Assembly: GCF_011038965.1 (NCBI RefSeq)
Contig: NZ_JAAKEB010000004.1
Span: 1 to 64,000 of the forward strand
DNA length: 64,000 nucleotides
Direction of reading: 5' to 3'
DNA from: Adlercreutzia sp. ZJ141
Lineage (GTDB): Bacteria; Actinomycetota; Coriobacteriia; Coriobacteriales; Eggerthellaceae
The notes under the pieces were generated by a model, which saw nothing but the letters and a program-made list of their open reading frames with translations, did no database searches and was not told the origin of the DNA. The translations under genes and the position numbers were made by a program. This document shows, in pieces, positions 1-64,000 of the stretch. The stretch's first letter is position 1, and every line of letters begins with the position of its first letter.

Positions 1-2141
1 ACCTCGTCGATGTAGAGCCAGGTCGTTACCCCTCGCTCGAAGTTCGCGTACATCCGGTTGCGCACCGTCTCAAGGGCGGTGAGCATGCCGAAGACGCGCA
101 TGTTGGTCGAGAGGTCGTGAAGGTCGATGTTGGTGATGCGGTTGGCAAAGCCTATGTTGGACTGGCGGTTGAAAAACGAGAGCGCTCCTGTGACGTAGCG
201 CTCGTAGCGAAGCGCGATGTCGCGCGCCTCAGCCTCCGGCTGGTCGAGCAGCACCGCATGAAAGTCGGTGAGGGTCGGGGTCGTGGCACCATCTGCGCAC
301 CTGGCGTATGCCGCCTCGACGCAGCGCGTGATGATTGACTTGTCTGCCTCAGGCAGACCCTCCGAAGACTCCGCCATCATTGCGCTTGAAAGGGCCAAAA
401 ACGCATCGATCTTGAACGCGAGCTGCGCCGCGTCGGCTTTGCCCTCCACGTCTGCGAGGTCGAAGGGGTTGAGCGCGGTGTCGGCGTCGGGGGCAAGACG
501 TACGTTCACGCCGCCTAATGCCTCGATGAGGTTTCCGTATTCTCCGGCCGGGTCGAAGATGATGATCTCGTCTTCGGGGTACGCGAGCACGGTGTTGGTG
601 ATCTCGCGCTTAACGGAGAAAGACTTGCCCGACCCGGGCTTGCCGCAAACGAACCCCATGGGGCTTGCGAGCTTCTTGCGGTTGCAGATGACGAGGTTGC
701 CGGACTGCTTGGACTGACCGTAGTAGCCGCCGCCCTCCTGGTTGAGCTCAAGGGAGGCGAAGGGCATCTGCATGGCGATCTGGCCGGTGGTAAGGTAGCG
801 GGTGACGTCGATGTGGTTTGCCCCCAGCGGCAGCACCGAGTTCAAGGCCTGGCGCTGGCGGTAGTAGAGAGGCTCGATCCCAAGCGAGTTTCCCTGGCCC
901 ACCGAGATGACCTGCTCCACCTGGCGCTCAAGTGTCTCCACCGCATCAGCGTAGGTGTAGATGAGGCCGGTGTAGACGAAGAGCCGCTCGTTTTTGTTGC
1001 GCAGAAAGTCGAGGAGCTCTTCTGCCTCCTCCTTGGAATAGCGAAGCTCAGGGGGCAGGATCGTGTAGTCGTAGCCCTTCTTCATGGCGCTCATCTGCTC
1101 GTCGATGATCTCCTTGTCCATCCAGTCGAGCTGGCGCTTCACAAGCGCAAGCGCATCTGACTGCGCGATGGGCTGGATGTGGAGGTTCACCGACAGCGGC
1201 ATGGGCAAATCGATGATGGCTGCGAGGTAGCCATCCTCAAGCATCGAGCCGAACGTGCGGATCGAGAGCACGCATCCGTACGTCTCGTCCACCTTGAAGA
1301 TGTCCGCGCGTCCGCTCGGCTTGAAGTCGATGAGGGCTGGCGCGATGAGGTCGCGTGTGCGCACGTTTGAGCGGGGGCTTATCTTGTCCCATGTAAACGT
1401 GAAGGGAGCGCGCGGCCGAAGCTGCGACTGGATGGCGCGCAGGCGCTCGGTGCCGTCGAGCGCGTGTGCGTCGCAACGGATGCGCGAGAGCGTGTCTATG
1501 ACGTCGCCTTTGATGCGGGAAAGCTTCGGTACGGCGTCTGTGACGTCGTCGGCTCCCACCATGTAGGTGAGGTAGCGGTGGCGCGTGAGGTTTGAGATCC
1601 CCTCGCGCATCTTGTCGTTTAGGATCCGGTTGTACTCGCGCGCGTACTTGGACGTGTCGGGGTCATCTTCGGGAAAGAAGCGCTTGCTTCCGATCTCGTC
1701 TGCGGGGATGGGCACGTTGGCGATGGTGAGCTGGACGCACGAGTCGGCCCCGAAGTAGTTGTAGAGCGATGAGAGCACAGAAAATATGTTCTGCTGGCTC
1801 TCGCGTCGGGCAGACTGGTAGGAGATGTCTGCGAACTCGATCGTCTGGGAGAAGAGTCCCTCCTCGACCTGGGCGATACCGTCCTTATACATCGCGTCAT
1901 AGCCGATGAACGACGATATGTCCTTGGCAGCGGCGCGTGCCTTCTTCTGGCGCGCCACCTTCTCCTCGTGTGCCTTTTTCGAGCGCTCGGCGTTAGACGT
2001 CGCTCCCATCATCTGACGGAGAACGCCTGGGCTCGGCGCATGCGACCTCGTCTTCTCGCGCGTTGCCCTTCGCTTTTCCTTAAGACGTTTCCTTTCGGAT
2101 CTTTCGCTTTCCTTCTTCGTTTTCCTGCCTGGATGGCTCAT
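1..2141 (-). CDS. virB4: VirB4-family conjugation ATPase (partial, C-terminus outside window)
   Basis: At least 713 codons are open from an ATG at 2141 to the left edge. VirB4/ConE/TrsE ATPases power assembly of the conjugative type IV secretion channel at the cytoplasmic membrane. The N-terminus (about residues 1-65) is very rich in Lys and Arg. A Walker A motif, GKPGSGKSFSVKRE, lies near residue 500, followed by IIIFDPAGEYG, typical of this family. The Walker B motif TWLYIDE is cut by the window edge. The ATG is preceded by AAGGAG, which supports this start, though it overlaps the 3' end of the prgI-like gene by 62 nt. It is the last visible gene of a minus-strand conjugation operon. Family assignment is firm; the exact subtype is not determined. 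Confidence 0.93.
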   Translation of the reverse strand, partial: MSHPGRKTKKESERSERKRLKEKRRATREKTRSHAPSPGVLRQMMGATSNAERSKKAHEEKVARQKKARAAAKDISSFIGYDAMYKDGIAQVEEGLFSQTIEFADISYQSARRESQQNIFSVLSSLYNYFGADSCVQLTIANVPIPADEIGSKRFFPEDDPDTSKYAREYNRILNDKMREGISNLTRHRYLTYMVGADDVTDAVPKLSRIKGDVIDTLSRIRCDAHALDGTERLRAIQSQLRPRAPFTFTWDKISPRSNVRTRDLIAPALIDFKPSGRADIFKVDETYGCVLSIRTFGSMLEDGYLAAIIDLPMPLSVNLHIQPIAQSDALALVKRQLDWMDKEIIDEQMSAMKKGYDYTILPPELRYSKEEAEELLDFLRNKNERLFVYTGLIYTYADAVETLERQVEQVISVGQGNSLGIEPLYYRQRQALNSVLPLGANHIDVTRYLTTGQIAMQMPFASLELNQEGGGYYGQSKQSGNLVICNRKKLASPMGFVCGKPGSGKSFSVKREITNTVLAYPEDEIIIFDPAGEYGNLIEALGGVNVRLAPDADTALNPFDLADVEGKADAAQLAFKIDAFLALSSAMMAESSEGLPEADKSIITRCVEAAYARCADGATTPTLTDFHAVLLDQPEAEARDIALRYERYVTGALSFFNRQSNIGFANRITNIDLHDLSTNMRVFGMLTALETVRNRMYANFERGVTTWLYIDE

Positions 2142-2529
2142 TGCCCTCAGCTCCTTTCCTTCTCGCTGCGCGTCTCGCCTTCCTGCTCGGGCGCCCGGCC
2201 TTGATGCGCTTAAGGTCTGGTGCGGCAGGGCTTGCGTAGAGCAGCCGTTGGTCTTTGATGTGATGCGCTGCCAGAAGAGGGATGAACTTCTCCGCGCGCA
2301 TTCCGAAGGGCCGCCAGAAGCCGACGAGCCAAAACGGGATCGATGCGCACATGACGGGGAAGGCCGCATCAGCCACCTCTATGCCGACCCAGAAATGCCA
2401 CATGGCAGCTGCGGCGATAGCCGAGCCGAACCCTCCCGTCACACACAGAAGCGTTCGAAACGAGAGCTTGCCGACGATCTTTTCTTGATACTCACCGATG
2501 TCCTTCTGAACGGGGATCTGTAACGACAC
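2080..2529 (-). CDS. PrgI-family type IV secretion membrane protein
   Basis: About 149 residues starting at GTG 2529 (VSLQIPVQKDIGEYQ), chosen because AAGGGGGC precedes it and because an upstream extension would run through the neighbouring pilin gene. Two hydrophobic segments follow (LLCVTGGFGSAIAAAAMWHF and FPVMCASIPFWLVGFW), then a hydrophilic, strongly basic tail. PrgI proteins are small two-helix membrane components encoded directly before virB4 in Gram-positive conjugative elements, which is the arrangement here. The C-terminal 20 codons overlap virB4 in another frame. Function is inferred from family and position. Confidence 0.82.
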   Translation of the reverse strand: MSLQIPVQKDIGEYQEKIVGKLSFRTLLCVTGGFGSAIAAAAMWHFWVGIEVADAAFPVMCASIPFWLVGFWRPFGMRAEKFIPLLAAHHIKDQRLLYASPAAPDLKRIKAGRPSRKARRAARRKGAEGNEPSRQENEEGKRKIRKETS

Positions 2530-2539
2530 GTCTGCCCCC

Positions 2540-2755
2540 TTACGCCGGAAGCCAGGACGTGTCGAGCGCCCCGAAATAGACTGCGGCGGCGATGATGATG
2601 GCGCCTCCTGCGATGGTGGATATGGCGGAGGCGATCTGCGAGCCTCCTTGTTGTTCCCTGATGGCAAGGCCGAGCGACACCGCTCCCCAGACGACCAGAA
2701 AGCCGCCGAGGAAGGTCACGCAACCCGACACCAGGTTGATGATGTTTGCGAGCAT
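2540..2755 (-). CDS. Small two-helix membrane protein, Maff2/VirB2 pilin-like
   Basis: A 71-residue protein, MLANIINLVSGCVTFLGG..., with two hydrophobic helices separated by a short polar loop (IREQQGGSQ). Start ATG 2755 is preceded by AAAGGAC at good spacing. Size, topology and position just upstream of prgI and virB4 match the Maff2/TrbC-VirB2-like proteins of Gram-positive conjugative elements, which are thought to form a membrane or pilus-like part of the channel. The sequence itself is too short for a firm family call. It is likely co-transcribed with prgI, whose start lies 11 nt after this stop. Confidence 0.7.
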   Translation of the reverse strand: MLANIINLVSGCVTFLGGFLVVWGAVSLGLAIREQQGGSQIASAISTIAGGAIIIAAAVYFGALDTSWLPA

Positions 2756-2949
2756 GTCTTCATGTCCTTTGCATATCAAGGTTTGCGCCGCGCCGAGCGC
2801 TGGGTATTCGGAAGGTGCGCTCGATGCGGCGTGCTAGAATTCGTTGTGGAGCGTTCTTGCTCCTTTGCATGGGCGACGGATCCGGAAGTTGCTCGGAAGG
2901 TGCTTTCGGTGCGTGCGCGAGCACCCGTCGCCTGATTCCATGGATTCCA

Positions 2950-4797
2950 CTACGTCATCGTGGCCTCCTTCCGCTCGTTTCCGCACGTGTTCTTGAGCTT
3001 GAACGGGGAGTCGTATCGCGCACCTTTGTGACCGGGATCTACGAGCGCATAGCGAGGATGCTTCTCCAGGGGATATTTCTTGTCCCTGATGGGGAACGCT
3101 CCCGCGATAAGCACTATCGCCTCATCTCGCGCGAGCCTGCCCACCTCGGATGCCTGAAGGAGGTCTCGCTCCTGCTTGTTGTAGTTCTTCGTAGTAGACG
3201 AGCTCGATCCGCGCGAATCGTTGATGGACATAGTCGCAAGCGTCTGCTTTCCTATCGCCTCGGATATCTCCTTGTTCGTGTCGCTGGATTTCCCTCCCAA
3301 GAACAACATCGTGTCACAGCAGTCGGTGATGGTCTGCGCATCGTCGTCGTAATGACTCTTGAGCTGCGAGAACGACTGCAGGATGATCGAACAGGAGATG
3401 TTCCTAGACCTGATAACCGCGATCATCTTCGCGAAGTCGGGAACGGTACCGATGTTGGCGAACTCGTCGAACATCATGTGGACGGGAGTCGGAAGCTTCC
3501 CGCCGAAGCGCTCGAGGGCGGTGTCACAGAGGATGTTCAGCGTCTGCCACATGAGGATGGCGAAAAGGCAGTCGAACGTGGAGTTGGTGTCGGACATGCT
3601 GGCGAAGAGCGCCGTCTTCCTCCCCGGGTCGCCGAGGTGGTCCAAGCCCATCTCGTCATACGACAGAAGCTCGGACACCTCGCGGATTGACAGCGGCTTC
3701 AGGCGCACGTTGCAGCTGATGATGATGGATTTGAGCGTCTTCCCGGCGGCGGTTTTGAACGCCTTGTAGTTCGACAGCGCGAAATCCTCGGATTCCTTCA
3801 CGGGCTCCTGCTGCTTTACCCAGCTGTATCCGAACGCCTCGCCCCCAAACTTCCTGCTCTCAGGGTCTATCTCTAGCGCTTCCCCCTCCTTGGAAAGCCT
3901 CATGCCGGTCTCAAGCTCTTTGAACAGGATGTCGAGCGGGCTCATGAAGGACTCGTCTTCCTCTTTGGCCTCGGCAAGTGACAGAAGCGTGAGGAGCCCC
4001 GGGATGTTCTGGTCGGCTTTCGGGCAATGGTTCAGCAGATATGCTACCAGCGACGAGTAGAGAAGTCTTTCGGCATTCTCCCAAAACGGGTCCGAGGGCT
4101 TTCCTCCCTCGGGTGAGGTGTTCTTTATCAGGCAGTCGACGAAGGTGAGGATGTCCGCTTCGCTTTCGATGTAGGCGAGGGGGTTGTAGTGGCAGGATCG
4201 CTCGAAGTTGATGGTGTCAAAGGTGATGATGCGATAGCCTCCTGTCTTTAGCATATGACCCACGTCTCCCAAAAGCGTCCCCTTGGGATCTGTGACGAAG
4301 AAGCTCGCATTCATCTGCATGAGGTTGGGCTTCACGTAGTAACGGGTCTTGCCGCTGCCGGATCCCCCAACGACGAGCACGTTTTTGTTGCGGTCGGTCT
4401 TCAGGTTGAACTTGTCCCTGGAGAGCGCGAGGGCGCAGTCCTTAGTGAGCAGGATGTTGTTGTCTGGATGGGATCGGTCGGCGAACGCCCTTGCCTCCCT
4501 CTTCGTCGCCCACCTTGAACTGCCGTGTTCTTCGCCGTCTCTGCGGGTGCCAGCTCCGAGGAGCATTCGCGCGGCTACGATCCAAACCGCGCATATTCCC
4601 AGAACGCCGGCGCATACGGCGGCAGCCTCTCCGGACATTGCACCGCCTGATGCCACATAGCCTGGCAGGTTGAGAACGGCTGTGCTCAGGTTCTGGACGG
4701 GGGTGCCTCTCATTGATAGGAGACATGCAACATAGAGGTTACCCAGAGCAAAGGCTGCGGGACTCAGGCACGTTGCGATGATTACCGTCCGTTTCAC
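2950..4797 (-). CDS. virD4: VirD4/TraG-type coupling protein
   Basis: 615 residues with a GTG start that overlaps the stop of the upstream pcfB-like gene in a GTGA junction, implying translational coupling. Two N-terminal membrane segments (about residues 5-28 and 58-80) are followed by the FtsK/TraG-like ATPase: Walker A GGSGSGKT at about 144-151, FFVTDPKGTL, and a Walker B region HMMFDEFANIG. Coupling proteins select the relaxosome and pump the DNA-relaxase complex into the type IV channel. Together with virB4 and prgI this identifies the region as conjugative rather than merely mobilisable. A 194-nt stretch with no evident gene separates it from the pilin-like gene. Confidence 0.95.
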   Translation of the reverse strand: MKRTVIIATCLSPAAFALGNLYVACLLSMRGTPVQNLSTAVLNLPGYVASGGAMSGEAAAVCAGVLGICAVWIVAARMLLGAGTRRDGEEHGSSRWATKREARAFADRSHPDNNILLTKDCALALSRDKFNLKTDRNKNVLVVGGSGSGKTRYYVKPNLMQMNASFFVTDPKGTLLGDVGHMLKTGGYRIITFDTINFERSCHYNPLAYIESEADILTFVDCLIKNTSPEGGKPSDPFWENAERLLYSSLVAYLLNHCPKADQNIPGLLTLLSLAEAKEEDESFMSPLDILFKELETGMRLSKEGEALEIDPESRKFGGEAFGYSWVKQQEPVKESEDFALSNYKAFKTAAGKTLKSIIISCNVRLKPLSIREVSELLSYDEMGLDHLGDPGRKTALFASMSDTNSTFDCLFAILMWQTLNILCDTALERFGGKLPTPVHMMFDEFANIGTVPDFAKMIAVIRSRNISCSIILQSFSQLKSHYDDDAQTITDCCDTMLFLGGKSSDTNKEISEAIGKQTLATMSINDSRGSSSSTTKNYNKQERDLLQASEVGRLARDEAIVLIAGAFPIRDKKYPLEKHPRYALVDPGHKGARYDSPFKLKNTCGNERKEATMT

Positions 4798-5498
4798 TTC
4801 GCGCGAACCTCGGCAAGGGATATCTCCTTGTCTACCGCGCCCTTTGCGGCCATCGCCTTGGAGCCCTCGCGCGCCCTGTCGGCGCGCTCCTCAAGGGGCT
4901 CGTCGTCTCTCAGTTTCAGGTAGTTGTTTGCGTATTTATTCAAAAGACCGTTGGCAGCCGCGATGGTCAGGCCGCCTTTCCTCGCAGTCTCGTACTCATC
5001 GCCTGGAACCTTGCCTTGCCCGACAAGCGAGTCAAGATAGGCGATCTGCTTATCCGTGGCGGGAGAGCCCAAGTGCTCCTGCCTCGCCTTTTCCATTTCC
5101 GGAGACGCTTTCGCCTTCTCAAGCGCTCGATCGGCCTGACCCTCCAACTCCTCGAACGCCCTCGACACATCTTGGGCATCGATAACCCGGAACAGCAGCC
5201 AGCTCTCACAGGCATTGTCTTCGTAGAAATCATGCTCGACCCCATCCGCCTTGAGCTTGTCGGATAGGATGTCTTTGATGGCATCGTATTCGGGGAGATC
5301 CTTAAACTCCGCCATGTTGAGCTTTGCCCAATCATCGCCCGTGCGTTCTGGAGTTTTTGCTTTCACTCGTGCGTTGCGCAGGGCCTCCTTGAACTTTTTG
5401 ACGCTGACGGTCATGGCCTTCTCTCCTGCATCCTGCCCTATACGCAGCATCCAGTCGAAGAGCTTCTCGCCCGCCTCGTCTCCAAAATCGCTCGCCAT
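4794..5498 (-). CDS. PcfB-like (DUF3801) conjugation accessory protein
   Basis: 234 residues starting at ATG 5498, with AAAGGAG upstream. The N-terminal half carries the pattern of DUF3801/PcfB proteins (EKAMTVSVKKFKEALRN, then FYEDNACESWLLFRVIDAQD). The C-terminal half is charged and alpha-helical. PcfB of enterococcal pCF10 is a relaxosome accessory factor encoded next to the coupling protein PcfC; the same order is seen here, with a 4-nt overlap into virD4. The role in recruiting the transfer substrate is inferred from that parallel. No enzymatic motif is visible. Confidence 0.75.
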   Translation of the reverse strand: MASDFGDEAGEKLFDWMLRIGQDAGEKAMTVSVKKFKEALRNARVKAKTPERTGDDWAKLNMAEFKDLPEYDAIKDILSDKLKADGVEHDFYEDNACESWLLFRVIDAQDVSRAFEELEGQADRALEKAKASPEMEKARQEHLGSPATDKQIAYLDSLVGQGKVPGDEYETARKGGLTIAAANGLLNKYANNYLKLRDDEPLEERADRAREGSKAMAAKGAVDKEISLAEVRAK

Positions 5499-5532
5499 GG
5501 GCGTTGCACGCTCCTTTCGCCGTAGCGGTGAT

Positions 5533-5571
5533 CCGATAGCTACTGCGACAAACTGTCACAGTAGCTATCGG
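5533..5571. promoter_or_regulatory. Dyad site 1 (shared core, perfect 13-bp arms)
   Basis: Perfect 13-bp arms (5533-5545 and 5559-5571) flank a 13-bp centre that is itself a near dyad (GACA AAC TGTC). It overlaps the stop codon of the upstream unknown gene and lies about 35 bp before the pcfB-like start. There is no T-tract on the transcribed strand, so it is not a classic terminator. The same core recurs at 7233-7265 and 8213-8240 with different but again self-complementary outer arms. Confidence 0.75.
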
Positions 5572-6068
5572 CGTCGCCTCAGACCCTCGTCTATTTCAAT
5601 GCTGAAAGTCGATGAGCTGCAGGCTCGCGCCGCAACAGCTCTCTCGGCGAGGGCCTGTTGTTCCGAAAACACCCTTTGCGGACACTGAACTCGATCCGCC
5701 TCCAGAAGCCAATTCATGTAGGTGTCGAACGTTCCGAGCCTGATCATAGGCGTGAAGGACAGACTCTCGAACGCACGCCAGCCTCCGGACTTTTCTTTCT
5801 TGAGAACCCACCACTCATCGCCTCGGTCAACTTGCTGTATGAGGGCTATGCCGCCAAAAACGATACCCTCGCCTAGGCGATGCCCCTTGCGGCTCAGGTA
5901 GTCTTTGACCTCTGCCGCATTCACGACGAAACGCAAATCGAGGGAGAGCGACGCATAGCCACTCTCACCATCCTCGCCTTCCGAGACTGGTTTCAGCCAT
6001 GTGTTCTCGCGGCACTTCGCCCGAAGCGACTCGCAAATCTCATCGTCAAGCGCCTCTTTGGATTTCAT
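5565..6068 (-). CDS. Hypothetical protein in conjugation operon
   Basis: 167 residues from ATG 6068, preceded by GAAGGGG. I do not recognise a family. The sequence is soluble and mixed alpha/beta with an acidic N-terminus (MKSKEALDDEICESLRAKC), a central region rich in hydrophobic strands (GEGIVFGGIALIQQVD, then DEWWVLKKEKSGGW), and no signal peptide or membrane helix. It sits between the DnaC-like ATPase and the pcfB-like gene in the same orientation. Its stop codon lies inside dyad site 1. It is most likely an element-specific accessory protein. Confidence 0.6.
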   Translation of the reverse strand: MKSKEALDDEICESLRAKCRENTWLKPVSEGEDGESGYASLSLDLRFVVNAAEVKDYLSRKGHRLGEGIVFGGIALIQQVDRGDEWWVLKKEKSGGWRAFESLSFTPMIRLGTFDTYMNWLLEADRVQCPQRVFSEQQALAERAVAARACSSSTFSIEIDEGLRRRR

Positions 6069-6259
6069 TCGCGCCCCTTCGGTCCAGCTGTAACGCCTGC
6101 GTAGTTCTTTGTGCGAGCGGTGTCCGCCTGGCCCATAGGGATAATTGGGTGGGTTTGGCTTTGGCGGGCACCTTTCGCCTGCTGGCGATTGAACACCAAG
6201 GCGCACGAGGCCAAGCCTGTGAAAATCAGTGCTTATGTCCTAGCGTGTCAGCGGGCGCA

Positions 6260-7069
6260 TCAGCGCACGGGAAATCCATTTCTCGCGATTCGGTAGTCGA
6301 CGTCGGGAAGTTTCACCAAGGCGCACACCTGTTTGATGCGCGAGAGGATGGCGTCGACGCGCTCCGGGTCTCCTCGCCTCGACATGCGAACGCCTAGCGA
6401 GCTTAGCTTGTGCTCGCTTGCGATGATGGTCGGGCGCATGCAGCCGTAGCGCTTGTTCAAGATCCGGTACATGGTCGAAACCGCCCATTCAGATCCCGAT
6501 TCCCTGCCCATGTCGTCGATGGCCAGAAGCTCGTATGCCGCATAGCGTGCAATCTCATTTGCGGTGGATGCCGGCTTATCGAATGTCTCCTGGATGGTTT
6601 CGAGCATTTCCGAAGCGCTAACCAGAAAAACACTGTGGCCCGCATCGTGCAAATCACGAACTATCGCGCTGCAAAGCGACGTCTTGCCGCTTCCGCTGAT
6701 GCCCTGGATGAAAAGCCCGTTTCCCTTGTGCTCCCCGAATGTGGCAAGGTAAGAAATCACGTCGTCCCTGCAAAGAATCGCATTCTGATAACGGGGCTCT
6801 ATGCCTATCTTCTGCAACTCCCTTATACGCCGCTGCACCGCCTGCGCATGCGCCCTGTCCTCCTCGCGCCTTCTTTCGGTTATCGCACCCTCGCACTGAC
6901 ACTGCCCATAGGGAACCCATGCGGTGCCGCCAAGGAGAAGGTAACAGCGAGCAGAAAGGGCCTTGCCGCAGTGCTCACAGAAAAACTCTGGCGGCTCGTC
7001 ATGCGCTACACCCATCTCGTCGAGCTCTTCAAGCGTATAAGGACCCGGAGTATCTGGGCTATTCGTCAT
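6260..7069 (-). CDS. DnaC/IstB-like AAA+ replication ATPase
   Basis: 269 residues if started at ATG 7069 (MTNSPDTPGP); the start overlaps the preceding gene by 11 nt and lacks a strong Shine-Dalgarno, so it is uncertain. A Cys cluster near residues 30-60 (CEHC, then C and CQC) looks like a zinc ribbon. The ATPase core has Walker A GISGSGKTS and Walker B LLAIDDMG, the spacing typical of DnaC/DnaI helicase loaders and IstB-like proteins. In integrative conjugative elements such proteins support autonomous plasmid-like replication. There is no transposase next to it, so DnaC-like fits better than IstB. Confidence 0.85.
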   Translation of the reverse strand: MTNSPDTPGPYTLEELDEMGVAHDEPPEFFCEHCGKALSARCYLLLGGTAWVPYGQCQCEGAITERRREEDRAHAQAVQRRIRELQKIGIEPRYQNAILCRDDVISYLATFGEHKGNGLFIQGISGSGKTSLCSAIVRDLHDAGHSVFLVSASEMLETIQETFDKPASTANEIARYAAYELLAIDDMGRESGSEWAVSTMYRILNKRYGCMRPTIIASEHKLSSLGVRMSRRGDPERVDAILSRIKQVCALVKLPDVDYRIARNGFPVR

Positions 7070-7556
7070 ACTTCGCAAAGCGGTTCTCCAGCCCTTCTCT
7101 CTCAATCCTTTTATTATTACTATCTTCTGCGAGGTGAACAGAATTCAGACGCGAGAGGTCTCCTCGTTCACCAAAGTAGTCGGACTCACGGGAATCTTGT
7201 TCAGGTGAACATCGTTCAGGGTTAATCTCGACGGCCCTACTGCGACAATCTGTCACAGTAGGGCCTGGGCGATTCTCGCACAAGACAAAGGCCTTGGTCT
7301 TCCTGCCGCTTCTCAAGCTGTGTTCGCCGACCTCCACGACAAGGCCTGCTTCAGTAAGCTTGTTCAACGACTTGATGACAGCCCTCTCGCTCACGCCCAG
7401 ATACTCTGCCGTCTTCCTCCGACTCTCGAAGAAGGTGCCGCCTCGCTTGCAGAAGCCGTAGATGCGCGCGTAAACGAGAAGCGCAACACCCGATAGCCCG
7501 AGATCCTTCCACATGAACTCGTACACGGCCAGAAAACTGCCTCTACTCGATTCCAC
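7059..7556 (-). CDS. Winged-helix/HTH protein of the conjugative element
   Basis: Up to 165 residues. The N-terminal part (about 25-75) reads as a winged helix: a first helix and YARIYGFCKRGG, then TAEYLGVSERAVIKSLNKLTEAGLV as the recognition unit and wing. This resembles the N-terminal domain of plasmid or element replication initiators and of MarR-like regulators. The C-terminal 80 residues are polar and low in predicted structure and contain dyad site 2 within the coding sequence. The GTG start at 7556 is not backed by a clear ribosome site; ATG 7514 is an alternative. It lies upstream of the DnaC-like gene, so a replication role is plausible but inferred. Confidence 0.7.
   Translation of the reverse strand: MESSRGSFLAVYEFMWKDLGLSGVALLVYARIYGFCKRGGTFFESRRKTAEYLGVSERAVIKSLNKLTEAGLVVEVGEHSLRSGRKTKAFVLCENRPGPTVTDCRSRAVEINPERCSPEQDSRESDYFGERGDLSRLNSVHLAEDSNNKRIEREGLENRFAKYDE
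7233..7265. promoter_or_regulatory. Dyad site 2 (shared core, different outer arms)
   Basis: Perfect 10-bp arms (7233-7242 and 7256-7265) around a 13-bp centre differing by one base from that of site 1. Outside the shared TACTG...CAGTA the arms read GGCCC/GGGCC instead of site 1's CGATAGC/GCTATCG, so pairing is kept while sequence is not. It lies inside the coding region of the winged-helix gene. Confidence 0.7.
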
Positions 7557-7845
7557 TGCTTTGACCGCGCCGGAACTTCTTGCGCTCGTCCCGCAGAGGG
7601 GCGTTTCTCTTCACCCAGTCAAAAAGCTCGTCTTGCAGGACAAAGAGGCCCTGTTTCTTCCAGAAGAGGATTCTGGCGGGGAAGGGATCGTCTTTTAGAT
7701 GCGTTAGCTCGTACAGGTAAGAGCAGTTTACGTGCAATATGCTAGCCGCTTCTGCCATGGTATATATGCCGCTCGCGTTGAACCTCGGCTGATCCTGCCA
7801 TTCGGACATCAGCTCTCTATTCTGTTCCCTTCTCTCGGTGCTCAT
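7543..7845 (-). CDS. Small HTH DNA-binding protein
   Basis: About 100 residues from ATG 7845, chosen because GGAAGGAAC precedes it; an upstream in-frame ATG at 7929 has no ribosome site. The central part (ASGIYTMAEAASILHVNCSYLYEL) is a MerR/excisionase-like helix-turn-helix, followed by FPARILFWKKQGLFVLQDELFDWVKR, which resembles the wing and helix seen in AlpA/excisionase proteins. It lies second in the element operon, so a role in excision or early gene control is likely. It may bind one of the dyad sites, but nothing in the sequence proves it. Confidence 0.7.
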   Translation of the reverse strand: MSTERREQNRELMSEWQDQPRFNASGIYTMAEAASILHVNCSYLYELTHLKDDPFPARILFWKKQGLFVLQDELFDWVKRNAPLRDERKKFRRGQSSGIE

Positions 7846-8002
7846 GTTCAGTTCCTTCCGGGGCGCTTCTGCCGAAGCGAACGCTTTGGACAACATATCC
7901 GCATATCCGCGATCGAACGAAGATGACATGTTGAACGTGGATATGCGCTTTTGTTCGGAGCAGCAGTCTTGCGTCCTGCAACGTGGGCCATTGGAGCGCT
8001 CG

Positions 8003-8341
8003 CTATGCAAGACTTCCAGACTCGATCAATTCATCAAGCCGCTCCCGTCTGATAAGGAGCTTGCGACTGACCTTCATCGCCGGAATCTTGCCCTCCTTGA
8101 TCAGCGAATAAAGCTTACTCCGGGAAACGTGGATGTATTCGCATGCCTGCTTGATGTCGAGCCAGACCGGCAGCGGAGCGCCGGGCGCGACTTGCTCGTT
8201 CGCGCCGCTCTCGTCACTGTGACAGTCTGTCGCAGCTGACTGCCCTGGCTCGGAAGCCATACGTCGCTCAGGACGTATCATGTCCAAAAGCAAGTTGAGC
8301 TTGGCCGCTTCGTCTACTGTAAGCCTTATCTGTTCACCCAT
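8003..8341 (-). CDS. Excisionase-family helix-turn-helix protein
   Basis: 112 residues from ATG 8341 (MGEQIRLTVDE), preceded by GGGGAAG. The C-terminal half is a typical DNA-binding excisionase domain: WLDIKQACEYIHVSRSKLY, then LIKEGKIPAMKVSRKLLIR and a short terminal helix. The N-terminal 60 residues are a separate helical region plus a linker that contains dyad site 3 at the DNA level. This is the first gene of the element-side operon, next to the tRNA. Excisionases assist the integrase in excision and often regulate the operon. No integrase gene is visible in the window, so one must lie elsewhere on the element. Confidence 0.8.
   Translation of the reverse strand: MGEQIRLTVDEAAKLNLLLDMIRPERRMASEPGQSAATDCHSDESGANEQVAPGAPLPVWLDIKQACEYIHVSRSKLYSLIKEGKIPAMKVSRKLLIRRERLDELIESGSLA
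8213..8240. promoter_or_regulatory. Dyad site 3 (inverted copy of the shared core)
   Basis: The plus strand reads CTGTGACAGTCTGTCGCAG, the reverse orientation of the core at sites 1 and 2. Outer bases GTCA and TGAC again pair, with one bulged base on the right arm. It lies inside the excisionase-like coding sequence. Confidence 0.6.
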
Positions 8342-8797
8342 GTCGCTTTCTCTTCCCCGCATCTATGCGCTCTAACCTGAATGACCGGAGTGCGTATCGC
8401 CTCGATTCGTGATATCTCGCTTATAGGGGAGAACCGAGCGATAGGCAACCGAAAAACCGGGTGTTCGCGTCAGAGCGTGTCAGAGAAGACAACGCCACAC
8501 CGAATGAACATCATTCAACATCATTCGGAAACTTAAATTAGGTGCTCAGATTATGAATTTGAGATGGAATAATCTCCATAAATATTTTTTCAAGTTAGTG
8601 ATTTTCGTGGCGTATTTTCCATCAAAAACCACCGATATGCAGGGAATATCAGAGGTTGCTTTCTGTCATTTACCCCAAATTTGCCCCAAAGTCCGATTAC
8701 GGACCAAAAAGAGACTGTATTTTGATAGCCCGAATTGAGCGAAAAGCCAACAAGATTCTGAACAATTCAGCACTGCCGAGAGTGGCTCTAGAAAATG
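8342..8797. other. Intergenic region at the element/chromosome boundary
   Basis: I see no convincing gene here. The left part contains clustered half sites (GAATGAACATCATTC followed by another ACATCATTC), a likely operator for the excisionase operon. The middle (about 8530-8700) is noticeably more AT-rich than its surroundings and contains a doubled GCCCCAAA-type motif (CCCCAAATTTGCCCCAAA). This is the most probable place for the element's attachment end, but the partner end is off the window so the junction cannot be fixed. Confidence 0.4.
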
Positions 8798-8825
8798 AAA
8801 AAAGTCAGAGAAAATATTCTCTGAC
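8798..8825 (-). terminator. Intrinsic terminator of tRNA-fMet
   Basis: Nine-base arms (8804-8812 and 8817-8825) form a stem with a short loop, and on the minus strand this is followed by six T residues (8803-8798). It ends 11 nt after the tRNA 3' CCA. Confidence 0.85.
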
Positions 8826-8836
8826 CTGGTGTTTTA

Positions 8837-8914
8837 TGGTCGCGGGGGGAGGATTTGAACCTCCGACCTTCGGGTTATGAGCCCGACGAGCTGACCAGAC
8901 TGCTCCACCCCGCA
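8837..8914 (-). tRNA. tRNA-fMet (CAT), initiator
   Basis: Cloverleaf with encoded CCA (8837-8839 on the complement). The anticodon loop is CTCATAA, flanked by three G-C pairs (GGG/CCC), the hallmark of initiator tRNA that directs it to the ribosomal P site. The T loop region GGTTCAAATCC is present. Position 1 appears to be U facing G72, a weak pair in place of the usual C-A mismatch of bacterial initiators. Transcription comes through an upstream partial copy of the same gene. Confidence 0.93.
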
Positions 8915-8943
8915 ATGTGATATTCAGTTGTAATGCGATCGCT

Positions 8944-8986
8944 GGGTTATGAGCCCGACGAGCTGACCAGACTGCTCCACCCCGCA
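8944..8986 (-). pseudogene. Duplicated 5' half of tRNA-fMet
   Basis: 43 bases identical to the 5' end through the anticodon stem of the intact tRNA (8872-8914), in the same orientation and 30 bp upstream of its 5' end. The 3' half is missing. The recognisable promoter lies upstream of this fragment, so it occupies the original transcription start site. This looks like the footprint of a site-specific integration with its crossover in the anticodon arm, followed by loss of most of the insert, or like an unequal tandem duplication. Confidence 0.85.
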
Positions 8987-9016
8987 CTATGTTCGACGCC
9001 TTAACGGCAAGAATTC

Positions 9017-9045
9017 ATAATACTCGGAACACGTACGTCATGCAA
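9017..9045 (-). promoter_or_regulatory. Promoter of the tRNA-fMet locus
   Basis: -35 TTGCAT (9040-9045) and -10 TATTAT (9017-9022) with exactly 17 bp between them on the minus strand. The expected start is about 20 bp before the truncated tRNA copy. tRNA-Leu at 20174 has the same -35 hexamer. Confidence 0.75.
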
Positions 9046-9150
9046 ACTGTTTCTTGCACGACCATAAAATGCACATAAACGCGCACCGCTCTCACCCGAA
9101 AGTCAATTTGCGAGGCTAGCCGAACACCCTCCTTCAAAAGAGCGTTTTCT

Positions 9151-9252
9151 CCGTACTGCTCCGTACTGCTCCGTACTGCTCCGCACACTGCTCCGTACTG
9201 CTCCGTACTGCTCCGTACAGTTCCGTACAGCTCCGTACTGCTCCGCACAGCT
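9151..9252. repeat. Ten-base tandem repeat (CCGTACTGCT), about 10 units
   Basis: Consecutive units of CCGTACTGCT with variants CCGTACAGCT, CCGTACAGTT, CCGCACAGCT and one 12-base unit. The 10-bp period matches one turn of the helix. It lies between the divergent tRNA promoter and the amidohydrolase gene. No coding role is apparent. Confidence 0.9.
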
Positions 9253-9420
9253 CGTTCCAGCGCACGTTATCTGCGCATTGCGATTCCTTTGCAAATTTGT
9301 ATTCCATTGGCAGCAAGCTGACGTACAATCGCGCACGTCACGTAATTCGAACAGTCATGCACATCGTGTAAGCTGCGCAGGCGGTAAATCTTTAAGGACA
9401 GCACGAAAGGAGCAGTTCTC

Positions 9421-10230
9421 ATGCCCGTTATCGACGCACATGCTCACATATACCCCGCGCGCATCGCCGCGCGTGCCGTCGATTCCGTGAGTCGCTTCTA
9501 TTCCCTGCCCATGTTTGCAGACGGTCCCGACCGCGGCACAGCCGATCATTTGCTTCGCGCAACGAACGAATCGCCCATTACGCACTTCATTGTGCATTCC
9601 GTTGCTACCACCGCACACGCCGTGGAATCTATCAACACCTTCATCGCCGAGCAGTGCCGGCTGCACTCGCAGTTCATCGGCTTTGCCACCATGCACCCCG
9701 ATTACGCCGACCCCGAGCGCGAAATCAACCGCGCTATCAGTCTGGGCCTGCACGGTATTAAGCTGCATCCCGACTCGCAGACGGTAAACATGGACGACCC
9801 GCGCCTCATGAATGTCTACGAAATCATGCAGGCGAACGGCATGCGGCTTGTCATGCACACCGGTGATTTCCGCTTCGATTACTCGAACCCCGAACGCCTT
9901 ACTCGCATTCTTAAAGCGTTTCCAAACTTGGTGGTCGACGCCGCGCACTTCGGCAACTGGTCGAAGTTCGACGTAGGCTTCGACATCTTGCATCGTTTCG
10001 AGAATGTGTTCGTCGACGCATCGAGTTCATCGTTTTGGCTGGGTAAGCGGCATGCTTGCGAGCTTATTCGCCTGTGGGGAACCGACCGCGTGATGCTTGG
10101 GAGCGACTATCCTATGTGGAGCCCTGTTGCCGAATACGACTTCTTGGACAGCCTTCCCTTCACCGATGATGAGAAAGACCAGCTGTTCTGGCACAACGCC
10201 GAGCAGTTCCTCGGGTTCAGCGTGGCTTAG
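9421..10230 (+). CDS. Amidohydrolase-2 family metal-dependent hydrolase
   Basis: 269 residues, ATG 9421 with GAAAGGAG upstream. It carries the metal-binding marks of the amidohydrolase superfamily TIM barrel: HAH at residues 6-8 (VIDAHAHIYP), a basic/His site GIKLHPD, VMHTGD, DAAHFG, and a C-terminal metal Asp in MLGSDYP. These fit the amidohydrolase-2 branch (ACMSD/2-hydroxymuconate-decarboxylase-like) rather than TatD DNases, though the substrate cannot be told. It is a single gene with its own ribosome site and no operon partner. Its last seven codons and following bases are tandemly repeated just downstream. Confidence 0.85.
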   Translation: MPVIDAHAHIYPARIAARAVDSVSRFYSLPMFADGPDRGTADHLLRATNESPITHFIVHSVATTAHAVESINTFIAEQCRLHSQFIGFATMHPDYADPEREINRAISLGLHGIKLHPDSQTVNMDDPRLMNVYEIMQANGMRLVMHTGDFRFDYSNPERLTRILKAFPNLVVDAAHFGNWSKFDVGFDILHRFENVFVDASSSSFWLGKRHACELIRLWGTDRVMLGSDYPMWSPVAEYDFLDSLPFTDDEKDQLFWHNAEQFLGFSVA

Positions 10231-10305
10231 CTTTCTTCCTCGGTTCCTCGGGTTCAGCGTGGCTTAGCTTTCTTCCTCGGTTCCTCGGGTTCAGCGTGGC
10301 TTAGC
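10207..10305. repeat. 37-bp tandem repeat covering the amidohydrolase stop
   Basis: Two full 37-bp units (10207-10243, 10244-10280) and a 25-bp third unit. Each includes the codons for FLGFSVA and the stop. A shorter fragment of the same unit follows. The first copy is inside the gene; the rest is non-coding. Confidence 0.95.
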
Positions 10306-10344
10306 CATTCAGCGTGGCCTAACCGTTTCGAAGTCAAGCCTTCT

Positions 10345-11673
10345 TTAGCCTTCTTCTCCGGCTTCTTTCTCGACGCGATCGATGGTCATACGGAACGTGT
10401 CAATGCGGAAACGGTCCATTTGTTCGATGATAAACGTCACCGTGCAGCCATGACTGTCGGTCAGCTGGGCAACGTCGCCTACTGCGGGAATGCGATCAAG
10501 CACGTCGAGAAGCATGCCGGCCGCCGTTTCGCATTCTTCTGCCTCGGCGGGTTTGAATCCCATCAGATCGATCAGATCATCAACGGGCATCAATCCCTCA
10601 ACCAGATAGCTGCCATCGGCCTGCTGCCGTGCGCCTTCAATGCTGCCGTGCGAGTACTCGTCGTCGATGCGCCCAACGATCTGCTCCATGATGTCGCTCA
10701 TCGTGACTACGCCAGCTGTACCGCCATGTTCGTCGACGACCACGGCGATCTTAGTCTTCTCTTCCTGCAGCGTCTGCAAAAGCCGCGCCACCTGGATGTT
10801 TTCGGACACGCCAATGAGTTCGTGAAGAGGTAAGTCGTCGATACTCGCGCCCGCGGGCATCGTGTAGAGGTCCTTTACGTGCACAAAACCGACAATGCGG
10901 TCTTTGCTGCCGCGGCACACGGGGTAGCGCGTGTACTTGTACAGCTGCACGGTTTCAAGGTTTTCCTGCAGCGAGTCTTCCAAGTCGAGGCAGATCACAT
11001 CGGTACGCGGCGTCATGATAGTGGCGGCGTCCTTGTCGCCCAAGTCGAAGATGTTGTCCACGTACTCGTTTTGCTCGACGCTGACCAGACCACTTTCCGT
11101 GCTCTCGTCAATCAGCAGTTGAATTTCCTCGGCTGCATATACCTCGTGCTCGTTCGCGGGATCGTGCCCTGCCATGCGCACAACCGCGTTGGTAATGCCG
11201 TTGAACAGCACCATGATGGGGTACGTAATGCGGTAAAACCACATGAGTGGGCTGGCTGTGGCAAGAGCGAATTTTTCGGTGGAGAAAATGGCAAACGACT
11301 TCGGGATCAACTCGCCTGCCACTACGTGCAGCGTGGTCATGAGGAAGAAGCCCAAGCCAACCGCAATGGCCGACACCGCAGCGTCGGGCAGTCCAAACAA
11401 AGCGCACACGGGGCGAATAAGCTCGGAAAACGCCGGCTCTCCCAACCAACCCAACGCAAGAGATGCCAACGTAATGCCCAGCTGACATGCCGAAAGGTAG
11501 GCGTTTACGTTATCGGCGACGGTTTTTGCCGCCTGAGCACCGAGCTTTCCTTCTTCGATGGCAAGTTCAAGCTGCGACCTTCTCACCCTTACCAGCGAGA
11601 ACTCGGCGGCGACGAAAAACGCATTCATGAGCAGGAACAAAACAACCAGAATCAAGCTGAGCGCAACGGGCAT
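10345..11673 (-). CDS. CNNM/CorC-HlyC family membrane protein with CBS pair
   Basis: About 442 residues from ATG 11673 (MPVALSLILVVLFLLMNAFF), with AGGAGG upstream. Order of domains: DUF21/CNNM transmembrane region with about four helices (residues 1-190), a CBS pair (MTPRTDVICLDLEDS, then VVVDEHGGTAGVVTMSDIMEQIVG), and a C-terminal CorC_HlyC domain (residues about 350-435). Members are linked to Mg2+ or Co2+ export and were historically called hemolysin C; a transport role is the more likely one. It is monocistronic on the minus strand, convergent with the amidohydrolase. Confidence 0.92.
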   Translation of the reverse strand: MPVALSLILVVLFLLMNAFFVAAEFSLVRVRRSQLELAIEEGKLGAQAAKTVADNVNAYLSACQLGITLASLALGWLGEPAFSELIRPVCALFGLPDAAVSAIAVGLGFFLMTTLHVVAGELIPKSFAIFSTEKFALATASPLMWFYRITYPIMVLFNGITNAVVRMAGHDPANEHEVYAAEEIQLLIDESTESGLVSVEQNEYVDNIFDLGDKDAATIMTPRTDVICLDLEDSLQENLETVQLYKYTRYPVCRGSKDRIVGFVHVKDLYTMPAGASIDDLPLHELIGVSENIQVARLLQTLQEEKTKIAVVVDEHGGTAGVVTMSDIMEQIVGRIDDEYSHGSIEGARQQADGSYLVEGLMPVDDLIDLMGFKPAEAEECETAAGMLLDVLDRIPAVGDVAQLTDSHGCTVTFIIEQMDRFRIDTFRMTIDRVEKEAGEEG

Positions 11674-11826
11674 GGCAGACGCGATCCTCCTAGAAAGCTC
11701 GTAAAGCGGAAGGACGGTTGCTCCCCTCCGCAGCGCATCGCATTCGATGCGCCGACAACATATACGTGCATCATTACAGTGTAACGGTTGCACAACTCCA
11801 CGCAACCGAGAAACGCCATTGTGGAA

Positions 11827-14724
11827 TTACAAAACGATCCCGTTATCCCCGTTATTCTCAGAGTTACGCGTAGCTGCGGTGTCCTCAAGCGCTGCTGGAT
11901 TGAGCACACAACCTAAGCCTGTTGCGAACCCCGCACGGTTCAATGTTAGCATGCCGCGCTCTGCGGAAAGTGGCGGTGTGGTAACGCCACGTGTCGCTTC
12001 GCGCCCCACAAGTCCAAGATCGCCCGCCGGCACCACGCCGGGTAACGTTTCAAACGTGGCGTGCAGTCGTTTCGACACATCGGTGCTTGCTCCCGCACTG
12101 ACCCATACCGTCACGCCATGGGTGCGGCACAGGCGCACGAACTCCAGCGCCGGCTGCACGCCTCCCATTCTGCCAATATTTACAGACAGGTGCTTGAGCT
12201 CTCGGTTCCTGAGCGCTCGCAATGCGTCTTTCGGCACAGCAAGCGCTTCACTCATTCCTAGTGGAGTGCGCATGCCTCGCTGCAAACGGGCCGTGCGATC
12301 GAAGATGTCCCCATGCACCGTAAGCGGAACCTTGCGCGGGTCGAGTGGTTCTTCAATCCACGCAACACCCAGCGAGTCGATGGTGCGCAGTTCGTCCATA
12401 TCGGTTTCAGTGAAGCTTCGTCCTGCGTCGATGATCAGCTTCGCAGCACCAATCGCATCGGCAACCGCCACCGCACACACGCTCGCACTGCCGGGGTGAA
12501 CCTTCAACCGCACGCAGGGGCTTCCAGCTCGCATTTGTGCCACTGCAACGCGAGCTGCGGCTACCGGATCCGTTTCGTCAACCAGGGCGGCTACGGGTAC
12601 GCGCCCGTTTGAATTGCCGCCGATCAGCTTCCATAAAGGAGCGCCGACAATTTTGCCGTACAGGTCCCACAGTGCCGGCTCGATGGCACCGCACGCACGG
12701 GGATGCTGCACGGCCTGTGCGTTCAGTGCGAACACATCGCTTACTTCGGACGGATGCAAAAACACGTGAGAAAGCACGATCGGTGCGAGCACCTCTTTGA
12801 GCACTGCTTCGTTTTGGGCAACATCGCCTGCAGCGTTCCATCCGCCCGTGGAAACGGCAAGCTCACCAATGCCGCTGCGCCCCTGATGATCAATCACTTC
12901 TACGATCAGCGTTTCGCGTGCTGTTTCACGTGCGTTCGCATGTTCTCCTAAGGGATAAGCACCATGCGCCGATGAGGGCAGTTTCACACGGCGAACAACA
13001 ACGTTTTCAACCTGGATGCGTTCGTCGAAACGGCGAAGCAGTGCTTGCCGGTCGATTTTGCCCGTGCCGAGCATCGGCATTTCGTCGATTACGCACACGT
13101 GCTTCGGCAGATGCAGCTTCGACATGCTGCCTGCAGCCATTTCTTTCACGGCGAGGGAGAAGCGCGTATTGGACATGTTCGCCATCTTCAGCGCATGCTG
13201 GTGATCGGTGGACCTATTGGTTCCATCGGACGTTTGTGGGAACGACTCAACGCGGCGCGGCTCGCGTACCACGAAAGCGATCGGGCGGCGTCCCCATGTT
13301 TTGTCGGGTGCTCCGAACACGAACGCATCGGCAACGCCGGGAATGCCCAACAGCTTTTGGCGAACCTCTTCGGGGTAGATGTTCTCGCCACCCGACACGA
13401 ACATGTCGCTCACGCGTTCTTTTACGTACAACAGTCCGTTGTGAATAGCGCCGATGTCGCCGGTGAGGAAAAACCTGTCAACGGTCCATGCGGCATGGGC
13501 GTTCAAGTAGCCAGAAAACACACCGGGACCCTTCACCGCTAAACGGCCGAAGCCGTCGCTTCCCGCTCCCACGATGTGCGCCTGATAGCCGGGCAACAGT
13601 TTCAATCCGCCCTTGTAGTTCATATCGATCAGGGCATTTGCCACATGGCTCGACGTTTCCGTCATGCCGTAACTCACGTACACACGCGCCTGCTTGCCCC
13701 ATGCGACTTCCAGCGTGCGCGAATTCGGTGCACCGCCGCCCAGCAAAATGCAGGTGTAGCGCTTCAATGCGGCGCTCCGCTCGCTTTCGCACATATCCTG
13801 CAGCATCTTGTCTACAACGGCGATGTGTGTTGCGTTGCGTCGCGATGCGTCGGCCAGCACCTTGTCGGCGTCGAAATGACGGTACAGCAGAAACGGTGTG
13901 CCGTTTAAGATGCTGCGCACCACAACCTGCAGCCCCCCGATATGGTAAAGAGGCAGCACTGCTTGCCACATGCCTTCGCCGCGACGACCCAGTACCGCAT
14001 TTGCCGCTAAAGCCGCTTGGCTCAAATTTGCCCACGACAGCGCCACTGCTTTCGGTCGGCCCGTTGTACCCGACGTGAACATGATGACCGCGCGAGCACT
14101 CTGATCGAACACGTGCTTCGCGTGGTCTGCGAAGTTGATGGCGTTTTCCAACGCTTCCTGCCGGGCCATTTCTTCGCGGCGAATGAGCGAGTCGCGACCA
14201 CCCGTTGCACGCCCGAGTGCTTTGCTCGTGCGGACGTCGGCGGTTTCCACCCTCGTGCGGGTAACAAACGACGTGCGCGACACCCGCTCGTTTGCGGCCG
14301 CTTGCGCCGCGCCCGAGCGAACCTGATGCAGTTCGCCGCCCAAAAACGTTTCGACTCGATCCATGATGGCTTCGATATTGTTCTCATCAATACGAAACGC
14401 CACGTGAACGCCAGGATCGCGCTCAACTTCCATTAGGCGATGCATCTTTTCAGATTCGCTTAAGCGGTTGTTTATGGCAATGAGTGTATACCCGCCGTAT
14501 CCAGCGGCAAGCAGAAGGAATACGCCAGCAGCGCGGTTGCGGACATCGACAGCAATGCAGTCGCCCTGACGAGCTCCCTTGTCGCGGAGAAGCTTCGCCA
14601 GCGCAGCAGCGTACAGGCGCACCTCGCGATACGAGTACGCGGTTTCCTTATCCGCTCGCTCAACGTCCGTGAAAAACGTGCGAAGCGGATTTTGCCGAGC
14701 CATGTTCTCGAACGCGCTGATCAT
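11827..14724 (-). CDS. menE-menC: MenE-MenC fusion: o-succinylbenzoate-CoA ligase plus o-succinylbenzoate synthase-like domain
   Basis: 965 residues. Residues 1 to about 565 are an adenylate-forming acyl-CoA ligase: FTSGTTGRPKA at 216-226, YGMTET at 352-357, FLTGDIG at 419-425 and the catalytic Lys in GTGKIDR near 556. An insertion of about 60 residues lies at 130-195. Residues about 570-965 align with MenC of the enolase superfamily, including IEPALWDLYGKIVGAPLWKL and GRMGGVQPALEFVRLC. Several active-site residues of MenC appear changed (first Lys of KxK is R739, third metal Asp is S825, final Lys is N849), while K741, D766 and E791 remain. Both reactions belong to menaquinone synthesis, and menB lies directly upstream. 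The ligase call is strong; activity of the second domain is uncertain. Confidence 0.9.
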   Translation of the reverse strand: MISAFENMARQNPLRTFFTDVERADKETAYSYREVRLYAAALAKLLRDKGARQGDCIAVDVRNRAAGVFLLLAAGYGGYTLIAINNRLSESEKMHRLMEVERDPGVHVAFRIDENNIEAIMDRVETFLGGELHQVRSGAAQAAANERVSRTSFVTRTRVETADVRTSKALGRATGGRDSLIRREEMARQEALENAINFADHAKHVFDQSARAVIMFTSGTTGRPKAVALSWANLSQAALAANAVLGRRGEGMWQAVLPLYHIGGLQVVVRSILNGTPFLLYRHFDADKVLADASRRNATHIAVVDKMLQDMCESERSAALKRYTCILLGGGAPNSRTLEVAWGKQARVYVSYGMTETSSHVANALIDMNYKGGLKLLPGYQAHIVGAGSDGFGRLAVKGPGVFSGYLNAHAAWTVDRFFLTGDIGAIHNGLLYVKERVSDMFVSGGENIYPEEVRQKLLGIPGVADAFVFGAPDKTWGRRPIAFVVREPRRVESFPQTSDGTNRSTDHQHALKMANMSNTRFSLAVKEMAAGSMSKLHLPKHVCVIDEMPMLGTGKIDRQALLRRFDERIQVENVVVRRVKLPSSAHGAYPLGEHANARETARETLIVEVIDHQGRSGIGELAVSTGGWNAAGDVAQNEAVLKEVLAPIVLSHVFLHPSEVSDVFALNAQAVQHPRACGAIEPALWDLYGKIVGAPLWKLIGGNSNGRVPVAALVDETDPVAAARVAVAQMRAGSPCVRLKVHPGSASVCAVAVADAIGAAKLIIDAGRSFTETDMDELRTIDSLGVAWIEEPLDPRKVPLTVHGDIFDRTARLQRGMRTPLGMSEALAVPKDALRALRNRELKHLSVNIGRMGGVQPALEFVRLCRTHGVTVWVSAGASTDVSKRLHATFETLPGVVPAGDLGLVGREATRGVTTPPLSAERGMLTLNRAGFATGLGCVLNPAALEDTAATRNSENNGDNGIVL

Positions 14725-14744
14725 CGCGTGTTCGTCCTACCTTT

Positions 14745-14861
14745 CCTTGCCAACGTGGTTTCACCGTGCTATAAACTGCGCCTTTCGGAACTTCCCTCCA
14801 CAACACCGCCGAAATGGGGAAGTTGTGCTGAAAGACGCTCGAGTCCTTGCCAACGTGGTTT
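14745..14861. repeat. 17-bp direct repeats 100 bp apart between menB and menE
   Basis: CCTTGCCAACGTGGTTT occurs at 14745-14761 and 14845-14861, with exactly 100 bp from start to start. The stretch between them has no gene. It forms the spacer between the menB stop and the menE-menC start. Confidence 0.8.
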
Positions 14862-14863
14862 TC

Positions 14864-15700
14864 TTAGGGAAACTTAGGGAAGCGACTGAAGTCGGGTGCG
14901 CGCTTTTCCTTAAACGCATCGCGTCCTTCTTTCGCCTCGTCAGTGGTGTAATACAGCAACGTGGCATCGCCGGCGAGCTGCTGTAAGCCCGCAAGCCCGT
15001 CGGTAGCGGCGTTAAACGACGCCTTCATGAAGCGCAGGGCTGTGGGACTAAACTGCATCATCTCGCGCGCCCACGACACGCATTCGGCCTCCAAATCGTT
15101 GAAGGGCACCACCTTGTTCACCATGCCCATTGAAAGCGCCTCGGCCGCTGTGTACTGACGGCACAAATACCAGATCTCGCGCGCTTTCTTTTGCCCTACC
15201 ATCGCGGCCAAATACCCCGCGCCATAGCCCGCGTCGAAGCTGCCGACCTTCGGACCCGTTTGCCCGAACTTCGCCGTTTCCGCCGCAATGGATAGATCGC
15301 ACAGAATGTGCAGCACGTGGCCGCCGCCGATGGCGTAGCCATTTACCATGGCGATCACCGGCTTGGGAACCACGCGGATGAGGCGCTGTAAGTCGAGTAC
15401 GTTTAGGCGCGGAATGGAGTCTTCGCCTACGTATCCGCCGTTGCCGCGAATTTTCTGGTCGCCGCCAGAACAGAACGCCTGGTCTTGCGGGGCGCCATCG
15501 TGATTTGCGCCTGTGAGAATGATCACCCCAATTTCGGCGTCGTCGCGAGCAATGCTAAACGCGTCGTACAGCTCGTTTACGGTAAGCGGCGTGAAAGCGT
15601 TCCGGCGATGCGGGCGGTTGATGATTATCTTGGCAATACCATCGCATGTTTCGTAAATGATCTCGCGGTATTGTTTGCCCGCGCGCCACGCTTCAGCCAT
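14864..15700 (-). CDS. menB: 1,4-dihydroxy-2-naphthoyl-CoA synthase
   Basis: 278 residues from ATG 15700, preceded by GGGAGGA. It is a crotonase-fold enzyme with the MenB pattern: [12 protein letters not shown] near the N-terminus, [10 protein letters not shown] for the oxyanion hole, [13 protein letters not shown], and [15 protein letters not shown], which is diagnostic of MenB among crotonases. The length matches the family (about 273). The enzyme cyclises o-succinylbenzoyl-CoA to DHNA-CoA in menaquinone synthesis. It lies 139 bp before the menE-menC fusion on the same strand, so the two probably form an operon covering three successive steps. Later and earlier men genes are not in the window. 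Confidence 0.95.
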
Positions 15701-16120
15701 ATGCGAATCCTCCCATGCGAGCGAACTCCGTCGAGCGCAGCCGAAGCGCACCGCAACAACTTGATGCGGTGGGCAAACAGCCTCTTATTCATATGCGCAC
15801 AAGCGGAGAATCGCCTCGCGTCATGTTGTCGAGTGCGCCTATGGTAACGCATCGTGCCTGATTACCCGGCCGAGAAGCGTCGAACGAGGGGATGAATTCG
15901 CAGTTTATCCAATTCTTATCAATGACACCGACAGGAGCTCCGTTGCGCCCGCATGCCTGCATGCCGCCGCGACCGCGTGTCCGTGCGCCGTTGTGCCCGC
16001 GTTGCAATCGTTGCACCTGAGTTGCGCCTGCATTGCACTCGCATTATGCCCGCGCACCGCCAAGCTCGCGCGCCGCGCTCCTGCGTGCGCTCGCGCACCG
16101 CCAAGTTGCGCCTGCGCTCC
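15701..16120. other. Intergenic region between menB and yigZ
   Basis: No supported gene. The right half is very GC-rich with short repeated blocks (CGCGCACCGCCAAG at about 16050 and 16092; several GTTGCGCCTG-like words). The left half should contain the menB promoter, but I cannot pick a convincing pair of hexamers. Confidence 0.4.
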
Positions 16121-16756
16121 TTAGAACGCGGCGTCTACCGGCTCGCTTACCCGCACGTTCTCGCGTCCGCGCATGAGTTCGGTCACCTTGCGTAGCAGCT
16201 CATCTTGCGTGCCGTCGAGCATGCGCAGCACCAGCGTTACCTCTTCGGCGTAGCTCACATCGATCGTTTTCGCACCGCATGCCGCCGCGACCGCCATCAT
16301 GCGGTCGTAGTTGGCATACGGAAGCTGCAACGTCACGTCAATACAACGAGACACCACCACCAGGTGCGCCGCTGCAATGCCCGCTTGCGTTGCCTGCGTG
16401 TATGCACGCACCAAGCCGCCCGTGCCCAGCAGTACGCCGCCGAAGTAGCGCGTCACCACCACGCACACATCGGTAAGCCCTGCATGACGAATTGCTTCGA
16501 GTGTGGGAAGCCCTGCGGTTTTCTGCGGCTCGCCGTCGTCGGAATACCGCACGCGTCCCGCCTCGCCTGCGCCACCTGCTCGCAGCACGTAGGCGTACAC
16601 GTTGTGCCGTGCCATGCGGTTTGCCGCGCGAACTTCTTCCAGAAATGCGAGCGCTTCTTCTTCGGTTTCCACATGGGCGATCTGCGCGATAAAGCGGCTT
16701 TTCTTCTCTTCGATTTCGCTGATGGCGCGCCCTTCTATGGTTGTGTAGGATTCCAT
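16121..16756 (-). CDS. yigZ: YigZ/IMPACT family protein
   Basis: 211 residues, ATG 16756. The N-terminal UPF0029 domain carries KKSRFIAQIAHVETEEEAL, then RYSDDGEPQKTAGLP and VVVTRYFGGVLLGTGGLVRAY, the family signature. The C-terminal part is a DUF1949 domain (about residues 140-205). The family is found in bacteria and eukaryotes and linked to translation control in the latter; its bacterial role is not settled. It follows the MocR regulator gene by 6 nt, so they are probably co-transcribed. Confidence 0.95.
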   Translation of the reverse strand: MESYTTIEGRAISEIEEKKSRFIAQIAHVETEEEALAFLEEVRAANRMARHNVYAYVLRAGGAGEAGRVRYSDDGEPQKTAGLPTLEAIRHAGLTDVCVVVTRYFGGVLLGTGGLVRAYTQATQAGIAAAHLVVVSRCIDVTLQLPYANYDRMMAVAAACGAKTIDVSYAEEVTLVLRMLDGTQDELLRKVTELMRGRENVRVSEPVDAAF

Positions 16757-16762
16757 GGCCGA

Positions 16763-18193
16763 TCACCGCCTGTTCGTAAACCAAGCGCGAGCCAGTGCCT
16801 CGATGCCCGGTTCGATATCCTGCTCGGGGATAGCCGAGAACCCCACCAGCACGCAGCTTCCCAGTGTGTGACCGTCGGTTGTCCAATAGCGATCCGTGCC
16901 GTACACGCGCACGCCTTCTTCGCGCGCCAGTGCGATGAGTTCGCCTTGGCTGCGCCCATCAAGAACCTCAAGCAGCACATGCAGACCACAACCGTGCTCA
17001 AGCACGCGCACCTTACCTTCCATAGTTCGCTTGATGGTGTCCATCAGTACAGTGTGCTTGCGACGGCTGCGCGCTTGCAACCGCCGCAAATGGCGGTCCC
17101 ATTGTCCGCTTGCCAAATAACGCGCCAAAGCTTCCTGCATCAACCACGAAACTGCCGGGTAGGCGTTCGAGAATTTCTCGTCCCATTGACGGCGCAAAAC
17201 CTTCGGCAGAATCATGTAGCTTATACGAAGCGCCGGCGACAGCGCCTTGGAAAATGTACCCAGATATATCACGCGGTCGGCGTTGTCCTGCGCAAATAAA
17301 GCTGGCTGACGCTCGCCCCGATAACAGAACTCATGGCAGTAGTCGTCCTCGATAATGTAAGCGTCGGTGTCTTTCGCCCACGTGAGAATACCCTCCCTTA
17401 CTTCGGGCGACATGGTGCCTCCGGTGGGGAACTGGTTGGCGGGCGTTACGTACAGCAATTTTGCGTCGCTGGCGTGAAGGGCTGCCATCATCGCATCGGC
17501 TCCCTGTGTTACGGGAATGAGCCGAATGGGAAACCCGTTTCCCTCGAAGACCGACCGTGCCCCATCGTAACCAGGCTCTTCCATGGCAACGGCATCGGTT
17601 GCTGTGTCGAACAGCAAACACAACCGTTGCAGGGTGGGCTGCGTACCCCCTTGCACAATGATGTTTTCGGCACTGCAGTGAATATCGCGGCTCGCTTGCG
17701 CCCGACGAGCGATTTCGCAACGAAGCGCCCATTCTCCCTTGTCATCGTCGTAGCTGCTGGCCTGCGCAAGATCGGGCTCGAGCAGAATGTCGTTTAAGAT
17801 CGACCTCCACGCTGCTGCGGGAAAGGTCCCTGGCTCCAAATTCCCGTACGTGAAATCGTAGCGCGCCGGCGCAAGATCAATAGAGGGCAGCGTCGGCTCG
17901 CTCGCTTGTTGTTCTTCACGCCACGTTGCCGCGCGGGTTGCAATGGCTGTTTCGCCACTCATGTCTTCAACGATGAAACCCGAGCCCGGTTTGCTCGCCG
18001 TAAAGCCTTCTTGCGCGAGCAGGCGGTACGCCGCATCAACGGTGTTGCGCGAACAGCGGAGCTCCTCGGCAAGTTCCCGAATGGAGGGAAGTTTCGACGC
18101 AGGCGGATACACGCCCAGCAGAATGTCTCGAGAAAGCTGCGTGTATATCTGCTCGTAAAGGGGAGTCGATGACCGCTGGTTGAGATGGATCAT
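16763..18193 (-). CDS. MocR-type transcriptional regulator (GntR HTH plus aminotransferase fold)
   Basis: 476 residues, ATG 18193 with GGAAGGAAC upstream. Residues 1-75 are a GntR winged helix (PLYEQIYTQLSRDILLG, LRCSRNTVDAAYRLLAQEGF). Residues about 105-470 are a class I aminotransferase-like domain with the Lys that binds PLP in LGTFSKALSPALRISYM. Such proteins sense PLP or amino-acid derivatives; known members regulate vitamin B6 synthesis (PdxR), GABA use (GabR) and others. The target here cannot be told because no B6 or GABA genes are adjacent. It heads a two-gene unit with yigZ. Confidence 0.92.
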   Translation of the reverse strand: MIHLNQRSSTPLYEQIYTQLSRDILLGVYPPASKLPSIRELAEELRCSRNTVDAAYRLLAQEGFTASKPGSGFIVEDMSGETAIATRAATWREEQQASEPTLPSIDLAPARYDFTYGNLEPGTFPAAAWRSILNDILLEPDLAQASSYDDDKGEWALRCEIARRAQASRDIHCSAENIIVQGGTQPTLQRLCLLFDTATDAVAMEEPGYDGARSVFEGNGFPIRLIPVTQGADAMMAALHASDAKLLYVTPANQFPTGGTMSPEVREGILTWAKDTDAYIIEDDYCHEFCYRGERQPALFAQDNADRVIYLGTFSKALSPALRISYMILPKVLRRQWDEKFSNAYPAVSWLMQEALARYLASGQWDRHLRRLQARSRRKHTVLMDTIKRTMEGKVRVLEHGCGLHVLLEVLDGRSQGELIALAREEGVRVYGTDRYWTTDGHTLGSCVLVGFSAIPEQDIEPGIEALARAWFTNRR

Positions 18194-18416
18194 GCAGTTC
18201 CTTCCGCTTTTGCTGCCGCTGTCTTTCTCGCCGCAACATGCCTTTGTTTTCGCTGCCTCGCGCGTCCATTTCGTGGATCTTCATGAAATCGTCACCTAAT
18301 AATACTCGTCAACCGTCCCTTTACGCTCAATTTCTGCCCAACTATGCTGAAAAAAGAATTGCGGACGCACTTTGGATGGTTTCTGCGCACCGTGCCGAAG
18401 CGTCGCCCGTGCTTTC

Positions 18417-18472
18417 TAGGGAAACACTGCTGCAAATGTAGGAATGGCGGGATGAATCAGCGTTTCCCTAAA
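18417..18472. repeat. Short interspersed inverted repeat, copy 1
   Basis: Arms TAGGGAAACACTG (18417-18429) and CAGCGTTTCCCTA (18458-18470), with GGCGGGATGAATCAG before the right arm. Related copies occur at 39633, 47942 and 55738. This copy lies about 30 bp before nrfA. Confidence 0.75.
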
Positions 18473-18500
18473 GGGAGGAATGTGAAAGGAGGGATGGTTT

Positions 18501-19832
18501 ATGAAAAGAAAGAAAGCTCTTGTGGGCATGAGCGCAGTCTGTACGGTCGCACTGATCGCAGGCCTCGTAGCATGTACTCCTACAAGCTCGTCTTCTGATT
18601 CATCAACCGATTCAGACAAGGCTTCGACGGCAACGTCCGCAGAAGTTCCCAACCCTGATAATTTCGAGTACGGTGTGATCACCGCTGATGGGTGGTCTGA
18701 GGTGTACCCGAACCAGTACGCAACGTACAAGGCGATGGGCGAAAACGATGGGGAAAAGCACGACTATCTGGAAGTGTATCCGGCACTGAAGACCATGTAC
18801 GCTGGCTATGCCTTCTCGCTTGGCTATGCCGAGCCGAACGGGCATCTGGATTCGCTGACTGACGTGGCCGAAACGCCGCGTACGCAGGAAAAGGAACAGA
18901 ACGGAAACTGCATCACGTGCAAGACCCCGCAGTTCACCGCGCAGGTGAACAGTGGCGATGAAGCCGTGAACCTGGAAAAGTTCAACGACATCATTGGTAA
19001 CTACACCGAGCCTATCAGCTGCTACAGCTGCCACGAGAATAACCCCGAAGAGGTTGTAGTTCCGAGCGCGTACTGGGCGAAATCAATAGGCGCCGACGCG
19101 ACTGCGGTTCCCGTTGAAGCTCAAACGTGTGGCCAGTGCCATAACGAATACTACTTCAGCGGCGAGAACAAGGTTGCAACGAACCCTTATGAGGGTCTTG
19201 AAGCTATGACGCCCGAAGCTATTCTGGCGTACTACGACGAGCATGAGTACAAAGACTTCGCTTCCAAGCTTACCGGCGCGCCGATGATCAAGGTGCAGCA
19301 TCCCGAGTTTGAAACGATGTACGGCGGCAAGGGTTCGTACATGGGTAAGCTGGGCTACACCTGTGCTGACTGCCACATGGGTGCAACCAAGGCCGAGGAC
19401 GGAACCGAGTTCTCGAACCACAACCTGCAAAGCCCGCTGGACAACCCCGAACTGATCGAGAACGTGTGCAGCGATTGCCACGATGACCTGGCCTCTCAGG
19501 TGAAGGAAATCACCGACGAGTTGGGCGATGGTGAGAACGGACGCACAAAGCAGGTGTCCGAGCGGATCGAGCTGCTCATTAACACCACGGCTGAGAAGTA
19601 CTCCGCAGAAATCGCTGAATTCCAGGCGGCCGCTGACGCCGGTACCGCTGGCATGTACGCTGCCGGCGAACTGGGCGAACTGCAGAGGCTACAGCGCGTT
19701 GCACAGTTCTACTGGGATTTCGCCATGAATGAAAATTCCGAGGGAGCCCATAACTCAACGCTTACCCGCGCATGCCTCGACATGGCGGAAAGCACCGCTG
19801 ACGAAGGTCTCGCCAAGCTTGGCGTTGCCTAA
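18501..19832 (+). CDS. nrfA: Ammonia-forming cytochrome c nitrite reductase
   Basis: 443 residues, ATG 18501 with AAAGGAGG upstream. A lipobox (GLVAC, Cys25) and a Ser/Asp-rich linker show that it is exported and lipid-anchored. Five heme sites are visible: CITCK (137-141), the Lys-ligated catalytic heme unique to NrfA, then CYSCH (174-178), CGQCH (210-214), CADCH (288-292) and CSDCH (323-327). It reduces nitrite to ammonium with six electrons from the quinol pool. The usual electron donor gene nrfH is not adjacent on either side, and the gene appears to be alone. Two strong hairpins follow the stop. Confidence 0.97.
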   Translation: MKRKKALVGMSAVCTVALIAGLVACTPTSSSSDSSTDSDKASTATSAEVPNPDNFEYGVITADGWSEVYPNQYATYKAMGENDGEKHDYLEVYPALKTMYAGYAFSLGYAEPNGHLDSLTDVAETPRTQEKEQNGNCITCKTPQFTAQVNSGDEAVNLEKFNDIIGNYTEPISCYSCHENNPEEVVVPSAYWAKSIGADATAVPVEAQTCGQCHNEYYFSGENKVATNPYEGLEAMTPEAILAYYDEHEYKDFASKLTGAPMIKVQHPEFETMYGGKGSYMGKLGYTCADCHMGATKAEDGTEFSNHNLQSPLDNPELIENVCSDCHDDLASQVKEITDELGDGENGRTKQVSERIELLINTTAEKYSAEIAEFQAAADAGTAGMYAAGELGELQRLQRVAQFYWDFAMNENSEGAHNSTLTRACLDMAESTADEGLAKLGVA

Positions 19833-19900
19833 GCATTAATCGAATTGCTGTCAAAGTGCGATGGCTCGCATCGTGAGCACAGTGGGCCATCGCAACCGCG

Positions 19901-19935
19901 GAAGGGCGGCGTGCGCAGAGCTTAAGCCGCCCTTC
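19901..19935 (+). terminator. Hairpin downstream of nrfA
   Basis: Ten-base arms GAAGGGCGGC and GCCGCCCTTC (19901-19910, 19926-19935). There is no clear T-tract, so it may protect the 3' end or act together with the next hairpin. Confidence 0.6.
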
Positions 19936-19959
19936 ATAAGGAAGGCTTCAATCTTTTGA

Positions 19960-20015
19960 GGAAGGCCCCCGAACCCGAAGCACATCCCCTCTCCGCTTCG
20001 GGTTCGGAGGCTTTC
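19960..20015 (+). terminator. Second long hairpin downstream of nrfA
   Basis: About 20-base arms (19960-19980 and 19996-20015) with two mismatches and a short loop, followed by TTGTTG. It is a likely terminator or insulator between nrfA and the tRNA-Leu gene. Confidence 0.65.
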
Positions 20016-20113
20016 CTTGTTGCTGGCTGACCCGTGAACCTGTGGACGAACTCGTGAACCCGGGGGGCAGCACCAGCTCGCGTGAAAAAGCTGAAATAAT
20101 CGCGAGTTCGCCC

Positions 20114-20142
20114 TTGCATTCGATCGGGTACTCCGCTAATAT
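20114..20142 (+). promoter_or_regulatory. Promoter of tRNA-Leu
   Basis: -35 TTGCAT (20114-20119), 17-bp spacer, -10 TAATAT (20137-20142). The spacing and -35 match the tRNA-fMet promoter. Confidence 0.75.
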
Positions 20143-20173
20143 AGACAACCGCTTCGCAAGGAAGCAACTATGT

Positions 20174-20260
20174 GCGGGCGTGGCGGAATTGGCAGACGCG
20201 TACGGTTCAGGTCCGTATGGGGGCAACCCCATGGAGGTTCAAGTCCTCTCGCCCGCACCA
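20174..20260 (+). tRNA. tRNA-Leu (CAG)
   Basis: 87-nt cloverleaf with a long variable arm and encoded CCA. Acceptor arms are GCGGGCG and CGCCCGC. The anticodon loop TTCAGGT gives anticodon CAG, which decodes CTG. T arm GGTTCAAGTCC is present. Confidence 0.95.
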
Positions 20261-20274
20261 TATAAGAAATCGCA

Positions 20275-20305
20275 GGACAGCTCAGACGTGGCTGTCTATT
20301 TTTTT
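20275..20305 (+). terminator. Terminator of tRNA-Leu
   Basis: GGACAGC/GCTGTC hairpin followed by TATTTTTTT. It begins 15 nt after the tRNA CCA and also faces the convergent XRE gene. Confidence 0.88.
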
Positions 20306-20331
20306 GCACGAGGGTTAAACCGGGATAGTCT

Positions 20332-20811
20332 TTACACGTGGTTTTTTGACTTCGCTGCAAACCGCACCTCGTCGATTACCGAGTACACCCCGAGAGCAAT
20401 TATCACCAGGGTAAGTCCCGTCACGAAGCTCGCTATCATGGGGTCTGAATCTATGAGCGCAAGGGATATCGCAAGAAAGGCGATGCCGATCATGATCGAG
20501 TGTGCTGCTTCAAGCAGGGAGCCTTGGCTTGTTCTCGTTTGAGCGGCGGCAATAAGCTCGAGCGTTTGCTTGTCGTCGTAGAGCCGCACGCTGTTTGGTT
20601 CCGCATCTTCGCCATCGAGCAGCTCTGCAACCGATATCCCGAGCGTTTCGCAAAGGATCGGGATGGTGGCGTAGTCGGGCATGCACTTTCCGGTTTCCCA
20701 TTTCGATACCGTTTTGTTCGAAACGTTGAGCATTTCTGCAAGCTGGCCTTGCGTGAGGTTTTTCTGCTTGCGCTTGAGGGCGATGTAGTTTCCGATAGAC
20801 ATCTGATTCAT
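20332..20811 (-). CDS. XRE-family regulator with C-terminal membrane helices
   Basis: 159 residues, ATG 20811 with GAGGAGG upstream. Residues 5-60 form a Cro/C1-type HTH (LTQGQLAEMLNVSNKTVSKW, then MPDYATIPILCETLGIS). After a linker, residues about 105-150 hold two hydrophobic helices (IMIGIAFLAISLALI and MIASFVTGLTLVIIALGVY), so the regulator is membrane tethered. Such proteins are common in gut Actinobacteria and Firmicutes and their signals are mostly unknown. It is divergent from the HD hydrolase gene at 21070 and shares the 258-bp intergenic region with it, so it may control that cluster; this is inference from position. Confidence 0.88.
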   Translation of the reverse strand: MNQMSIGNYIALKRKQKNLTQGQLAEMLNVSNKTVSKWETGKCMPDYATIPILCETLGISVAELLDGEDAEPNSVRLYDDKQTLELIAAAQTRTSQGSLLEAAHSIMIGIAFLAISLALIDSDPMIASFVTGLTLVIIALGVYSVIDEVRFAAKSKNHV

Positions 20812-21069
20812 GGTTCCTCCTCATGGGGGTTGGCTCGGTTGTGACACACATAAAGTGAACCAGAAACCTACATAATAGCTACCCCTCGGCTGGCGATTAT
20901 GGGTGGAAATGTGTGTCTTTCCAAAAAGTTAGTCCAACAGCAGGTGTCAGCCTCGTGGCGTCACTGGTTCTGGAGATTATTCTGCTGGTTTTGCTTGGCA
21001 GATTGCCGTAAGCTTGCCGATAAGCGAGAAAGAGGAAAAGCGGGAAGGAAGAGGGAAGGAGTCAATCAC

Positions 21070-21495
21070 ATGATTTACACGCCCATGACGAACAAGGCGC
21101 TGAAGATTTGCTTCGACGCGCATAAGGACCAGGTAGATAAGGCAGGTGCACCGTACGTCTTCCACCCGTTCCACCTGGCAGAGCAGATGGACGACGAGGC
21201 CTCAACATGCGCTGCGCTGCTTCACGATGTGGTAGAAGACACCGACGCCACCTTTGACGACCTGCTGGCACAGGGAATAAGCTACGAAGTGGTGGAGGCT
21301 GTGCGCTACCTCACGCATGAAGACGACGTGCCGTATATGGATTACGTTGCCAACATCGCGAGCAACCCGATTGCGGTGAAGGTCAAGTTTGCTGATTTGA
21401 AGCACAACATGGAGCGAGGGCGTTTCGATAATCCAGACGAGGTTGGCGAAGGGCGCATTGCGAAATACAAGGCTGCGTTAGAGCTGCTGTCGTAA
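21070..21495 (+). CDS. Small HD-domain hydrolase, RelA/SpoT-HD (MESH1)-like
   Basis: 141 residues from ATG 21070, preceded by GAAGGAG. Metal-binding HD motifs are visible: PYVFHPFHLAEQM, then LLHDVVEDT, and the later KVKFADLKHNM which corresponds to the Asp motif of RelA/SpoT hydrolase domains. No synthetase or regulatory domain is present, so it is a stand-alone hydrolase of the small alarmone hydrolase or MESH1 type. The likely substrate is ppGpp or a related nucleotide, but this is family inference. It opens a plus-strand series with macro domain, vWA and ADP-ribosylglycohydrolase genes. Confidence 0.85.
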   Translation: MIYTPMTNKALKICFDAHKDQVDKAGAPYVFHPFHLAEQMDDEASTCAALLHDVVEDTDATFDDLLAQGISYEVVEAVRYLTHEDDVPYMDYVANIASNPIAVKVKFADLKHNMERGRFDNPDEVGEGRIAKYKAALELLS

Positions 21496-21576
21496 ACGAA
21501 GGATTTCCTGTGCAAAGGTTCGCGTTGCGAGCTATGATTCACCCAGCAATATTGTCGAGCGGAAGCGTGAACGAAC

Positions 21577-22959
21577 ATGCCGCTGCATATCGTGCGAGAT
21601 GACATAGCGAATATGCGCACAGACGCGATTGTCGTGCCTGCCAACACGATGCTGCTCATTGGTGGGGGTGCTGGCGAAGCCGTAGCGCGCATTGCGGGAA
21701 TGGGTCGCTTGCAGGATGCCTGCGACACGATAGGCGGGTGCGCGATTGGTGAGGCTGTGGTCACGCCTGCGTTCGACTTTCCTGCAAAAATGATTGTGCA
21801 TGCGGTGGGTCCCGTATGGCGGGGAGGCTACTCTGGTGAGGCAGGTGCTCTGCACTCGTGTGTGAGCGCGGCTCTTGCAGCGGCGGTGTCTGCGGGTGCT
21901 GAAAGTATCGCGATGCCGCTTTTGGCGACGGGTGCCTTTGGCTATCCGGTGGGGCATGCTATCGACATCGAAACTCGCGCGATTCAGGACTTCTTGGACA
22001 GCAATGAGATCGACGTTTGGCTGGTACTTTACGATCGAGAGTCCATGCGCGTGGGCCGGGCCCTATTTGACTCGATTGCCGAATACATCGATGACGTGTA
22101 TGTTGGCGATCACGCGCTTGAGAGAACCGCAGCGCTCGACGGTTATCCGCCGCAGGTTAGAGGGTTCGACAGAGGCTTCGCGCCAGGTGTGCCTTCAATA
22201 CCGGGCATGTCTTCAGCGCAGAGCGTACGCTCTGCGCAAAGTGCAGACCGCGAGACTTTGCCGACGATGCCGACTTCGGCATCACCTTCCACTTCTTTAC
22301 CCGAATCGAAGCGCGGGGGCAGACTCAAGAGCCGGGACAAAGGCCGGGGCCTTTTCGGAAGGCGAAGAACTCGTGGCGGCGACACACAGCCTGATGCACG
22401 GCTTGATACGCCTCAGGTTAAGCCTCCGGCATCTTCTCGGGAAGAGCGTGAGCAAGAGCCGGCGATGGCAAGCGTTGTTGCTGCGCTCGAGGATATGGTC
22501 GCGTTTGAGGACGTCTCGCTCGAGGAAGTTGCGTTCGGAAGCGCCCTGCCGAGGCACTTCGATGGGGTTGCGCGTGTTGGTGCCGCCGCTCCGGAAAGCC
22601 TGGCGAAGCGGCTCGAACGGCTGGATGAGTCGTTTGCGCAAACGGTGCTGCGCCTTATAGATGAGCGCGGCATGACCGACGTTGAAGTGTATAAGCGTGC
22701 AAACATGAGCCGGCAGCTGTTCGCGAAAATACGCAAGGATGACAACTATCGACCCACGAAGAAGACCGCCTGTGCGCTTGCGTTCGCGCTTGGGCTTAAT
22801 CGCGACGATGCGGTGGCGTTGCTTGCGCGAGCTGGTTTCGCGCTCTCGCACAGTTCGAAGTTCGACGTTATTGTGGAGTACTTTCTGGTGAACAATGTTC
22901 ACGATATCTTCCAGGTAAACGAGGCGCTTTTCGCCTACGACCAGCCGATTCTTGGGTAG
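21577..22959 (+). CDS. Macro-domain protein with C-terminal HTH-like domain
   Basis: 460 residues, ATG 21577. Residues 1 to about 170 are a macro domain that binds or hydrolyses ADP-ribose: VRDDIANMRTDAIVVPAN, GGGAGEAV, KMIVHAVGPVW and MPLLATGAFGYP. Residues about 200-325 are a low-complexity, Ser/Pro/Arg-rich linker. Residues about 340-460 are a conserved helical domain containing LRLIDERGMTDVEVYKRANM, SRQLFAKIRKDDNYRPTK and NEALFAYDQPILG, resembling a phage-repressor-like HTH. This macro plus C-terminal architecture occurs in gut bacteria without an assigned role. The linker is unusually long. It sits 81 bp after the HD hydrolase gene and is probably co-transcribed with it. Confidence 0.88.
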   Translation: MPLHIVRDDIANMRTDAIVVPANTMLLIGGGAGEAVARIAGMGRLQDACDTIGGCAIGEAVVTPAFDFPAKMIVHAVGPVWRGGYSGEAGALHSCVSAALAAAVSAGAESIAMPLLATGAFGYPVGHAIDIETRAIQDFLDSNEIDVWLVLYDRESMRVGRALFDSIAEYIDDVYVGDHALERTAALDGYPPQVRGFDRGFAPGVPSIPGMSSAQSVRSAQSADRETLPTMPTSASPSTSLPESKRGGRLKSRDKGRGLFGRRRTRGGDTQPDARLDTPQVKPPASSREEREQEPAMASVVAALEDMVAFEDVSLEEVAFGSALPRHFDGVARVGAAAPESLAKRLERLDESFAQTVLRLIDERGMTDVEVYKRANMSRQLFAKIRKDDNYRPTKKTACALAFALGLNRDDAVALLARAGFALSHSSKFDVIVEYFLVNNVHDIFQVNEALFAYDQPILG

Positions 22960-23168
22960 CTTTGCGACCTGCGCCTCCATTCGTCGCAAGTGTGCCACCG
23001 TGCAATCCGTCGCGTAGGTCGTGCGTTGCGAGAGCCGTGTGCCTTGTCGTGCGTCACGAGAGCCGTGCACTCTGCCGCGCACGATGTCGCTTCGCGGTTT
23101 ACCTACCGCGCGTTGCAAGAGCGTAAAGTTCCTTTCGTCAGGTAATCCAGAGGCGAAAGGAGCCAACC

Positions 23169-23837
23169 ATGAAGAACTATACCGAACTCGTGTTTATCCT
23201 CGATCGCAGCGGATCGATGCAAGGGCTTGAGGCCGACACCATCGGCGGATTCAATTCGGTGCTCGCAAAGCACCAGGAAATGGAGGGCAATGCTGTCGTT
23301 TCCACGGTGCTCTTCGACGACCAAACCGACGTCATCTGTGATCGGCGTGACATTCGTGAGGTGGAGCCGATTACCGGCAAGGAGTACTATGTGCGCGGCT
23401 GCACGGCGCTGCTCGATGCGGTGGGAGGCGCAATCGATCATGTGTCCAAGGTGCAGAAGATTCTGCCGAAGAGCCACCGCGCCAAGGACGTGGTGTTCGT
23501 CATCACCACCGACGGCCTTGAGAACGCGAGCTGCAAGTACAGCTACGCAGACGTGAAGAAGATGATCGAGAAGAAAAAGAAGAAGGGTTGGGAGTTCATT
23601 TTCATGGGTGCGAATATCGACGCTGCGGCGGAAGCTTCTCGCATCGGCATTGCCGCAGATCACGCTGCCACCTATTGCGCAGATGGGGTGGGTACGCACG
23701 CCGTTTATGCCGCAATGGCCGACGCCACCTGCATGGCGCGCCAAACAGGTCACGTTGACGCTTCGTGGGCAGCTCCAATCAAAGCGGACATGGCGGCACG
23801 AAAGCACGGCTTTCTCCACGGAAAGCTCGGCAAGTAG
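23169..23837 (+). CDS. von Willebrand factor A domain protein
   Basis: 222 residues, ATG 23169 with GAAAGGAG upstream. A complete MIDAS metal site is visible: DRSGSM near residue 13, GCTALLDAV near residue 77 for the Thr, and ITTDGLEN for the Asp. There is no signal peptide, so it acts in the cytoplasm. Cytoplasmic single-domain vWA proteins often serve as protein-binding partners, for instance TerY-like proteins in stress or phosphorylation systems. Its place between macro-domain and ADP-ribosylglycohydrolase genes suggests a link with ADP-ribose signalling; no direct evidence exists. 209 bp separate it from the macro gene, so it may have its own promoter. Confidence 0.85.
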   Translation: MKNYTELVFILDRSGSMQGLEADTIGGFNSVLAKHQEMEGNAVVSTVLFDDQTDVICDRRDIREVEPITGKEYYVRGCTALLDAVGGAIDHVSKVQKILPKSHRAKDVVFVITTDGLENASCKYSYADVKKMIEKKKKKGWEFIFMGANIDAAAEASRIGIAADHAATYCADGVGTHAVYAAMADATCMARQTGHVDASWAAPIKADMAARKHGFLHGKLGK

Positions 23838-24299
23838 TGCCGCCCTCCAATCCCTTTCGGTCTCTTCCGTAAGGAGCGCCCATCAGTCCATTCCGGTCTC
23901 TTCTCGTGCAACGGGCAGCGAAGACCACCCGTGACCGTGTGTTCGCTGTCCTTTGCGGGCGTTGCATGTGCCAAAAGGGGTGCTTTCTACCAAGCAGCCG
24001 ACCTCATCGTGATACTCGAAGAAGCATCGAGTATTCAAGGTATTCGCAGGATGGCGGCAGGTAGATAGGACTCGGGTCTGCCGACAGGTTGGCAGTCCGC
24101 CGTTCGAACTGATACCCCCTACTTAACTCTAAAGACTCTTTTGTCATCTCGGTAGACAAGAGTGTTTTGCGCCCATCAGGATTGTGGGAAAAGGAAGGAA
24201 GAGTGTTGCGGCGATGTCCCTTTGCGGTTTACCTGCTGTGCGGTTTTGTCGCGTATGATTTATGCTGTTCGGCGGTTCAAAGTGGAAGGAAGGTCGGTC
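23838..24299. other. Intergenic region between vWA and ADP-ribosylglycohydrolase genes
   Basis: Nothing coding is supported. A run near 24040-24120 ends in a GTTCGAAC word and superficially resembles a tRNA, but no acceptor or T stem can be paired. A promoter for the downstream gene should lie in 24180-24285. Confidence 0.4.
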
Positions 24300-25157
24300 A
24301 TGTACGGGGCCATAATCGGAGACATTGCAGGATCGCGATACGAGTTTTATCCCGAGAAGACGAAAGATATGCCGCTGTTCGCGAAGGGAAGCCGCTTTAC
24401 TGACGACACGGTGCTCACCGTTGCTGTGGCAAATGCCTTGCTTGAGGCTCGAAAGACAGGTGTGTCGTTCAAGGAGCTGCTTGTGCCCGAGATGCGGCGC
24501 ATGGCGTTGGCGTATCCCGATGCGGGCTATGGTGGCAGGTTTGCTACCTGGCTTGGAAGTGCTGACCCCTCCCCATACGGTAGCTTTGGTAACGGGTCGG
24601 CCATGCGTGTAAGCCCATGTGGACTTATAGCGGTGACGCTGGAAGAAGCGCTCGATCTCGCCCGTGCTTCAGCGGAAGTGACGCACGATCACCCTGAAGG
24701 GATAAAGGGAGCGCAGGCGGTTGCGGGGGCGGTGTTCCTTGCGAAAACCGGGCACACAAAGGAGGAAATACGCGCGTTTGTGCAGGACGGTTACTACAAT
24801 CTGGACTTTACGCTTGATGAGATTCGTGCGGGTTACGGCTTTGACGAAACGTGCCAAGGGTCGGTGCCGCAGGCTATCGTTGCTTTCCTGGAAGCGGAAA
24901 GCTATGAAGACGCCATCAGAGGCGCTATTTCGCTTGGCGGGGATGCCGACACCCAGGCGGCTATCGCGGGATCGATCGCCTGGTCGTATTATCGCTTCAG
25001 GCTTGGGGGCGAAAATTTACCGGAGTCGTCCAGCAAGCCTGGGATACGGTGGCCGCAGTGGTGTCAGGACATGGTGGAGAAAAACGGCATCAACGCCTTC
25101 CTGCCCGCAGACTTCGTGGATACGATAAAACGACTTGATAAGGTTTGGATGCAGTGA
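24300..25157 (+). CDS. ADP-ribosylglycohydrolase (DraG family)
   Basis: 285 residues from ATG 24300, preceded by GGAAGGAAGG. The family metal sites are visible: MYGAIIGDIAGSRYEF at the N-terminus, SRFTDDTVLTVAVANALL, a central GSFGNGSAMRVSPCGL and THDHPEGIKGAQA, and the C-terminal GGDADTQAAIAGSIA. These enzymes remove ADP-ribose from proteins or DNA using two Mg2+ ions. Together with the macro-domain gene this gives two possible ADP-ribose-processing proteins in one locus, although no ADP-ribosyltransferase is visible. A hairpin lies just after the stop. Confidence 0.95.
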   Translation: MYGAIIGDIAGSRYEFYPEKTKDMPLFAKGSRFTDDTVLTVAVANALLEARKTGVSFKELLVPEMRRMALAYPDAGYGGRFATWLGSADPSPYGSFGNGSAMRVSPCGLIAVTLEEALDLARASAEVTHDHPEGIKGAQAVAGAVFLAKTGHTKEEIRAFVQDGYYNLDFTLDEIRAGYGFDETCQGSVPQAIVAFLEAESYEDAIRGAISLGGDADTQAAIAGSIAWSYYRFRLGGENLPESSSKPGIRWPQWCQDMVEKNGINAFLPADFVDTIKRLDKVWMQ

Positions 25158-25176
25158 CAGGGAACTCACGAAAATA

Positions 25177-25231
25177 AAAGAGCCCCACTGTTGGGGCTCT
25201 GTGCATACAATGGCGGAGGCGGTAGGATTCC
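25177..25231. repeat. Duplicated tRNA-Ser 3' end plus terminator (copy A)
   Basis: 55 bp matching 25369-25423 with one difference. It contains the terminator hairpin (GAGCCCC...GGGGCTC) and the last 28 bp of the tRNA-Ser gene including CCA. The sequence then diverges into about 138 bp of non-coding, hairpin-rich DNA with its own small hairpin (ACAGCCC/GGGCTGT). This is the layout of an attachment-site duplication left by an integrated element. Confidence 0.85.
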
Positions 25232-25368
25232 CGCGTCCGCCTTCGGCGAACGCTCTTCTCCCTCGGCGCAAGCGCCTTCGGGCGGTCGCCTAAAAACAGC
25301 CCACGGGGCTGTTTTCTGAACGGCGCCCGACCTTGCGGTTCGAATCCTCTGGGAGGTTTTCAGCAATG

Positions 25369-25393
25369 AAAAGAGCCCCACTGTTGGGGCTCT
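25369..25393 (-). terminator. Terminator of tRNA-Ser
   Basis: AGAGCCCC/GGGGCTCT hairpin on the minus strand followed by TTTTC, ending 11 nt after the tRNA CCA. An identical hairpin in copy A (25177-25200) also lies just after the ADP-ribosylglycohydrolase gene. Confidence 0.85.
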
Positions 25394-25403
25394 GTGCGTA
25401 CAA

Positions 25404-25491
25404 TGGCGGAGGCGGTAGGATTCGAACCCACGGACGCGTGAACGTCAACAGTTTTCAAGACTGCCGCCTTCAACCACTCGGCCACGCCTCC
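25404..25491 (-). tRNA. tRNA-Ser (TGA)
   Basis: 88-nt cloverleaf with long variable arm and encoded CCA. Acceptor arms GGAGGCG and CGCCTCC pair. The anticodon loop CTTGAAA gives anticodon TGA. T arm GGGTTCGAATCC is present. The 3' end is duplicated 192 bp downstream. Confidence 0.95.
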
Positions 25492-25599
25492 ACCTTCAGG
25501 ATGTCGTTTGCTAGCTTCAGGAACGACGCATGCATGCGCTTCGTTCGCGGTTTGTTAAGCTACACAAACGCACTGTGCAGGATACCATATAATGGCGGC

Positions 25600-26091
25600 A
25601 TGACTGATGAAGACTACATGACAATGGCACTTGCGGAGGCTCGTCGCGCAGCATCTTTGGGTGAGGTGCCCATTGGTGCTGTGGTGGTGTATGAGCCAAT
25701 AGATAGGGGAACGCGCAAGTCGTTGGCCGCGCCTCGCGTGATCGCGCGGGCGTGTAACCTGCGCGAATCGACGAAAGACCCTGCTGGGCACGCCGAGTTT
25801 CTGGCTATGAAGCAAGCAGCGCGTGAACTTGACGCATGGCGCTTGACCGATTGTACGGTGTACGTGACGCTTGAGCCGTGCATCATGTGCGCTGGGCTTA
25901 TGCATCAAGCGCGCGTGAGCCGGTGCGTGTACGGTGCTCCCGACAGCAAGGCCGGTGCGTTGGGCACGCTGTACAGCGTGCATGCCGACAGTCGGCTCAA
26001 CCACACGTTTGCGGTTACGTCGGGTGTTCTGGCGGAAGAATGCGCCGGCGAGCTGAAGCGCTTTTTCGCCGAACGCAGGGGAAAGAAATAG
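25600..26091 (+). CDS. tadA: tRNA-specific adenosine deaminase
   Basis: 163 residues. The zinc deaminase motifs are GHAEFLAM (His and catalytic Glu) and LEPCIMCAG (two Cys). It converts A34 of tRNA-Arg(ACG) to inosine. A 12- to 15-residue extra segment (EPIDRGTRKSLAAPR) sits between the first strand and the VIARACNLRE motif, longer than in most TadA. The ATG at 25600 has no Shine-Dalgarno; a perfect TATAAT at 25588-25593 ends six bases before it, so the transcript may start at the ATG itself (leaderless), although no good -35 is seen. The gene is followed 49 bp later by ispE. Confidence 0.93.
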   Translation: MTDEDYMTMALAEARRAASLGEVPIGAVVVYEPIDRGTRKSLAAPRVIARACNLRESTKDPAGHAEFLAMKQAARELDAWRLTDCTVYVTLEPCIMCAGLMHQARVSRCVYGAPDSKAGALGTLYSVHADSRLNHTFAVTSGVLAEECAGELKRFFAERRGKK

Positions 26092-26140
26092 AGAACAACA
26101 AGAAACAACGAGAGACAACGAGAAAACACGAGGAATAGCA

Positions 26141-27208
26141 ATGCAGAACAGCATGGTAGAGCTACAGGATGACCCGCGCACTCGCGGCGAGCTGGTTGAC
26201 ATGGTGGGCACTGCACGCACCTCGCAATTCGATGCGCGGTCGTTGCAGTCGCTTGGGTACCTGCGTGTCATTGCGCCGGCGAAGGTGAACCTGTTCTTAG
26301 GCATAGGATGCCGCCGTGCTGATGGCTACCATGATGCGATAAGTCTCATGCACGCGCTCAACCTGCACGATGTGCTGCATATAGGGCGCGTGCCGCTTTC
26401 CGAATCGGCAGGATGGAAGGGCCGGGCGTGCGCTGCAGTGGTGGGGCCTTGCGACAACGTTTCGGTGCACGTGAGCACCATACCGCGTGGTGGCGTGCCT
26501 GAGCTCGACATTCCGGCCGAGAAGAACCTGGTTACAAAGGCGGTTGACGCGCTCGCTCGCAAGCTTGACTACACCGAGGCGTGCGCGCTCGACCTTCGCA
26601 TAGAGAAAAGCATTCCCTATGAGGGAGGGCTGGGCGGCGGGTCATCCGACGCGGCGGCGGCGCTGCTTGGTGCGGCGCGGCTGTGGGGTGTCGATGCGGA
26701 TAATCCCGCATTGGAGGCCGCGGCCCGTTCGCTTGGAAGCGATGTTGCCTTCTTCCTGTATGGCGGGTGCGGGCTTTACGAGGGCACAGGCGATGTGTTC
26801 GTTCGCAGCTTAAAGCCCATGACAAAAAACGTGGCGCTCATCAAGCCCGAAGGGGGCGTGTCGACCGCGCGGGCTTATGCTGCATTCGACGAATGCCCGC
26901 AGGAAATAAATGAGGAACTGCTCGATCGCGTGAATGCGGCGTGCGAAGCTGCCAACGTTCCTCTGTTTAACAACTTGGCACCCGCATCAGAGCGATTGAC
27001 GCCTCTTCTTGCGGAAATCCGCGCGTGGGCGGCGGGCTTTCCCGGTGTGACCGATGTGCTGTTGTGCGGCAGCGGCGCGACCACGTTTGCTGTGTGCGAT
27101 AGCTTTGAAGCGGCATGCGCATTGACGGCAGCAGCGAAGCGAAAGGGCTGGTGGGCGCGCACTACGGCGTTCGGTGGTGCGCGAGCAGCGGTGCTTCCGC
27201 AGCGCTAG
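26141..27208 (+). CDS. ispE: 4-diphosphocytidyl-2-C-methyl-D-erythritol kinase
   Basis: 355 residues, somewhat longer than typical IspE (about 290) because of a 40-residue N-terminal extension and a long loop near residue 95. GHMP kinase motifs: VIAPAKVNLFLGIGCRRADGYH at the start of the domain (shown here as PAKVNLFLGI and RADGYH), the ATP loop IPYEGGLGGGSSDAAA, and the C-terminal VLLCGSGATTFAV. It phosphorylates CDP-ME in the MEP isoprenoid pathway, which also supplies the menaquinone side chain. Start at ATG 26141 has GAGG upstream; a later start would also be possible. It converges with the next gene with a 4-nt overlap. Confidence 0.93.
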   Translation: MQNSMVELQDDPRTRGELVDMVGTARTSQFDARSLQSLGYLRVIAPAKVNLFLGIGCRRADGYHDAISLMHALNLHDVLHIGRVPLSESAGWKGRACAAVVGPCDNVSVHVSTIPRGGVPELDIPAEKNLVTKAVDALARKLDYTEACALDLRIEKSIPYEGGLGGGSSDAAAALLGAARLWGVDADNPALEAAARSLGSDVAFFLYGGCGLYEGTGDVFVRSLKPMTKNVALIKPEGGVSTARAYAAFDECPQEINEELLDRVNAACEAANVPLFNNLAPASERLTPLLAEIRAWAAGFPGVTDVLLCGSGATTFAVCDSFEAACALTAAAKRKGWWARTTAFGGARAAVLPQR

Positions 27209-27567
27209 CGTTGCTGCCAGGGCCAGCGCCACTTCGTGTTTGCACGCATAGGCTTTGAGCGGTAGCCGGGGTTGTGCTTTAAGAACACGTGGTTGGCTAT
27301 GCGAATGGCAGCCAGCCCAATAAGCGCGGTTATCAAAAAGCTTGCCGCTAAGTCGAGCACGGGGGCGTTGTGCTCAAACAGTGCATACAAGCTGAACAGG
27401 CCGAACACGGCCGATAACGCCAGTGTGATCCAGGTAAACAGCCGAATGAGAATTTCCTTCGCGCGCGGTGGAGAGGTCACCGCGCGCGCGACAAGGTATA
27501 CGATGGCTGCCAGAAGAGCGAGCGCAATCAGCAGAGGCACGATTCTCGAGAGTCGGACAAAGAACAT
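27205..27567 (-). CDS. Small integral membrane protein
   Basis: 120 residues, ATG 27567 with AGGAG upstream. Three hydrophobic helices: IVPLLIALALLAAIVYLVA, ITLALSAVFGLFSLYAL and LAASFLITALIGLAAIRI, with a basic C-terminus (RSKPMRANTKWRW). I do not recognise the family. It lies 32 bp after the RND permease gene on the same strand and may be co-transcribed with it. Confidence 0.75.
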   Translation of the reverse strand: MFFVRLSRIVPLLIALALLAAIVYLVARAVTSPPRAKEILIRLFTWITLALSAVFGLFSLYALFEHNAPVLDLAASFLITALIGLAAIRIANHVFLKHNPGYRSKPMRANTKWRWPWQQR

Positions 27568-27599
27568 GTTTGGTGCTCCTGCGTTTACGAAAGGGCTGT

Positions 27600-30500
27600 T
27601 TACACACGGGTTGCGGCCGTTTTATCGACAACGCCTGTCTCATTCGCTTCTCGCTGAAGCTGCGCCAGGAAATCGGCAGCGTCATCAACTTCGTCATCGA
27701 TGTCGTCGCCAACGTCGATGTTTTTCGGCTTCCTACGGTACAGAATATCATACATGATAGGCACAATGTAGAGCGTCATGAACGTGGCGTACAGCAAGCC
27801 ACCCACAACCACCATGGCCATGCCGCGTTGCATTGATGCACCCACCGCGCCACTCAACACCATGGGCATCATGGCCAAGATAGTGGTGAGCGCGGTCATC
27901 AGAATAGGCCGCATGCGGGTTTTGCCCGCTGCCACCAGTGCCTCGCGCTTGTCCATGCCGCCGATGCGCAGACGGTTCACGTAGTCGACAAACACAATGC
28001 CGTTGTTCACGATGGTACCCATGAGCACCGCAAAGCCCATAAGACTCAGCATGCTTAACTGTTCGCCGCCTATTACCAGGGCAAACAAGCCGCCGGTGAA
28101 GGCAAGCGGCACGGTGAACAGAATGATAAACGGCGACAGTAGACTTTGGAATTGCGCGACCATCACCAGGTAAATCAGCACGAATCCCAGCAGCAATAAC
28201 AACAGCATCTGGTTCACCATGGTGTCGATATTCTCTATTTCGCCGCCAAACGACAGCTTGTAACCGTCGGGTAGCTCAATGGCGTCAAGTTTGTCAGTTA
28301 GATCGCGCGACAGTAGTGCGTTGTTGTAGCCGTCTTCCACTTCGGCGGTGATGGTCATCACGCGGCTGCCGTCGGTGTGCGATATAGCGGCCGAGGCGGT
28401 ACCCTCTTCGGTGGTTGCTATGTCACCCAGCTTCACTGTGCTGGTTTTGCCAGCAGCGTCAGTGATGTTCACCTTGGTGTCTAACAGCTTATCAGCGTCG
28501 ATCACCTTGGTTTCGTCAATAATCTTCACTTTCATGTCGGTTCCGTCGAAGGTGACTTCGGTGGCATCCGCTTCAGTGGTAAGGCGGTCGGACAAGTCGG
28601 CGTACAGCTGCGCGACGGTATAGCCTTTTTGAGTGAGCTTGTCCTTGTCGATGATCAGGCTTATCTGCTTGTCGAGGCTCTTCGTGCCATTGTCAACTTC
28701 GGTGTAGCCCTCAATGCTTTCGATTGCATCCATCACCTGCTGGCTAATTTCGTCGAGCACTTTGGGGTCGTCGCCCGACAGTGTAAGCGATAGCCCCGTG
28801 CCTAGCATTGAGCTCATGGCGTCGGTTGCCGATGCGTCGCTGCTTATTTGTTTTGCCAGTTCGGCGGTTTCCTCGTTGATGCCGCCGAACACTTCAACAA
28901 CAATGTCGGCGGCCTTCTTCATGATGGCCTGCACCTGTTTTTCCGTGGTTACGGAATCGTCGGTTTGCAGGTATAAAGTAAGCATGCTGCTTTCCATATT
29001 GTCGGCACCGCTTGCTGCATCGCTCGAGAGAAGCGACAAAGAACTCGTTGCGTCCATGGCCCCTGCGTATTCGACGCCTTCGATACCGGCCAGGCGCACA
29101 AGCATTTCGTCAGCTGCTTCAAACATCTGCTCTTTCTTAACGGTTTCGGGCATAGCGAGGTTCATTTCAACAGTGTCGGCCGTCATGGTTGGTATAAGCA
29201 CAATACCCATGTTCACTACGCCAATAATGGCCGCAACCAGCAGTGCGAGCGCAGCCAGCAGTGGCGCCGCTTTATGGCGCAGGAAAAATCTGAGGCTGCG
29301 ACCGTAGACGTTTTGCGCTCGTTCAAACCAGGCGGTGTTGCGCGGGCGATAGTTTTTGAAAATGAACGACGAAATGGTGGGAACAAGCGTCAGCGCTATG
29401 AGTAGCGACGATGCCAACACATACGCAATCGTGAGCGCGAAGGGCAGCAGCAGCTGGTTCACCAATCCGTCGGTGAACACTACGGGCAAAAACACGCAGA
29501 TGGTGGTAAGCGTGGACGCTATGGCAGCGCCGGCGATTTGCTTGGCGCCTTGTACGGCAGCGCGCGGTGCAGGCATGCCTTTTGCTCGCATGCGGTAGAT
29601 GTTCTCAAGTACGATGATGGAGTTGTCAACCAGCATGCCGATAGCAAGCGAGATGCCGCCTAAGGTCATGATGTTGATAGTTAGCCCACTGAAGTACATG
29701 AGCACGAGCGAGAACAGCACCGAGAAAGGAATAGAGAACGCCACCACCAGCGTTGGCTTCCAGTCGCGCAGGAACACGGCGAGTACTATCATGGCCAAAA
29801 GCGCGCCGATGATGAGTGATTTCAGGATGGACTCAATGAACAGCAAGATGACTGAGCCTTGGTCACTCATAACGTTCAAGTGCAAGCCGGGGTAGCGTTC
29901 CTGCAGCTTGTCGATAGTGTCGTGGCACAAAGCCGACACCTCGCTTGTGTTGGCTGCGGAGGTTTTGAACACCGACAGCATCACGGCGTTTTGTGCTGGT
30001 TCGCCAGCACTGGTTTTCATGTAGGCGTCACCCACGTTGTCGACAACGGTGATGTCGGCCACGTCGGCCAAGCGCACGTCGCCCACGCCATCAATAGTTA
30101 CCAGCAGCAGCCGCTCGAGTTCTTCAAGGCTGGTGATGTTGGTGCCCACACGCAGCAACCACTGCTCATCTGAGTTGTCGCCGGCATTCAGGTAGCCTGC
30201 GGGCATTTGGAAGTTCTGCGCCATAATCAGCTGTGCGAGCGTTTTCTTGTCCACAAGCGCATCAATGTTGGCCTGCTCGATGGCGCTTGTGCGTGCGCTT
30301 TCGTACTGGGCGCGAGCGTCTGCAAGCTGTGCGCGGTTGGCTGCTATCGAGCCTTGTGCGGCTGCCAGCTGTCCTGTCGCACCGCCGAACTGGCTAGCGG
30401 CAGACACGCTGCCCGACTGCACCTGCGCGAGCTGGCTTTGGTATTCGTGCAGCTCGGCTGCGGCGGTTTGCAGCTTTTGCCCCACAGACTCAAGCTCAGC

Positions 30501-31493
30501 TTGTCCGCTTTCCAGTTTCGCTTGTGTATCGGATATCAGTTGGGGCAGCTCGGCGAAGCGTTTCATCTCGTCTTCGGTTAAGGGGGTACCGCTTTGCATC
30601 TTCTCCTGCAGCTGCGCCATTTCTTCGCCGTAGCCTTGCAGTTGGTTGCCGAGACTTGCCAGTTCGGCGGCTCCCGAATCGAGTTGGGCCTGCAGGGTCG
30701 ATATTTCTGAGGTTTTTGCCGCAATGGCCAGCGTCAGCCCCGAAGACGCCTCGCCCAGCTGGTCAGACGTTGTGCCTTCGGCGTTTTGCATCGCTTCTAA
30801 CTGCGATTCAATTTGGGCGTCGGCTTCGTTGAGCTGCGCCTCGCCTTCTTCGATGGATGCTTTGGCGTTAGAAAGCTCTCTGTTCACATTCGACAAAAGG
30901 CGGTTGTTGATGTCCTCTATCTTGCTGTCGGACAAGCGAACTTCCACGGTTCGTTCAGCGCTGCCGAGCGGTGATACGTCGGCCACACCGTTCACACGCT
31001 CAAACTCGGGCATCACCTTCTCTTCGACAAAGGACGACAGGTCATAGATGTCTTTCCCATCGTAGGTGGCAGAAACATACAGGGTTGCCATCATGTCCAT
31101 GCTAACTTCCATGTAGTTGGGGGTGCCAGCTGCATCGGGAAGCGTCGACGCAATTTCATTTACGGCTGATGACACTTTCACGAGTGCCGAATCCATGTTG
31201 GTGCCGTCTTCGAACGACAGGAAGATCATCGAGAAGTTTTCGGCGCTCGATGACATAACGCTTGTCACGCCATTTACGGTGCTCAAGGTTCCTTCGAGTA
31301 CGTCGGTTACTTCGTCTTCGACCTTTTCTGCTGTGGCGCCCGGGTAGGTGGTGATGACTGTCAGATAGGGGATGTCCATTTCGGGAAGCAAGTCGATCTT
31401 GGTCTTTGAAAGCGATACGGCGCCGAGGATAAGGGCGACGATCACGCATACGACAATGGTGAACGGTTTCTTCACGCTGAATCTGCTAAGCAT
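27600..31493 (-). CDS. RND efflux permease (HAE1/AcrB-like) with coiled-coil insertion
   Basis: 1297 residues from ATG 31493 (MLSRFSVKKPF), with AAGGAGG upstream. Typical RND layout: one N-terminal helix, a large extracytoplasmic domain, a helix bundle (SLIIGALLAMIVLAVFLRDW, GGISLAIGMLVDNSIIVLENI), and the duplicated second half ending LMGFAVLMGTIVNNGIVFVDYVN. The first porter domain carries an extra segment of about 200 residues (about 210-430) that is mostly Gln/Ala/Glu coiled coil. In standard Gram-negative pumps this bridging role belongs to a separate membrane fusion protein. No fusion protein or outer-membrane channel gene is nearby, as expected for a monoderm. Substrates cannot be inferred. 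Confidence 0.93.
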   Translation of the reverse strand: MLSRFSVKKPFTIVVCVIVALILGAVSLSKTKIDLLPEMDIPYLTVITTYPGATAEKVEDEVTDVLEGTLSTVNGVTSVMSSSAENFSMIFLSFEDGTNMDSALVKVSSAVNEIASTLPDAAGTPNYMEVSMDMMATLYVSATYDGKDIYDLSSFVEEKVMPEFERVNGVADVSPLGSAERTVEVRLSDSKIEDINNRLLSNVNRELSNAKASIEEGEAQLNEADAQIESQLEAMQNAEGTTSDQLGEASSGLTLAIAAKTSEISTLQAQLDSGAAELASLGNQLQGYGEEMAQLQEKMQSGTPLTEDEMKRFAELPQLISDTQAKLESGQAELESVGQKLQTAAAELHEYQSQLAQVQSGSVSAASQFGGATGQLAAAQGSIAANRAQLADARAQYESARTSAIEQANIDALVDKKTLAQLIMAQNFQMPAGYLNAGDNSDEQWLLRVGTNITSLEELERLLLVTIDGVGDVRLADVADITVVDNVGDAYMKTSAGEPAQNAVMLSVFKTSAANTSEVSALCHDTIDKLQERYPGLHLNVMSDQGSVILLFIESILKSLIIGALLAMIVLAVFLRDWKPTLVVAFSIPFSVLFSLVLMYFSGLTINIMTLGGISLAIGMLVDNSIIVLENIYRMRAKGMPAPRAAVQGAKQIAGAAIASTLTTICVFLPVVFTDGLVNQLLLPFALTIAYVLASSLLIALTLVPTISSFIFKNYRPRNTAWFERAQNVYGRSLRFFLRHKAAPLLAALALLVAAIIGVVNMGIVLIPTMTADTVEMNLAMPETVKKEQMFEAADEMLVRLAGIEGVEYAGAMDATSSLSLLSSDAASGADNMESSMLTLYLQTDDSVTTEKQVQAIMKKAADIVVEVFGGINEETAELAKQISSDASATDAMSSMLGTGLSLTLSGDDPKVLDEISQQVMDAIESIEGYTEVDNGTKSLDKQISLIIDKDKLTQKGYTVAQLYADLSDRLTTEADATEVTFDGTDMKVKIIDETKVIDADKLLDTKVNITDAAGKTSTVKLGDIATTEEGTASAAISHTDGSRVMTITAEVEDGYNNALLSRDLTDKLDAIELPDGYKLSFGGEIENIDTMVNQMLLLLLLGFVLIYLVMVAQFQSLLSPFIILFTVPLAFTGGLFALVIGGEQLSMLSLMGFAVLMGTIVNNGIVFVDYVNRLRIGGMDKREALVAAGKTRMRPILMTALTTILAMMPMVLSGAVGASMQRGMAMVVVGGLLYATFMTLYIVPIMYDILYRRKPKNIDVGDDIDDEVDDAADFLAQLQREANETGVVDKTAATRV

Positions 31494-32039
31494 GTGCTGC
31501 CTCCTTGGCGGCTCATTTGGCGAGCGCGGGCACAGGCGACACACGTGCCCCTAAGCGCGATGCAGAACATGGCGTAGGAGAAGGCGCGACCGCAAGGTCC
31601 CGAGTGGTTTGGGGGAATACTAGCACGGATTTTGGCGGTAAATCGTTACGAAGTGTAAGGGAATAGATCTATCAGGCAGAATGTGATAGATGTCGTGAAA
31701 CTGTTTCCTATCTGTAATGCGAAGGCAGGTTCGTTGAAAGCGGGTGCGCTGGGGTGCGTTGGGGTCAAGTGGGCGGCGAGTATCCGAGTGGATCGAGCGG
31801 CTGAGCGGCTGTGAGCCGCGGATCGAGCGATCGAAGGAGATGGTGCCACGCACTGGGGGCTGTGCGCTGAGGGGCTGCGCGCCGAACGGACGAGCGTTCG
31901 AGCGGCTGAGAACCCAAGGGTCGCGCATCTTTGGTGAATCTCCGTTTGCCTTCTTCCCGCTTGTTGATGAAGGGTATCATAAACGAGTACAAACAATGCT
32001 TGTAAGCGAAAGGGCTTGCCGGCGAAGAAGGAGGCTATC
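31494..32039. other. Intergenic region between RND permease and ferritin genes
   Basis: No gene is supported. The middle (about 31780-31910) is a GC-rich series of GAGCGGCTGAGC-like words and GATCGAGCGATCGA, with no clear unit. The left part near 31650-31700 is AT-richer and should hold the RND promoter; the ferritin promoter probably lies around 31955-31990. Confidence 0.4.
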
Positions 32040-32555
32040 ATGGACAACCGTGTCTACGAACTGCTGAATGACCAGATCAACAAAGAGCTGTATTCGGCGT
32101 ACCTGTACCTGTCGTTTGCTGACTACTATGAGGAAGAGGGCTTGTCCGGTTTTGCAAATTGGTATGAAATTCAGGCGCAGGAAGAGCGCGACCATGCGAT
32201 GATCTTCCGTAACTATCTGCACGAGAATGGTTGCGCGGTGAAGCTTTTGGCCATCGATCAGCCCGACAAGCAGTTCTCCAACTTCTTGGAGCCGCTGGAG
32301 GCCGCAGCTGAGCACGAGCGCTACGTGACCGGCCTCATCAACGACATCTATGCCGCCGCTGTGGAGGTTAAGGATTACCGTACGTGCAAGTTCCTCGACT
32401 GGTTTATCGAAGAGCAGCAGGAAGAGGAAGACAACGCCGACACCATGGTTACTCGCATGAAGCTGTTCGGCAACGACACCAAGGCGCTCTACGACCTGGA
32501 TCGCGAGAATGCAGCGCGCGTATACAGCGTACCTTCTCCGCTTGCCGCCGAGTAA
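32040..32555 (+). CDS. ftn: Ferritin
   Basis: 171 residues, ATG 32040 with AAGGAGG upstream. It is a non-heme bacterial ferritin with the ferroxidase centre pattern: LNDQINKELYSAYLYLSFADY (Glu17 region), EIQAQEERDHAMIF (Glu and His), YRTCKFLDWFIEEQQEEEDNADT (Glu and Gln). The length matches FtnA. It forms 24-mer cages that oxidise and store iron and limit oxidative damage. It stands alone, with a terminator 50 bp after the stop. Confidence 0.96.
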   Translation: MDNRVYELLNDQINKELYSAYLYLSFADYYEEEGLSGFANWYEIQAQEERDHAMIFRNYLHENGCAVKLLAIDQPDKQFSNFLEPLEAAAEHERYVTGLINDIYAAAVEVKDYRTCKFLDWFIEEQQEEEDNADTMVTRMKLFGNDTKALYDLDRENAARVYSVPSPLAAE

Positions 32556-32603
32556 GCAAGAGACAAACAACGGCTCGCGAAGAGCAAGCGCAAAGAACGT
32601 TTC

Positions 32604-32640
32604 CAAAAGAGGCGAGTCCAGTGAGGGCTCGTCTCTTTTG
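32604..32640 (+). terminator. Terminator after ferritin
   Basis: Long stem CAAAAGAGGCGAG.../...CTCGTCTCTTTTG whose right arm ends in a T-run. It would work in both directions. Confidence 0.8.
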
Positions 32641-32789
32641 CGCTGAGTGTGCATCCAGCTCTAAGCGAAGTGCGAAAGAAGGAAAACCACCCGCTGTACA
32701 GGTGATCGTGTTTGGTGTGTAGACTCGGGCAAGAAGTGACGTCTCGAGATATTCTTCTGCCTCATAGGTTCACTCGAATGCTCTATAAA

Positions 32790-33076
32790 CTACCACTTTT
32801 TTCACGAAATGCGCGATTGAGCAAAGTCAGCCGTGTCTTCGGGAAGTTTTTTCACGAAATGTACGAATCGAAACACGCGAAAGTGGGGCGAAAACGGCAC
32901 ACTTTCCTTCTCCGCTCAGACAAGAACTACGTTTTCCCTGTTCAGGAATGAACATTGATTTTCCCTCACACTTACCGTCCTCTGAATACAATCCTTTGTT
33001 TGTACATTTCGTAAAAAAACTTCCCGAAGACACGGCTGACTTTGCTCAATCGCGCATTTTGTAGAAAAAGTGGTAG
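32790..33076. repeat. 287-bp inverted-repeat element, copy 1
   Basis: Terminal inverted repeats of 75 bp (32790-32864 and 33002-33076) differing at only a few positions. Each arm contains two related words of the form CCACTTTTTTCACGAAATG, one at the outer and one at the inner end. The 137-bp core includes CGAAAGTGGGGCGAAAACGG. A second copy of exactly the same length lies at 36737-37023. No open frame inside is plausible. It could be a non-autonomous transposable element or encode a very long hairpin RNA. No clear target duplication is visible. Confidence 0.9.
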
Positions 33077-33295
33077 TTAGTGGGTGGGAGCTTTTGGCGA
33101 ATTGCGCTTCGAACGAAGCTTGCGCCCTGTTCTCTTCGTACGCACTTCGTTTTCATTAAGATCTATTGAGCGGCATGAGCAGAACGTCTTGTTCCTTAAG
33201 TTCCTTAAGTGCGGCGTACATGTTATACACCCAGGTCATATACACTCAGATCAGTGGTACAGTGATTCTGTTAACGGTTCGAGAGGGCGGATGTT

Positions 33296-36200
33296 ATGAA
33301 CAGCTTACAGAACAAGATCTTGTCCAGCATCCAGCAAAACGCCAACGAAAGACAAAGCGCATCTCAAGCGTGTGTTCGAATCGAAGGCGTGGAATATCAC
33401 TTCCTTGAACGCATTTGCTCGATAGATGGCGAAAACGAAATTGTGACCTGCACTTCACCTGACGGATTGAAGCGATACACAACTGCTCATACATGGGACG
33501 AAGCCGCAGTCTCTAATCCACCTGTCAAATCCGTTACCAGTTCAGGCTCAACGGATTTTCACTCGGCAAAGCCCTCGTCGAACACGCCAACCAAACTTGC
33601 CACCAGCTCAGGCAATGCCACTCAAGGAGATCTCCAACAGGCAATTCTTACCGTAACCGCGAGCAGCTCGTCACGAGAAAAGCTTGCACTATTCCGCTCT
33701 CTTTTTACTGGCCGAAAAGACGTTTACGCCAAAAGTTACTTCTCTCGCAGAGCTAATTGCATCGGTTACGCTCCTGCTTGCTCAAACGATTGGAAACAGG
33801 GGGTTTGTGGCAAGCTTCACCATCCATCCGTCAAGTGTGCAGCTTGCGATAAGCGGGATTTTATCCCGCTTGATGATAATGTGATCCTCTCTCACTTCAA
33901 GGGATCAAGCAAGCAAGATGTTGGCATTGTGGCGATATATCCCCTGGTTGACGAGTCAAAAACCAGAGTGCTCGTTGTCGACTTTGACAAAGCGGACTGG
34001 GGACGAGCAGCGAGTACGTTTCGTCATACTTGCGAGCAAGCGCGCGTTCCTGTAGCTATTGAGCGATCTCGCTCTGGAAACGGTGCGCATGCGTGGATCT
34101 TCTTTAGCGAAGCCGTGGAAGCGTCAGCAGCTCGACAACTTGGGTGCGCCTTGATTACTCGTGCAATGGAGTCTGATCCTGCTCTAAACTTCGAGTCGTA
34201 TGACCGAATGTTCCCAAACCAAGACTCAACGCCAACCGGTGGTTTTGGCAACGCTATCGCACTGCCCTTTCAAGGAACCGCACGACAGAACGAAAACACT
34301 GTGTTCGTCGATGAGAATTATGTACCTTACCCAGACCAATGGGCGTATCTTGCCTCGATTAGACGTATGACCCCTGATGAGCTTTCGTCTGTATTGCGCC
34401 GCATAGGATCTCAATCACTCGGCGACTTAGTAACGTTTGATACAGAAGAAGCCGTTTCGGAAGAAGGTGCTTTCAAGCAACCTGGACTCACCGAAGTTTC
34501 GCCGAAAGCGGAAGCGGAAGCGAACGTGCAGACGGAAATGCAGCTTCCTTGGGCACCACGTACTCGTTTGAAACTGAACCAGCACGACGTTCCGCCCCAT
34601 GTTGTGCTCGTGCGATCCAACCTTATCTATGTGAAATCCGAAGGTTTTTCCGCTGCGGCACTCAATAAGATCAAGCGTCTTGCCGCAATGAGCAACCCCG
34701 AATTCTACCGAGCGCAAGCAATGAGACAGCCTGTGTATGGAAAACCGCGCATCCTTTATTTTGGAGAAAGCACCAACGCATGGATCGGGTTGCCTCGCGG
34801 GTGTGAAGTGTCGTTATGCAGCTTACTTCGTTCGTGCGGAGCGACCGTACAGTTCGACAACCGCTTTTGTGAAGGCAGGGCAATCAGCGTTCGCTTCAAA
34901 GGGGAATTGCGCCCGAACCAGAGTATCGCGGCAGACAAGATGATCGAGCACGATACGGGGATCCTCGTTGCGCCAACAGCATTCGGAAAAACCGTGGTTG
35001 CAGCGAGCATGATAGCCCGCCTTCACGTTACCACGTTGGTGCTTGTCCCGAACTCCGCGCTGCTTGCACAATGGCGCGAGCGACTCGCGGAGTTTCTCGA
35101 CATTGACGAGAAGCTTCCCGATTTGCTTACGCCAACAGGTCGCAAAAGCAAAAAGAAGCGTTCGGTTATCGGGCAGATCGGCGCAGGAAAGCGATTGTCG
35201 AGTGGTATTATTGATGTTGCACTGGTGCCCGCTTTGTTTGAGAAAGGCGAAGTTGCCGGCGAAAAGTTGGTGTCGAGCATCGTTGAACAGTATGGTTTGG
35301 TAATCTGCGACGAATGTCATCACGTGCCCGCATTCAGTTTTGAACAGGTTATGCGTGCAGTGAAGGCTCAACGTGTGTACGGTCTGACGGCAACGCCCAA
35401 ACGCGCCGACGGACTTCAGGGGATCGCTTTCATGCAGTGCGGCCCCATTCGTCATCGAGTTAAGACAGGTGGGGCGGATGAGTCGAGACAGCTCGTACGT
35501 ATCATGACGCCAAGGTTCACCAAAACCCGACTTGATGATGTAGATCAAAGTAATTTCGTACAAATTATTGAGGGCCTGGCGGCAGATCAGTCGCGCAATG
35601 AGTTTGTCGTCAAAGATGTCGCGCATTCGCTCGAGCAGGGCAAGCATCCGCTTGTGCTTACGCGCAGGATCGATCATGCTGAAACACTCGCCAACATGAT
35701 TGAAAAGCAGGGATACCCAGTAATGCTTCTGGTTGGGTCTGATTCCCAAAAGGAAAAGCGCAAGAAGTTGGAGCAGCTTTACGGAACAGATGAGATAAAA
35801 CCGCTCTGCATCGTAGCGACAGGAAGCTACATTGGTGAAGGTTTCGACAATGATCGACTTGACACCTTGTTCCTGGCTGCGCCCATATCATGGAGTGGAC
35901 TTGTTGCTCAATATGTCGGTCGACTTCACCGTATTCGTGAAGGAAAAAGTGAAGTGATCGTCTACGATTACGTTGATGCACAGGTGGGCATGCTCGACAG
36001 GATGTATCGGAAGCGGTTGAAGGAATACGCAGCTCAAGGGTACTCGCTTCGCGCCTGGGAAGGTGAAGAGGATAACAGGGGAGAATTCGTGGCGAAAGAC
36101 GCCTTTGCAGCGCGCTTCGAGGACGACATCGCCCACGCGACGAAGCGAATCAGCATCGCAAGTTCCGACGTTCATCGAGCTCGAATTGAGTCTGTTGTAA

Positions 36201-36535
36201 AGTTCATCGAAGCTGCAATGACACGAGATGTTGCTGTATGTGTATTGTTGCCCGATCCCGCTGCTGTCAAGCCGAAGCGAAAAGCATCCATTGTTGTTGC
36301 TACTGATACCCTCCGGCAGATTGGAGCAGTTGTGGAGTACGGTAGCTCATGCCCGAATCTTACGATCATTGATAGCCGTACGGTATGGTATGGCGGTATA
36401 GGTGCCCTCGCTTTTTCTAAGTCTGACGCGCAAGTGCTTCGATTCTCCAGCAGCGATGTCGCTCATGAGCTAGAAAGTGCGGTCTGGGCGCAATCACGAG
36501 CCTTGACGGATGCGCATAAGGTGCCAACCAAATAG
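33296..36535 (+). CDS. Primase-helicase (AEP plus SF2 helicase), TOTE-conflict-system-like
   Basis: 1079 residues. A Cys cluster (C155, C162, C171, C181, C184) resembles the zinc region that precedes this primase type. An archaeo-eukaryotic primase domain follows: VVDFDKADWG (D229, D231), SGNGAHAWIFF (H265) and RMFPNQDSTPTGGFGNAIAL (304-323). The SF2 helicase core has APTAFGKT (559-566), DECHH (672-676), GLTATPKR (696-703) and QYVGRLHRIREG (about 898). The C-terminal 130 residues look like a PLD-type fold but lack an HKxxxxD motif. From memory this architecture is annotated as TOTE conflict system primase/helicase. It is flanked on both sides by 287-bp inverted-repeat elements. A role in defence or element maintenance is inferred. 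Confidence 0.88.
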   Translation: MNSLQNKILSSIQQNANERQSASQACVRIEGVEYHFLERICSIDGENEIVTCTSPDGLKRYTTAHTWDEAAVSNPPVKSVTSSGSTDFHSAKPSSNTPTKLATSSGNATQGDLQQAILTVTASSSSREKLALFRSLFTGRKDVYAKSYFSRRANCIGYAPACSNDWKQGVCGKLHHPSVKCAACDKRDFIPLDDNVILSHFKGSSKQDVGIVAIYPLVDESKTRVLVVDFDKADWGRAASTFRHTCEQARVPVAIERSRSGNGAHAWIFFSEAVEASAARQLGCALITRAMESDPALNFESYDRMFPNQDSTPTGGFGNAIALPFQGTARQNENTVFVDENYVPYPDQWAYLASIRRMTPDELSSVLRRIGSQSLGDLVTFDTEEAVSEEGAFKQPGLTEVSPKAEAEANVQTEMQLPWAPRTRLKLNQHDVPPHVVLVRSNLIYVKSEGFSAAALNKIKRLAAMSNPEFYRAQAMRQPVYGKPRILYFGESTNAWIGLPRGCEVSLCSLLRSCGATVQFDNRFCEGRAISVRFKGELRPNQSIAADKMIEHDTGILVAPTAFGKTVVAASMIARLHVTTLVLVPNSALLAQWRERLAEFLDIDEKLPDLLTPTGRKSKKKRSVIGQIGAGKRLSSGIIDVALVPALFEKGEVAGEKLVSSIVEQYGLVICDECHHVPAFSFEQVMRAVKAQRVYGLTATPKRADGLQGIAFMQCGPIRHRVKTGGADESRQLVRIMTPRFTKTRLDDVDQSNFVQIIEGLAADQSRNEFVVKDVAHSLEQGKHPLVLTRRIDHAETLANMIEKQGYPVMLLVGSDSQKEKRKKLEQLYGTDEIKPLCIVATGSYIGEGFDNDRLDTLFLAAPISWSGLVAQYVGRLHRIREGKSEVIVYDYVDAQVGMLDRMYRKRLKEYAAQGYSLRAWEGEEDNRGEFVAKDAFAARFEDDIAHATKRISIASSDVHRARIESVVKFIEAAMTRDVAVCVLLPDPAAVKPKRKASIVVATDTLRQIGAVVEYGSSCPNLTIIDSRTVWYGGIGALAFSKSDAQVLRFSSSDVAHELESAVWAQSRALTDAHKVPTK

Positions 36536-36736
36536 ACAACCTAAGAACGACAGGGGGTGCTGTTTCCGATAATTGAGACATATGGCTGCTGCTTCCACAA
36601 ATTCTTGATCAAGGCTGACAGAGACATGATGTATCACAAGGTAATACAAGTCTTTTTCGTATGTTCACAATAGGGGGTTATGGCGGGATCGTTCCTGCCG
36701 AGACTTTGCTTGAATGCGAGGTTGCGTTTCCTGTTT

Positions 36737-37023
36737 GCCGCCACTTTTTCCGCGAAATGCGCGATTGTGCAGAAAATATCGAGCTCGCTGCCACTTTTTG
36801 CACGATATGTACGATTTGAACATACGAAAGTGGGGCGAAAACGGCATGCGATTCTTCACCGTTCAGGCGGGAATGACGTTTCCCCTGGTCAGGAATGAGC
36901 GGTTATTTTCCCCCAATCTACAGTTCGCTGAAAACAGCCCTTTGTCCGTACATATCGTGAAAAAAGTGGCAGCAGAGGCAGCTTACTTTACACAATCGCT
37001 CATACCGTGAAAAAAGTGGCAGC
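36737..37023. repeat. 287-bp inverted-repeat element, copy 2
   Basis: Same length and order as the copy at 32790, in the same orientation, but clearly diverged. Arms of about 78 bp pair with more mismatches. Four CCACTTTTT-type words occur (two per arm). The core again contains CGAAAGTGGGGCGAAAACGG and TCAGGAATGA. It lies between the primase-helicase stop and the end of the DUF559-like gene. Confidence 0.85.
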
Positions 37024-37075
37024 GGACGGGAGTTCTTGTGCGTAATCGTATGCTTTGGACATTGCCTATGATTGT

Positions 37076-38065
37076 TTATTTCGTTCCCAATAGTTCACAC
37101 CGTAAGGCATAGCGAGTCGACAGCGCTCTCTTCGCTGAAAAGCGAAGTCGCACGTTTAGACGGCGAGCAACGAATCTTGCAATCATATCTGTTTCGTTCG
37201 CGTTGTAAAGCTGCCCCCTTGTTACCGTCACCACAAACACATCGGCGGAATTCAAGCGTACTCTGCGCTGGGAATCGAGCTGACGACTCTTGTCATCTGC
37301 ATGCCACGAATCGGAGTCATACTCCAACGCCAAGCGCGCATCTGGCCAATACAGGTCGCAGCGTCGCTGTTGCGTTCGTTGCGCGTTACTGTAGTTTCCA
37401 GAAGGAACAAAAACATCCGCATTCATTACGGGAAACGGTATTCCGTACCCTCCGAGCATGCGAGGTAGGCATAGCAACAGCGCGAGCTTCGTCTCCATAG
37501 GGGATGCCGAGTTGTCGCGCACAAACCTTGCCGCTCGTAGCGCATTTCGACTTCCTCGCAGCTTGGATGCAAGATCAATGAAGCGGAGGATATCTTTTTG
37601 TGTTGTAAGTGGCTTTCGGCGAACAAAGCCTCTTTCTGCGTCGTCATCTGAAAGGGTCGACTCTTCGGTTGGCGTTGCGTATGAACCGCATAACTCGTAA
37701 CCCAACTGGATGGTTTCGATCAGAGACAAAGTTTCCGCCATCTGGACAAACATCAGCTCGGGGCTTGCGACGTTGATCCCTTTCGCCACTTCAACGAAAC
37801 TGCCACGGGGTAAATCGAGATTCAACACGTGTGGGCAAAAAAAGCGCGAAGGACGTCGGTCTTGGGCTCTGGAAACCACTGTGTGAATGGGGTGCTCTTG
37901 CGAAAGCCCCAACATATCGCAGATATTGCAAGCTTCGCTTTTGCTTACATGTAGACCATGGGAAACTGGCCGATATTTCACGGTCGTGAACTTCTCCGAA
38001 GAAGGGAGACTTCCTTTTCCGTGCCAAAACTCGCATGCTGTTTTATGTGTAACGAAGTAGTTCAT
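37076..38065 (-). CDS. DUF559/Vsr-like endonuclease-fold protein
   Basis: About 329 residues. The start is uncertain: ATG 38065 is used, ATG 38077 is also possible, and neither has a ribosome site. The C-terminal third matches the DUF559/Vsr-like branch of the PD-(D/E)XK fold: ETKLALLLCLP, then RCDLYWPDARLALEYDSDSWH and LNSADVFVVTVTRGQL. The N-terminal 200 residues (MNYFVTHKTACEFWHGKG) resemble the AbiEi-like or unknown N-terminal halves of long coriobacterial relatives. It is convergent with the primase-helicase and separated only by the second repeat element. Function is not known; DNA cleavage is plausible because acidic residues of the fold are kept. Confidence 0.72.
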   Translation of the reverse strand: MNYFVTHKTACEFWHGKGSLPSSEKFTTVKYRPVSHGLHVSKSEACNICDMLGLSQEHPIHTVVSRAQDRRPSRFFCPHVLNLDLPRGSFVEVAKGINVASPELMFVQMAETLSLIETIQLGYELCGSYATPTEESTLSDDDAERGFVRRKPLTTQKDILRFIDLASKLRGSRNALRAARFVRDNSASPMETKLALLLCLPRMLGGYGIPFPVMNADVFVPSGNYSNAQRTQQRRCDLYWPDARLALEYDSDSWHADDKSRQLDSQRRVRLNSADVFVVTVTRGQLYNANETDMIARFVARRLNVRLRFSAKRALSTRYALRCELLGTK

Positions 38066-38302
38066 GGCTGTCAGCATAGCGGTCAACTCTATGCAAGACG
38101 TATCGGATTTCTTGCACGGTTCATCTCATTTCTTTTGGGAATCTAACAAATCCTATGGTTTTTCTTGCATGGTAGCAGCATAAATCTGCCGGTTTTCGCG
38201 TCGATTCTATGCTCACCTGTGCTCATTCATTTGACGCTCTGAGTTGACATTGAGTTGCGAGTTGTCGCATTTTGCATTTGATGTATGCTTTCTTCAAACA
38301 AG

Positions 38303-38334
38303 AAAGGCACCTGTTCGATCGAACAGGTGCCTTT
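38303..38334. terminator. Perfect 32-bp palindrome, bidirectional terminator
   Basis: A loopless perfect palindrome centred at CGATCG, beginning with A-run and ending with CCTTTT. It lies between the divergently placed 5' end of the DUF559-like gene and the 3' end of the Pro/Ala-rich membrane protein gene, so it most likely ends transcription of the latter. Confidence 0.75.
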
Positions 38335-38426
38335 TGCTGCGCTTGGTTTCCGAGAAAGACGTTGGGGAAGCTGAGCCTTCCGCTCACGTGTCTCCGTTAC
38401 TCGAGTGACTTCGTTTCTTCGTTGCG

Positions 38427-39254
38427 CTACTTAGTTGTGTCGCTGTCGTCTTCCTTGTGAGCGGCGGGTTGCTCGGGCGCTGCGGGAGTGGTGGCTGCGG
38501 GTTCCGCAGGTGCCTTGGGCTGCGCGGCAGGCGTTGCGGGTGCAACCGGTTGCGCAGGCGTTGCAGGTATCGTAGGCTGCTCAGCTACTGCAGGATAGCC
38601 AGCCGGTGCGGTCGGTGCGGTCGGTGCGGTCGGCGCAGCGTACCCGGGAGCTGCGTATCCAGGAGCAACATGCTGACCATAGGCAGGCTGTTGGCCGTAG
38701 TACTGTCCCGGTTGTGCGGCTCCTGCCTGGGCTTGTGCGTAGTTGTACGACGGTGCGTTTGCGGCCTGTTGCACCTTGTGGATGTATACGGCTTCAAGCA
38801 CCAGTAACACCGTGCTAACAATGCGACCGCACAAAATGGAGCACACGGCGCCGGCGATGGACCATCCAAATGCCGCACCCAGCTTTTCGGACTTGTCGTA
38901 ATTCTTCAGGCCCAAAATGCCAGCGACCAGCGACACCACGCAAAGCAGAGCGCCAATCACGAGGAAGATTACGAAAATATCAATGCCCAAGCCTACAAGA
39001 CCAGCCAGATCATTCTCATCAAAAGAGTAGCCTTCCGCATGAAGCTCGTCCATGCCGTGGGCAATGTCGGGATCGGTTGCCAGTTCCTCGGTAAACTCAC
39101 TGTAGACGTTCGGATCCGACAGCACTATACCGCCGAGTCCTGTGAAGAGCGCTCCAGCGACGAAAGCCGCTATTGCTAATGAGGAAAGGATGATGTTCGC
39201 GATACTGAAGCCGCGAACAAGCTTCGTGTCGGGTGATTGCGTGGTTGCTTGCAT
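38427..39254 (-). CDS. Membrane protein with Pro/Ala/Gly/Tyr-rich tail
   Basis: 275 residues from ATG 39254, with AAAGGAG upstream. Residues about 15-40, 90-115 and 125-150 are hydrophobic helices (IANIILSSLAIAAFVAGALF; GIDIFVIFLVIGALLCVVSLV; WSIAGAVCSILCGRIVSTVL), the pattern of small DUF4190/DUF4064-like proteins. Residues about 165-275 are low complexity: GQYYGQQPAYGQ, a triple APTAPTAPT block, and PA repeats. It has no catalytic motif. It may be a cell-envelope scaffold or a stress protein; function is not known. Confidence 0.75.
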   Translation of the reverse strand: MQATTQSPDTKLVRGFSIANIILSSLAIAAFVAGALFTGLGGIVLSDPNVYSEFTEELATDPDIAHGMDELHAEGYSFDENDLAGLVGLGIDIFVIFLVIGALLCVVSLVAGILGLKNYDKSEKLGAAFGWSIAGAVCSILCGRIVSTVLLVLEAVYIHKVQQAANAPSYNYAQAQAGAAQPGQYYGQQPAYGQHVAPGYAAPGYAAPTAPTAPTAPAGYPAVAEQPTIPATPAQPVAPATPAAQPKAPAEPAATTPAAPEQPAAHKEDDSDTTK

Positions 39255-39632
39255 GGCCACTCCTTTCAAAGAGGGTCTGTTGCGAAAAGTGTTTCCTTGC
39301 CAGCTATTATAGGCGCGCTTGCACGAAGGCAAGCGGACTTCGTGGTGACGGTTTAGCAACGGACAAGCCACAGCAAGCGAACACTTTTGCCCGAATGTGT
39401 CTACATTCTAGACATTTGCCAACTGTCAGTTAAACACTTCGGACGTTTCGGCCTCTTTTGGAAGGTGCTTTTTAGCACCTCTAACCATGCAGTACGTTCT
39501 TTTCCGGGAATACGGTGCGGCGATTTGAGAGCAGCGTGCTGCGAGAGAAACCGCAGGGCTTGTTACCGTTGCGCGCTGCGGGCGAAGGTTTGCGTGTTTC
39601 TCGCACTATACTATGGCGATGTGAGATTTCTC

Positions 39633-39698
39633 AGGGAACACTGATTTAAGACGTTTTGTCCCGCAAGCGCAGGGTTGGCGGAATGAGTCAGTTACCCT
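39633..39698. repeat. Short interspersed inverted repeat, copy 2
   Basis: Left arm AGGGAACACTGATT (39633-39646), right arm GAGTCAGTTACCCT (39685-39698), with GGTTGGCGGAAT before the right arm as in the other copies. It lies 42 bp before the alcohol dehydrogenase start. Confidence 0.65.
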
Positions 39699-39740
39699 CA
39701 AGCCTGTTGCATGCAAGCGACGAAGAGAGGAAAAACGTTC

Positions 39741-40925
39741 ATGGAGAATTTCGAATTCGTATCGCCCACTCATTTCGTGTTCGGCCGCGATGTCGAAATG
39801 CAGGTGGGCGCGAAGCTGGCCGAGCGCGGTGCAAAACGGGTGCTGCTGCATTTCGGCGGGCAGTCGGCTGTGCGAAGTGGGCTGATCGATCGCGTGAAGG
39901 CGTCGCTTGCCGAGGCAGGCGTCGAGTGCGTGGAATTGGGTGGTGTTCGTCCGAATCCCGAGATCACGCTGGTGCGTGAGGGCGTTGCTATCGCCAAGCG
40001 CGAAAAGATCGACTGGGTGCTGGCGGTTGGCGGCGGCAGCGTGATTGATTCTGCGAAGGCCATCGCCAACGGCGCGTGCATCGATTGCGACGTGTGGGAG
40101 CTGTTCGAAACAAAGCGGGTGAACCCACAGGTGCTTCCCATCGCCGTGGTACTCACCATTCCGGCGGCGGGTTCTGAAGCGTCGAAGAACACGGTGATTT
40201 CCAACGATGAGCTGGGCATGAAGTCGGGATACGCCAACAACTTCCATCGCCCGAAGCTGGCGTTCATGAATCCTGAACTCACGTTCACGCTGCCGCCGTT
40301 TCAAACCGCAGCGGGCGTCACCGACATGTTCTGTCACCTGCTCGAACGCTTCTTCGACGACGTTGGTGCAGTTCCGGTGACAGACAATTTGAACCTATCG
40401 CTCATGAAAACGGTGCGCGCAGAAGCGCCGCGCGTGCTGGCCGACCCCGGAAACTACGACGCGCGCGCTAACATCATGTGGGCAGGCATGCTCTGTCATC
40501 AGGGGTTAGCAGGTGCGGGCCGCAATGAGGACTGGGCGACGCACGGCATGGAGCACGAGCTGTCCGCGTACGACACGTCCATTACGCACGGCGCAGGTTT
40601 GGCGGTGCTGTTCCCGGCATGGATGGAATACGTACATGGCGAAAACCCCGCGCGTTTCGCCCAGTACGGGCGCGAGGTGTTCGGCCTGACGCCAACAGGC
40701 GATGTGGAAGCCGATGCGCTGTCGGCCATCGATGAGACACGTGCGTTCTTCATGTCGCTTGGTATGCCGACATCCCTGGTTGAGCTGGGTATTTGCGAAG
40801 ATGAGCTAGAGGGGGCCATCGAGCGGATGCTGCCCACGCTGCGTGCGAACAAAGGAGACGTGTTCGGTAGCTTCAAGAAGCTCACCATGGAAGACGCCGC
40901 CAACATCTACCGCCTGGCGCTGTAG
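39741..40925 (+). CDS. Iron-containing alcohol dehydrogenase
   Basis: 394 residues from ATG 39741, with GAGAGG upstream. NAD(P)-binding motif VLAVGGGSVIDSAKAIANG is followed by metal ligands: the Asp after LPIAVVLTIPAAGSEAS..., DMFCHLLERFF, HGMEHELSAYD and SITHGAGLAVLFPAW. It is closest in pattern to the butanol dehydrogenase/YqhD branch (Fe- or Zn-dependent, NADPH) that reduces aldehydes. It stands alone, with a hairpin directly after the stop. The physiological substrate is not known. Confidence 0.93.
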   Translation: MENFEFVSPTHFVFGRDVEMQVGAKLAERGAKRVLLHFGGQSAVRSGLIDRVKASLAEAGVECVELGGVRPNPEITLVREGVAIAKREKIDWVLAVGGGSVIDSAKAIANGACIDCDVWELFETKRVNPQVLPIAVVLTIPAAGSEASKNTVISNDELGMKSGYANNFHRPKLAFMNPELTFTLPPFQTAAGVTDMFCHLLERFFDDVGAVPVTDNLNLSLMKTVRAEAPRVLADPGNYDARANIMWAGMLCHQGLAGAGRNEDWATHGMEHELSAYDTSITHGAGLAVLFPAWMEYVHGENPARFAQYGREVFGLTPTGDVEADALSAIDETRAFFMSLGMPTSLVELGICEDELEGAIERMLPTLRANKGDVFGSFKKLTMEDAANIYRLAL

Positions 40926-40930
40926 TAGGG

Positions 40931-40962
40931 ACAACGGGGACGTAGGTTATTGTCCCCGTTGT
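40931..40962. terminator. Hairpin / REP-like repeat after alcohol dehydrogenase
   Basis: Perfect 11-bp arms ACAACGGGGAC and GTCCCCGTTGT with a 10-base GTAGGTTATT loop. The same module recurs at 45272-45304 with a GTAGCCTATT loop, so it is a repeated sequence and not only a local terminator. Confidence 0.7.
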
Positions 40963-40988
40963 TTCATTTGGTGTCTTTGGCGTACGTG

Positions 40989-41354
40989 CTAGTCGTTTTC
41001 GACCAGGCTGTTCACGATGCCCGACACGATAGATATGACGATTGATGCTACAAACGCCGCGCCGAAGCTGGATATAATAATGCCAATCGAGAAGATTCCG
41101 TTTGCAAGCCATGCGGCCAAATAGAGCATGAGCGTGTTCACCACAAGGTAGAAAATGCCCAGCGTCAGCACGCTAATGGGTAGGCTTAAGATCTGCATGA
41201 TGGGCTTGATGCTGATGTTTATCAGCGACAGCACCAGCGCGAACACAGCAATGCCTGCCCACGACGAGGCGCTTACGATGGTGATGCCGGGTACGATCCA
41301 AATGGCCACCCCTACTGAAACAGCGGTTACCAGCCAGCGGATGAGGAAGTTCAT
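40989..41354 (-). CDS. Phage holin family / YvlD-like membrane protein
   Basis: 121 residues from ATG 41354, with AAAGGAC upstream. Four hydrophobic helices (LIRWLVTAVSVGVAIWIV, SWAGIAVFALVLSLINI, LGIFYLVVNTLMLYLAAWL, SSFGAAFVASIVISIVSGI) and a short polar tail. The pattern ISIKPIMQILSLPISVLTLG is diagnostic for the family often annotated phage holin family protein (YvlD/DUF360). Despite the name it is usually a chromosomal membrane protein without a known role. It is monocistronic. Confidence 0.88.
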   Translation of the reverse strand: MNFLIRWLVTAVSVGVAIWIVPGITIVSASSWAGIAVFALVLSLINISIKPIMQILSLPISVLTLGIFYLVVNTLMLYLAAWLANGIFSIGIIISSFGAAFVASIVISIVSGIVNSLVEND

Positions 41355-41559
41355 ACGTTGTCCTTTCGCGAAATAGATGTCGCTCGTGCGTGGCGCTCGG
41401 GCTTGCCAGTGGGTTTCGGCCACTATACCAAACGGCGACAGATAAGCTGCGAGTAGTGAGTCGCTTGTCACGATGTCGTTAACGTTTTCGTTGCGTCGCC
41501 TTCATTGCCTTTGTTTGTTGCCGGTGCCATGGCGCGTTCGGTGTGGCACAATGGGCGGC

Positions 41560-43077
41560 ATGAAGAAAAACGCGAACAACAGGGCGAAAAAGACTGCGTC
41601 GAGCAAACGGGCGCCGTTGCAGCGCGATGTGTCGTCACAGGGCTGCAAGCTGTGTGCGGTGTTCGGGCGCTGCGGCGGGTGTAGTGCGCTTGATGTGCCG
41701 TATTCCGACCAGCTTGCAAACAAGCAGCGGTTTGTGGCCGATCTGTTTGCCGACATGGCTGAACCCGAAGCGCTTCGTCCGATTCTTGGCATGGATGACC
41801 CCTTCCATTACCGCAACAAGGTTGCGTCTCCCTATGCGCCGGGCCGCATGCTGTCAGGTGCGAGTGCGGGCGGTGTGGCTAGTACCCGCAAAGCTACCAG
41901 CGGCGGCAAACGTGTCGGCCGCGAGGGCACACCGGGTAAAGGCAAGGCTGCAGCGTCTGCGGTAGCGCGGGAGCCGCAGCGCCGTGAAATTCTCACCGGC
42001 ATGTACGCGAAGGGTACACACGAGCTTATTCCTACCGACGAATGCGCACTTGAAAACGTTGTGGCCAAAAAGGTGACGCTTGTCGTGCGCGACCTCATGC
42101 GGAAGTGGAACATCGCCCCCTACGATGAAGACACTGGCGAGGGTTTCCTGCGTCATGCGGTGGTTCGCGTAGGGCACTCAAGTGGAGAAGTGCTCGTCAC
42201 ATTAGTAACCAACGATGACGCGTTCCCTTCGTCGAAGTCGTTTTGTCGTGAGCTCGTGCGCCGCGTGCCCGCCATCACCACTGTTGTGCAGAACGTGAAC
42301 ACGCGGCAAACCAACGTGATATTAGGCAGCAAGGAACGCACGTTGTATGGTCCGGGGTTTATTCTCGACACGCTGTGTGGCTTGAGCTTCCGTATTTCGT
42401 CGCGGTCGTTTTACCAGGTAAACGCCACGCAAACCGAAGTGCTATACAACACGGCTATCGATTTGGCTGTGTTGCGGGGTGAAGAAACACTCATCGATGC
42501 GTATTGCGGTACCGGTACCATCGGGTTAGTGGCTGCCAGTTGCGGGGCTGCTCGCGTGATTGGTGTAGACAACGTGGAATCGGCCATTCGCGACGCGCAA
42601 AACAACGCGCGACACAACCGCATTGAAAACGCCGAGTTCGTGACTGCGGATGCAAGCGAGTTTCTGGATGGTCTTGCCGCGCAGATGCGCCTGGGCACTG
42701 CGCAGATGCGCCTGGGCACCGCGCTGCAGTCCGACGGGACCGACGGGTCCGACGGGCAAACGGGAATTACCAATTATACTGGTCTGGCAAGCTTTTCCGG
42801 TGCAGCCAGCCCCGAAAACAACCGGCTCGTGCTGATTATGGATCCGCCGCGAGCGGGTTCTACCGAGCGATTCCTCAGTGCGGCGGCGCGGTTGGCGCCC
42901 GAGCGCATCGTGTACATCTCATGTAATCCCGCAACGCAGGCGCGCGACGTGGCACATCTTGTTGCGCATGGCTATCGCGTGAGTGCCGTGCAGCCGGTTG
43001 ACATGTTCCCTCATACGAGCCATGTGGAATGCGTTTGCGCACTTGAGCGATGCGCGCCACCTTCTCGTGTGAGATAA
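41560..43077 (+). CDS. rlmD: 23S rRNA (uracil-C5) methyltransferase, RlmD/TrmA family
   Basis: 505 residues from ATG 41560 (MKKNANN). An N-terminal iron-sulfur site CKLCAVFGRCGGC is typical of RumA/RlmD. The methyltransferase core has YQVNATQ, DAYCGTGTIGLVAAS, MDPPRAGS with the catalytic region, and YISCNPATQARD, which contains the nucleophilic Cys. A tandem duplication of a 21-bp unit (QMRLGTA twice, 42682-42721) and a Gly/Asp-rich stretch make a non-conserved insertion near residue 385. No Shine-Dalgarno precedes the ATG. It is followed by tilS. Confidence 0.92.
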   Translation: MKKNANNRAKKTASSKRAPLQRDVSSQGCKLCAVFGRCGGCSALDVPYSDQLANKQRFVADLFADMAEPEALRPILGMDDPFHYRNKVASPYAPGRMLSGASAGGVASTRKATSGGKRVGREGTPGKGKAAASAVAREPQRREILTGMYAKGTHELIPTDECALENVVAKKVTLVVRDLMRKWNIAPYDEDTGEGFLRHAVVRVGHSSGEVLVTLVTNDDAFPSSKSFCRELVRRVPAITTVVQNVNTRQTNVILGSKERTLYGPGFILDTLCGLSFRISSRSFYQVNATQTEVLYNTAIDLAVLRGEETLIDAYCGTGTIGLVAASCGAARVIGVDNVESAIRDAQNNARHNRIENAEFVTADASEFLDGLAAQMRLGTAQMRLGTALQSDGTDGSDGQTGITNYTGLASFSGAASPENNRLVLIMDPPRAGSTERFLSAAARLAPERIVYISCNPATQARDVAHLVAHGYRVSAVQPVDMFPHTSHVECVCALERCAPPSRVR

Positions 43078-43186
43078 TAACATCTTCACAAAGTGTGCGT
43101 TGTGGCACGGGCTTTGTGACAAGAGAGCGGCGAAGGCCCGTGCGACGTTCGCCGAATCGTTTACAGACATGGGCAGGCGATTCGTT

Positions 43187-44422
43187 ATGAGCGAGAAGCG
43201 CAGTCGAGAGCGCAATCAAGAACAAGATCAAGATAAGGAACACGTACGAGATCAAGAACGAGGCCGAAAGCGGGAAGCTAACCTGAACGATTTAAACGAA
43301 CTGGAACGATCGGTGCTCGGTACCATCACTGCTCGTAGTCTGGTCGCACCTGACGCGCCGGTGCTGCTCATGGTGTCGGGCGGGTCGGATTCGACGGCGC
43401 TCGCTTATGTTGCCGCAAGGCTTGCGGAGCACGGTTTCTTGGGGCCGTTGGCTTTGTTGCATGTAAACCACCAGCTGCGCGGTGCCGACGCCGATGCTGA
43501 CGAGGTATTTGTCACGCAGTTGGCCAACGTGTTGCGCATACCGCTGTTCACCTGTGCCGTTGATATTGCAGGCGAAGCGCGTCGAACGGGCGGCAACGTG
43601 GAGGCCGTGGGCCGTCAGCAGCGCTACCTCGCGGCTAACGAGGCGCTTGAGAGCATGTGTCTACACGAGAGCGCGCCGCTGGCCGAAGGTCGCATCTTCA
43701 CGGCACACACGGCTGACGACCGCATCGAGAACTTCTACATGCGCTCCATCGTGGGAACAGGCCCGGGCGGGTTCCGTTCGATGCGCTACGAAAACGGTCC
43801 GGTGGTGCGGCCGCTGATGGATGTCTCGCGCGAGGCGCTGCGTAGCTACATCGCCGACCGCGAGCGAAGCGGGCTGCCTATGGCGTGCGATGACCAGGGG
43901 AAACTGTGGCGGGAGGACGCGACGAACGCCCATACCGACAAGTTCCGCGCGTATGTTCGCCACGAGATTGTACCGAAAGCGAAACAGCGAAACGACCGCC
44001 TGGTGGAAACGCTGTGTCGCACCATGAATCTTATCGCCGACGAAGACGACCTGTTAGAACGTCTTGCAAACGAGCTGTCCGATGAGGTGGTTGCGTGGCT
44101 CGGCAGTGAAGATGACGGGTCCATTGACTATCGGGCAGGATGCACGTTTTCGCCCGTGTTCGGGCAAAAGCCAAGGCCGCTGCAGCGCCGCGTGGTTGTC
44201 TCGGCATTGCGTCGCATGCTGTCGGCTGACGTGCGTATTGAAACGGCTGCCATCGACGCAGTGCTGGCAGGTTTCGATAGGCAAAACGGTGCTCCGCGCG
44301 GTGGCTATGTAGCCAACATTCAAGGCGATTTGGCGGTGAGCGCAAACAAGCATGGTGTGCGCGTCGAACCTATGGAAGTGTTTCGTGCGCGCCGGAAGCG
44401 AAACTCGGGCGCAGCTTCGTAG
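43187..44422 (+). CDS. tilS: tRNA(Ile)-lysidine synthase
   Basis: 411 residues if started at ATG 43187 (MSEKRSRERN); upstream in-frame starts would add a poorly conserved tail. PP-loop MVSGGSDSTALAYVA is the ATP pyrophosphatase motif, followed by LLHVNHQLRGADADAD and FTAHTADDRIENFYMR, all typical of TilS. It modifies C34 of tRNA-Ile(CAT) so that it reads AUA. A charged N-terminal extension rich in Arg, Glu and Gln precedes the domain. In many bacteria tilS is followed directly by hpt and ftsH; here 3.6 kb of other genes lie between. Confidence 0.93.
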   Translation: MSEKRSRERNQEQDQDKEHVRDQERGRKREANLNDLNELERSVLGTITARSLVAPDAPVLLMVSGGSDSTALAYVAARLAEHGFLGPLALLHVNHQLRGADADADEVFVTQLANVLRIPLFTCAVDIAGEARRTGGNVEAVGRQQRYLAANEALESMCLHESAPLAEGRIFTAHTADDRIENFYMRSIVGTGPGGFRSMRYENGPVVRPLMDVSREALRSYIADRERSGLPMACDDQGKLWREDATNAHTDKFRAYVRHEIVPKAKQRNDRLVETLCRTMNLIADEDDLLERLANELSDEVVAWLGSEDDGSIDYRAGCTFSPVFGQKPRPLQRRVVVSALRRMLSADVRIETAAIDAVLAGFDRQNGAPRGGYVANIQGDLAVSANKHGVRVEPMEVFRARRKRNSGAAS

Positions 44423-44566
44423 CGCGGGTTTCGGGAAAGCGCGGCTTCGTGCGGCAGAACGCAAGTTGCCTGTAGAGAGAAGCCTTCAGCATGAGGCGTT
44501 GGTGAGGCGTTAGTGGCAGATAAGGCAAGCGAGCGATCGAGGGAAGGGACGGCCTGGGAAACCATT

Positions 44567-45307
44567 ATGGTGAACGATCAGACAGCAAGTGATCAGGTAA
44601 CAACCGATCAGACAGCAAACGAATCGGTTGATATCGAGTTCGACATCGTTTTGGCGAGTGCGAGCCCGCGTCGCCGCGAGCTGCTCGAACAGGCAGGCGT
44701 TGCGTTTGTGGTGCGTACGCCACAAACCCCGGTTGACGAAACGCTCGAACCCGACGACCTGCTCGACCCGCATGAAGCGGCGAAAAAGCTAGCTGAGCGC
44801 AAGGCGGGTGCGGTGGTGCAAGAGGTGCTGTCCGAAAAATACCAGGGGTATGCGGCTGTTATCGGGTCAGACACCATGGTGGTCTGCGACGGGCGCATTT
44901 TCGGCAAGCCGGCAAACCTATCCGACGCGAAGCACATGTTGCGGCAGTTGTCGGGGCGTACGCACGAGGTGGTAACGGCGGTGTCGGTGTGGCTGCTTGC
45001 CGCGCCCACGGTCGAAGACGTTTCGCTTGGGTTCCGAACGTTTACTGATGCTACGCGCGTGCGCTTTCACGAGCTGTCCGATGACGATATTGCCGCTTAT
45101 CTGCGCGAAGGCGAGTCGTTCGACAAAGCTGGCGCCTACGCTATTCAAGGAAAGGGCGAGCGTTTAGTGGCAGGTATCGATGGCAACATGTCCACCGTCA
45201 TTGGGCTCCCAATAGAGCGCCTGCTCAACGATTTCCCCGACATTTTCGCCAGTAAGGACAACGGGGACGGTAAGGACAACGGGGACGTAGCCTATTGTCC
45301 GCGTTAG
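44567..45307 (+). CDS. maf: Maf-family nucleoside triphosphate pyrophosphatase
   Basis: 246 residues from ATG 44567; a GTG at 44513 would add 18 residues. Family motifs: IVLASASPRRRELL at the N-terminal end of the domain, VDETLEPDD, VIGSDTMVVCDGRIFGKP, SGRTHEVVTAVS and KAGAYAIQGKGERLV. Maf proteins hydrolyse non-canonical or pyrimidine NTPs (dTTP, UTP) and affect septum formation. The last 18 residues (ASKDNGDGKDNGDVAYCPR) are encoded by REP-like repeat DNA and replace the usual end of the protein. Lies between tilS and the AlbA_2 gene. Confidence 0.93.
   Translation: MVNDQTASDQVTTDQTANESVDIEFDIVLASASPRRRELLEQAGVAFVVRTPQTPVDETLEPDDLLDPHEAAKKLAERKAGAVVQEVLSEKYQGYAAVIGSDTMVVCDGRIFGKPANLSDAKHMLRQLSGRTHEVVTAVSVWLLAAPTVEDVSLGFRTFTDATRVRFHELSDDDIAAYLREGESFDKAGAYAIQGKGERLVAGIDGNMSTVIGLPIERLLNDFPDIFASKDNGDGKDNGDVAYCPR
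45254..45304. repeat. REP-like repeat inside the maf 3' end
   Basis: Two AAGGACAACGGGGACG words (45254 and 45273) followed by GTAGCCTATTGTCC. The second word and loop copy the hairpin at 40931-40962. It encodes the extra DNGDGKDNGD tail of Maf. Confidence 0.7.
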
Positions 45308-45391
45308 CAGTAGAAGAACACAGCGCAACGTGAGTCTTGTTTCGACATGGCGTTGCGTTTCAGACATATAGGGACGGTAAACGCGTTACTC

Positions 45392-46864
45392 CTAGCGCCT
45401 GTGCAGGATTGTGCCACTGCGTCCGCTGACCGTAACTTTTTCGAGCTCGCCGCGAGCGACGAGCGTCTCCACGGAGGTCTTAAGCCTTCTTGAGATTCCC
45501 TTGTATCCTAGGCTTCGCGCCAGCTCGGTTAGATTCATGTCGCCGGTCTCGAGCGCAGCCAATATGGCAGCTTCATATTTCTGAGCTTTCTCCGCGGCTC
45601 GGCCACCAGAACCTACTGCAAAGGCTGGATGAACGGGTATGGAAACGGAAATATATCCCCGCGCCTCGTCCATTTGGAACTTGAGCGGTCCTGAACCGTT
45701 ACGCTCAAGTGCTCGGTATGCGTTCGGAAAGCCCGTATTGCGACCCTCAATGAGCTTAAGCTCCTTGAGAAAATCACCTATGCGACGATTGCGGTACCTG
45801 CGTGCCCTAATCTTACCTGACACCACGTCATCGTCGGTGATACTTCGATCGAAACCTGGAAAGCTGGTCACCTCTATCTCGGTGGGGCTTATCCGTACCA
45901 CGATAGGCTCGGGTATTTGGTAGGATCGATGATAGACCGCGTTCGCCAAAATCTCTTCCACGGCAGCATAGGGGTAGTTGAATGTGCGCGATGCCTCGGC
46001 GCGTGTTGAATCCTTTCTTACTGACTCTTTGATTGCATAATTCTGTATGTAAGCGAGAGCGTCTCTGAGTTGGCGCTGTATTGGTCCTGTGAACGTCTTT
46101 TCAATCATGCCGTCGCCCGTGGGGTCGGGAATGTCGACTACCTCTATGCGCGCGTAGCGGAAAAACCGTTCGGGGTGCTCGCTAAACATGAGTAAGCCAA
46201 CATTGAGCGGTCTAAGGTCCTCAGGCGGACCCGATACTAACTGTAGGTTGGTTGCGAGTTCAACGACATCCATTCTTTCGGAAGGGCCATAGAGAGAGCT
46301 GCCTACTTCGTGTAGGTGTTCGCGCATGAGTCCCAGATCAAGATCCTCAGGTCTAGCGAGAAGGTTCGGTCTGTCGTCGAAAGGGATGTCGGAGGCTATG
46401 TAAAAAAGCTCTTTTTCTTCGTCGGGAGACGCAATGACTGTGCTGCTGAATTTCCTGATGTAGTAGTGCTTCGCAGATTTGCGTGAAAACACATCTTTGC
46501 TCGCCTTGTAGGGTCTGCCGTGACCACCGGGAACCCAGATAATCAACAGCCACGAGCCTTGGTAAAAGACTGGCTCCACCACAGGATTGTAAAGAGGCTC
46601 GATGCAATGGCAGTAGCCCACAAGATTCTTAAGAGTCTCATCTACCTTCTCCTGTGGGATTCCTTTTGGTGGGAGAACGGGATATCCGTTTTCCTCTTCC
46701 ACTCCGATGATGACGTAACCGCCACCTATGTTGTCAATGTCGTTTGCGAAACCGCAGATCGTATGTACCACGGGGTTTGGGTTGAACCCCGATTTGAACT
46801 CAATGCGATTTGACTCCACAACGCGTCGATTGATAAGGTCGTCAATGTTTGCCGGGATTCCCAT
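45392..46864 (-). CDS. AlbA_2/ATP-binding (Schlafen-type) putative regulator
   Basis: 490 residues from ATG 46864, with GGAGG upstream. The N-terminal domain is an AlbA_2 (Schlafen-like) domain: ESNRIEFKSGFNP, CGFANDIDNIGGGYVIIGV. The middle part is the ATP-binding region common to these regulators (YAAVEEILANAVYHRSYQ, a GHKL-like box, then PTEIEVTSFPG and RRYRNRRIGDFL). The C-terminus is a winged helix (AILAALETGDMNLTELARSLGYKG). Such proteins are annotated as putative transcriptional regulators and occur in accessory regions. A large palindrome lies immediately upstream and may be its operator. Confidence 0.85.
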   Translation of the reverse strand: MGIPANIDDLINRRVVESNRIEFKSGFNPNPVVHTICGFANDIDNIGGGYVIIGVEEENGYPVLPPKGIPQEKVDETLKNLVGYCHCIEPLYNPVVEPVFYQGSWLLIIWVPGGHGRPYKASKDVFSRKSAKHYYIRKFSSTVIASPDEEKELFYIASDIPFDDRPNLLARPEDLDLGLMREHLHEVGSSLYGPSERMDVVELATNLQLVSGPPEDLRPLNVGLLMFSEHPERFFRYARIEVVDIPDPTGDGMIEKTFTGPIQRQLRDALAYIQNYAIKESVRKDSTRAEASRTFNYPYAAVEEILANAVYHRSYQIPEPIVVRISPTEIEVTSFPGFDRSITDDDVVSGKIRARRYRNRRIGDFLKELKLIEGRNTGFPNAYRALERNGSGPLKFQMDEARGYISVSIPVHPAFAVGSGGRAAEKAQKYEAAILAALETGDMNLTELARSLGYKGISRRLKTSVETLVARGELEKVTVSGRSGTILHRR

Positions 46865-46904
46865 AAAGCCTCCGTGTCTTTGGTTGCCAGCTAAGTGTAC
46901 GAAA

Positions 46905-46976
46905 TCTCGACGGACTCGACAATCATTTTGTCGAGGACTCGACAAAATGATTGTCGAGTCGAAGGAATAGTGTCGA
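46905..46976. promoter_or_regulatory. Large palindromic operator upstream of AlbA_2 gene
   Basis: Perfect 22-bp arms (46913-46934 and 46939-46960) separated by GGAC. The block is built from repeated CTCGACA/TGTCGAG words, five or six in 72 bp, some lying outside the main palindrome. It begins about 40 bp upstream of the AlbA_2 start, so autoregulation by its winged helix is the simplest reading. Confidence 0.75.
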
Positions 46977-47144
46977 GCGCTCTTGGCTGAGCGGATCTAG
47001 AAGAGACTTGCTGAGAAAGGCGAATTCGAATGATAAAGAAAAAACGAGCGGGATGTTCCTGCTCACGGACTAACCCGTGAACAGGAACGACGTGACACGT
47101 GCATCTGACTGCTGGTACCAAAATGGATTATCAGTCACCTCCCT

Positions 47145-47170
47145 TGTATGTTATAGTATGGCAAATACAT
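47145..47170 (+). promoter_or_regulatory. Operator/promoter of the toxin-antitoxin pair
   Basis: A short dyad TGTAT...ATACA surrounds a TATAGT that could be the -10 element. It ends a few bases before the AGGAGG of the antitoxin gene, the usual place for RelB-type autorepression. Confidence 0.5.
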
Positions 47171-47184
47171 AGGAGGTGGCAGCT

Positions 47185-47508
47185 ATGGCTCTTATTCAAG
47201 TTACCGTCGATGATGAAATTAAGCGGAAAGCCGATGCTGCATTTGCACGCAACGGTATTACAACTCCCATGGCCATGCGTATGATGGTAACGCAGGTTGC
47301 AAACGAGAACAGGACGCCTTTCGACAACGTGTTCTTCTCGCCAACGTCGGTTGCCCTTGCCGAGGACGTTCGCCGCGATATGCTCTATGCCGAAGCGCAG
47401 GAACTAGGTCTTATCCCCGATGACGCCGTTTCGGTCTGTGATTCTTACTGCATTCCCGATGACGTGCTTGAAGATCTTGGTCTTTCAGCCTTTGAGGTCG
47501 GACAATGA
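47185..47508 (+). CDS. RelB/DinJ-family antitoxin
   Basis: 107 residues from ATG 47185, with AGGAGG at good spacing. The N-terminal ribbon-helix-helix (MALIQVTVDDEIKRKADAAF, NGITTPMAMRMMVTQV) is typical of RelB/DinJ antitoxins. The C-terminal part is acidic (DDAVSVCDSYCIPDDVLEDLG) and would wrap the toxin. The stop overlaps the toxin start by 4 nt. Such antitoxins repress their own operon together with the toxin. Confidence 0.9.
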   Translation: MALIQVTVDDEIKRKADAAFARNGITTPMAMRMMVTQVANENRTPFDNVFFSPTSVALAEDVRRDMLYAEAQELGLIPDDAVSVCDSYCIPDDVLEDLGLSAFEVGQ

Positions 47509-47825
47509 CGCGCTACACGGTCAAAATCAGCAACCGCTTTTGGCAGACCGCGAAGGCCTTGCGCAGTAAGTATACGCATGAGCAGTTTGCGGAAATCATC
47601 TCGGTCATTCGGGATTGCATAAATGAGCTTGCCGAAAAGGGTTTCATCGAGGAAAACGGCTGGGACGACCATATGCTCATCAGGCCGCCCTTTTCTGACG
47701 GCTGTCATTATGAGTTTCATATTTATGATAACGACATCCTCGTTGTTTATTTTCGACGAGAAAGGAACCGCGTCATTCGCATGGTCGGTGTCTACGATCA
47801 TGCGACCATTCCGGGGAACAGATGA
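47505..47825 (+). CDS. RelE/YafQ-like toxin
   Basis: 106 residues, ATG 47505 within the end of the antitoxin gene. The sequence fits the RelE fold: KISNRFWQTAKALRSKY, a helix pair, then HMLIRPPFSDGCHYEFHIYDNDILVVYFRRERNRVIRMVGVYDHA (given here as the motifs HYEFHIYDND and VIRMVGVYDH). RelE toxins cleave mRNA on the ribosome. Basic residues and a C-terminal His (YDHA) could serve catalysis. The assignment rests on size, fold pattern and the paired RelB gene. Confidence 0.82.
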   Translation: MTRYTVKISNRFWQTAKALRSKYTHEQFAEIISVIRDCINELAEKGFIEENGWDDHMLIRPPFSDGCHYEFHIYDNDILVVYFRRERNRVIRMVGVYDHATIPGNR

Positions 47826-47941
47826 CAGCCCTTCGAAGTAGGGCATCGCTCACGCCGTGTAATAACCCCAAATTGGAAAAATCGTGGCAGGGTGCACCTG
47901 TTGCCCTTCCGTAATGCCTATTGCAGAAGGGCAATGATACA

Positions 47942-47990
47942 CTGGGAAAACTTGTTGCAGGTGGCGGCTTTCGTCAGTGTTTCCCGAAAG
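47942..47990. repeat. Short interspersed inverted repeat, copy 3
   Basis: Left arm CTGGGAAAACTTG, right arm CAGTGTTTCCCGAAAG (47975-47990), with GGTGGCGG before the right arm. It is more diverged than other copies. It ends about 25 bp before the hpt start. Confidence 0.55.
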
Positions 47991-48014
47991 GGGTGCCGCC
48001 GAGAGTGGGGAGTT

Positions 48015-48572
48015 ATGAGGGAGATGCAGCTACACAACGACATCGCACGGGTTCTGTTCAGTGAAGAGCAGCTTGCCCGTCGCGTTGCGGAGATGGGCAA
48101 GGATATTATGCGTGATTACGCGCACGTGGAAGGCGGTATTGTGCTGTTGTCGGTACTGCGCGGGGCAGCGTTGTTTATGGCCGATTTGGCGCGTGCTATC
48201 GATCTTCCGCTTGAAATGGACTACCTGGCCGTTTCCTCATATGGCAACGCCGCGAAAAGCTCCGGAGACGTGCACCTTCAAAAAGACGTGTCCTCGCCGA
48301 TAGCGGGCAAGCACGTGATCGTTGCGGAGGACATTTTGGATTCGGGTCTCACGCTGTCTCGGGTGATCGATCTGCTACGCGAACGCAAGCCCGCCTCCGT
48401 GGAAGTTGCCACGTTGCTGCGCAAGCAGCGCCCCGATCAGGCGGACGTTGCTTGCAAGTACGTCGGCTTCGAATGCCCTGATGAGTTTATCGTGGGTTAC
48501 GGGCTCGACTACGCACAACGCTACCGCAATTTGCCGTACATTGGCGTTTTGAAACCAGAGCTTATCAGCTGA
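48015..48572 (+). CDS. hpt: Hypoxanthine phosphoribosyltransferase
   Basis: 185 residues from ATG 48015 (GGGGAG upstream); ATG 48024 is an equal alternative. The PRPP-binding loop VIVAEDILDSGLTLSRV is diagnostic, with GGIVLLSVLRGAALFMADL and YAQRYRNLPYIGVL at the C-terminus as in bacterial HPRT. It salvages hypoxanthine and guanine. It is 13 nt before ftsH, so the two genes are co-transcribed. Confidence 0.95.
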   Translation: MREMQLHNDIARVLFSEEQLARRVAEMGKDIMRDYAHVEGGIVLLSVLRGAALFMADLARAIDLPLEMDYLAVSSYGNAAKSSGDVHLQKDVSSPIAGKHVIVAEDILDSGLTLSRVIDLLRERKPASVEVATLLRKQRPDQADVACKYVGFECPDEFIVGYGLDYAQRYRNLPYIGVLKPELIS

Positions 48573-48585
48573 AAGGTTATAACAG

Positions 48586-50892
48586 ATGGCAGAACAAAAC
48601 GACAAGAAGCCGAACCTGAACCAGCCCGACGCGCGTGTGAGCGTGATCGCCACCATTCTGGTGATACTCATGGCGTTTTTCGTAATTCGGCAGCTAGTTA
48701 CCGCCGAATCGTCCGAAAATATGCCCACCGACACGCTCATTACGTCGGAATTCGTGCAGGCGGTCGAGCAGGATCGCGTGAAGAACGTGGTGTACGACGC
48801 AGGCGGCTACACGGTTAGCGGCACGTACTACCCGGCAGTGACGGCCGGTGCGAACGCGGCTGATGCGTTCAACGGTGCCTTCGATGCACTAAACGCTCGC
48901 ATGGCAACCATTAAGAATGCCGACACGGGCAAGCCACTCGGCGGCGTGGGAACGTCCGACATCGAGTCGTCCGATTTGGGAACCGAGCACAAGTACACCT
49001 CCACATTCGTGGGGCAGGATTCCTTAAGCGAGCTCTTGAGCAGCCATCCTAATATATCGTATGAGGTGAAGCTTCCGAGCGCCTGGGTCGACATTGCCAT
49101 GACGCTGCTTCCCATTCTGGTGATTGGCGCCCTGTTGCTGTTCTTCTTTAACTCCATGCAGAAGGCGAACAACCAGCAGATGAACTTCGGCAAAGCAAAG
49201 GCGAAAAAGACCCTCGAAGAGCGCCCCGACGTGAAGTTCGACGATGTTGCTGGTGTCGATGAGGCTGTCGAGGAAATGCGCGAGATTAAGGACTTTTTGG
49301 CCAATCCGCAGAAGTACCAGGCCATCGGCGCGAAAATTCCGCGTGGTTGCTTGCTCGTGGGCCCTCCAGGCACGGGCAAAACGCTGCTCGCGAAAGCTGT
49401 AGCCGGTGAGGCAGGCGTGCCGTTCTTCAGCATCTCGGGTTCCGACTTTGTGGAAATGTTCGTGGGCGTGGGTGCGAGCCGCGTGCGCGACTTGTTCAAA
49501 GATGCGAAGGCGGCAGCGCCCTCGATCGTCTTTATCGATGAGATTGACGCAGTGGGCCGCCAGCGCGGCACCGGTCTTGGTGGCGGGCACGACGAGCGCG
49601 AGCAAACCCTGAATCAGCTGCTCGTTGAGATGGACGGTTTCGAGAAGAACGAATCCGTGGTACTTATCGCCGCCACGAACCGCTCTGACGTGTTGGATCC
49701 GGCGCTGCTGCGTCCGGGCCGCTTCGACCGTCAGATTGTGGTTGACGCGCCCGACGTGCGCGGCCGCGAGAAGATTCTGCAGGTGCATTCTAAAGAAAAG
49801 CCGCTGGGAAGTGACGTCGATCTGGGCCGTATTGCCAAGCTGACCCCGGGTTTCACCGGTGCCGATCTGATGAACCTCATGAATGAGAGCGCTTTGCTTA
49901 CGGCACGCAAGGGCAAGAAGATCATCACCATGCAGGAAGTCAATGAATCAATGGAGCGTGTGATTGCCGGCCCCGAGCGCAAAGGTCGCATCATGGACGA
50001 GCAGACCAAGCGTACCATCGCCTACCACGAGAGCGGGCACGCGCTGGTGGGACACACCCTGCCGCATGCCGACCCGGTGCATAAGATATCAATCATCTCG
50101 CGTGGCCGTGCGCTGGGCTATACCCTGTCTATTCCGAAAGAGGACAAGGTGCTCAACACGATCGGTGAAATGCGCGACGAACTGGCGGTGTTCATGGGCG
50201 GGCGTGTTGCCGAAGAAATCTTCTGCGACGACATAACCACCGGTGCCAGCAACGATTTGGAGCGCGCGACGAAGATGGCTCGCGCCATGGTTACTCAGTA
50301 CGGCATGAGCGCGAACTTGGGTACGCAGGTGTTCGGCCAGCCTAACCATGAGGTGTTCTTGGGCCGCGACTACGGCAACACCCAGGATTACTCCGAAGAG
50401 ACGGCGCGCCGCATTGACGAAGAGGTTGCGCGCATTATGAAAGAGGCGCACGATCGGGCCTACGAAGTTCTCAGTGCGCGTCGTGAGCAGATGGACCTAA
50501 TGGCGGGCGTGTTGCTCGATCGCGAAACGGTTGATGGTGAGGCGTGTACCGCACTGCTGAATAACGAGTGGGAAGCGTACTTGGAACGCGAGGACGACAT
50601 CATCGCTGCCAAGGAGCGTGAGGAAGCAGAGGCGCGGGCGCGTGACGAGCAGTTGCTGGCTGAAGGATCGACCTCTCCGATGGTTGATGCTGCGGCGCAT
50701 GACGAGGGTGCGTCGGGCAGCGCAGCGGCGTCACAAAGCTCTGCTGCACCTGTGGACGCTAATGTGCCCGCGGCACCTGCTGCACCTGCTGAGCCTGCAG
50801 CACCCGCACCTGGCGCACCTGGCGCACCTGCCGCACCTACGGCACCCGCACCTGCGGATGCCGATGAACCGGAAGGCCCCGAAAGGAACTAG
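48586..50892 (+). CDS. ftsH: ATP-dependent zinc metalloprotease FtsH
   Basis: 768 residues. Two N-terminal membrane helices ([18 protein letters not shown] and [17 protein letters not shown]) flank an extracytoplasmic domain. The AAA core has [19 protein letters not shown] and the second region of homology [10 protein letters not shown]. The protease has the zinc motif HESGH near residue 483. The C-terminal 70 residues are a low-complexity Ala/Pro tail ([18 protein letters not shown]) not found in standard FtsH. It degrades misfolded membrane proteins and short-lived regulators. The stop codon is directly followed by the folP start. Confidence 0.97.
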
Positions 50893-52215
50893 ATGAACTG
50901 GCGCTGTGCTCAATTCAGCTTCGATACCAGGATGCCCATTATTATGGGCATCCTCAACGTTACGCCTGACTCGTTTTCCGATGGGGGCGATCATAGTAGC
51001 TTCGACGCCGCTCTTGCGCATGCACAGGATATGGTACGCGCGGGGGCGAAGATTATCGACGTAGGGGGCGAGTCCACGCGACCGGGATCCGCTGAGGTTT
51101 CTGTCTGCGACGAGATCGCTCGCACGGAAGCGGTGGTTCGTGCCCTTGCCAGCCAAGGGATGTGTGTCAGCATCGACACGCGCCATGCGCAGGTTGCTCG
51201 CGCAGCCATTGAAGCGGGCGCGGCCATCGTTAATGATGTGTCGGGATTTCGCGATCCCGATATGGTGGAGGTCGTGCGCTCGTGCGACGTTGGTGTGGTG
51301 GTCATGCACATGCAGGGCGAGCCGGGCACGATGCAGGATGCTCCCACGTATACCGATGTGGTGTCTGAAGTGCGTGATTACCTGCGTGATCAAGCCACCA
51401 TGCTCGTGGACGCAGGTGTGTCGCCCGATCGCATTTGTATCGATCCGGGTCCGGGGTTCGGCAAAACGCCGAAGCAGACGATCGAGCTCATGCGCAACCT
51501 GCACGAATTCGCGCGCCTGGGCTACACCGTTATGGCTGCGCCGTCGCGTAAGAGCTACGTGGGATATGCATACGGCATCGACAATCCGAAGGATCGCGAC
51601 CAGGCGTCGGCGCAAGAGGCGCTGATGGCGTGCGAGCTGGGTGCGAGTGTGCTGCGTATGCACAACGTGGAAGAAACGGTGAAGGCGCTGAGCAATCTGC
51701 GTCCCTATGCGATGCTAGGGCTGGGATGTAACGTGGCGTTGGTTGCCGAGCCGGGCGAAGAGCGCGAGGCGAAGATCGCTCAGCTGAACCTGGCCATCGG
51801 CCAACTGTGTATGCTACCCGATTCGCAGATCATCGACATATCGCGCTTCTACGAAAGCGAACCGGCATACGTTACCGATCAAGATGTGTTCGTCAATTGC
51901 GTGGTGCTCATGCGCACGGGTATTCCGCCGAAAGAGCTGCTGGGATATCTACATGCCATCGAGAACAGCTTGGGCCGCGTGCGTGAGCGGGAAAACGGGC
52001 CGCGCACGTGCGATATCGACATCCTCGACTATCATCTGTACTTAGCCGACGTGCCAGAGCTTCGGTTGCCGCATCCCCGCTTGCTCGAGCGTGACTTTGT
52101 GGTGAAGCCGCTACTGGAACTGCTGCCTGGCTATGTGCTGGCAAACGACGTGGTGGTTGCCAAGGCAGCGTTGCCTGAAGCCGAGCGTGTGGGGCGTGCG
52201 GTGCCGCTTTCGTGA
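50893..52215 (+). CDS. folP-folK: FolP-FolK fusion: dihydropteroate synthase and HPPK
   Basis: 440 residues, ATG 50893 directly after the ftsH stop, with GAAAGGAAC as ribosome site. Residues 1 to about 270 are dihydropteroate synthase: MGILNVTPDSFSDGG, DVGGESTRPGS, IVNDVSGF, DPGPGFGKT and a C-terminal MRMHNVEET-type end (VLRMHNVEE). Residues about 275-440 are 6-hydroxymethyl-dihydropterin pyrophosphokinase: LGLGCNVA, YESEPAY, ENSLGRVRERENGPRTCDIDIL (the GPRTCDIDIL motif) and LPHPRLLERDFVV. The two enzymes catalyse consecutive steps of folate synthesis. Such fusions exist elsewhere, in either order; fused here in the order FolP-FolK. Confidence 0.95.
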   Translation: MNWRCAQFSFDTRMPIIMGILNVTPDSFSDGGDHSSFDAALAHAQDMVRAGAKIIDVGGESTRPGSAEVSVCDEIARTEAVVRALASQGMCVSIDTRHAQVARAAIEAGAAIVNDVSGFRDPDMVEVVRSCDVGVVVMHMQGEPGTMQDAPTYTDVVSEVRDYLRDQATMLVDAGVSPDRICIDPGPGFGKTPKQTIELMRNLHEFARLGYTVMAAPSRKSYVGYAYGIDNPKDRDQASAQEALMACELGASVLRMHNVEETVKALSNLRPYAMLGLGCNVALVAEPGEEREAKIAQLNLAIGQLCMLPDSQIIDISRFYESEPAYVTDQDVFVNCVVLMRTGIPPKELLGYLHAIENSLGRVRERENGPRTCDIDILDYHLYLADVPELRLPHPRLLERDFVVKPLLELLPGYVLANDVVVAKAALPEAERVGRAVPLS

Positions 52216-52250
52216 ACGAGTTCTGCGCGTTATTTCGAGAGGAGGACGAC

Positions 52251-53156
52251 GTGTTCCGTATTCGAGAACTCAATTCGGTCGACTCAACGAATAACCAGGT
52301 AAAATGCGCACTAGAAGCAGGTGAGGCGGAAGGGTTGGTGGTGCGCGCCCTTCGGCAAACCGGTGGCTACGGGCGTCAGGGGCGTGCGTGGTTAAGCCCG
52401 TTTGGCGGCATGTATCAGTCGCTGTTGCTGCGTCCGCGCGTGCCTGCAGTGCAGCTTCCTACGCTCAGTTTGGTAGTGGGCTTGGGCGTGCGCGACGCGC
52501 TTGCGGGTCTTGTTTCAGCAGAGCGTGCTCAGCGCATCAAGGTGAAGTGGCCAAACGATGTGGTATACGTTCCGCATTCCGGCCAGTCAGCGGAGCAATC
52601 GCTTACGTTTCAGAAGCTGTGCGGCATTTCGCTTGAGGCGCACGCCGGTGGGGTGTGTGTGGGCATTGGGGTGAACGTGGTGTCGCCTGAGCGCGCAGCT
52701 TGTGCAGGATATTCGCTTAAGCATGCGGCTTGCGCGGGACATCTGGCCGACAGTTCAGCTTGTGCGGATCACTTGACCGAAGGTTTCTCGCCGAACCGGT
52801 TTGCTCAACCGTCTCATTCGTCTTGGGTAGCAGGTAAGAATACTCCGGCGTATTTGGTTGATTTGGGGCTTGATGCGGCTGATGTGCAAACCGCTGTTTC
52901 CTGCGTGGGTGACGCGGTGCTGCAGTCCGTTTTGCCGCTGTATAACCGGTGGTGCGAACAGGGTTTCGCTGCGTTTGTTGACGAGTTTTCAGCCCATGCG
53001 GCACTTGATGGAAAAGAGGTTCGCATCGCAAACATTCATGGCGGCGTGACACAGGTTGGTGTTGTTGCGGGTGTGGATGAGTACGGAAGGCTCCTTCTGC
53101 AGACGTCCGATGGCGCACGTTGCCCGGTGTCATCTGGCGAGGCGCACATTCTATAG
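52251..53156 (+). CDS. birA: Biotin-[acetyl-CoA-carboxylase] ligase (no HTH)
   Basis: 301 residues from GTG 52251, chosen for the AGGAGG six bases before it; a GTG at 52212 would overlap the folK stop. Ligase motifs: DSTNNQVK, GYGRQGRAWLSP (ATP/biotin loop), and KVKWPNDV. A C-terminal SH3-like domain is present. The DNA-binding domain of repressor-type BirA is missing, so it only biotinylates target carboxylases. An insertion rich in AACAG/SACAD repeats (about residues 150-180) is not part of the fold. bioY lies 1.8 kb downstream. Confidence 0.93.
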   Translation: MFRIRELNSVDSTNNQVKCALEAGEAEGLVVRALRQTGGYGRQGRAWLSPFGGMYQSLLLRPRVPAVQLPTLSLVVGLGVRDALAGLVSAERAQRIKVKWPNDVVYVPHSGQSAEQSLTFQKLCGISLEAHAGGVCVGIGVNVVSPERAACAGYSLKHAACAGHLADSSACADHLTEGFSPNRFAQPSHSSWVAGKNTPAYLVDLGLDAADVQTAVSCVGDAVLQSVLPLYNRWCEQGFAAFVDEFSAHAALDGKEVRIANIHGGVTQVGVVAGVDEYGRLLLQTSDGARCPVSSGEAHIL

Positions 53157-53367
53157 CGTCTCGTGCTTCCTCTGTATCTTGTTCACCAACGTGGAGTGCC
53201 CCTGTGTTCAGCTAACCTCGCAAATTGACTTTGACGTTCAGGGGTATCATGGAACACCATGGAACTTTGATGTCGAGGTATGTTTACCTTGAAGTACGAA
53301 ATGATAGGAATTAAAATATTCGTTTTGCATAGACGAGACAACGGCATATTGGAAGGCACGTGAGAGC

Positions 53368-54900
53368 ATGAACGACGCGAATGGCATTGAGCGAGAAGGC
53401 GAAAATAAACCGCAGGTTGAAAAGCCACAAACTGGCAAGCCGCAGGGTAGCAAACCGCAAACTGAAAAGCCACAAGGGGACAACATCGCCCGCGTAACGC
53501 GCATGGGTACAGCATCGATTCCGCTGCTTTTGCTTGAATTTGCGGTGCCAACCATCGCTGGAATGTTGGTGAATGCCGCATACAACGTTATCGACTCGGT
53601 ATTTCTAGGCCAAGCTATGGGCGAGGTTGGTCTTGCTACGGCTACGGTTGCCATGCCGGTCATGACCATTTTCATGGCGCTGTCCATGCTGGTGGGCAAC
53701 GGTGGTAACGCGCTTGCGGCGCTGCGTATGGGGGAAGGGCGTCGCGATGAGGCTGAATGGACGCTCGGTAACACGGTGTTTTTGGCGCTTGCGCTCGCCG
53801 TTATTGTGTTCGCCATTTCGATGTCTCCGCTGATCGAGCCGTTGCTTCTCGTGTCGGGTGCAACGGCCGAGGACTGGGATTATGCGCGCACGTTTATCCG
53901 CATTTTGTCAGCGGGTTTCGTGTTTCAGGTTATCGGCATGGGTGTAAACAACTTCATCCGTACCGCTGGCGCGCCGAACCGCGCTCTGGTGACCATGGTT
54001 ATCGGCGCGGTGGCATGCACCGTGTTCAATTACCTATTCGTTATGGTTTTCGGCTGGGGCGTGGCGGGCAGTGCGTGGGCAACCTTGTGCGGTCAGGCAT
54101 GTTCGTGTATAAGCGTGCTGTGGTACTTCGTACTCACCCCGAACGTTCCTATGAAGCTGCGCGCTCGCTACCTGAAGCCGCGTCGCGACCTTGCCGCACT
54201 CATCGTGTCGCTTGGTATGGCTAGCTTTATCATGCAGATCGGTATGGCGTTAGTGAACTTCGTGCTGAACAACTTGCTCAATTATTACGGTACGATAAGC
54301 CCTGTAGGTGCCGAAGGGGCACTTGCTTCTATTGGTATCGTGCAGCGCATCGCCATGTTTGTGGTTATGCCACTCATTGGTGTGGCGGTTGCCGCGCAGC
54401 CGCTGCTGGGCTTCTGCTACGGGGCACACAATTTCCAGCGCGTACGTAAGACGTACTGGTGGGCTGTTGCCGGTTCGACGATGCTTGCCGTGACGGGGTG
54501 GCTGATTATACATTTGTTCGCTGTCCCCATCGTTGGGTTCTTTGGCATCACCGACCCTGAACTGCGTGATTTTACGGTGTTCGCTTTGGGAGTTCAGCTC
54601 ATGATGCTGCCGTTGGTCGGTTTTCAAATTGTCAGCTCGAACTATTTCCAGGCAACAGGGCAGCCGGCGAAGTCGATTTTTTTGTCGTTGACGCGCCAGA
54701 TACTTTTCCTCATTCCGCTCTACGTGGTGCTTCCCATGGTGTTGCCGGGGTGGTTTCCGCAGTTCACAGGTCTTGACGCGCTGTACTTCAGCGTCCCGGT
54801 ATCCGATTTCCTATCCGTTTTCACGGCGGTGCTGTTCATCGTTATTGAGTTGCGGCGCTTGGGCAAGCTTGAAAGCGGTCAGCTAACAGCTCAATTCTAG
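53368..54900 (+). CDS. MATE-family efflux transporter
   Basis: 510 residues, ATG 53368. Twelve hydrophobic helices in two halves; motifs VPTIAGMLVNAAYNVIDSVF and FIMQIGMALVNFVLNNLLN are typical of the MATE (NorM/MepA) family. The first 40 residues are cytoplasmic and contain imperfect GKPQ/EKPQ repeats (QTGKPQGSKPQTEKPQ). Substrate may be drugs or organic cations, exchanged for Na+ or H+. It lies between birA and bioY on the same strand but with 211 bp of spacing, so it probably has its own promoter. Confidence 0.93.
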   Translation: MNDANGIEREGENKPQVEKPQTGKPQGSKPQTEKPQGDNIARVTRMGTASIPLLLLEFAVPTIAGMLVNAAYNVIDSVFLGQAMGEVGLATATVAMPVMTIFMALSMLVGNGGNALAALRMGEGRRDEAEWTLGNTVFLALALAVIVFAISMSPLIEPLLLVSGATAEDWDYARTFIRILSAGFVFQVIGMGVNNFIRTAGAPNRALVTMVIGAVACTVFNYLFVMVFGWGVAGSAWATLCGQACSCISVLWYFVLTPNVPMKLRARYLKPRRDLAALIVSLGMASFIMQIGMALVNFVLNNLLNYYGTISPVGAEGALASIGIVQRIAMFVVMPLIGVAVAAQPLLGFCYGAHNFQRVRKTYWWAVAGSTMLAVTGWLIIHLFAVPIVGFFGITDPELRDFTVFALGVQLMMLPLVGFQIVSSNYFQATGQPAKSIFLSLTRQILFLIPLYVVLPMVLPGWFPQFTGLDALYFSVPVSDFLSVFTAVLFIVIELRRLGKLESGQLTAQF

Positions 54901-54989
54901 GTAAAATGCGCGTCCTGCTGCCGCAAAGCAGTGGGGCGTGAGCTATCATCAAAACTTCGCACAGGAGAACTCCGAGGAAAGGAGCTTTG

Positions 54990-55613
54990 ATGGATCAGGT
55001 TCAGAACAAGGTGAACGTGGGTTCGCATGCCCGTTCGATCGCGTTTATCGCGCTTACCGTTGCCATTATGGCGGTTTCGGCATGGGTGACTATCCCCATT
55101 GGCCCCATTCCTGTGACGTTGCAGATGTTTGCCGTCACGTTTGCTATCGTGGTGCTTTCCCCGAAAGAAAGCACCATTGCCATTGCGTGCTATCTGGCGC
55201 TTGGCGCGGTGGGCGTGCCGGTGTTCTCAGGTATGCGAGGTGGCATTGGCGTGCTGGCTGGTCCGACTGGCGGATTTCTGTGGGGCTATCTCATTGGTGT
55301 TGCCGCTGCTGCACTACTGCTGTGGGTTGTCCGGGGTCATGTGTCCGCAAAAGCTGCGCGTGAACAGGCGGAAGCTGCTGGTAAGGGGATTGCCGGTTGG
55401 TTGCGTGCGTTTGCGTTCGAAATTCTGGCTGGTGTGCTGTTTACGGTCATATCGTACGTGTGCGGTTGCGTGCAGTACATGGCGGTTGCCGGAGTGGGAC
55501 CGCTCGAGGCTATTGCCGTATGTGTTGCTCCGTTCGTGATCATCGACTTCTGCAAGATTCTCGCTGCAGTCGCTTGTGCCAACGCGGTCTTGCGCGCTGT
55601 TCCGTCGAAATAG
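54990..55613 (+). CDS. bioY: Biotin transporter S component BioY
   Basis: 207 residues from ATG 54990, with AAAGGAG upstream. Six hydrophobic segments; motifs WVTIPIGPIPVTLQMFAV, YLALGAVGVPVFSGMRGG and GPTGGFLWGYLIG are diagnostic of BioY. It takes up biotin alone or with an ECF module (not seen here). No biotin synthesis gene is in the window, so uptake plus BirA may be the supply route, which is inference from a 64-kb window. Confidence 0.95.
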   Translation: MDQVQNKVNVGSHARSIAFIALTVAIMAVSAWVTIPIGPIPVTLQMFAVTFAIVVLSPKESTIAIACYLALGAVGVPVFSGMRGGIGVLAGPTGGFLWGYLIGVAAAALLLWVVRGHVSAKAAREQAEAAGKGIAGWLRAFAFEILAGVLFTVISYVCGCVQYMAVAGVGPLEAIAVCVAPFVIIDFCKILAAVACANAVLRAVPSK

Positions 55614-55674
55614 ACGAAGCGCGATTGCGGAACTGGTGCAACTGTCAAGCCAAAGTGTTCGCGTAATCAGAAAG

Positions 55675-55709
55675 CTCCGAGAGGCCGTTTGGAATCCTCT
55701 CGGAGTTTT
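55675..55709 (+). terminator. Terminator after bioY
   Basis: CTCCGAGAGG/CCTCTCGGAG stem with TTTT directly after the right arm. Confidence 0.88.
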
Positions 55710-55737
55710 CTGCGATATAGCTGAGAGCTGATTGGTG

Positions 55738-55899
55738 TTAAGGAAACACTGATTAATTCCGCCAGCCTTGCACTGACGAACCGGTATCTGAGAATTTCAG
55801 ACCTCATTTACGCACGTCAGTGCGCGCATTCGGTCTTCAACCCTCAGGTATCCGCTTCGCCAGCGCAAGGCAAGACGGCTTTAATCAGTGTTTCCTTAA
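55738..55899. repeat. Short interspersed inverted repeat, copy 4 (162 bp)
   Basis: Perfect 19-bp terminal arms TTAAGGAAACACTGATTAA and its complement (55738-55756, 55881-55899). Inner segments also pair (GCCTTGC/GCAAGGC and CACTGAC/GTCAGTG). The left end reads, on the complement, GGCTGGCGGAATTAATCAGTG, matching the other copies. Located between bioY and the convergent kinase gene. Confidence 0.8.
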
Positions 55900-55938
55900 A
55901 CCAGTGCTTCTCAAGAAAAGCCTTATGTGGGAGAAGCC

Positions 55939-56898
55939 TTACGCAGGCAGCGCTGGCAGCATGATAACGAAGCACGCTCCGCCGCTTGGCGAGTTGTAGG
56001 CCTCAACCGCGCCGTCGTGAGCTTCGACAATCGTTTTTACGATGGCTAGTCCCAAGCCGGTTCCGCCGGTGTCGCGGCTGCGTGAGAAATCGGTCCGGTA
56101 GAACCGATCGAACAGCAACTGCGGGTCGACATCGCCGAAGCCGGGGCCGTCGTCTTTCACCATGATGACCGATCGCTCGCGCAAGCCGAACAGTTCGATG
56201 GTAATGTGTCCGCCGTCATCGATGAAGCGGTTTGCGTTGTCTACTAGGTTGGTGATCGCTTCCTTTAACTTGTCGGGGTTGCCGAACACATCAGGCGCCT
56301 CGCCAATCACCTGCACATTTGCGTGGTGTTTCTGCAGTAGCGGGGACAGCGCGTCGAGCACGCTCATTGCGATCGAGCGCAGATTCACACGCGAGAAGCG
56401 CACGGGGTCAGCTTCCTGTTCGATGCGCTGCAGTGCCAGCAGATCGTGAGTGAGTCGGCTTAACCGCTCGCTTTCTTCTTGGATGATAGTGCAGAACTTG
56501 TCGTGCAGCGCGGGCGGCAGCTCGGGGTCGGTCAGCATTTCGGCGTTGCCTCGGATGGCGGTCAGCGGCGTTTTCAGTTCGTGGGCGACGTCGCTCACGA
56601 ACTCGCTTTGGCGCTTCTCCTTCAATTCCAGTTCGCGCTGCTGCTTCACTACGGTTTGAACCAGGGCGTCGAAGTCGGCCGACAGCTGGTCGGCTTCACT
56701 CAGACGCCCGTCAGTGGTGAACTGCACGTTTCTGCCGGCGCGGTAGGCAGCCGTCTTCTTGGTGAGCATGCGCAGCGGTTCTGACAAGAAATGCCCAATC
56801 AGAAAGCTGATGATGAAGGTGGCTAGTCCAATGGGCGCAAGCACCAGAAATACCCACCAGCTCACTTCGAAGAAGGTCTTGCAATACAGAGCAACCAA
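55939..56898 (-). CDS. Sensor histidine kinase (two-component system)
   Basis: 319 residues if the first standard start (TTG 56898) is used. Layout: membrane helix (WWVFLVLAPIGLATFIISFLI), HAMP-like linker, HisKA with the phospho-acceptor in DVAHELKTPLTAIRGN, and the HATPase with NLVDNANRF, DDGPGFG and GGTGLGLAIVK. The open frame continues upstream to 56970 and encodes an additional perfect membrane helix (LQTYFSLLATLLSLLAGALVA) which the TTG start would cut in half. The natural start may be an ATA codon at 56961 overlapping the regulator stop. It is co-transcribed with the response regulator. Confidence 0.88.
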   Translation of the reverse strand: MVALYCKTFFEVSWWVFLVLAPIGLATFIISFLIGHFLSEPLRMLTKKTAAYRAGRNVQFTTDGRLSEADQLSADFDALVQTVVKQQRELELKEKRQSEFVSDVAHELKTPLTAIRGNAEMLTDPELPPALHDKFCTIIQEESERLSRLTHDLLALQRIEQEADPVRFSRVNLRSIAMSVLDALSPLLQKHHANVQVIGEAPDVFGNPDKLKEAITNLVDNANRFIDDGGHITIELFGLRERSVIMVKDDGPGFGDVDPQLLFDRFYRTDFSRSRDTGGTGLGLAIVKTIVEAHDGAVEAYNSPSGGACFVIMLPALPA

Positions 56899-56957
56899 CG
56901 CGCCAGCAAGCAGCGACAGCAGCGTTGCCAGTAAAGAGAAGTATGTCTGAAGCTGTT

Positions 56958-57653
56958 TTATTGTCTGAACCTATATCCGTAGCCGCGTACCGTTTCCACG
57001 AGTGTCGGGTCATAGCCCGCCGACTCGATTTTATCGCGCAATCGCTTGATGTGAGTGTCGACTGTCTTTGTTTCGGTCAGATATTCCCAGCCCCACGCGT
57101 CGCGCAGCAACGATTCGCGCGAAACCACTTTACCGGCGTTCTTCATCAGTGCGGCCAACAGCTCGAATTCGCGTGGCGTTAGGTCGATGGAACCCGCATC
57201 GCCTGTGGCGGTGTGCGCGTCTTCATCGAGCACGATGCCGCCGGCCTTGATCTTGTTGTCGGGCGCACCGAACTCGTTACCTTGGCTGCGGCGCAAAAGC
57301 GCACGAACGCGGGCAATAAGTTCGCGCACGCCGAAGGGCTTCGCCAGGTAGTCGTCGCCGCCAAGCTCGAGTCCAACCACCTTGTCGAGCTCGGTGTCGC
57401 GCGCGGACAAGAACAGCACAGGGGCGCTGGTTTTTGCGCGAAGGCGGCGGCATAGTTCGTAGCCGTCCATGCCGGGTAACATGATGTCGAGCACGAACAG
57501 GTCATAGGAGTTCTTCAACGCCATCGCGTAGGCGTCTTCGCCATTGTCCACCACATCGGTGGCGAATCCCTCGCGGCGGAGGGCATAGCCGACGAACTCG
57601 GTGATGGAGGGCTCGTCATCAACGACAAGGATTCGATACGTTGCGTCGCTCAT
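56958..57653 (-). CDS. OmpR/PhoB-type response regulator
   Basis: 231 residues, ATG 57653. Receiver domain: VVDDE acidic pocket, phosphorylation Asp in DLFVLDIMLPGMDGY, LFLSARD and the Lys in LAKPFGV. C-terminal winged helix: DLTPREFELLAALMKNAGKVV, VDTHIKRLRDKI and ETVRGYGYRF, all typical of OmpR/PhoB. The kinase gene follows directly on the minus strand. The regulated genes are not known. CoaX is divergent, 138 bp away. Confidence 0.95.
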   Translation of the reverse strand: MSDATYRILVVDDEPSITEFVGYALRREGFATDVVDNGEDAYAMALKNSYDLFVLDIMLPGMDGYELCRRLRAKTSAPVLFLSARDTELDKVVGLELGGDDYLAKPFGVRELIARVRALLRRSQGNEFGAPDNKIKAGGIVLDEDAHTATGDAGSIDLTPREFELLAALMKNAGKVVSRESLLRDAWGWEYLTETKTVDTHIKRLRDKIESAGYDPTLVETVRGYGYRFRQ

Positions 57654-57791
57654 AAGGGTCCTCTCGTTTCTTCGGTGCCGCCGTAAGGAGGGGTGTTCGT
57701 TACGGCTGGCAGGCTTATAATGGGCTGCGTTGTCGTAACTATAATCAATTCGTCGCGTGTAGGTTTCGCGCGAGGGGGGAATGTCACAAAC

Positions 57792-58628
57792 ATGTTACTC
57801 GCCATAGATGTGGGAAACACGCAAACGGTGCTGGGTGTTTACGACGGAAAGCGACTGCTTCACCAGTGGCGAATTGCCACGATGAAGCACCATACGTCCG
57901 ATGAGTTGCGCGTGAAGCTGAAACCGCTGTTTGATTCCGAGGGCATTGTGGCCAGTTGCATTGATGGTGCGGCGCTGGCATCGGTGGTGCCGTGCCTTAC
58001 CGATGCGTGGCGTGCGGCTATCCGGCACATGATTGGGGTGTCGGCTGTGGTGTGTTCGGCGGAAACAGCGGCGGACCTGTTCGAGGCCGACTATCCCAAC
58101 CCGCGCGAAATTGGGGCCGACCGCGTGGCCGACGCCGTTGCAGCGCGAAGCCGCTTCGGCAGTCCGGTGGTGGTGGTCGATTTCGGTACAGCCACAAACA
58201 TCGAGGTCATCGACGTCCGCGGTTGCTTTATCGGCGGCGTTATCGCGCCGGGCATTGAGACGTCGGCTCAGGCGCTATTCTCGCACGCCACGAAGCTGGG
58301 GGCAATCGATTTGGTGGATCCTCACGCTGCTATTGGACGCAACACCGAACAGGCCATGCAAGCGGGCATCGTGTACGGCGAGGTCGACCGCGTAGACGGC
58401 TTGGTGCGTCGCATCTTTCGCCAGCTCGGCTATGAGGCACCGGTGGTGGCCACCGGAGGGCTGGCCACACGGGTGGCGAAGGAATCGGGCACCATTACCG
58501 CGATCATGCCTGATCTAACGCTCGAGGGATTGCGTTTGGTGTACGAGGCGCAGGCCGATTCACCAGCGAAAAGCGAAAAAGGTGCACTGGCGGATTGCCC
58601 CCTCGTATCTGCGGGGCGAAACCAGTAG
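57792..58628 (+). CDS. coaX: Type III pantothenate kinase
   Basis: 278 residues from ATG 57792. CoaX motifs: MLLAIDVGNTQTVLGVYDG (phosphate loop), GADRVADAVAA and VVVDFGTATNIEVID, then GGVIAPGI. It catalyses the first step of coenzyme A synthesis and, unlike types I and II, is not inhibited by CoA. A TATAAT at 57716-57721 may be the -10 of its promoter. It is followed after 49 bp by fhs. Confidence 0.94.
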   Translation: MLLAIDVGNTQTVLGVYDGKRLLHQWRIATMKHHTSDELRVKLKPLFDSEGIVASCIDGAALASVVPCLTDAWRAAIRHMIGVSAVVCSAETAADLFEADYPNPREIGADRVADAVAARSRFGSPVVVVDFGTATNIEVIDVRGCFIGGVIAPGIETSAQALFSHATKLGAIDLVDPHAAIGRNTEQAMQAGIVYGEVDRVDGLVRRIFRQLGYEAPVVATGGLATRVAKESGTITAIMPDLTLEGLRLVYEAQADSPAKSEKGALADCPLVSAGRNQ

Positions 58629-58677
58629 AATCTGAAAAACCAGACGAGGCAGACCACGCGAGAAGGAGAATCCCGCA

Positions 58678-60366
58678 ATGCTAACTGACATCGAGATCGC
58701 GCAGGCGGCAACGCCCGAGCACATTTCCAAGATCGCCGAGAAAGCCGGCGTACCCGAGTCGTACGTGGAAATGTACGGAACGAACAAGGCGAAGGTCGAT
58801 TACAACCTGCTCAAGGACGTCGAACACACGCCGGGGAAACTCGTGCTGGTAACCGCCATCAATCCCACGCCGGCTGGTGAGGGCAAAACCACTACTACGG
58901 TGGGCTTGGCCGATGCGCTGTCGCGCCAGGGCAAGAATGTGGTCGTGGCGTTGCGCGAGCCGTCGCTTGGCCCTGTGTTCGGCATCAAGGGCGGCGCTGC
59001 GGGCGGTGGGTATGCCCAGGTAGTTCCCATGGAGGACATCAACTTGCACTTTACGGGCGACTTCCACGCTATCGGCGCTGCAAACAATCTGCTGGCTGCG
59101 TTGCTCGACGCACATATCCACAACGGCAACGAGCTGGGCATCGACGTGCGCAAGATCACGTGGAAGCGCGTGGTCGACATGAACGACCGCCAGCTGCGCA
59201 ATATCGTGTGCGGCCTCGGTGGGCGTGCGCATGGTGTGCCGCGCGAAGACGGCTTCGACATTACGGTTGCCAGCGAGATCATGGCCATCTTCTGCTTGGC
59301 TACCTCCATTACCGATTTGAAGGAGCGTTTGGGCCGCATTGTGGTGGGCTACACCTTCGATGACAAGCCGGTTACCGCGCACGACCTTAAAGCCGAAGGT
59401 GCCATGACCGCGCTTTTGAAGGATGCCCTGAAGCCGAATCTCGTGCAAACGCTCGAAGGCACGCCGGCATTCGTGCACGGTGGCCCCTTCGCCAACATTG
59501 CGCACGGTTGCAACTCCATCATGGCTACGCGCATGGCGCTGGCTCTGGGTGACTACTGCGTTACCGAAGCAGGCTTCGGTGCCGACTTGGGCGCGGAAAA
59601 GTTCCTAGACATCAAGTGCCGCCTGTGCGGTCTTAAGCCTGACGCTGTAGTGGTGGTCGCCACGGTGCGCGCGCTGAAGAACAATGGCGGCGTTGCAAAA
59701 GCCGATTTGAACATCGAGAACCTTGAGGCACTGGAAGCCGGCATGCCTAACCTGTTGCAGCATGTGGAAAACATCACGCAGGTGTACAAGCTGCCGTGTG
59801 TGGTTGCCATCAATGCGTTCCCCACCGACACGAAAGCCGAGCTTGATTTGGTTGAGGCCAAGTGCAAGGAACTGGGCGTAAACGTGGCACTGTCCGAGGT
59901 GTGGGCGCGCGGTGGCGAAGGTGGCCTGGCACTGGCCGACGAGGTGGTGCGTTTGTGCGAGAACGGCGATGACGAAGGACGCTGCGCGAACACGTTCGAG
60001 TTCGCATACGGCGACGATCTCAGCCTTGCCGAGAAGATCGAAGCGGTTGCTACGCGCATCTACCATGCCGACGGCGTAAACTTCGAGCCGAAGGTGCTCA
60101 AAGAGATTGAGAAACTGGAAGCGCTGGGTTTTGGCAGTATGCCGGTATGCATGGCTAAGACGCAGTACTCCTTTAGTGACGATGCGGCGAAGCTCGGTGC
60201 CCCGCGCAATTTCCGTATTACGGTGCGCGACATTAAAGTGTCTGCTGGTGCGGGTTTCGTGGTGGCGCTTACGGGCAGCATCATGACTATGCCCGGCCTG
60301 GGGAAAACCCCTGCCGCATTCAAGATCGACGTTGACGAGAACGGGAAGATTTCAGGGCTGTTCTAG
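58678..60366 (+). CDS. fhs: Formate-tetrahydrofolate ligase
   Basis: 562 residues, ATG 58678 with AAGGAGAA upstream. The P-loop [14 protein letters not shown] and [20 protein letters not shown] are family signatures, as are [30 protein letters not shown] and the C-terminal [18 protein letters not shown]. It converts formate, THF and ATP to 10-formyl-THF, the entry of the methyl branch of C1 metabolism. The next two genes, fchA and folD, carry out the following steps. A terminator separates fhs from fchA. Confidence 0.97.
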
Positions 60367-60456
60367 TTTCGTTCGCCCTGACGGGACGAATGGAACTACT
60401 CGACGCTGCGCCTTCTTGTAGTGCCTGATTTAACAAGATGATGACTCAGGAAAAGT

Positions 60457-60480
60457 AAAGCCGGGCGGGCACCCGGCTTT
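60457..60480. terminator. Terminator after fhs
   Basis: AAAGCCGGG/CCCGGCTTT hairpin with a six-base loop, symmetric and thus usable in both directions; only three T follow the stem on the plus strand. Confidence 0.75.
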
Positions 60481-60596
60481 CACAAAACCTAACTGCATCA
60501 CCCGTAGCTAATTGGATTGAACCCCGGTTAGTTCGGCGGGCGCTGCCGTCTTTTGTATTATACGATGGTGCACATGGCTTGACAAGGTAGGCGTTT

Positions 60597-61211
60597 ATGG
60601 TTGACATGCGGTTTCTTAATAATCTGGCAAGCGCCGATCCTACGCCGGGTGGTGGCGGGGCGGCGGCGTATTGTGGCGCGCTCGCCGCAGCACTCGCTTC
60701 TATGGTAGGTAACCTAACTGTGGGCAAGAAAACCTACGCTGCCGTAGAGCATGACGTGCAAGCCGCGCTTGTGCGACTTGCTGATCTGCGCGCTCGTCTT
60801 ATTGCGCTTATTGACGAGGACGCGCGGGCGTTTACGCCGTTGGCGGCGGCGTATCGTATGCCGAAAGACACGCCCGAACAAGCGGCGGCGAAAGATGACG
60901 CGCTACAGTGCGCACTCATTCTTGCCTGTGAGATTCCCCTGCTCATTATGGAGAACGTGGCGCTGGTAGTAGACGAAATTGACTTCCTTGCTCACAATGG
61001 CAGCAAGATGGCTCGCTCCGATGCTGGTGTTGCCGCCACATTCGCGCGCGCCGCTCTTGAGGGAGCCAGCTTGAACGTGTTTATTAACGTGGCAAGCATG
61101 CGCGACGAAGCGCGGGCGCAGCAGTATCGCAGCCAGGCAGAGTGCCTGTTGTCAAGCGTTGTGCCGCGTTGCGACGAGCTATTCGCATTTGTGCGTTGTG
61201 AGGTTTCATAG
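60597..61211 (+). CDS. fchA: Methenyl-THF cyclohydrolase / cyclodeaminase family (FchA)
   Basis: 204 residues, ATG 60597 (ATG 60606 is an alternative). The family pattern is ASADPTPGGGGAAAYCGALAAALASMVGNLT near the N-terminus (seen as PTPGGGGAAAY), then helix-rich sequence ending ASLNVFINVASMRD. It is a stand-alone FTCD-C/FchA domain, used in purine or one-carbon metabolism to interconvert formimino-, methenyl- and formyl-THF. It is followed by folD after 20 bp, so the two are an operon. Both carry overlapping cyclohydrolase capacity. Confidence 0.92.
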   Translation: MVDMRFLNNLASADPTPGGGGAAAYCGALAAALASMVGNLTVGKKTYAAVEHDVQAALVRLADLRARLIALIDEDARAFTPLAAAYRMPKDTPEQAAAKDDALQCALILACEIPLLIMENVALVVDEIDFLAHNGSKMARSDAGVAATFARAALEGASLNVFINVASMRDEARAQQYRSQAECLLSSVVPRCDELFAFVRCEVS

Positions 61212-61231
61212 AAAAGCGGAAGGGGTCAAGC

Positions 61232-62080
61232 GTGGCGGTGCTGTTAAAGGGAAAGCCGGTGGTAAAAGCCATGGGCGAGACGTTGCGCTGCCGCATTGCC
61301 GAGCTGCAGGATGCTGGCGTGCAGCCGACGTTGGCGATCGTTCGCGTGGGCGATCGGCCCGATGACTTGTCGTATGAACGCACGGCGATGAAACGCGCCG
61401 CCAGCTTAGGTGTGGCTGTAAAGCCATATGTGTTGGACGCGCAAGTACCGCAGGATATGCTTATGTCGACGCTGCACTCCATCAACTACGACAAAACGGT
61501 GCACGGTTGTTTGATGTTTCGTCCGCTGCCAGCTCATATCGACGAAGCTACCATGTGCGATATGCTTGCGCCCGAAAAAGACATCGACGGCATTTCGTCG
61601 GCGTCGCTGTCTGCTGTGTTCACCGATTCGAAGGTGGGTTTTCCGCCTGCCACGGCGCAAGCCTGTATCAGCATTCTCGATCATTACGGCATTCCCATCG
61701 AGGGTAAACACGTGGTGGTTATTGGCCGCAGCCTGGTTATTGGTAAGCCGGTTGCTATGATGCTACTGGCTCGAAATGCCAGCGTCACGGTGTGCCACAG
61801 CCGCACTGAGAACCTGCCGGATATCACGCACAGGGCCGACATCGTCATTTGTGCGGCAGGCCGCGCGCGGGCGTTCGGGTCAGAGTATTTCCGCGCAGGG
61901 CAAGCAGTGCTCGACGTGGGCATCAACTTCGATGATGCAGGCGAGCTCTGCGGCGATGTCGATTTTGAAGCGGTGGAGCCTGTTGTGGGGTTCATCACGC
62001 CAGTTCCCGGCGGCGTGGGTACCGTAACTACCAGTGTGACCATGGCGCATGTGGTACAAGCCGCCGAAGCCTTGCGCTAG
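61232..62080 (+). CDS. folD: Methylene-THF dehydrogenase/cyclohydrolase
   Basis: 282 residues from GTG 61232, with AAGGGGT upstream. Motifs: IVRVGDRPDDLSYERTAMKR (seen as VGDRPDDLSYERTAMKR, the variant of the catalytic Tyr-Lys motif common in Clostridia), MFRPLPAHID, VVIGRSLVIGKPVAMML for NADP binding and the C-terminal TPVPGGVGTVTTSVTM. It links 5,10-methylene-, methenyl- and 10-formyl-THF. With Fhs and FchA it forms a complete formate-to-methylene-THF set. Confidence 0.96.
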   Translation: MAVLLKGKPVVKAMGETLRCRIAELQDAGVQPTLAIVRVGDRPDDLSYERTAMKRAASLGVAVKPYVLDAQVPQDMLMSTLHSINYDKTVHGCLMFRPLPAHIDEATMCDMLAPEKDIDGISSASLSAVFTDSKVGFPPATAQACISILDHYGIPIEGKHVVVIGRSLVIGKPVAMMLLARNASVTVCHSRTENLPDITHRADIVICAAGRARAFGSEYFRAGQAVLDVGINFDDAGELCGDVDFEAVEPVVGFITPVPGGVGTVTTSVTMAHVVQAAEALR

Positions 62081-62492
62081 CTTGGCAAGGCTACAAGCAC
62101 AGCGCATGGCGAAGGTAGCGCAGTAACTCAGGGCGCGAGCGAAGGCGAAGTCCAAAGACGGAAGCAAGCCGAAGGCGGGCGGAGGCGGGGTGATGCTCCG
62201 CACAAACAAAGCACACCGGAAAGCGCTTGTCTTGTATGAAGCAGTATTCGTTCTGCCTGAAGAGTTCGATAGAGAAATTCGTCATCCTTATACAAGGACA
62301 GAGCACGTCTGATCTCTCTTTAGGACAAAGAGTTTACTATGGTTCCATACGAAAAAAGGCGCCTCGCCGAATGGAAGGGACGGCGAGGCATAGGATTGTG
62401 TTGATGTGGTTAAGTGTAAGGCATTGCAGTCTGCTTGTGCTTATTGAAGGGGAGACCTGCTGTTTCGTAGGCTGCGGCAGTAATTTGTCTCA
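62081..62492. other. Intergenic region between folD and the flavoprotein gene
   Basis: No supported gene. The left part is a purine-rich run (GCGAAGGCGAAGTCC, CGGGCGGAGGCGGGG). The right part holds the terminator of the convergent flavoprotein gene. Confidence 0.45.
62352..62389 (-). terminator. Terminator of the flavoprotein gene
   Basis: GCCTCGCCG/CGGCGAGGC hairpin (62361-62369, 62381-62389), followed on the minus strand by CGCC and TTTTTTC. Confidence 0.85.
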
Positions 62493-64000
62493 CTAACGAG
62501 AGCAAGCATCCAGTGCGGCTACATGTCCGCTAACGGCTGCCCAGGTCTGAGCGATGGCATGAAACGTCGTTAGTGGATATTTGTTCTTGTATACGGTGCC
62601 ATTGTCCAACCCGCAGGCGTAAAGGCCGTCAATGATCGTGCCTGAAGCTGTTTTCACCCGCATCTTGGTATCCGTCACAGCACCTCCGTTGGTGCAGTAG
62701 ATCGCAGTATGTAGCTCGGCGGCGTAGAACGGTGCCTTCTCGATAGGTGTGAGGTATTCCGCCGCACAGCTGAACTCAGTGTCTACGCCGGTTTCGCAGG
62801 CTTTGTTGTAGGTCTCGATGGATTCTTTCAAGGTGTCGGCGGGCACATCGATCATCTCTGCAAGTTCTTCGATTGTATCCGCTTTGTAGACGCCGGAGCA
62901 CTCCTCAACACCTGCTAGTCCGCGGCCGCTGCTGTATTGCTCCCATGTCTTTGCGATTTCCCCTTCGGCCATATAGGTATAGTCTGCAATGATAAAAGCA
63001 CGATTCTGGGCTAAAAACGCGTTGTTCATCACTTCGTTGTTTAGCGTGTCGCCTCCGTTGGACTCGTCGTAGTACCGCTTACCTTCTTCGTTGAAATGGG
63101 GCAGCGGGGTCCAGGTGAACCAAATATTGGGGTCTTCGGAGAATCCCACTGTTCCCACGACACCGGGCTCGGCAAGCATGGCTGGCATGCCTGTTATGCT
63201 TGCATCGAGCTTTCTCATTTCTCGGTACCCGTCGCCGTCTCGACCCGGCATGCCGTAGTTGAAATATCGTTCTTTGTTTTGGTGCATGGCTTCCCAGAAC
63301 AGGTCAGGATTATCCACAAAACCACCTGTACACACAATCACGGATTTGGCATTAATTTTCACTATCTCGCCATTGGTCTCCTTGGTATAGACGCCGGTTA
63401 CGGTGCTATTGTCTGCTACTAGTCCGATCATCGGTGATTTTGTGCGAAACTCCAGGTTATCCATGGCCTCTCCCATTTCCCAGAGCGGTTTGAGCATTCC
63501 GTCTGCCAGAAATACCTGTTCTTCTCCTTGCATGATGACTACGAGATGGCTGGCTGCTCCGCCTGGTTGGAAAGGAATTCCGCAGTCGTCAATAAGCCAA
63601 TCTAGGGTTTTGCCGGATTCCACAAATAAGGTTTCTACCACATCATATGGTGCACCCCAGTCGGTTTCCACCTGATATTCTCTTATGCGCTCGGCGATGT
63701 CGAATTCGATTCCGGAGTCCGTCTGCACTTTGGCACCGAAACCGCCGATGTATTCTGCGAAGTTGGAAGTGCCACCCAAGTTATCATTCTTTTCGAGACA
63801 GATAACATTGGCTCCTTGTTGAGCCGCAGTGATAGCAGCGCAGGTTCCAGCGGTTCCTGATCCTACTACTACGATATCGCAGCTCTCTTCACGATCAAAA
63901 GTTATAGCTTCTGTTTCGCTTCCTGTTTCGGTTTTGGTTTCCGTTTCTGCCATATTGTTACCGGAGCATGCTGTCAGCATCGATGTTCCGGCCGTTGCGA
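62493..64000 (-). CDS. Flavoprotein lipoprotein, fumarate reductase-like (partial 5' end)
   Basis: The frame is open to the right edge. Upstream codons read ATAGTSMLTACSG, with lipobox LTAC, so the true start and most of the signal peptide (probably Tat) are outside the window. The FAD-binding motif is DIVVVGSGTAGTCAAITAAQQGANV, seen as VVVGSGTAGTCAA, followed by EKNDNLGGTSNFAEY and the C-terminal THFHAIAQTWAAVSG-like end (TTFHAIAQTW) with GGAVTDTKMRV. This is the fumarate reductase/succinate dehydrogenase flavoprotein family, very expanded in Eggerthellaceae, where members reduce diverse organic acceptors. The substrate cannot be told. No heme domain is fused. Confidence 0.9.
   Translation of the reverse strand, partial: ATAGTSMLTACSGNNMAETETKTETGSETEAITFDREESCDIVVVGSGTAGTCAAITAAQQGANVICLEKNDNLGGTSNFAEYIGGFGAKVQTDSGIEFDIAERIREYQVETDWGAPYDVVETLFVESGKTLDWLIDDCGIPFQPGGAASHLVVIMQGEEQVFLADGMLKPLWEMGEAMDNLEFRTKSPMIGLVADNSTVTGVYTKETNGEIVKINAKSVIVCTGGFVDNPDLFWEAMHQNKERYFNYGMPGRDGDGYREMRKLDASITGMPAMLAEPGVVGTVGFSEDPNIWFTWTPLPHFNEEGKRYYDESNGGDTLNNEVMNNAFLAQNRAFIIADYTYMAEGEIAKTWEQYSSGRGLAGVEECSGVYKADTIEELAEMIDVPADTLKESIETYNKACETGVDTEFSCAAEYLTPIEKAPFYAAELHTAIYCTNGGAVTDTKMRVKTASGTIIDGLYACGLDNGTVYKNKYPLTTFHAIAQTWAAVSGHVAALDACSR

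Follow-up and report, generated by a model that had tools for sequence, protein, structure and literature searches.

A horizontally acquired island carrying a primase-helicase gene with a possible role against mobile elements

In Adlercreutzia sp. ZJ141, a gene for a primase-helicase lies between two similar repeats, and a putative nuclease gene stands next to it. What does this arrangement represent? A sequence-only reading of the locus had proposed a mobile defence cassette, in which the repeats are either the boundaries of the element or an RNA or DNA component on which the primase acts. The locus is part of a 64,000-nucleotide stretch of contig NZ_JAAKEB010000004.1, which we refer to as the window. 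The reading that we favor, with a probability of about 0.5, is that the sequence specifies a horizontally acquired helicase-primase that may act against mobile elements and work with the nuclease, by analogy with XPB and Bax1. The features on which the argument depends are as follows.

ends at 32555: ferritin gene, left flank
32590–38300, no strand: inferred inserted island, with approximate ends (empty site in relatives, GC content, terminator-like site)
32786–33080, no strand: hairpin element, left copy (sequence comparison; independent of the gene)
33296–36535, plus strand: primase-helicase, an open reading frame of 1079 amino acids (profile matches, alignment, GC3), with an N-terminal extension, a Zn-binding AEP-TOTE primase (residues 128–365), an XPB-like SF2 helicase (~530–918) and a degenerate PLD-like C-terminal domain (~930–1066)
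36739–37024, no strand: hairpin element, right copy (sequence comparison; independent of the gene)
37076–38086, minus strand: putative DUF559-like PD-(D/E)xK nuclease, 336 amino acids (nuclease-family alignment, profile comparison, GC3)
38303–38334: terminator-like hairpin of the small membrane-protein gene
38427–39371: small membrane-protein gene, right flank

The two repeats are copies of a dispersed hairpin element. They are ~285 bp long and 73% identical. They share one orientation, as the sequence-only reading had noticed, and their lengths are near-equal rather than exactly equal as it had stated. Both are built as inverted repeats, the arms measuring ~67–80 bp; in the first copy the two arms show 94% complementarity. 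The genome holds 12 copies and at least four fragments. The ten further copies (contigs C3, C4, C18, C23, C24, C37, C55 and C57) are unconnected with the primase-helicase gene, and several copies adjoin ordinary genes such as that for prephenate dehydrogenase. No convincing gene is interrupted by any copy. Among the 137 other genomes of the bacterial family the element was not found, including those that carry the primase-helicase gene; one isolated pattern match with two mismatches occurs in genome G028. Searches of plasmids and of viral contigs (the latter with one exact 18-base pattern) gave no copies, and no mobiliser for the element was identified.

The element forms a hairpin of ~67 pairs with a centre of ~115–135 bases. 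At 22 of the 67 pairs both sides have changed, and 91% of cells pair, compared with 33–45% when the arms are slid. The relatedness of the copies, together with arm-to-arm conversion, could also give rise to this pattern. The centre is conserved, and for the outer ends there are two alternative versions. An open reading frame recurs inside several copies, probably only because their DNA is similar. REP/BIME, BOX and MITE-like elements are likewise multi-copy and intergenic, with long terminal inverted repeats that form hairpins. In contrast to these, the element described here is so far confined to one genome, and it has no match to a known RNA family in Rfam.

It is very improbable that the two repeats serve as the ends of a mobile cassette or as a template for the primase. 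They do bracket the gene in the same orientation, and an AAA-ATPase/PDDEXK_9 gene on contig C4 (L108:5585–8049) likewise has a full copy on one side and a partial one on the other. However, two copies fall within 3.95 kb of each other in 21% of random placements, and the nuclease gene lies outside the pair. A composite transposon or MITE-bounded cassette would have repeats specific to the unit and a flanking duplication; the repeats here are dispersed over the genome, and there is no direct repeat of 9 or more bases between 32556–32790 and 38040–38430, the flanks of the island. The repeats are two of 12 copies of a dispersed intergenic element that, of the 138 family genomes, this one alone carries, and so they do not mark the ends of a cassette. 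They are bystanders, which corrects the cassette reading and leaves neither of the roles that had been suggested for them. Elements scattered with no link to the gene are what the sequence-only reading itself had named as speaking against a repeat-bounded unit.

Gene order in relatives identifies the acquired segment. The order ferritin, small membrane protein, alcohol dehydrogenase, and the genes at 40989–41471 and 41473–43077 is kept in whole or in part at loci L181, L183, L184, L187, L190 and L191, none of which has the primase-helicase or the nuclease gene. Some of these relatives have 1–2 kb of other sequence between the ferritin and membrane-protein genes, and in L187 and L190 these two genes are separated by no more than a few hundred bases. 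The GC content of the island is 0.50, compared with 0.56 in its flanks. The primase-helicase and nuclease genes have the lowest and second-lowest GC3 of the 45 genes in the window (0.517 and 0.531, respectively). Both genes are foreign to this site, as judged from their low GC3, the lower GC content of the island and their absence from the conserved site in relatives. These data support the conclusion that the segment between the ferritin and small membrane-protein genes is a horizontally acquired accessory island. The mobile part of the original proposal is therefore retained as an insertion with empty sites in relatives, whereas its bounding by repeats is not. No recombinase, transposase, relaxase or replication gene is encoded in the island.

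The primase and helicase assignments made from the letters alone were borne out by profile searches. AEP-TOTE (PF22548) matches residues 128–365 of the protein with an E value of 2.6e-86 and a score of 289 bits against a curated cut-off of 27, which places it firmly in this family. ResIII covers residues 537–703 (E 1.1e-20), and a weak Helicase_C match covers residues 778–880. In an alignment of the window protein with 18 relatives, the predicted primase residues D229, D231 and H265 are invariant in all 19 sequences, as is the primase core; the Walker A GKT and the DE of the DEAH-like box show little or no variation, and the cysteines of the predicted cluster (C162, C181 and C184) are at least 90% conserved. 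The PADLOC model for CRISPR-associated PrimPol matches with an E value of 1.2e-81, and MkoB matches over 60 residues only (E 0.0022). The NCBIfam models for XPB and for the CRISPR-associated primase-polymerase type both match below their own cut-offs.

The nearest solved structures by sequence for the helicase part are archaeal XPB helicases, and the best PDB matches by sequence and by fold belong to the XPB family, XPB–Bax1 complexes included. The fold search backs the XPB-like motor only. For the primase part, the nearest sequence matches are 7nqd and 7nqf, whose chains are named TPR_REGION domain-containing protein and which we take to be CRISPR-associated Prim-Pol. The genome has a single Cas1 match, on another contig (C53), and so CRISPR linkage is absent. 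No relative of the whole protein was found in viral contigs. A phage origin was considered and set aside; among the phage matches listed, the helicase part alone is covered.

Relatives of the protein diverge after approximately residue 918. Most proteobacterial and plasmid forms end there and have no C-terminal module. In contrast, relatives from Vicinamibacteria (L033) and Betaproteobacteria (L041) carry a fused C-terminal DUF559 domain (E 4e-13 and 5e-13), and two from another family of the same phylum (L151 and L152) carry a C-terminal PLD domain with an intact HQKF...D...GSVN signature (PLDc_2 E 3.4e-11 for L151). All aligned members of the coriobacterial clade, of which the window protein is the deepest member in the tree (support 100/100), keep the PLD similarity and have lost HxK. 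When aligned with these relatives, the window protein has no HxK(x4)D(x6)G(S/T)xN motif and so does not qualify as a PLD nuclease. The earlier suggestion of a PLD fold that has lost its catalytic motif is supported by this alignment with relatives that keep HxK...D...GSxN. The assignment rests on sequence because the pLDDT of the C-terminal domain is below 50 in the predicted whole-protein structure (pLDDT 60 overall). Since the C-terminal modules vary among relatives, the family probably consists of one core with exchangeable or decayed cutters.

The nuclease and primase-helicase genes converge, and the nuclease gene is placed beyond the right-hand repeat, such that a hairpin element stands between the two genes. 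Its prediction as a PD-(D/E)XK enzyme by the sequence-only reading agrees with the family alignment, in which D244, E255, Y256, H262 and D271 do not vary among 19 members. In a profile comparison, D244, E255, D257 and H262 of the nuclease family align with the DUF559 domain that L033 and L041 carry as a fusion (E 4.7e-5, probability 68%), and these fusions in distant relatives lend weight to the earlier idea of coupling to a nuclease. The window nuclease itself scores under the Pfam cut-offs, and the neighbouring nuclease at locus L102 is above that for DUF559. A reading of the nuclease as an AbiEi fusion found no support (hhalign probability 0.1 against a two-sequence AbiEi profile).

The nuclease family is present in 110 of the 138 family genomes, with up to 15 matches per genome. 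Some genomes have expanded sets of 13–15 matches (for example, G041, G129, G053 and G055). In Adlercreutzia sp. ZJ141 the window nuclease is the single copy, and under random placement the probability that it would fall beside the primase-helicase gene is ~0.002. The two genes adjoin in only two of ~45 loci, namely the window and L102, and the two nucleases are 30% identical. Two such adjacencies in the family have a probability of ~0.003 under uniform placement, a value that is only suggestive because accessory genes cluster and shared hotspots are possible.

The company kept by relatives fits the link to defence and mobile surroundings that had been suspected. The primase-helicase is found in 12 of the 138 family genomes in a patchy pattern, and some copies are broken or fragmentary (G086, G065, G066 and G069). 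Relatives are also present on 108 plasmid records. Neighbours include type I restriction–modification genes (L103 and L105), McrBC (L105), GmrSD with a type III-like methylase (L104), a C5 methylase (L106), and AbiE with or without TIR (L097/L098 and L100). In L097/L098, L100, L151, L152, L153 and L178, which represent different lineages, an AbiEii gene immediately precedes the AEP-TOTE helicase gene on the same strand, at a distance of 7–170 bp, and several of these loci have AbiEi as well. Short, plasmid-borne AEP-TOTE helicases adjoin triple tyrosine recombinases (L148, L149, L171 and L179), overlap a TniQ gene (L150), or are flanked by a resolvase and a Tn3 transposase (L173). Such neighbourhoods and the decay of some copies are typical of defence or mobile-element genes. 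In L100 (G122:C28), an AbiE operon separates two AEP-TOTE helicase genes that have the same orientation and stand ~5 kb apart.

Several known systems resemble parts of this locus. SF2 helicases with PLD or PD-(D/E)xK/Vsr nuclease domains, active or inactivated, occur in Mokosh. The same combination is described for Druantia and ARMADA (PMC12458937). All three differ from the window protein in using other helicase families and in having no primase. TOTE conflict systems, as they are cited in PMC12458937, consist of TPR, OB, TBP and Effector; the window protein shares with them the primase domain, as a strong PF22548 member, and nothing else, since no TPR, OB or TBP component is encoded in the island. 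The joining of a Prim-Pol to a helicase is already known, because the CAPP_A helicase type is reported as the most prevalent non-CRISPR architecture and is typically found in mobile elements (PMC8211822). The window protein belongs to this non-CRISPR CAPP-helicase / AEP-TOTE family. It differs from the reported type in its degenerate PLD tail and in having a nuclease gene next to its own, and the locus has no cas-gene linkage by which it could be counted among CRISPR-associated primase-polymerases. The accessible literature, which excludes the original TOTE review, yielded no description of C-terminal module swapping or of AbiE linkage.

The nearest worked mechanism is that of archaeal XPB with Bax1 (PMC7293015), which has in common with the window locus the XPB-type SF2 motor and the proposed pairing of a helicase with a nuclease. 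The likeness drawn here is one of pairing, and XPB–Bax1 is a repair system without a primase. By this analogy, the XPB-like motor would open incoming or replicating foreign DNA, the primase domain would lay primers on the opened strand or copy it, and the C-terminal module would join opening and priming to cutting. In other lineages the cutter would be built in, as a PLD domain with HKD or a fused DUF559 domain. In the coriobacterial clade the PLD domain may have been reduced to a scaffold without catalytic activity; cutting in this genome may fall to the adjacent DUF559-like nuclease, in the way that Bax1 serves archaeal XPB. A defence function is plausible as judged from domains and neighbourhoods. 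Two points count against the mechanism as a whole: the nuclease adjacency is rare, and the convergent genes form no operon.

The same two points, together with the abundance of the nuclease family and the intervening hairpin element, are what would be expected if the nuclease were an unrelated neighbour that reached the accessory site separately and the primase-helicase acted alone. This is a serious possibility, at somewhat less than even odds. Against it are the position of the genome's only copy, the foreign composition common to both genes, and the occurrence in other phyla of this helicase fused to a related nuclease. A role in chromosomal DNA repair or damage tolerance would account for the motor being closest to the XPB and RadD repair helicases, but the gene is patchy, partly decayed and foreign in composition, and it is absent from the conserved site in relatives. 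We consider this explanation improbable.

The main rival to a defence function is that the primase-helicase is a passenger for mobile-element maintenance or transposition repair, which once primed and unwound its carrier element and is now stranded in the chromosome. The short relatives in transposons and beside recombinases also fit such a role, as do the plasmid-borne relatives and the typical location of non-CRISPR CAPPs. However, the island itself holds no mobility or replication gene, the mobility partner is not consistent across relatives, and the longer coriobacterial and PLD-bearing forms are found instead with restriction–modification, McrBC and AbiE genes. On balance this rival is unlikely, although less so than a repair function.

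We tentatively suggest, as a rather doubtful generalization from sequence comparisons, that AEP-TOTE helicases might be a so far undescribed modular defence family with exchangeable cutters (a fused DUF559, an active PLD, or a dead PLD plus a separate nuclease), often guarded by an AbiE toxin-antitoxin operon immediately upstream, and that the window locus would represent the form with a dead PLD and a nuclease in trans. If the favored reading is true, a widespread gene that is annotated only as 'DEAD/DEAH box helicase' on 108 plasmid records and in many phyla would become a testable immune or anti-plasmid module. It would also give a primase joined to an XPB-type motor a role outside CRISPR, and would mean that evolution swaps or detaches the nuclease of a single core. 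Just upstream of the nuclease start, at 38094–38173, is an imperfect 27-bp direct repeat with its units 53 bp apart, which is a possible operator.
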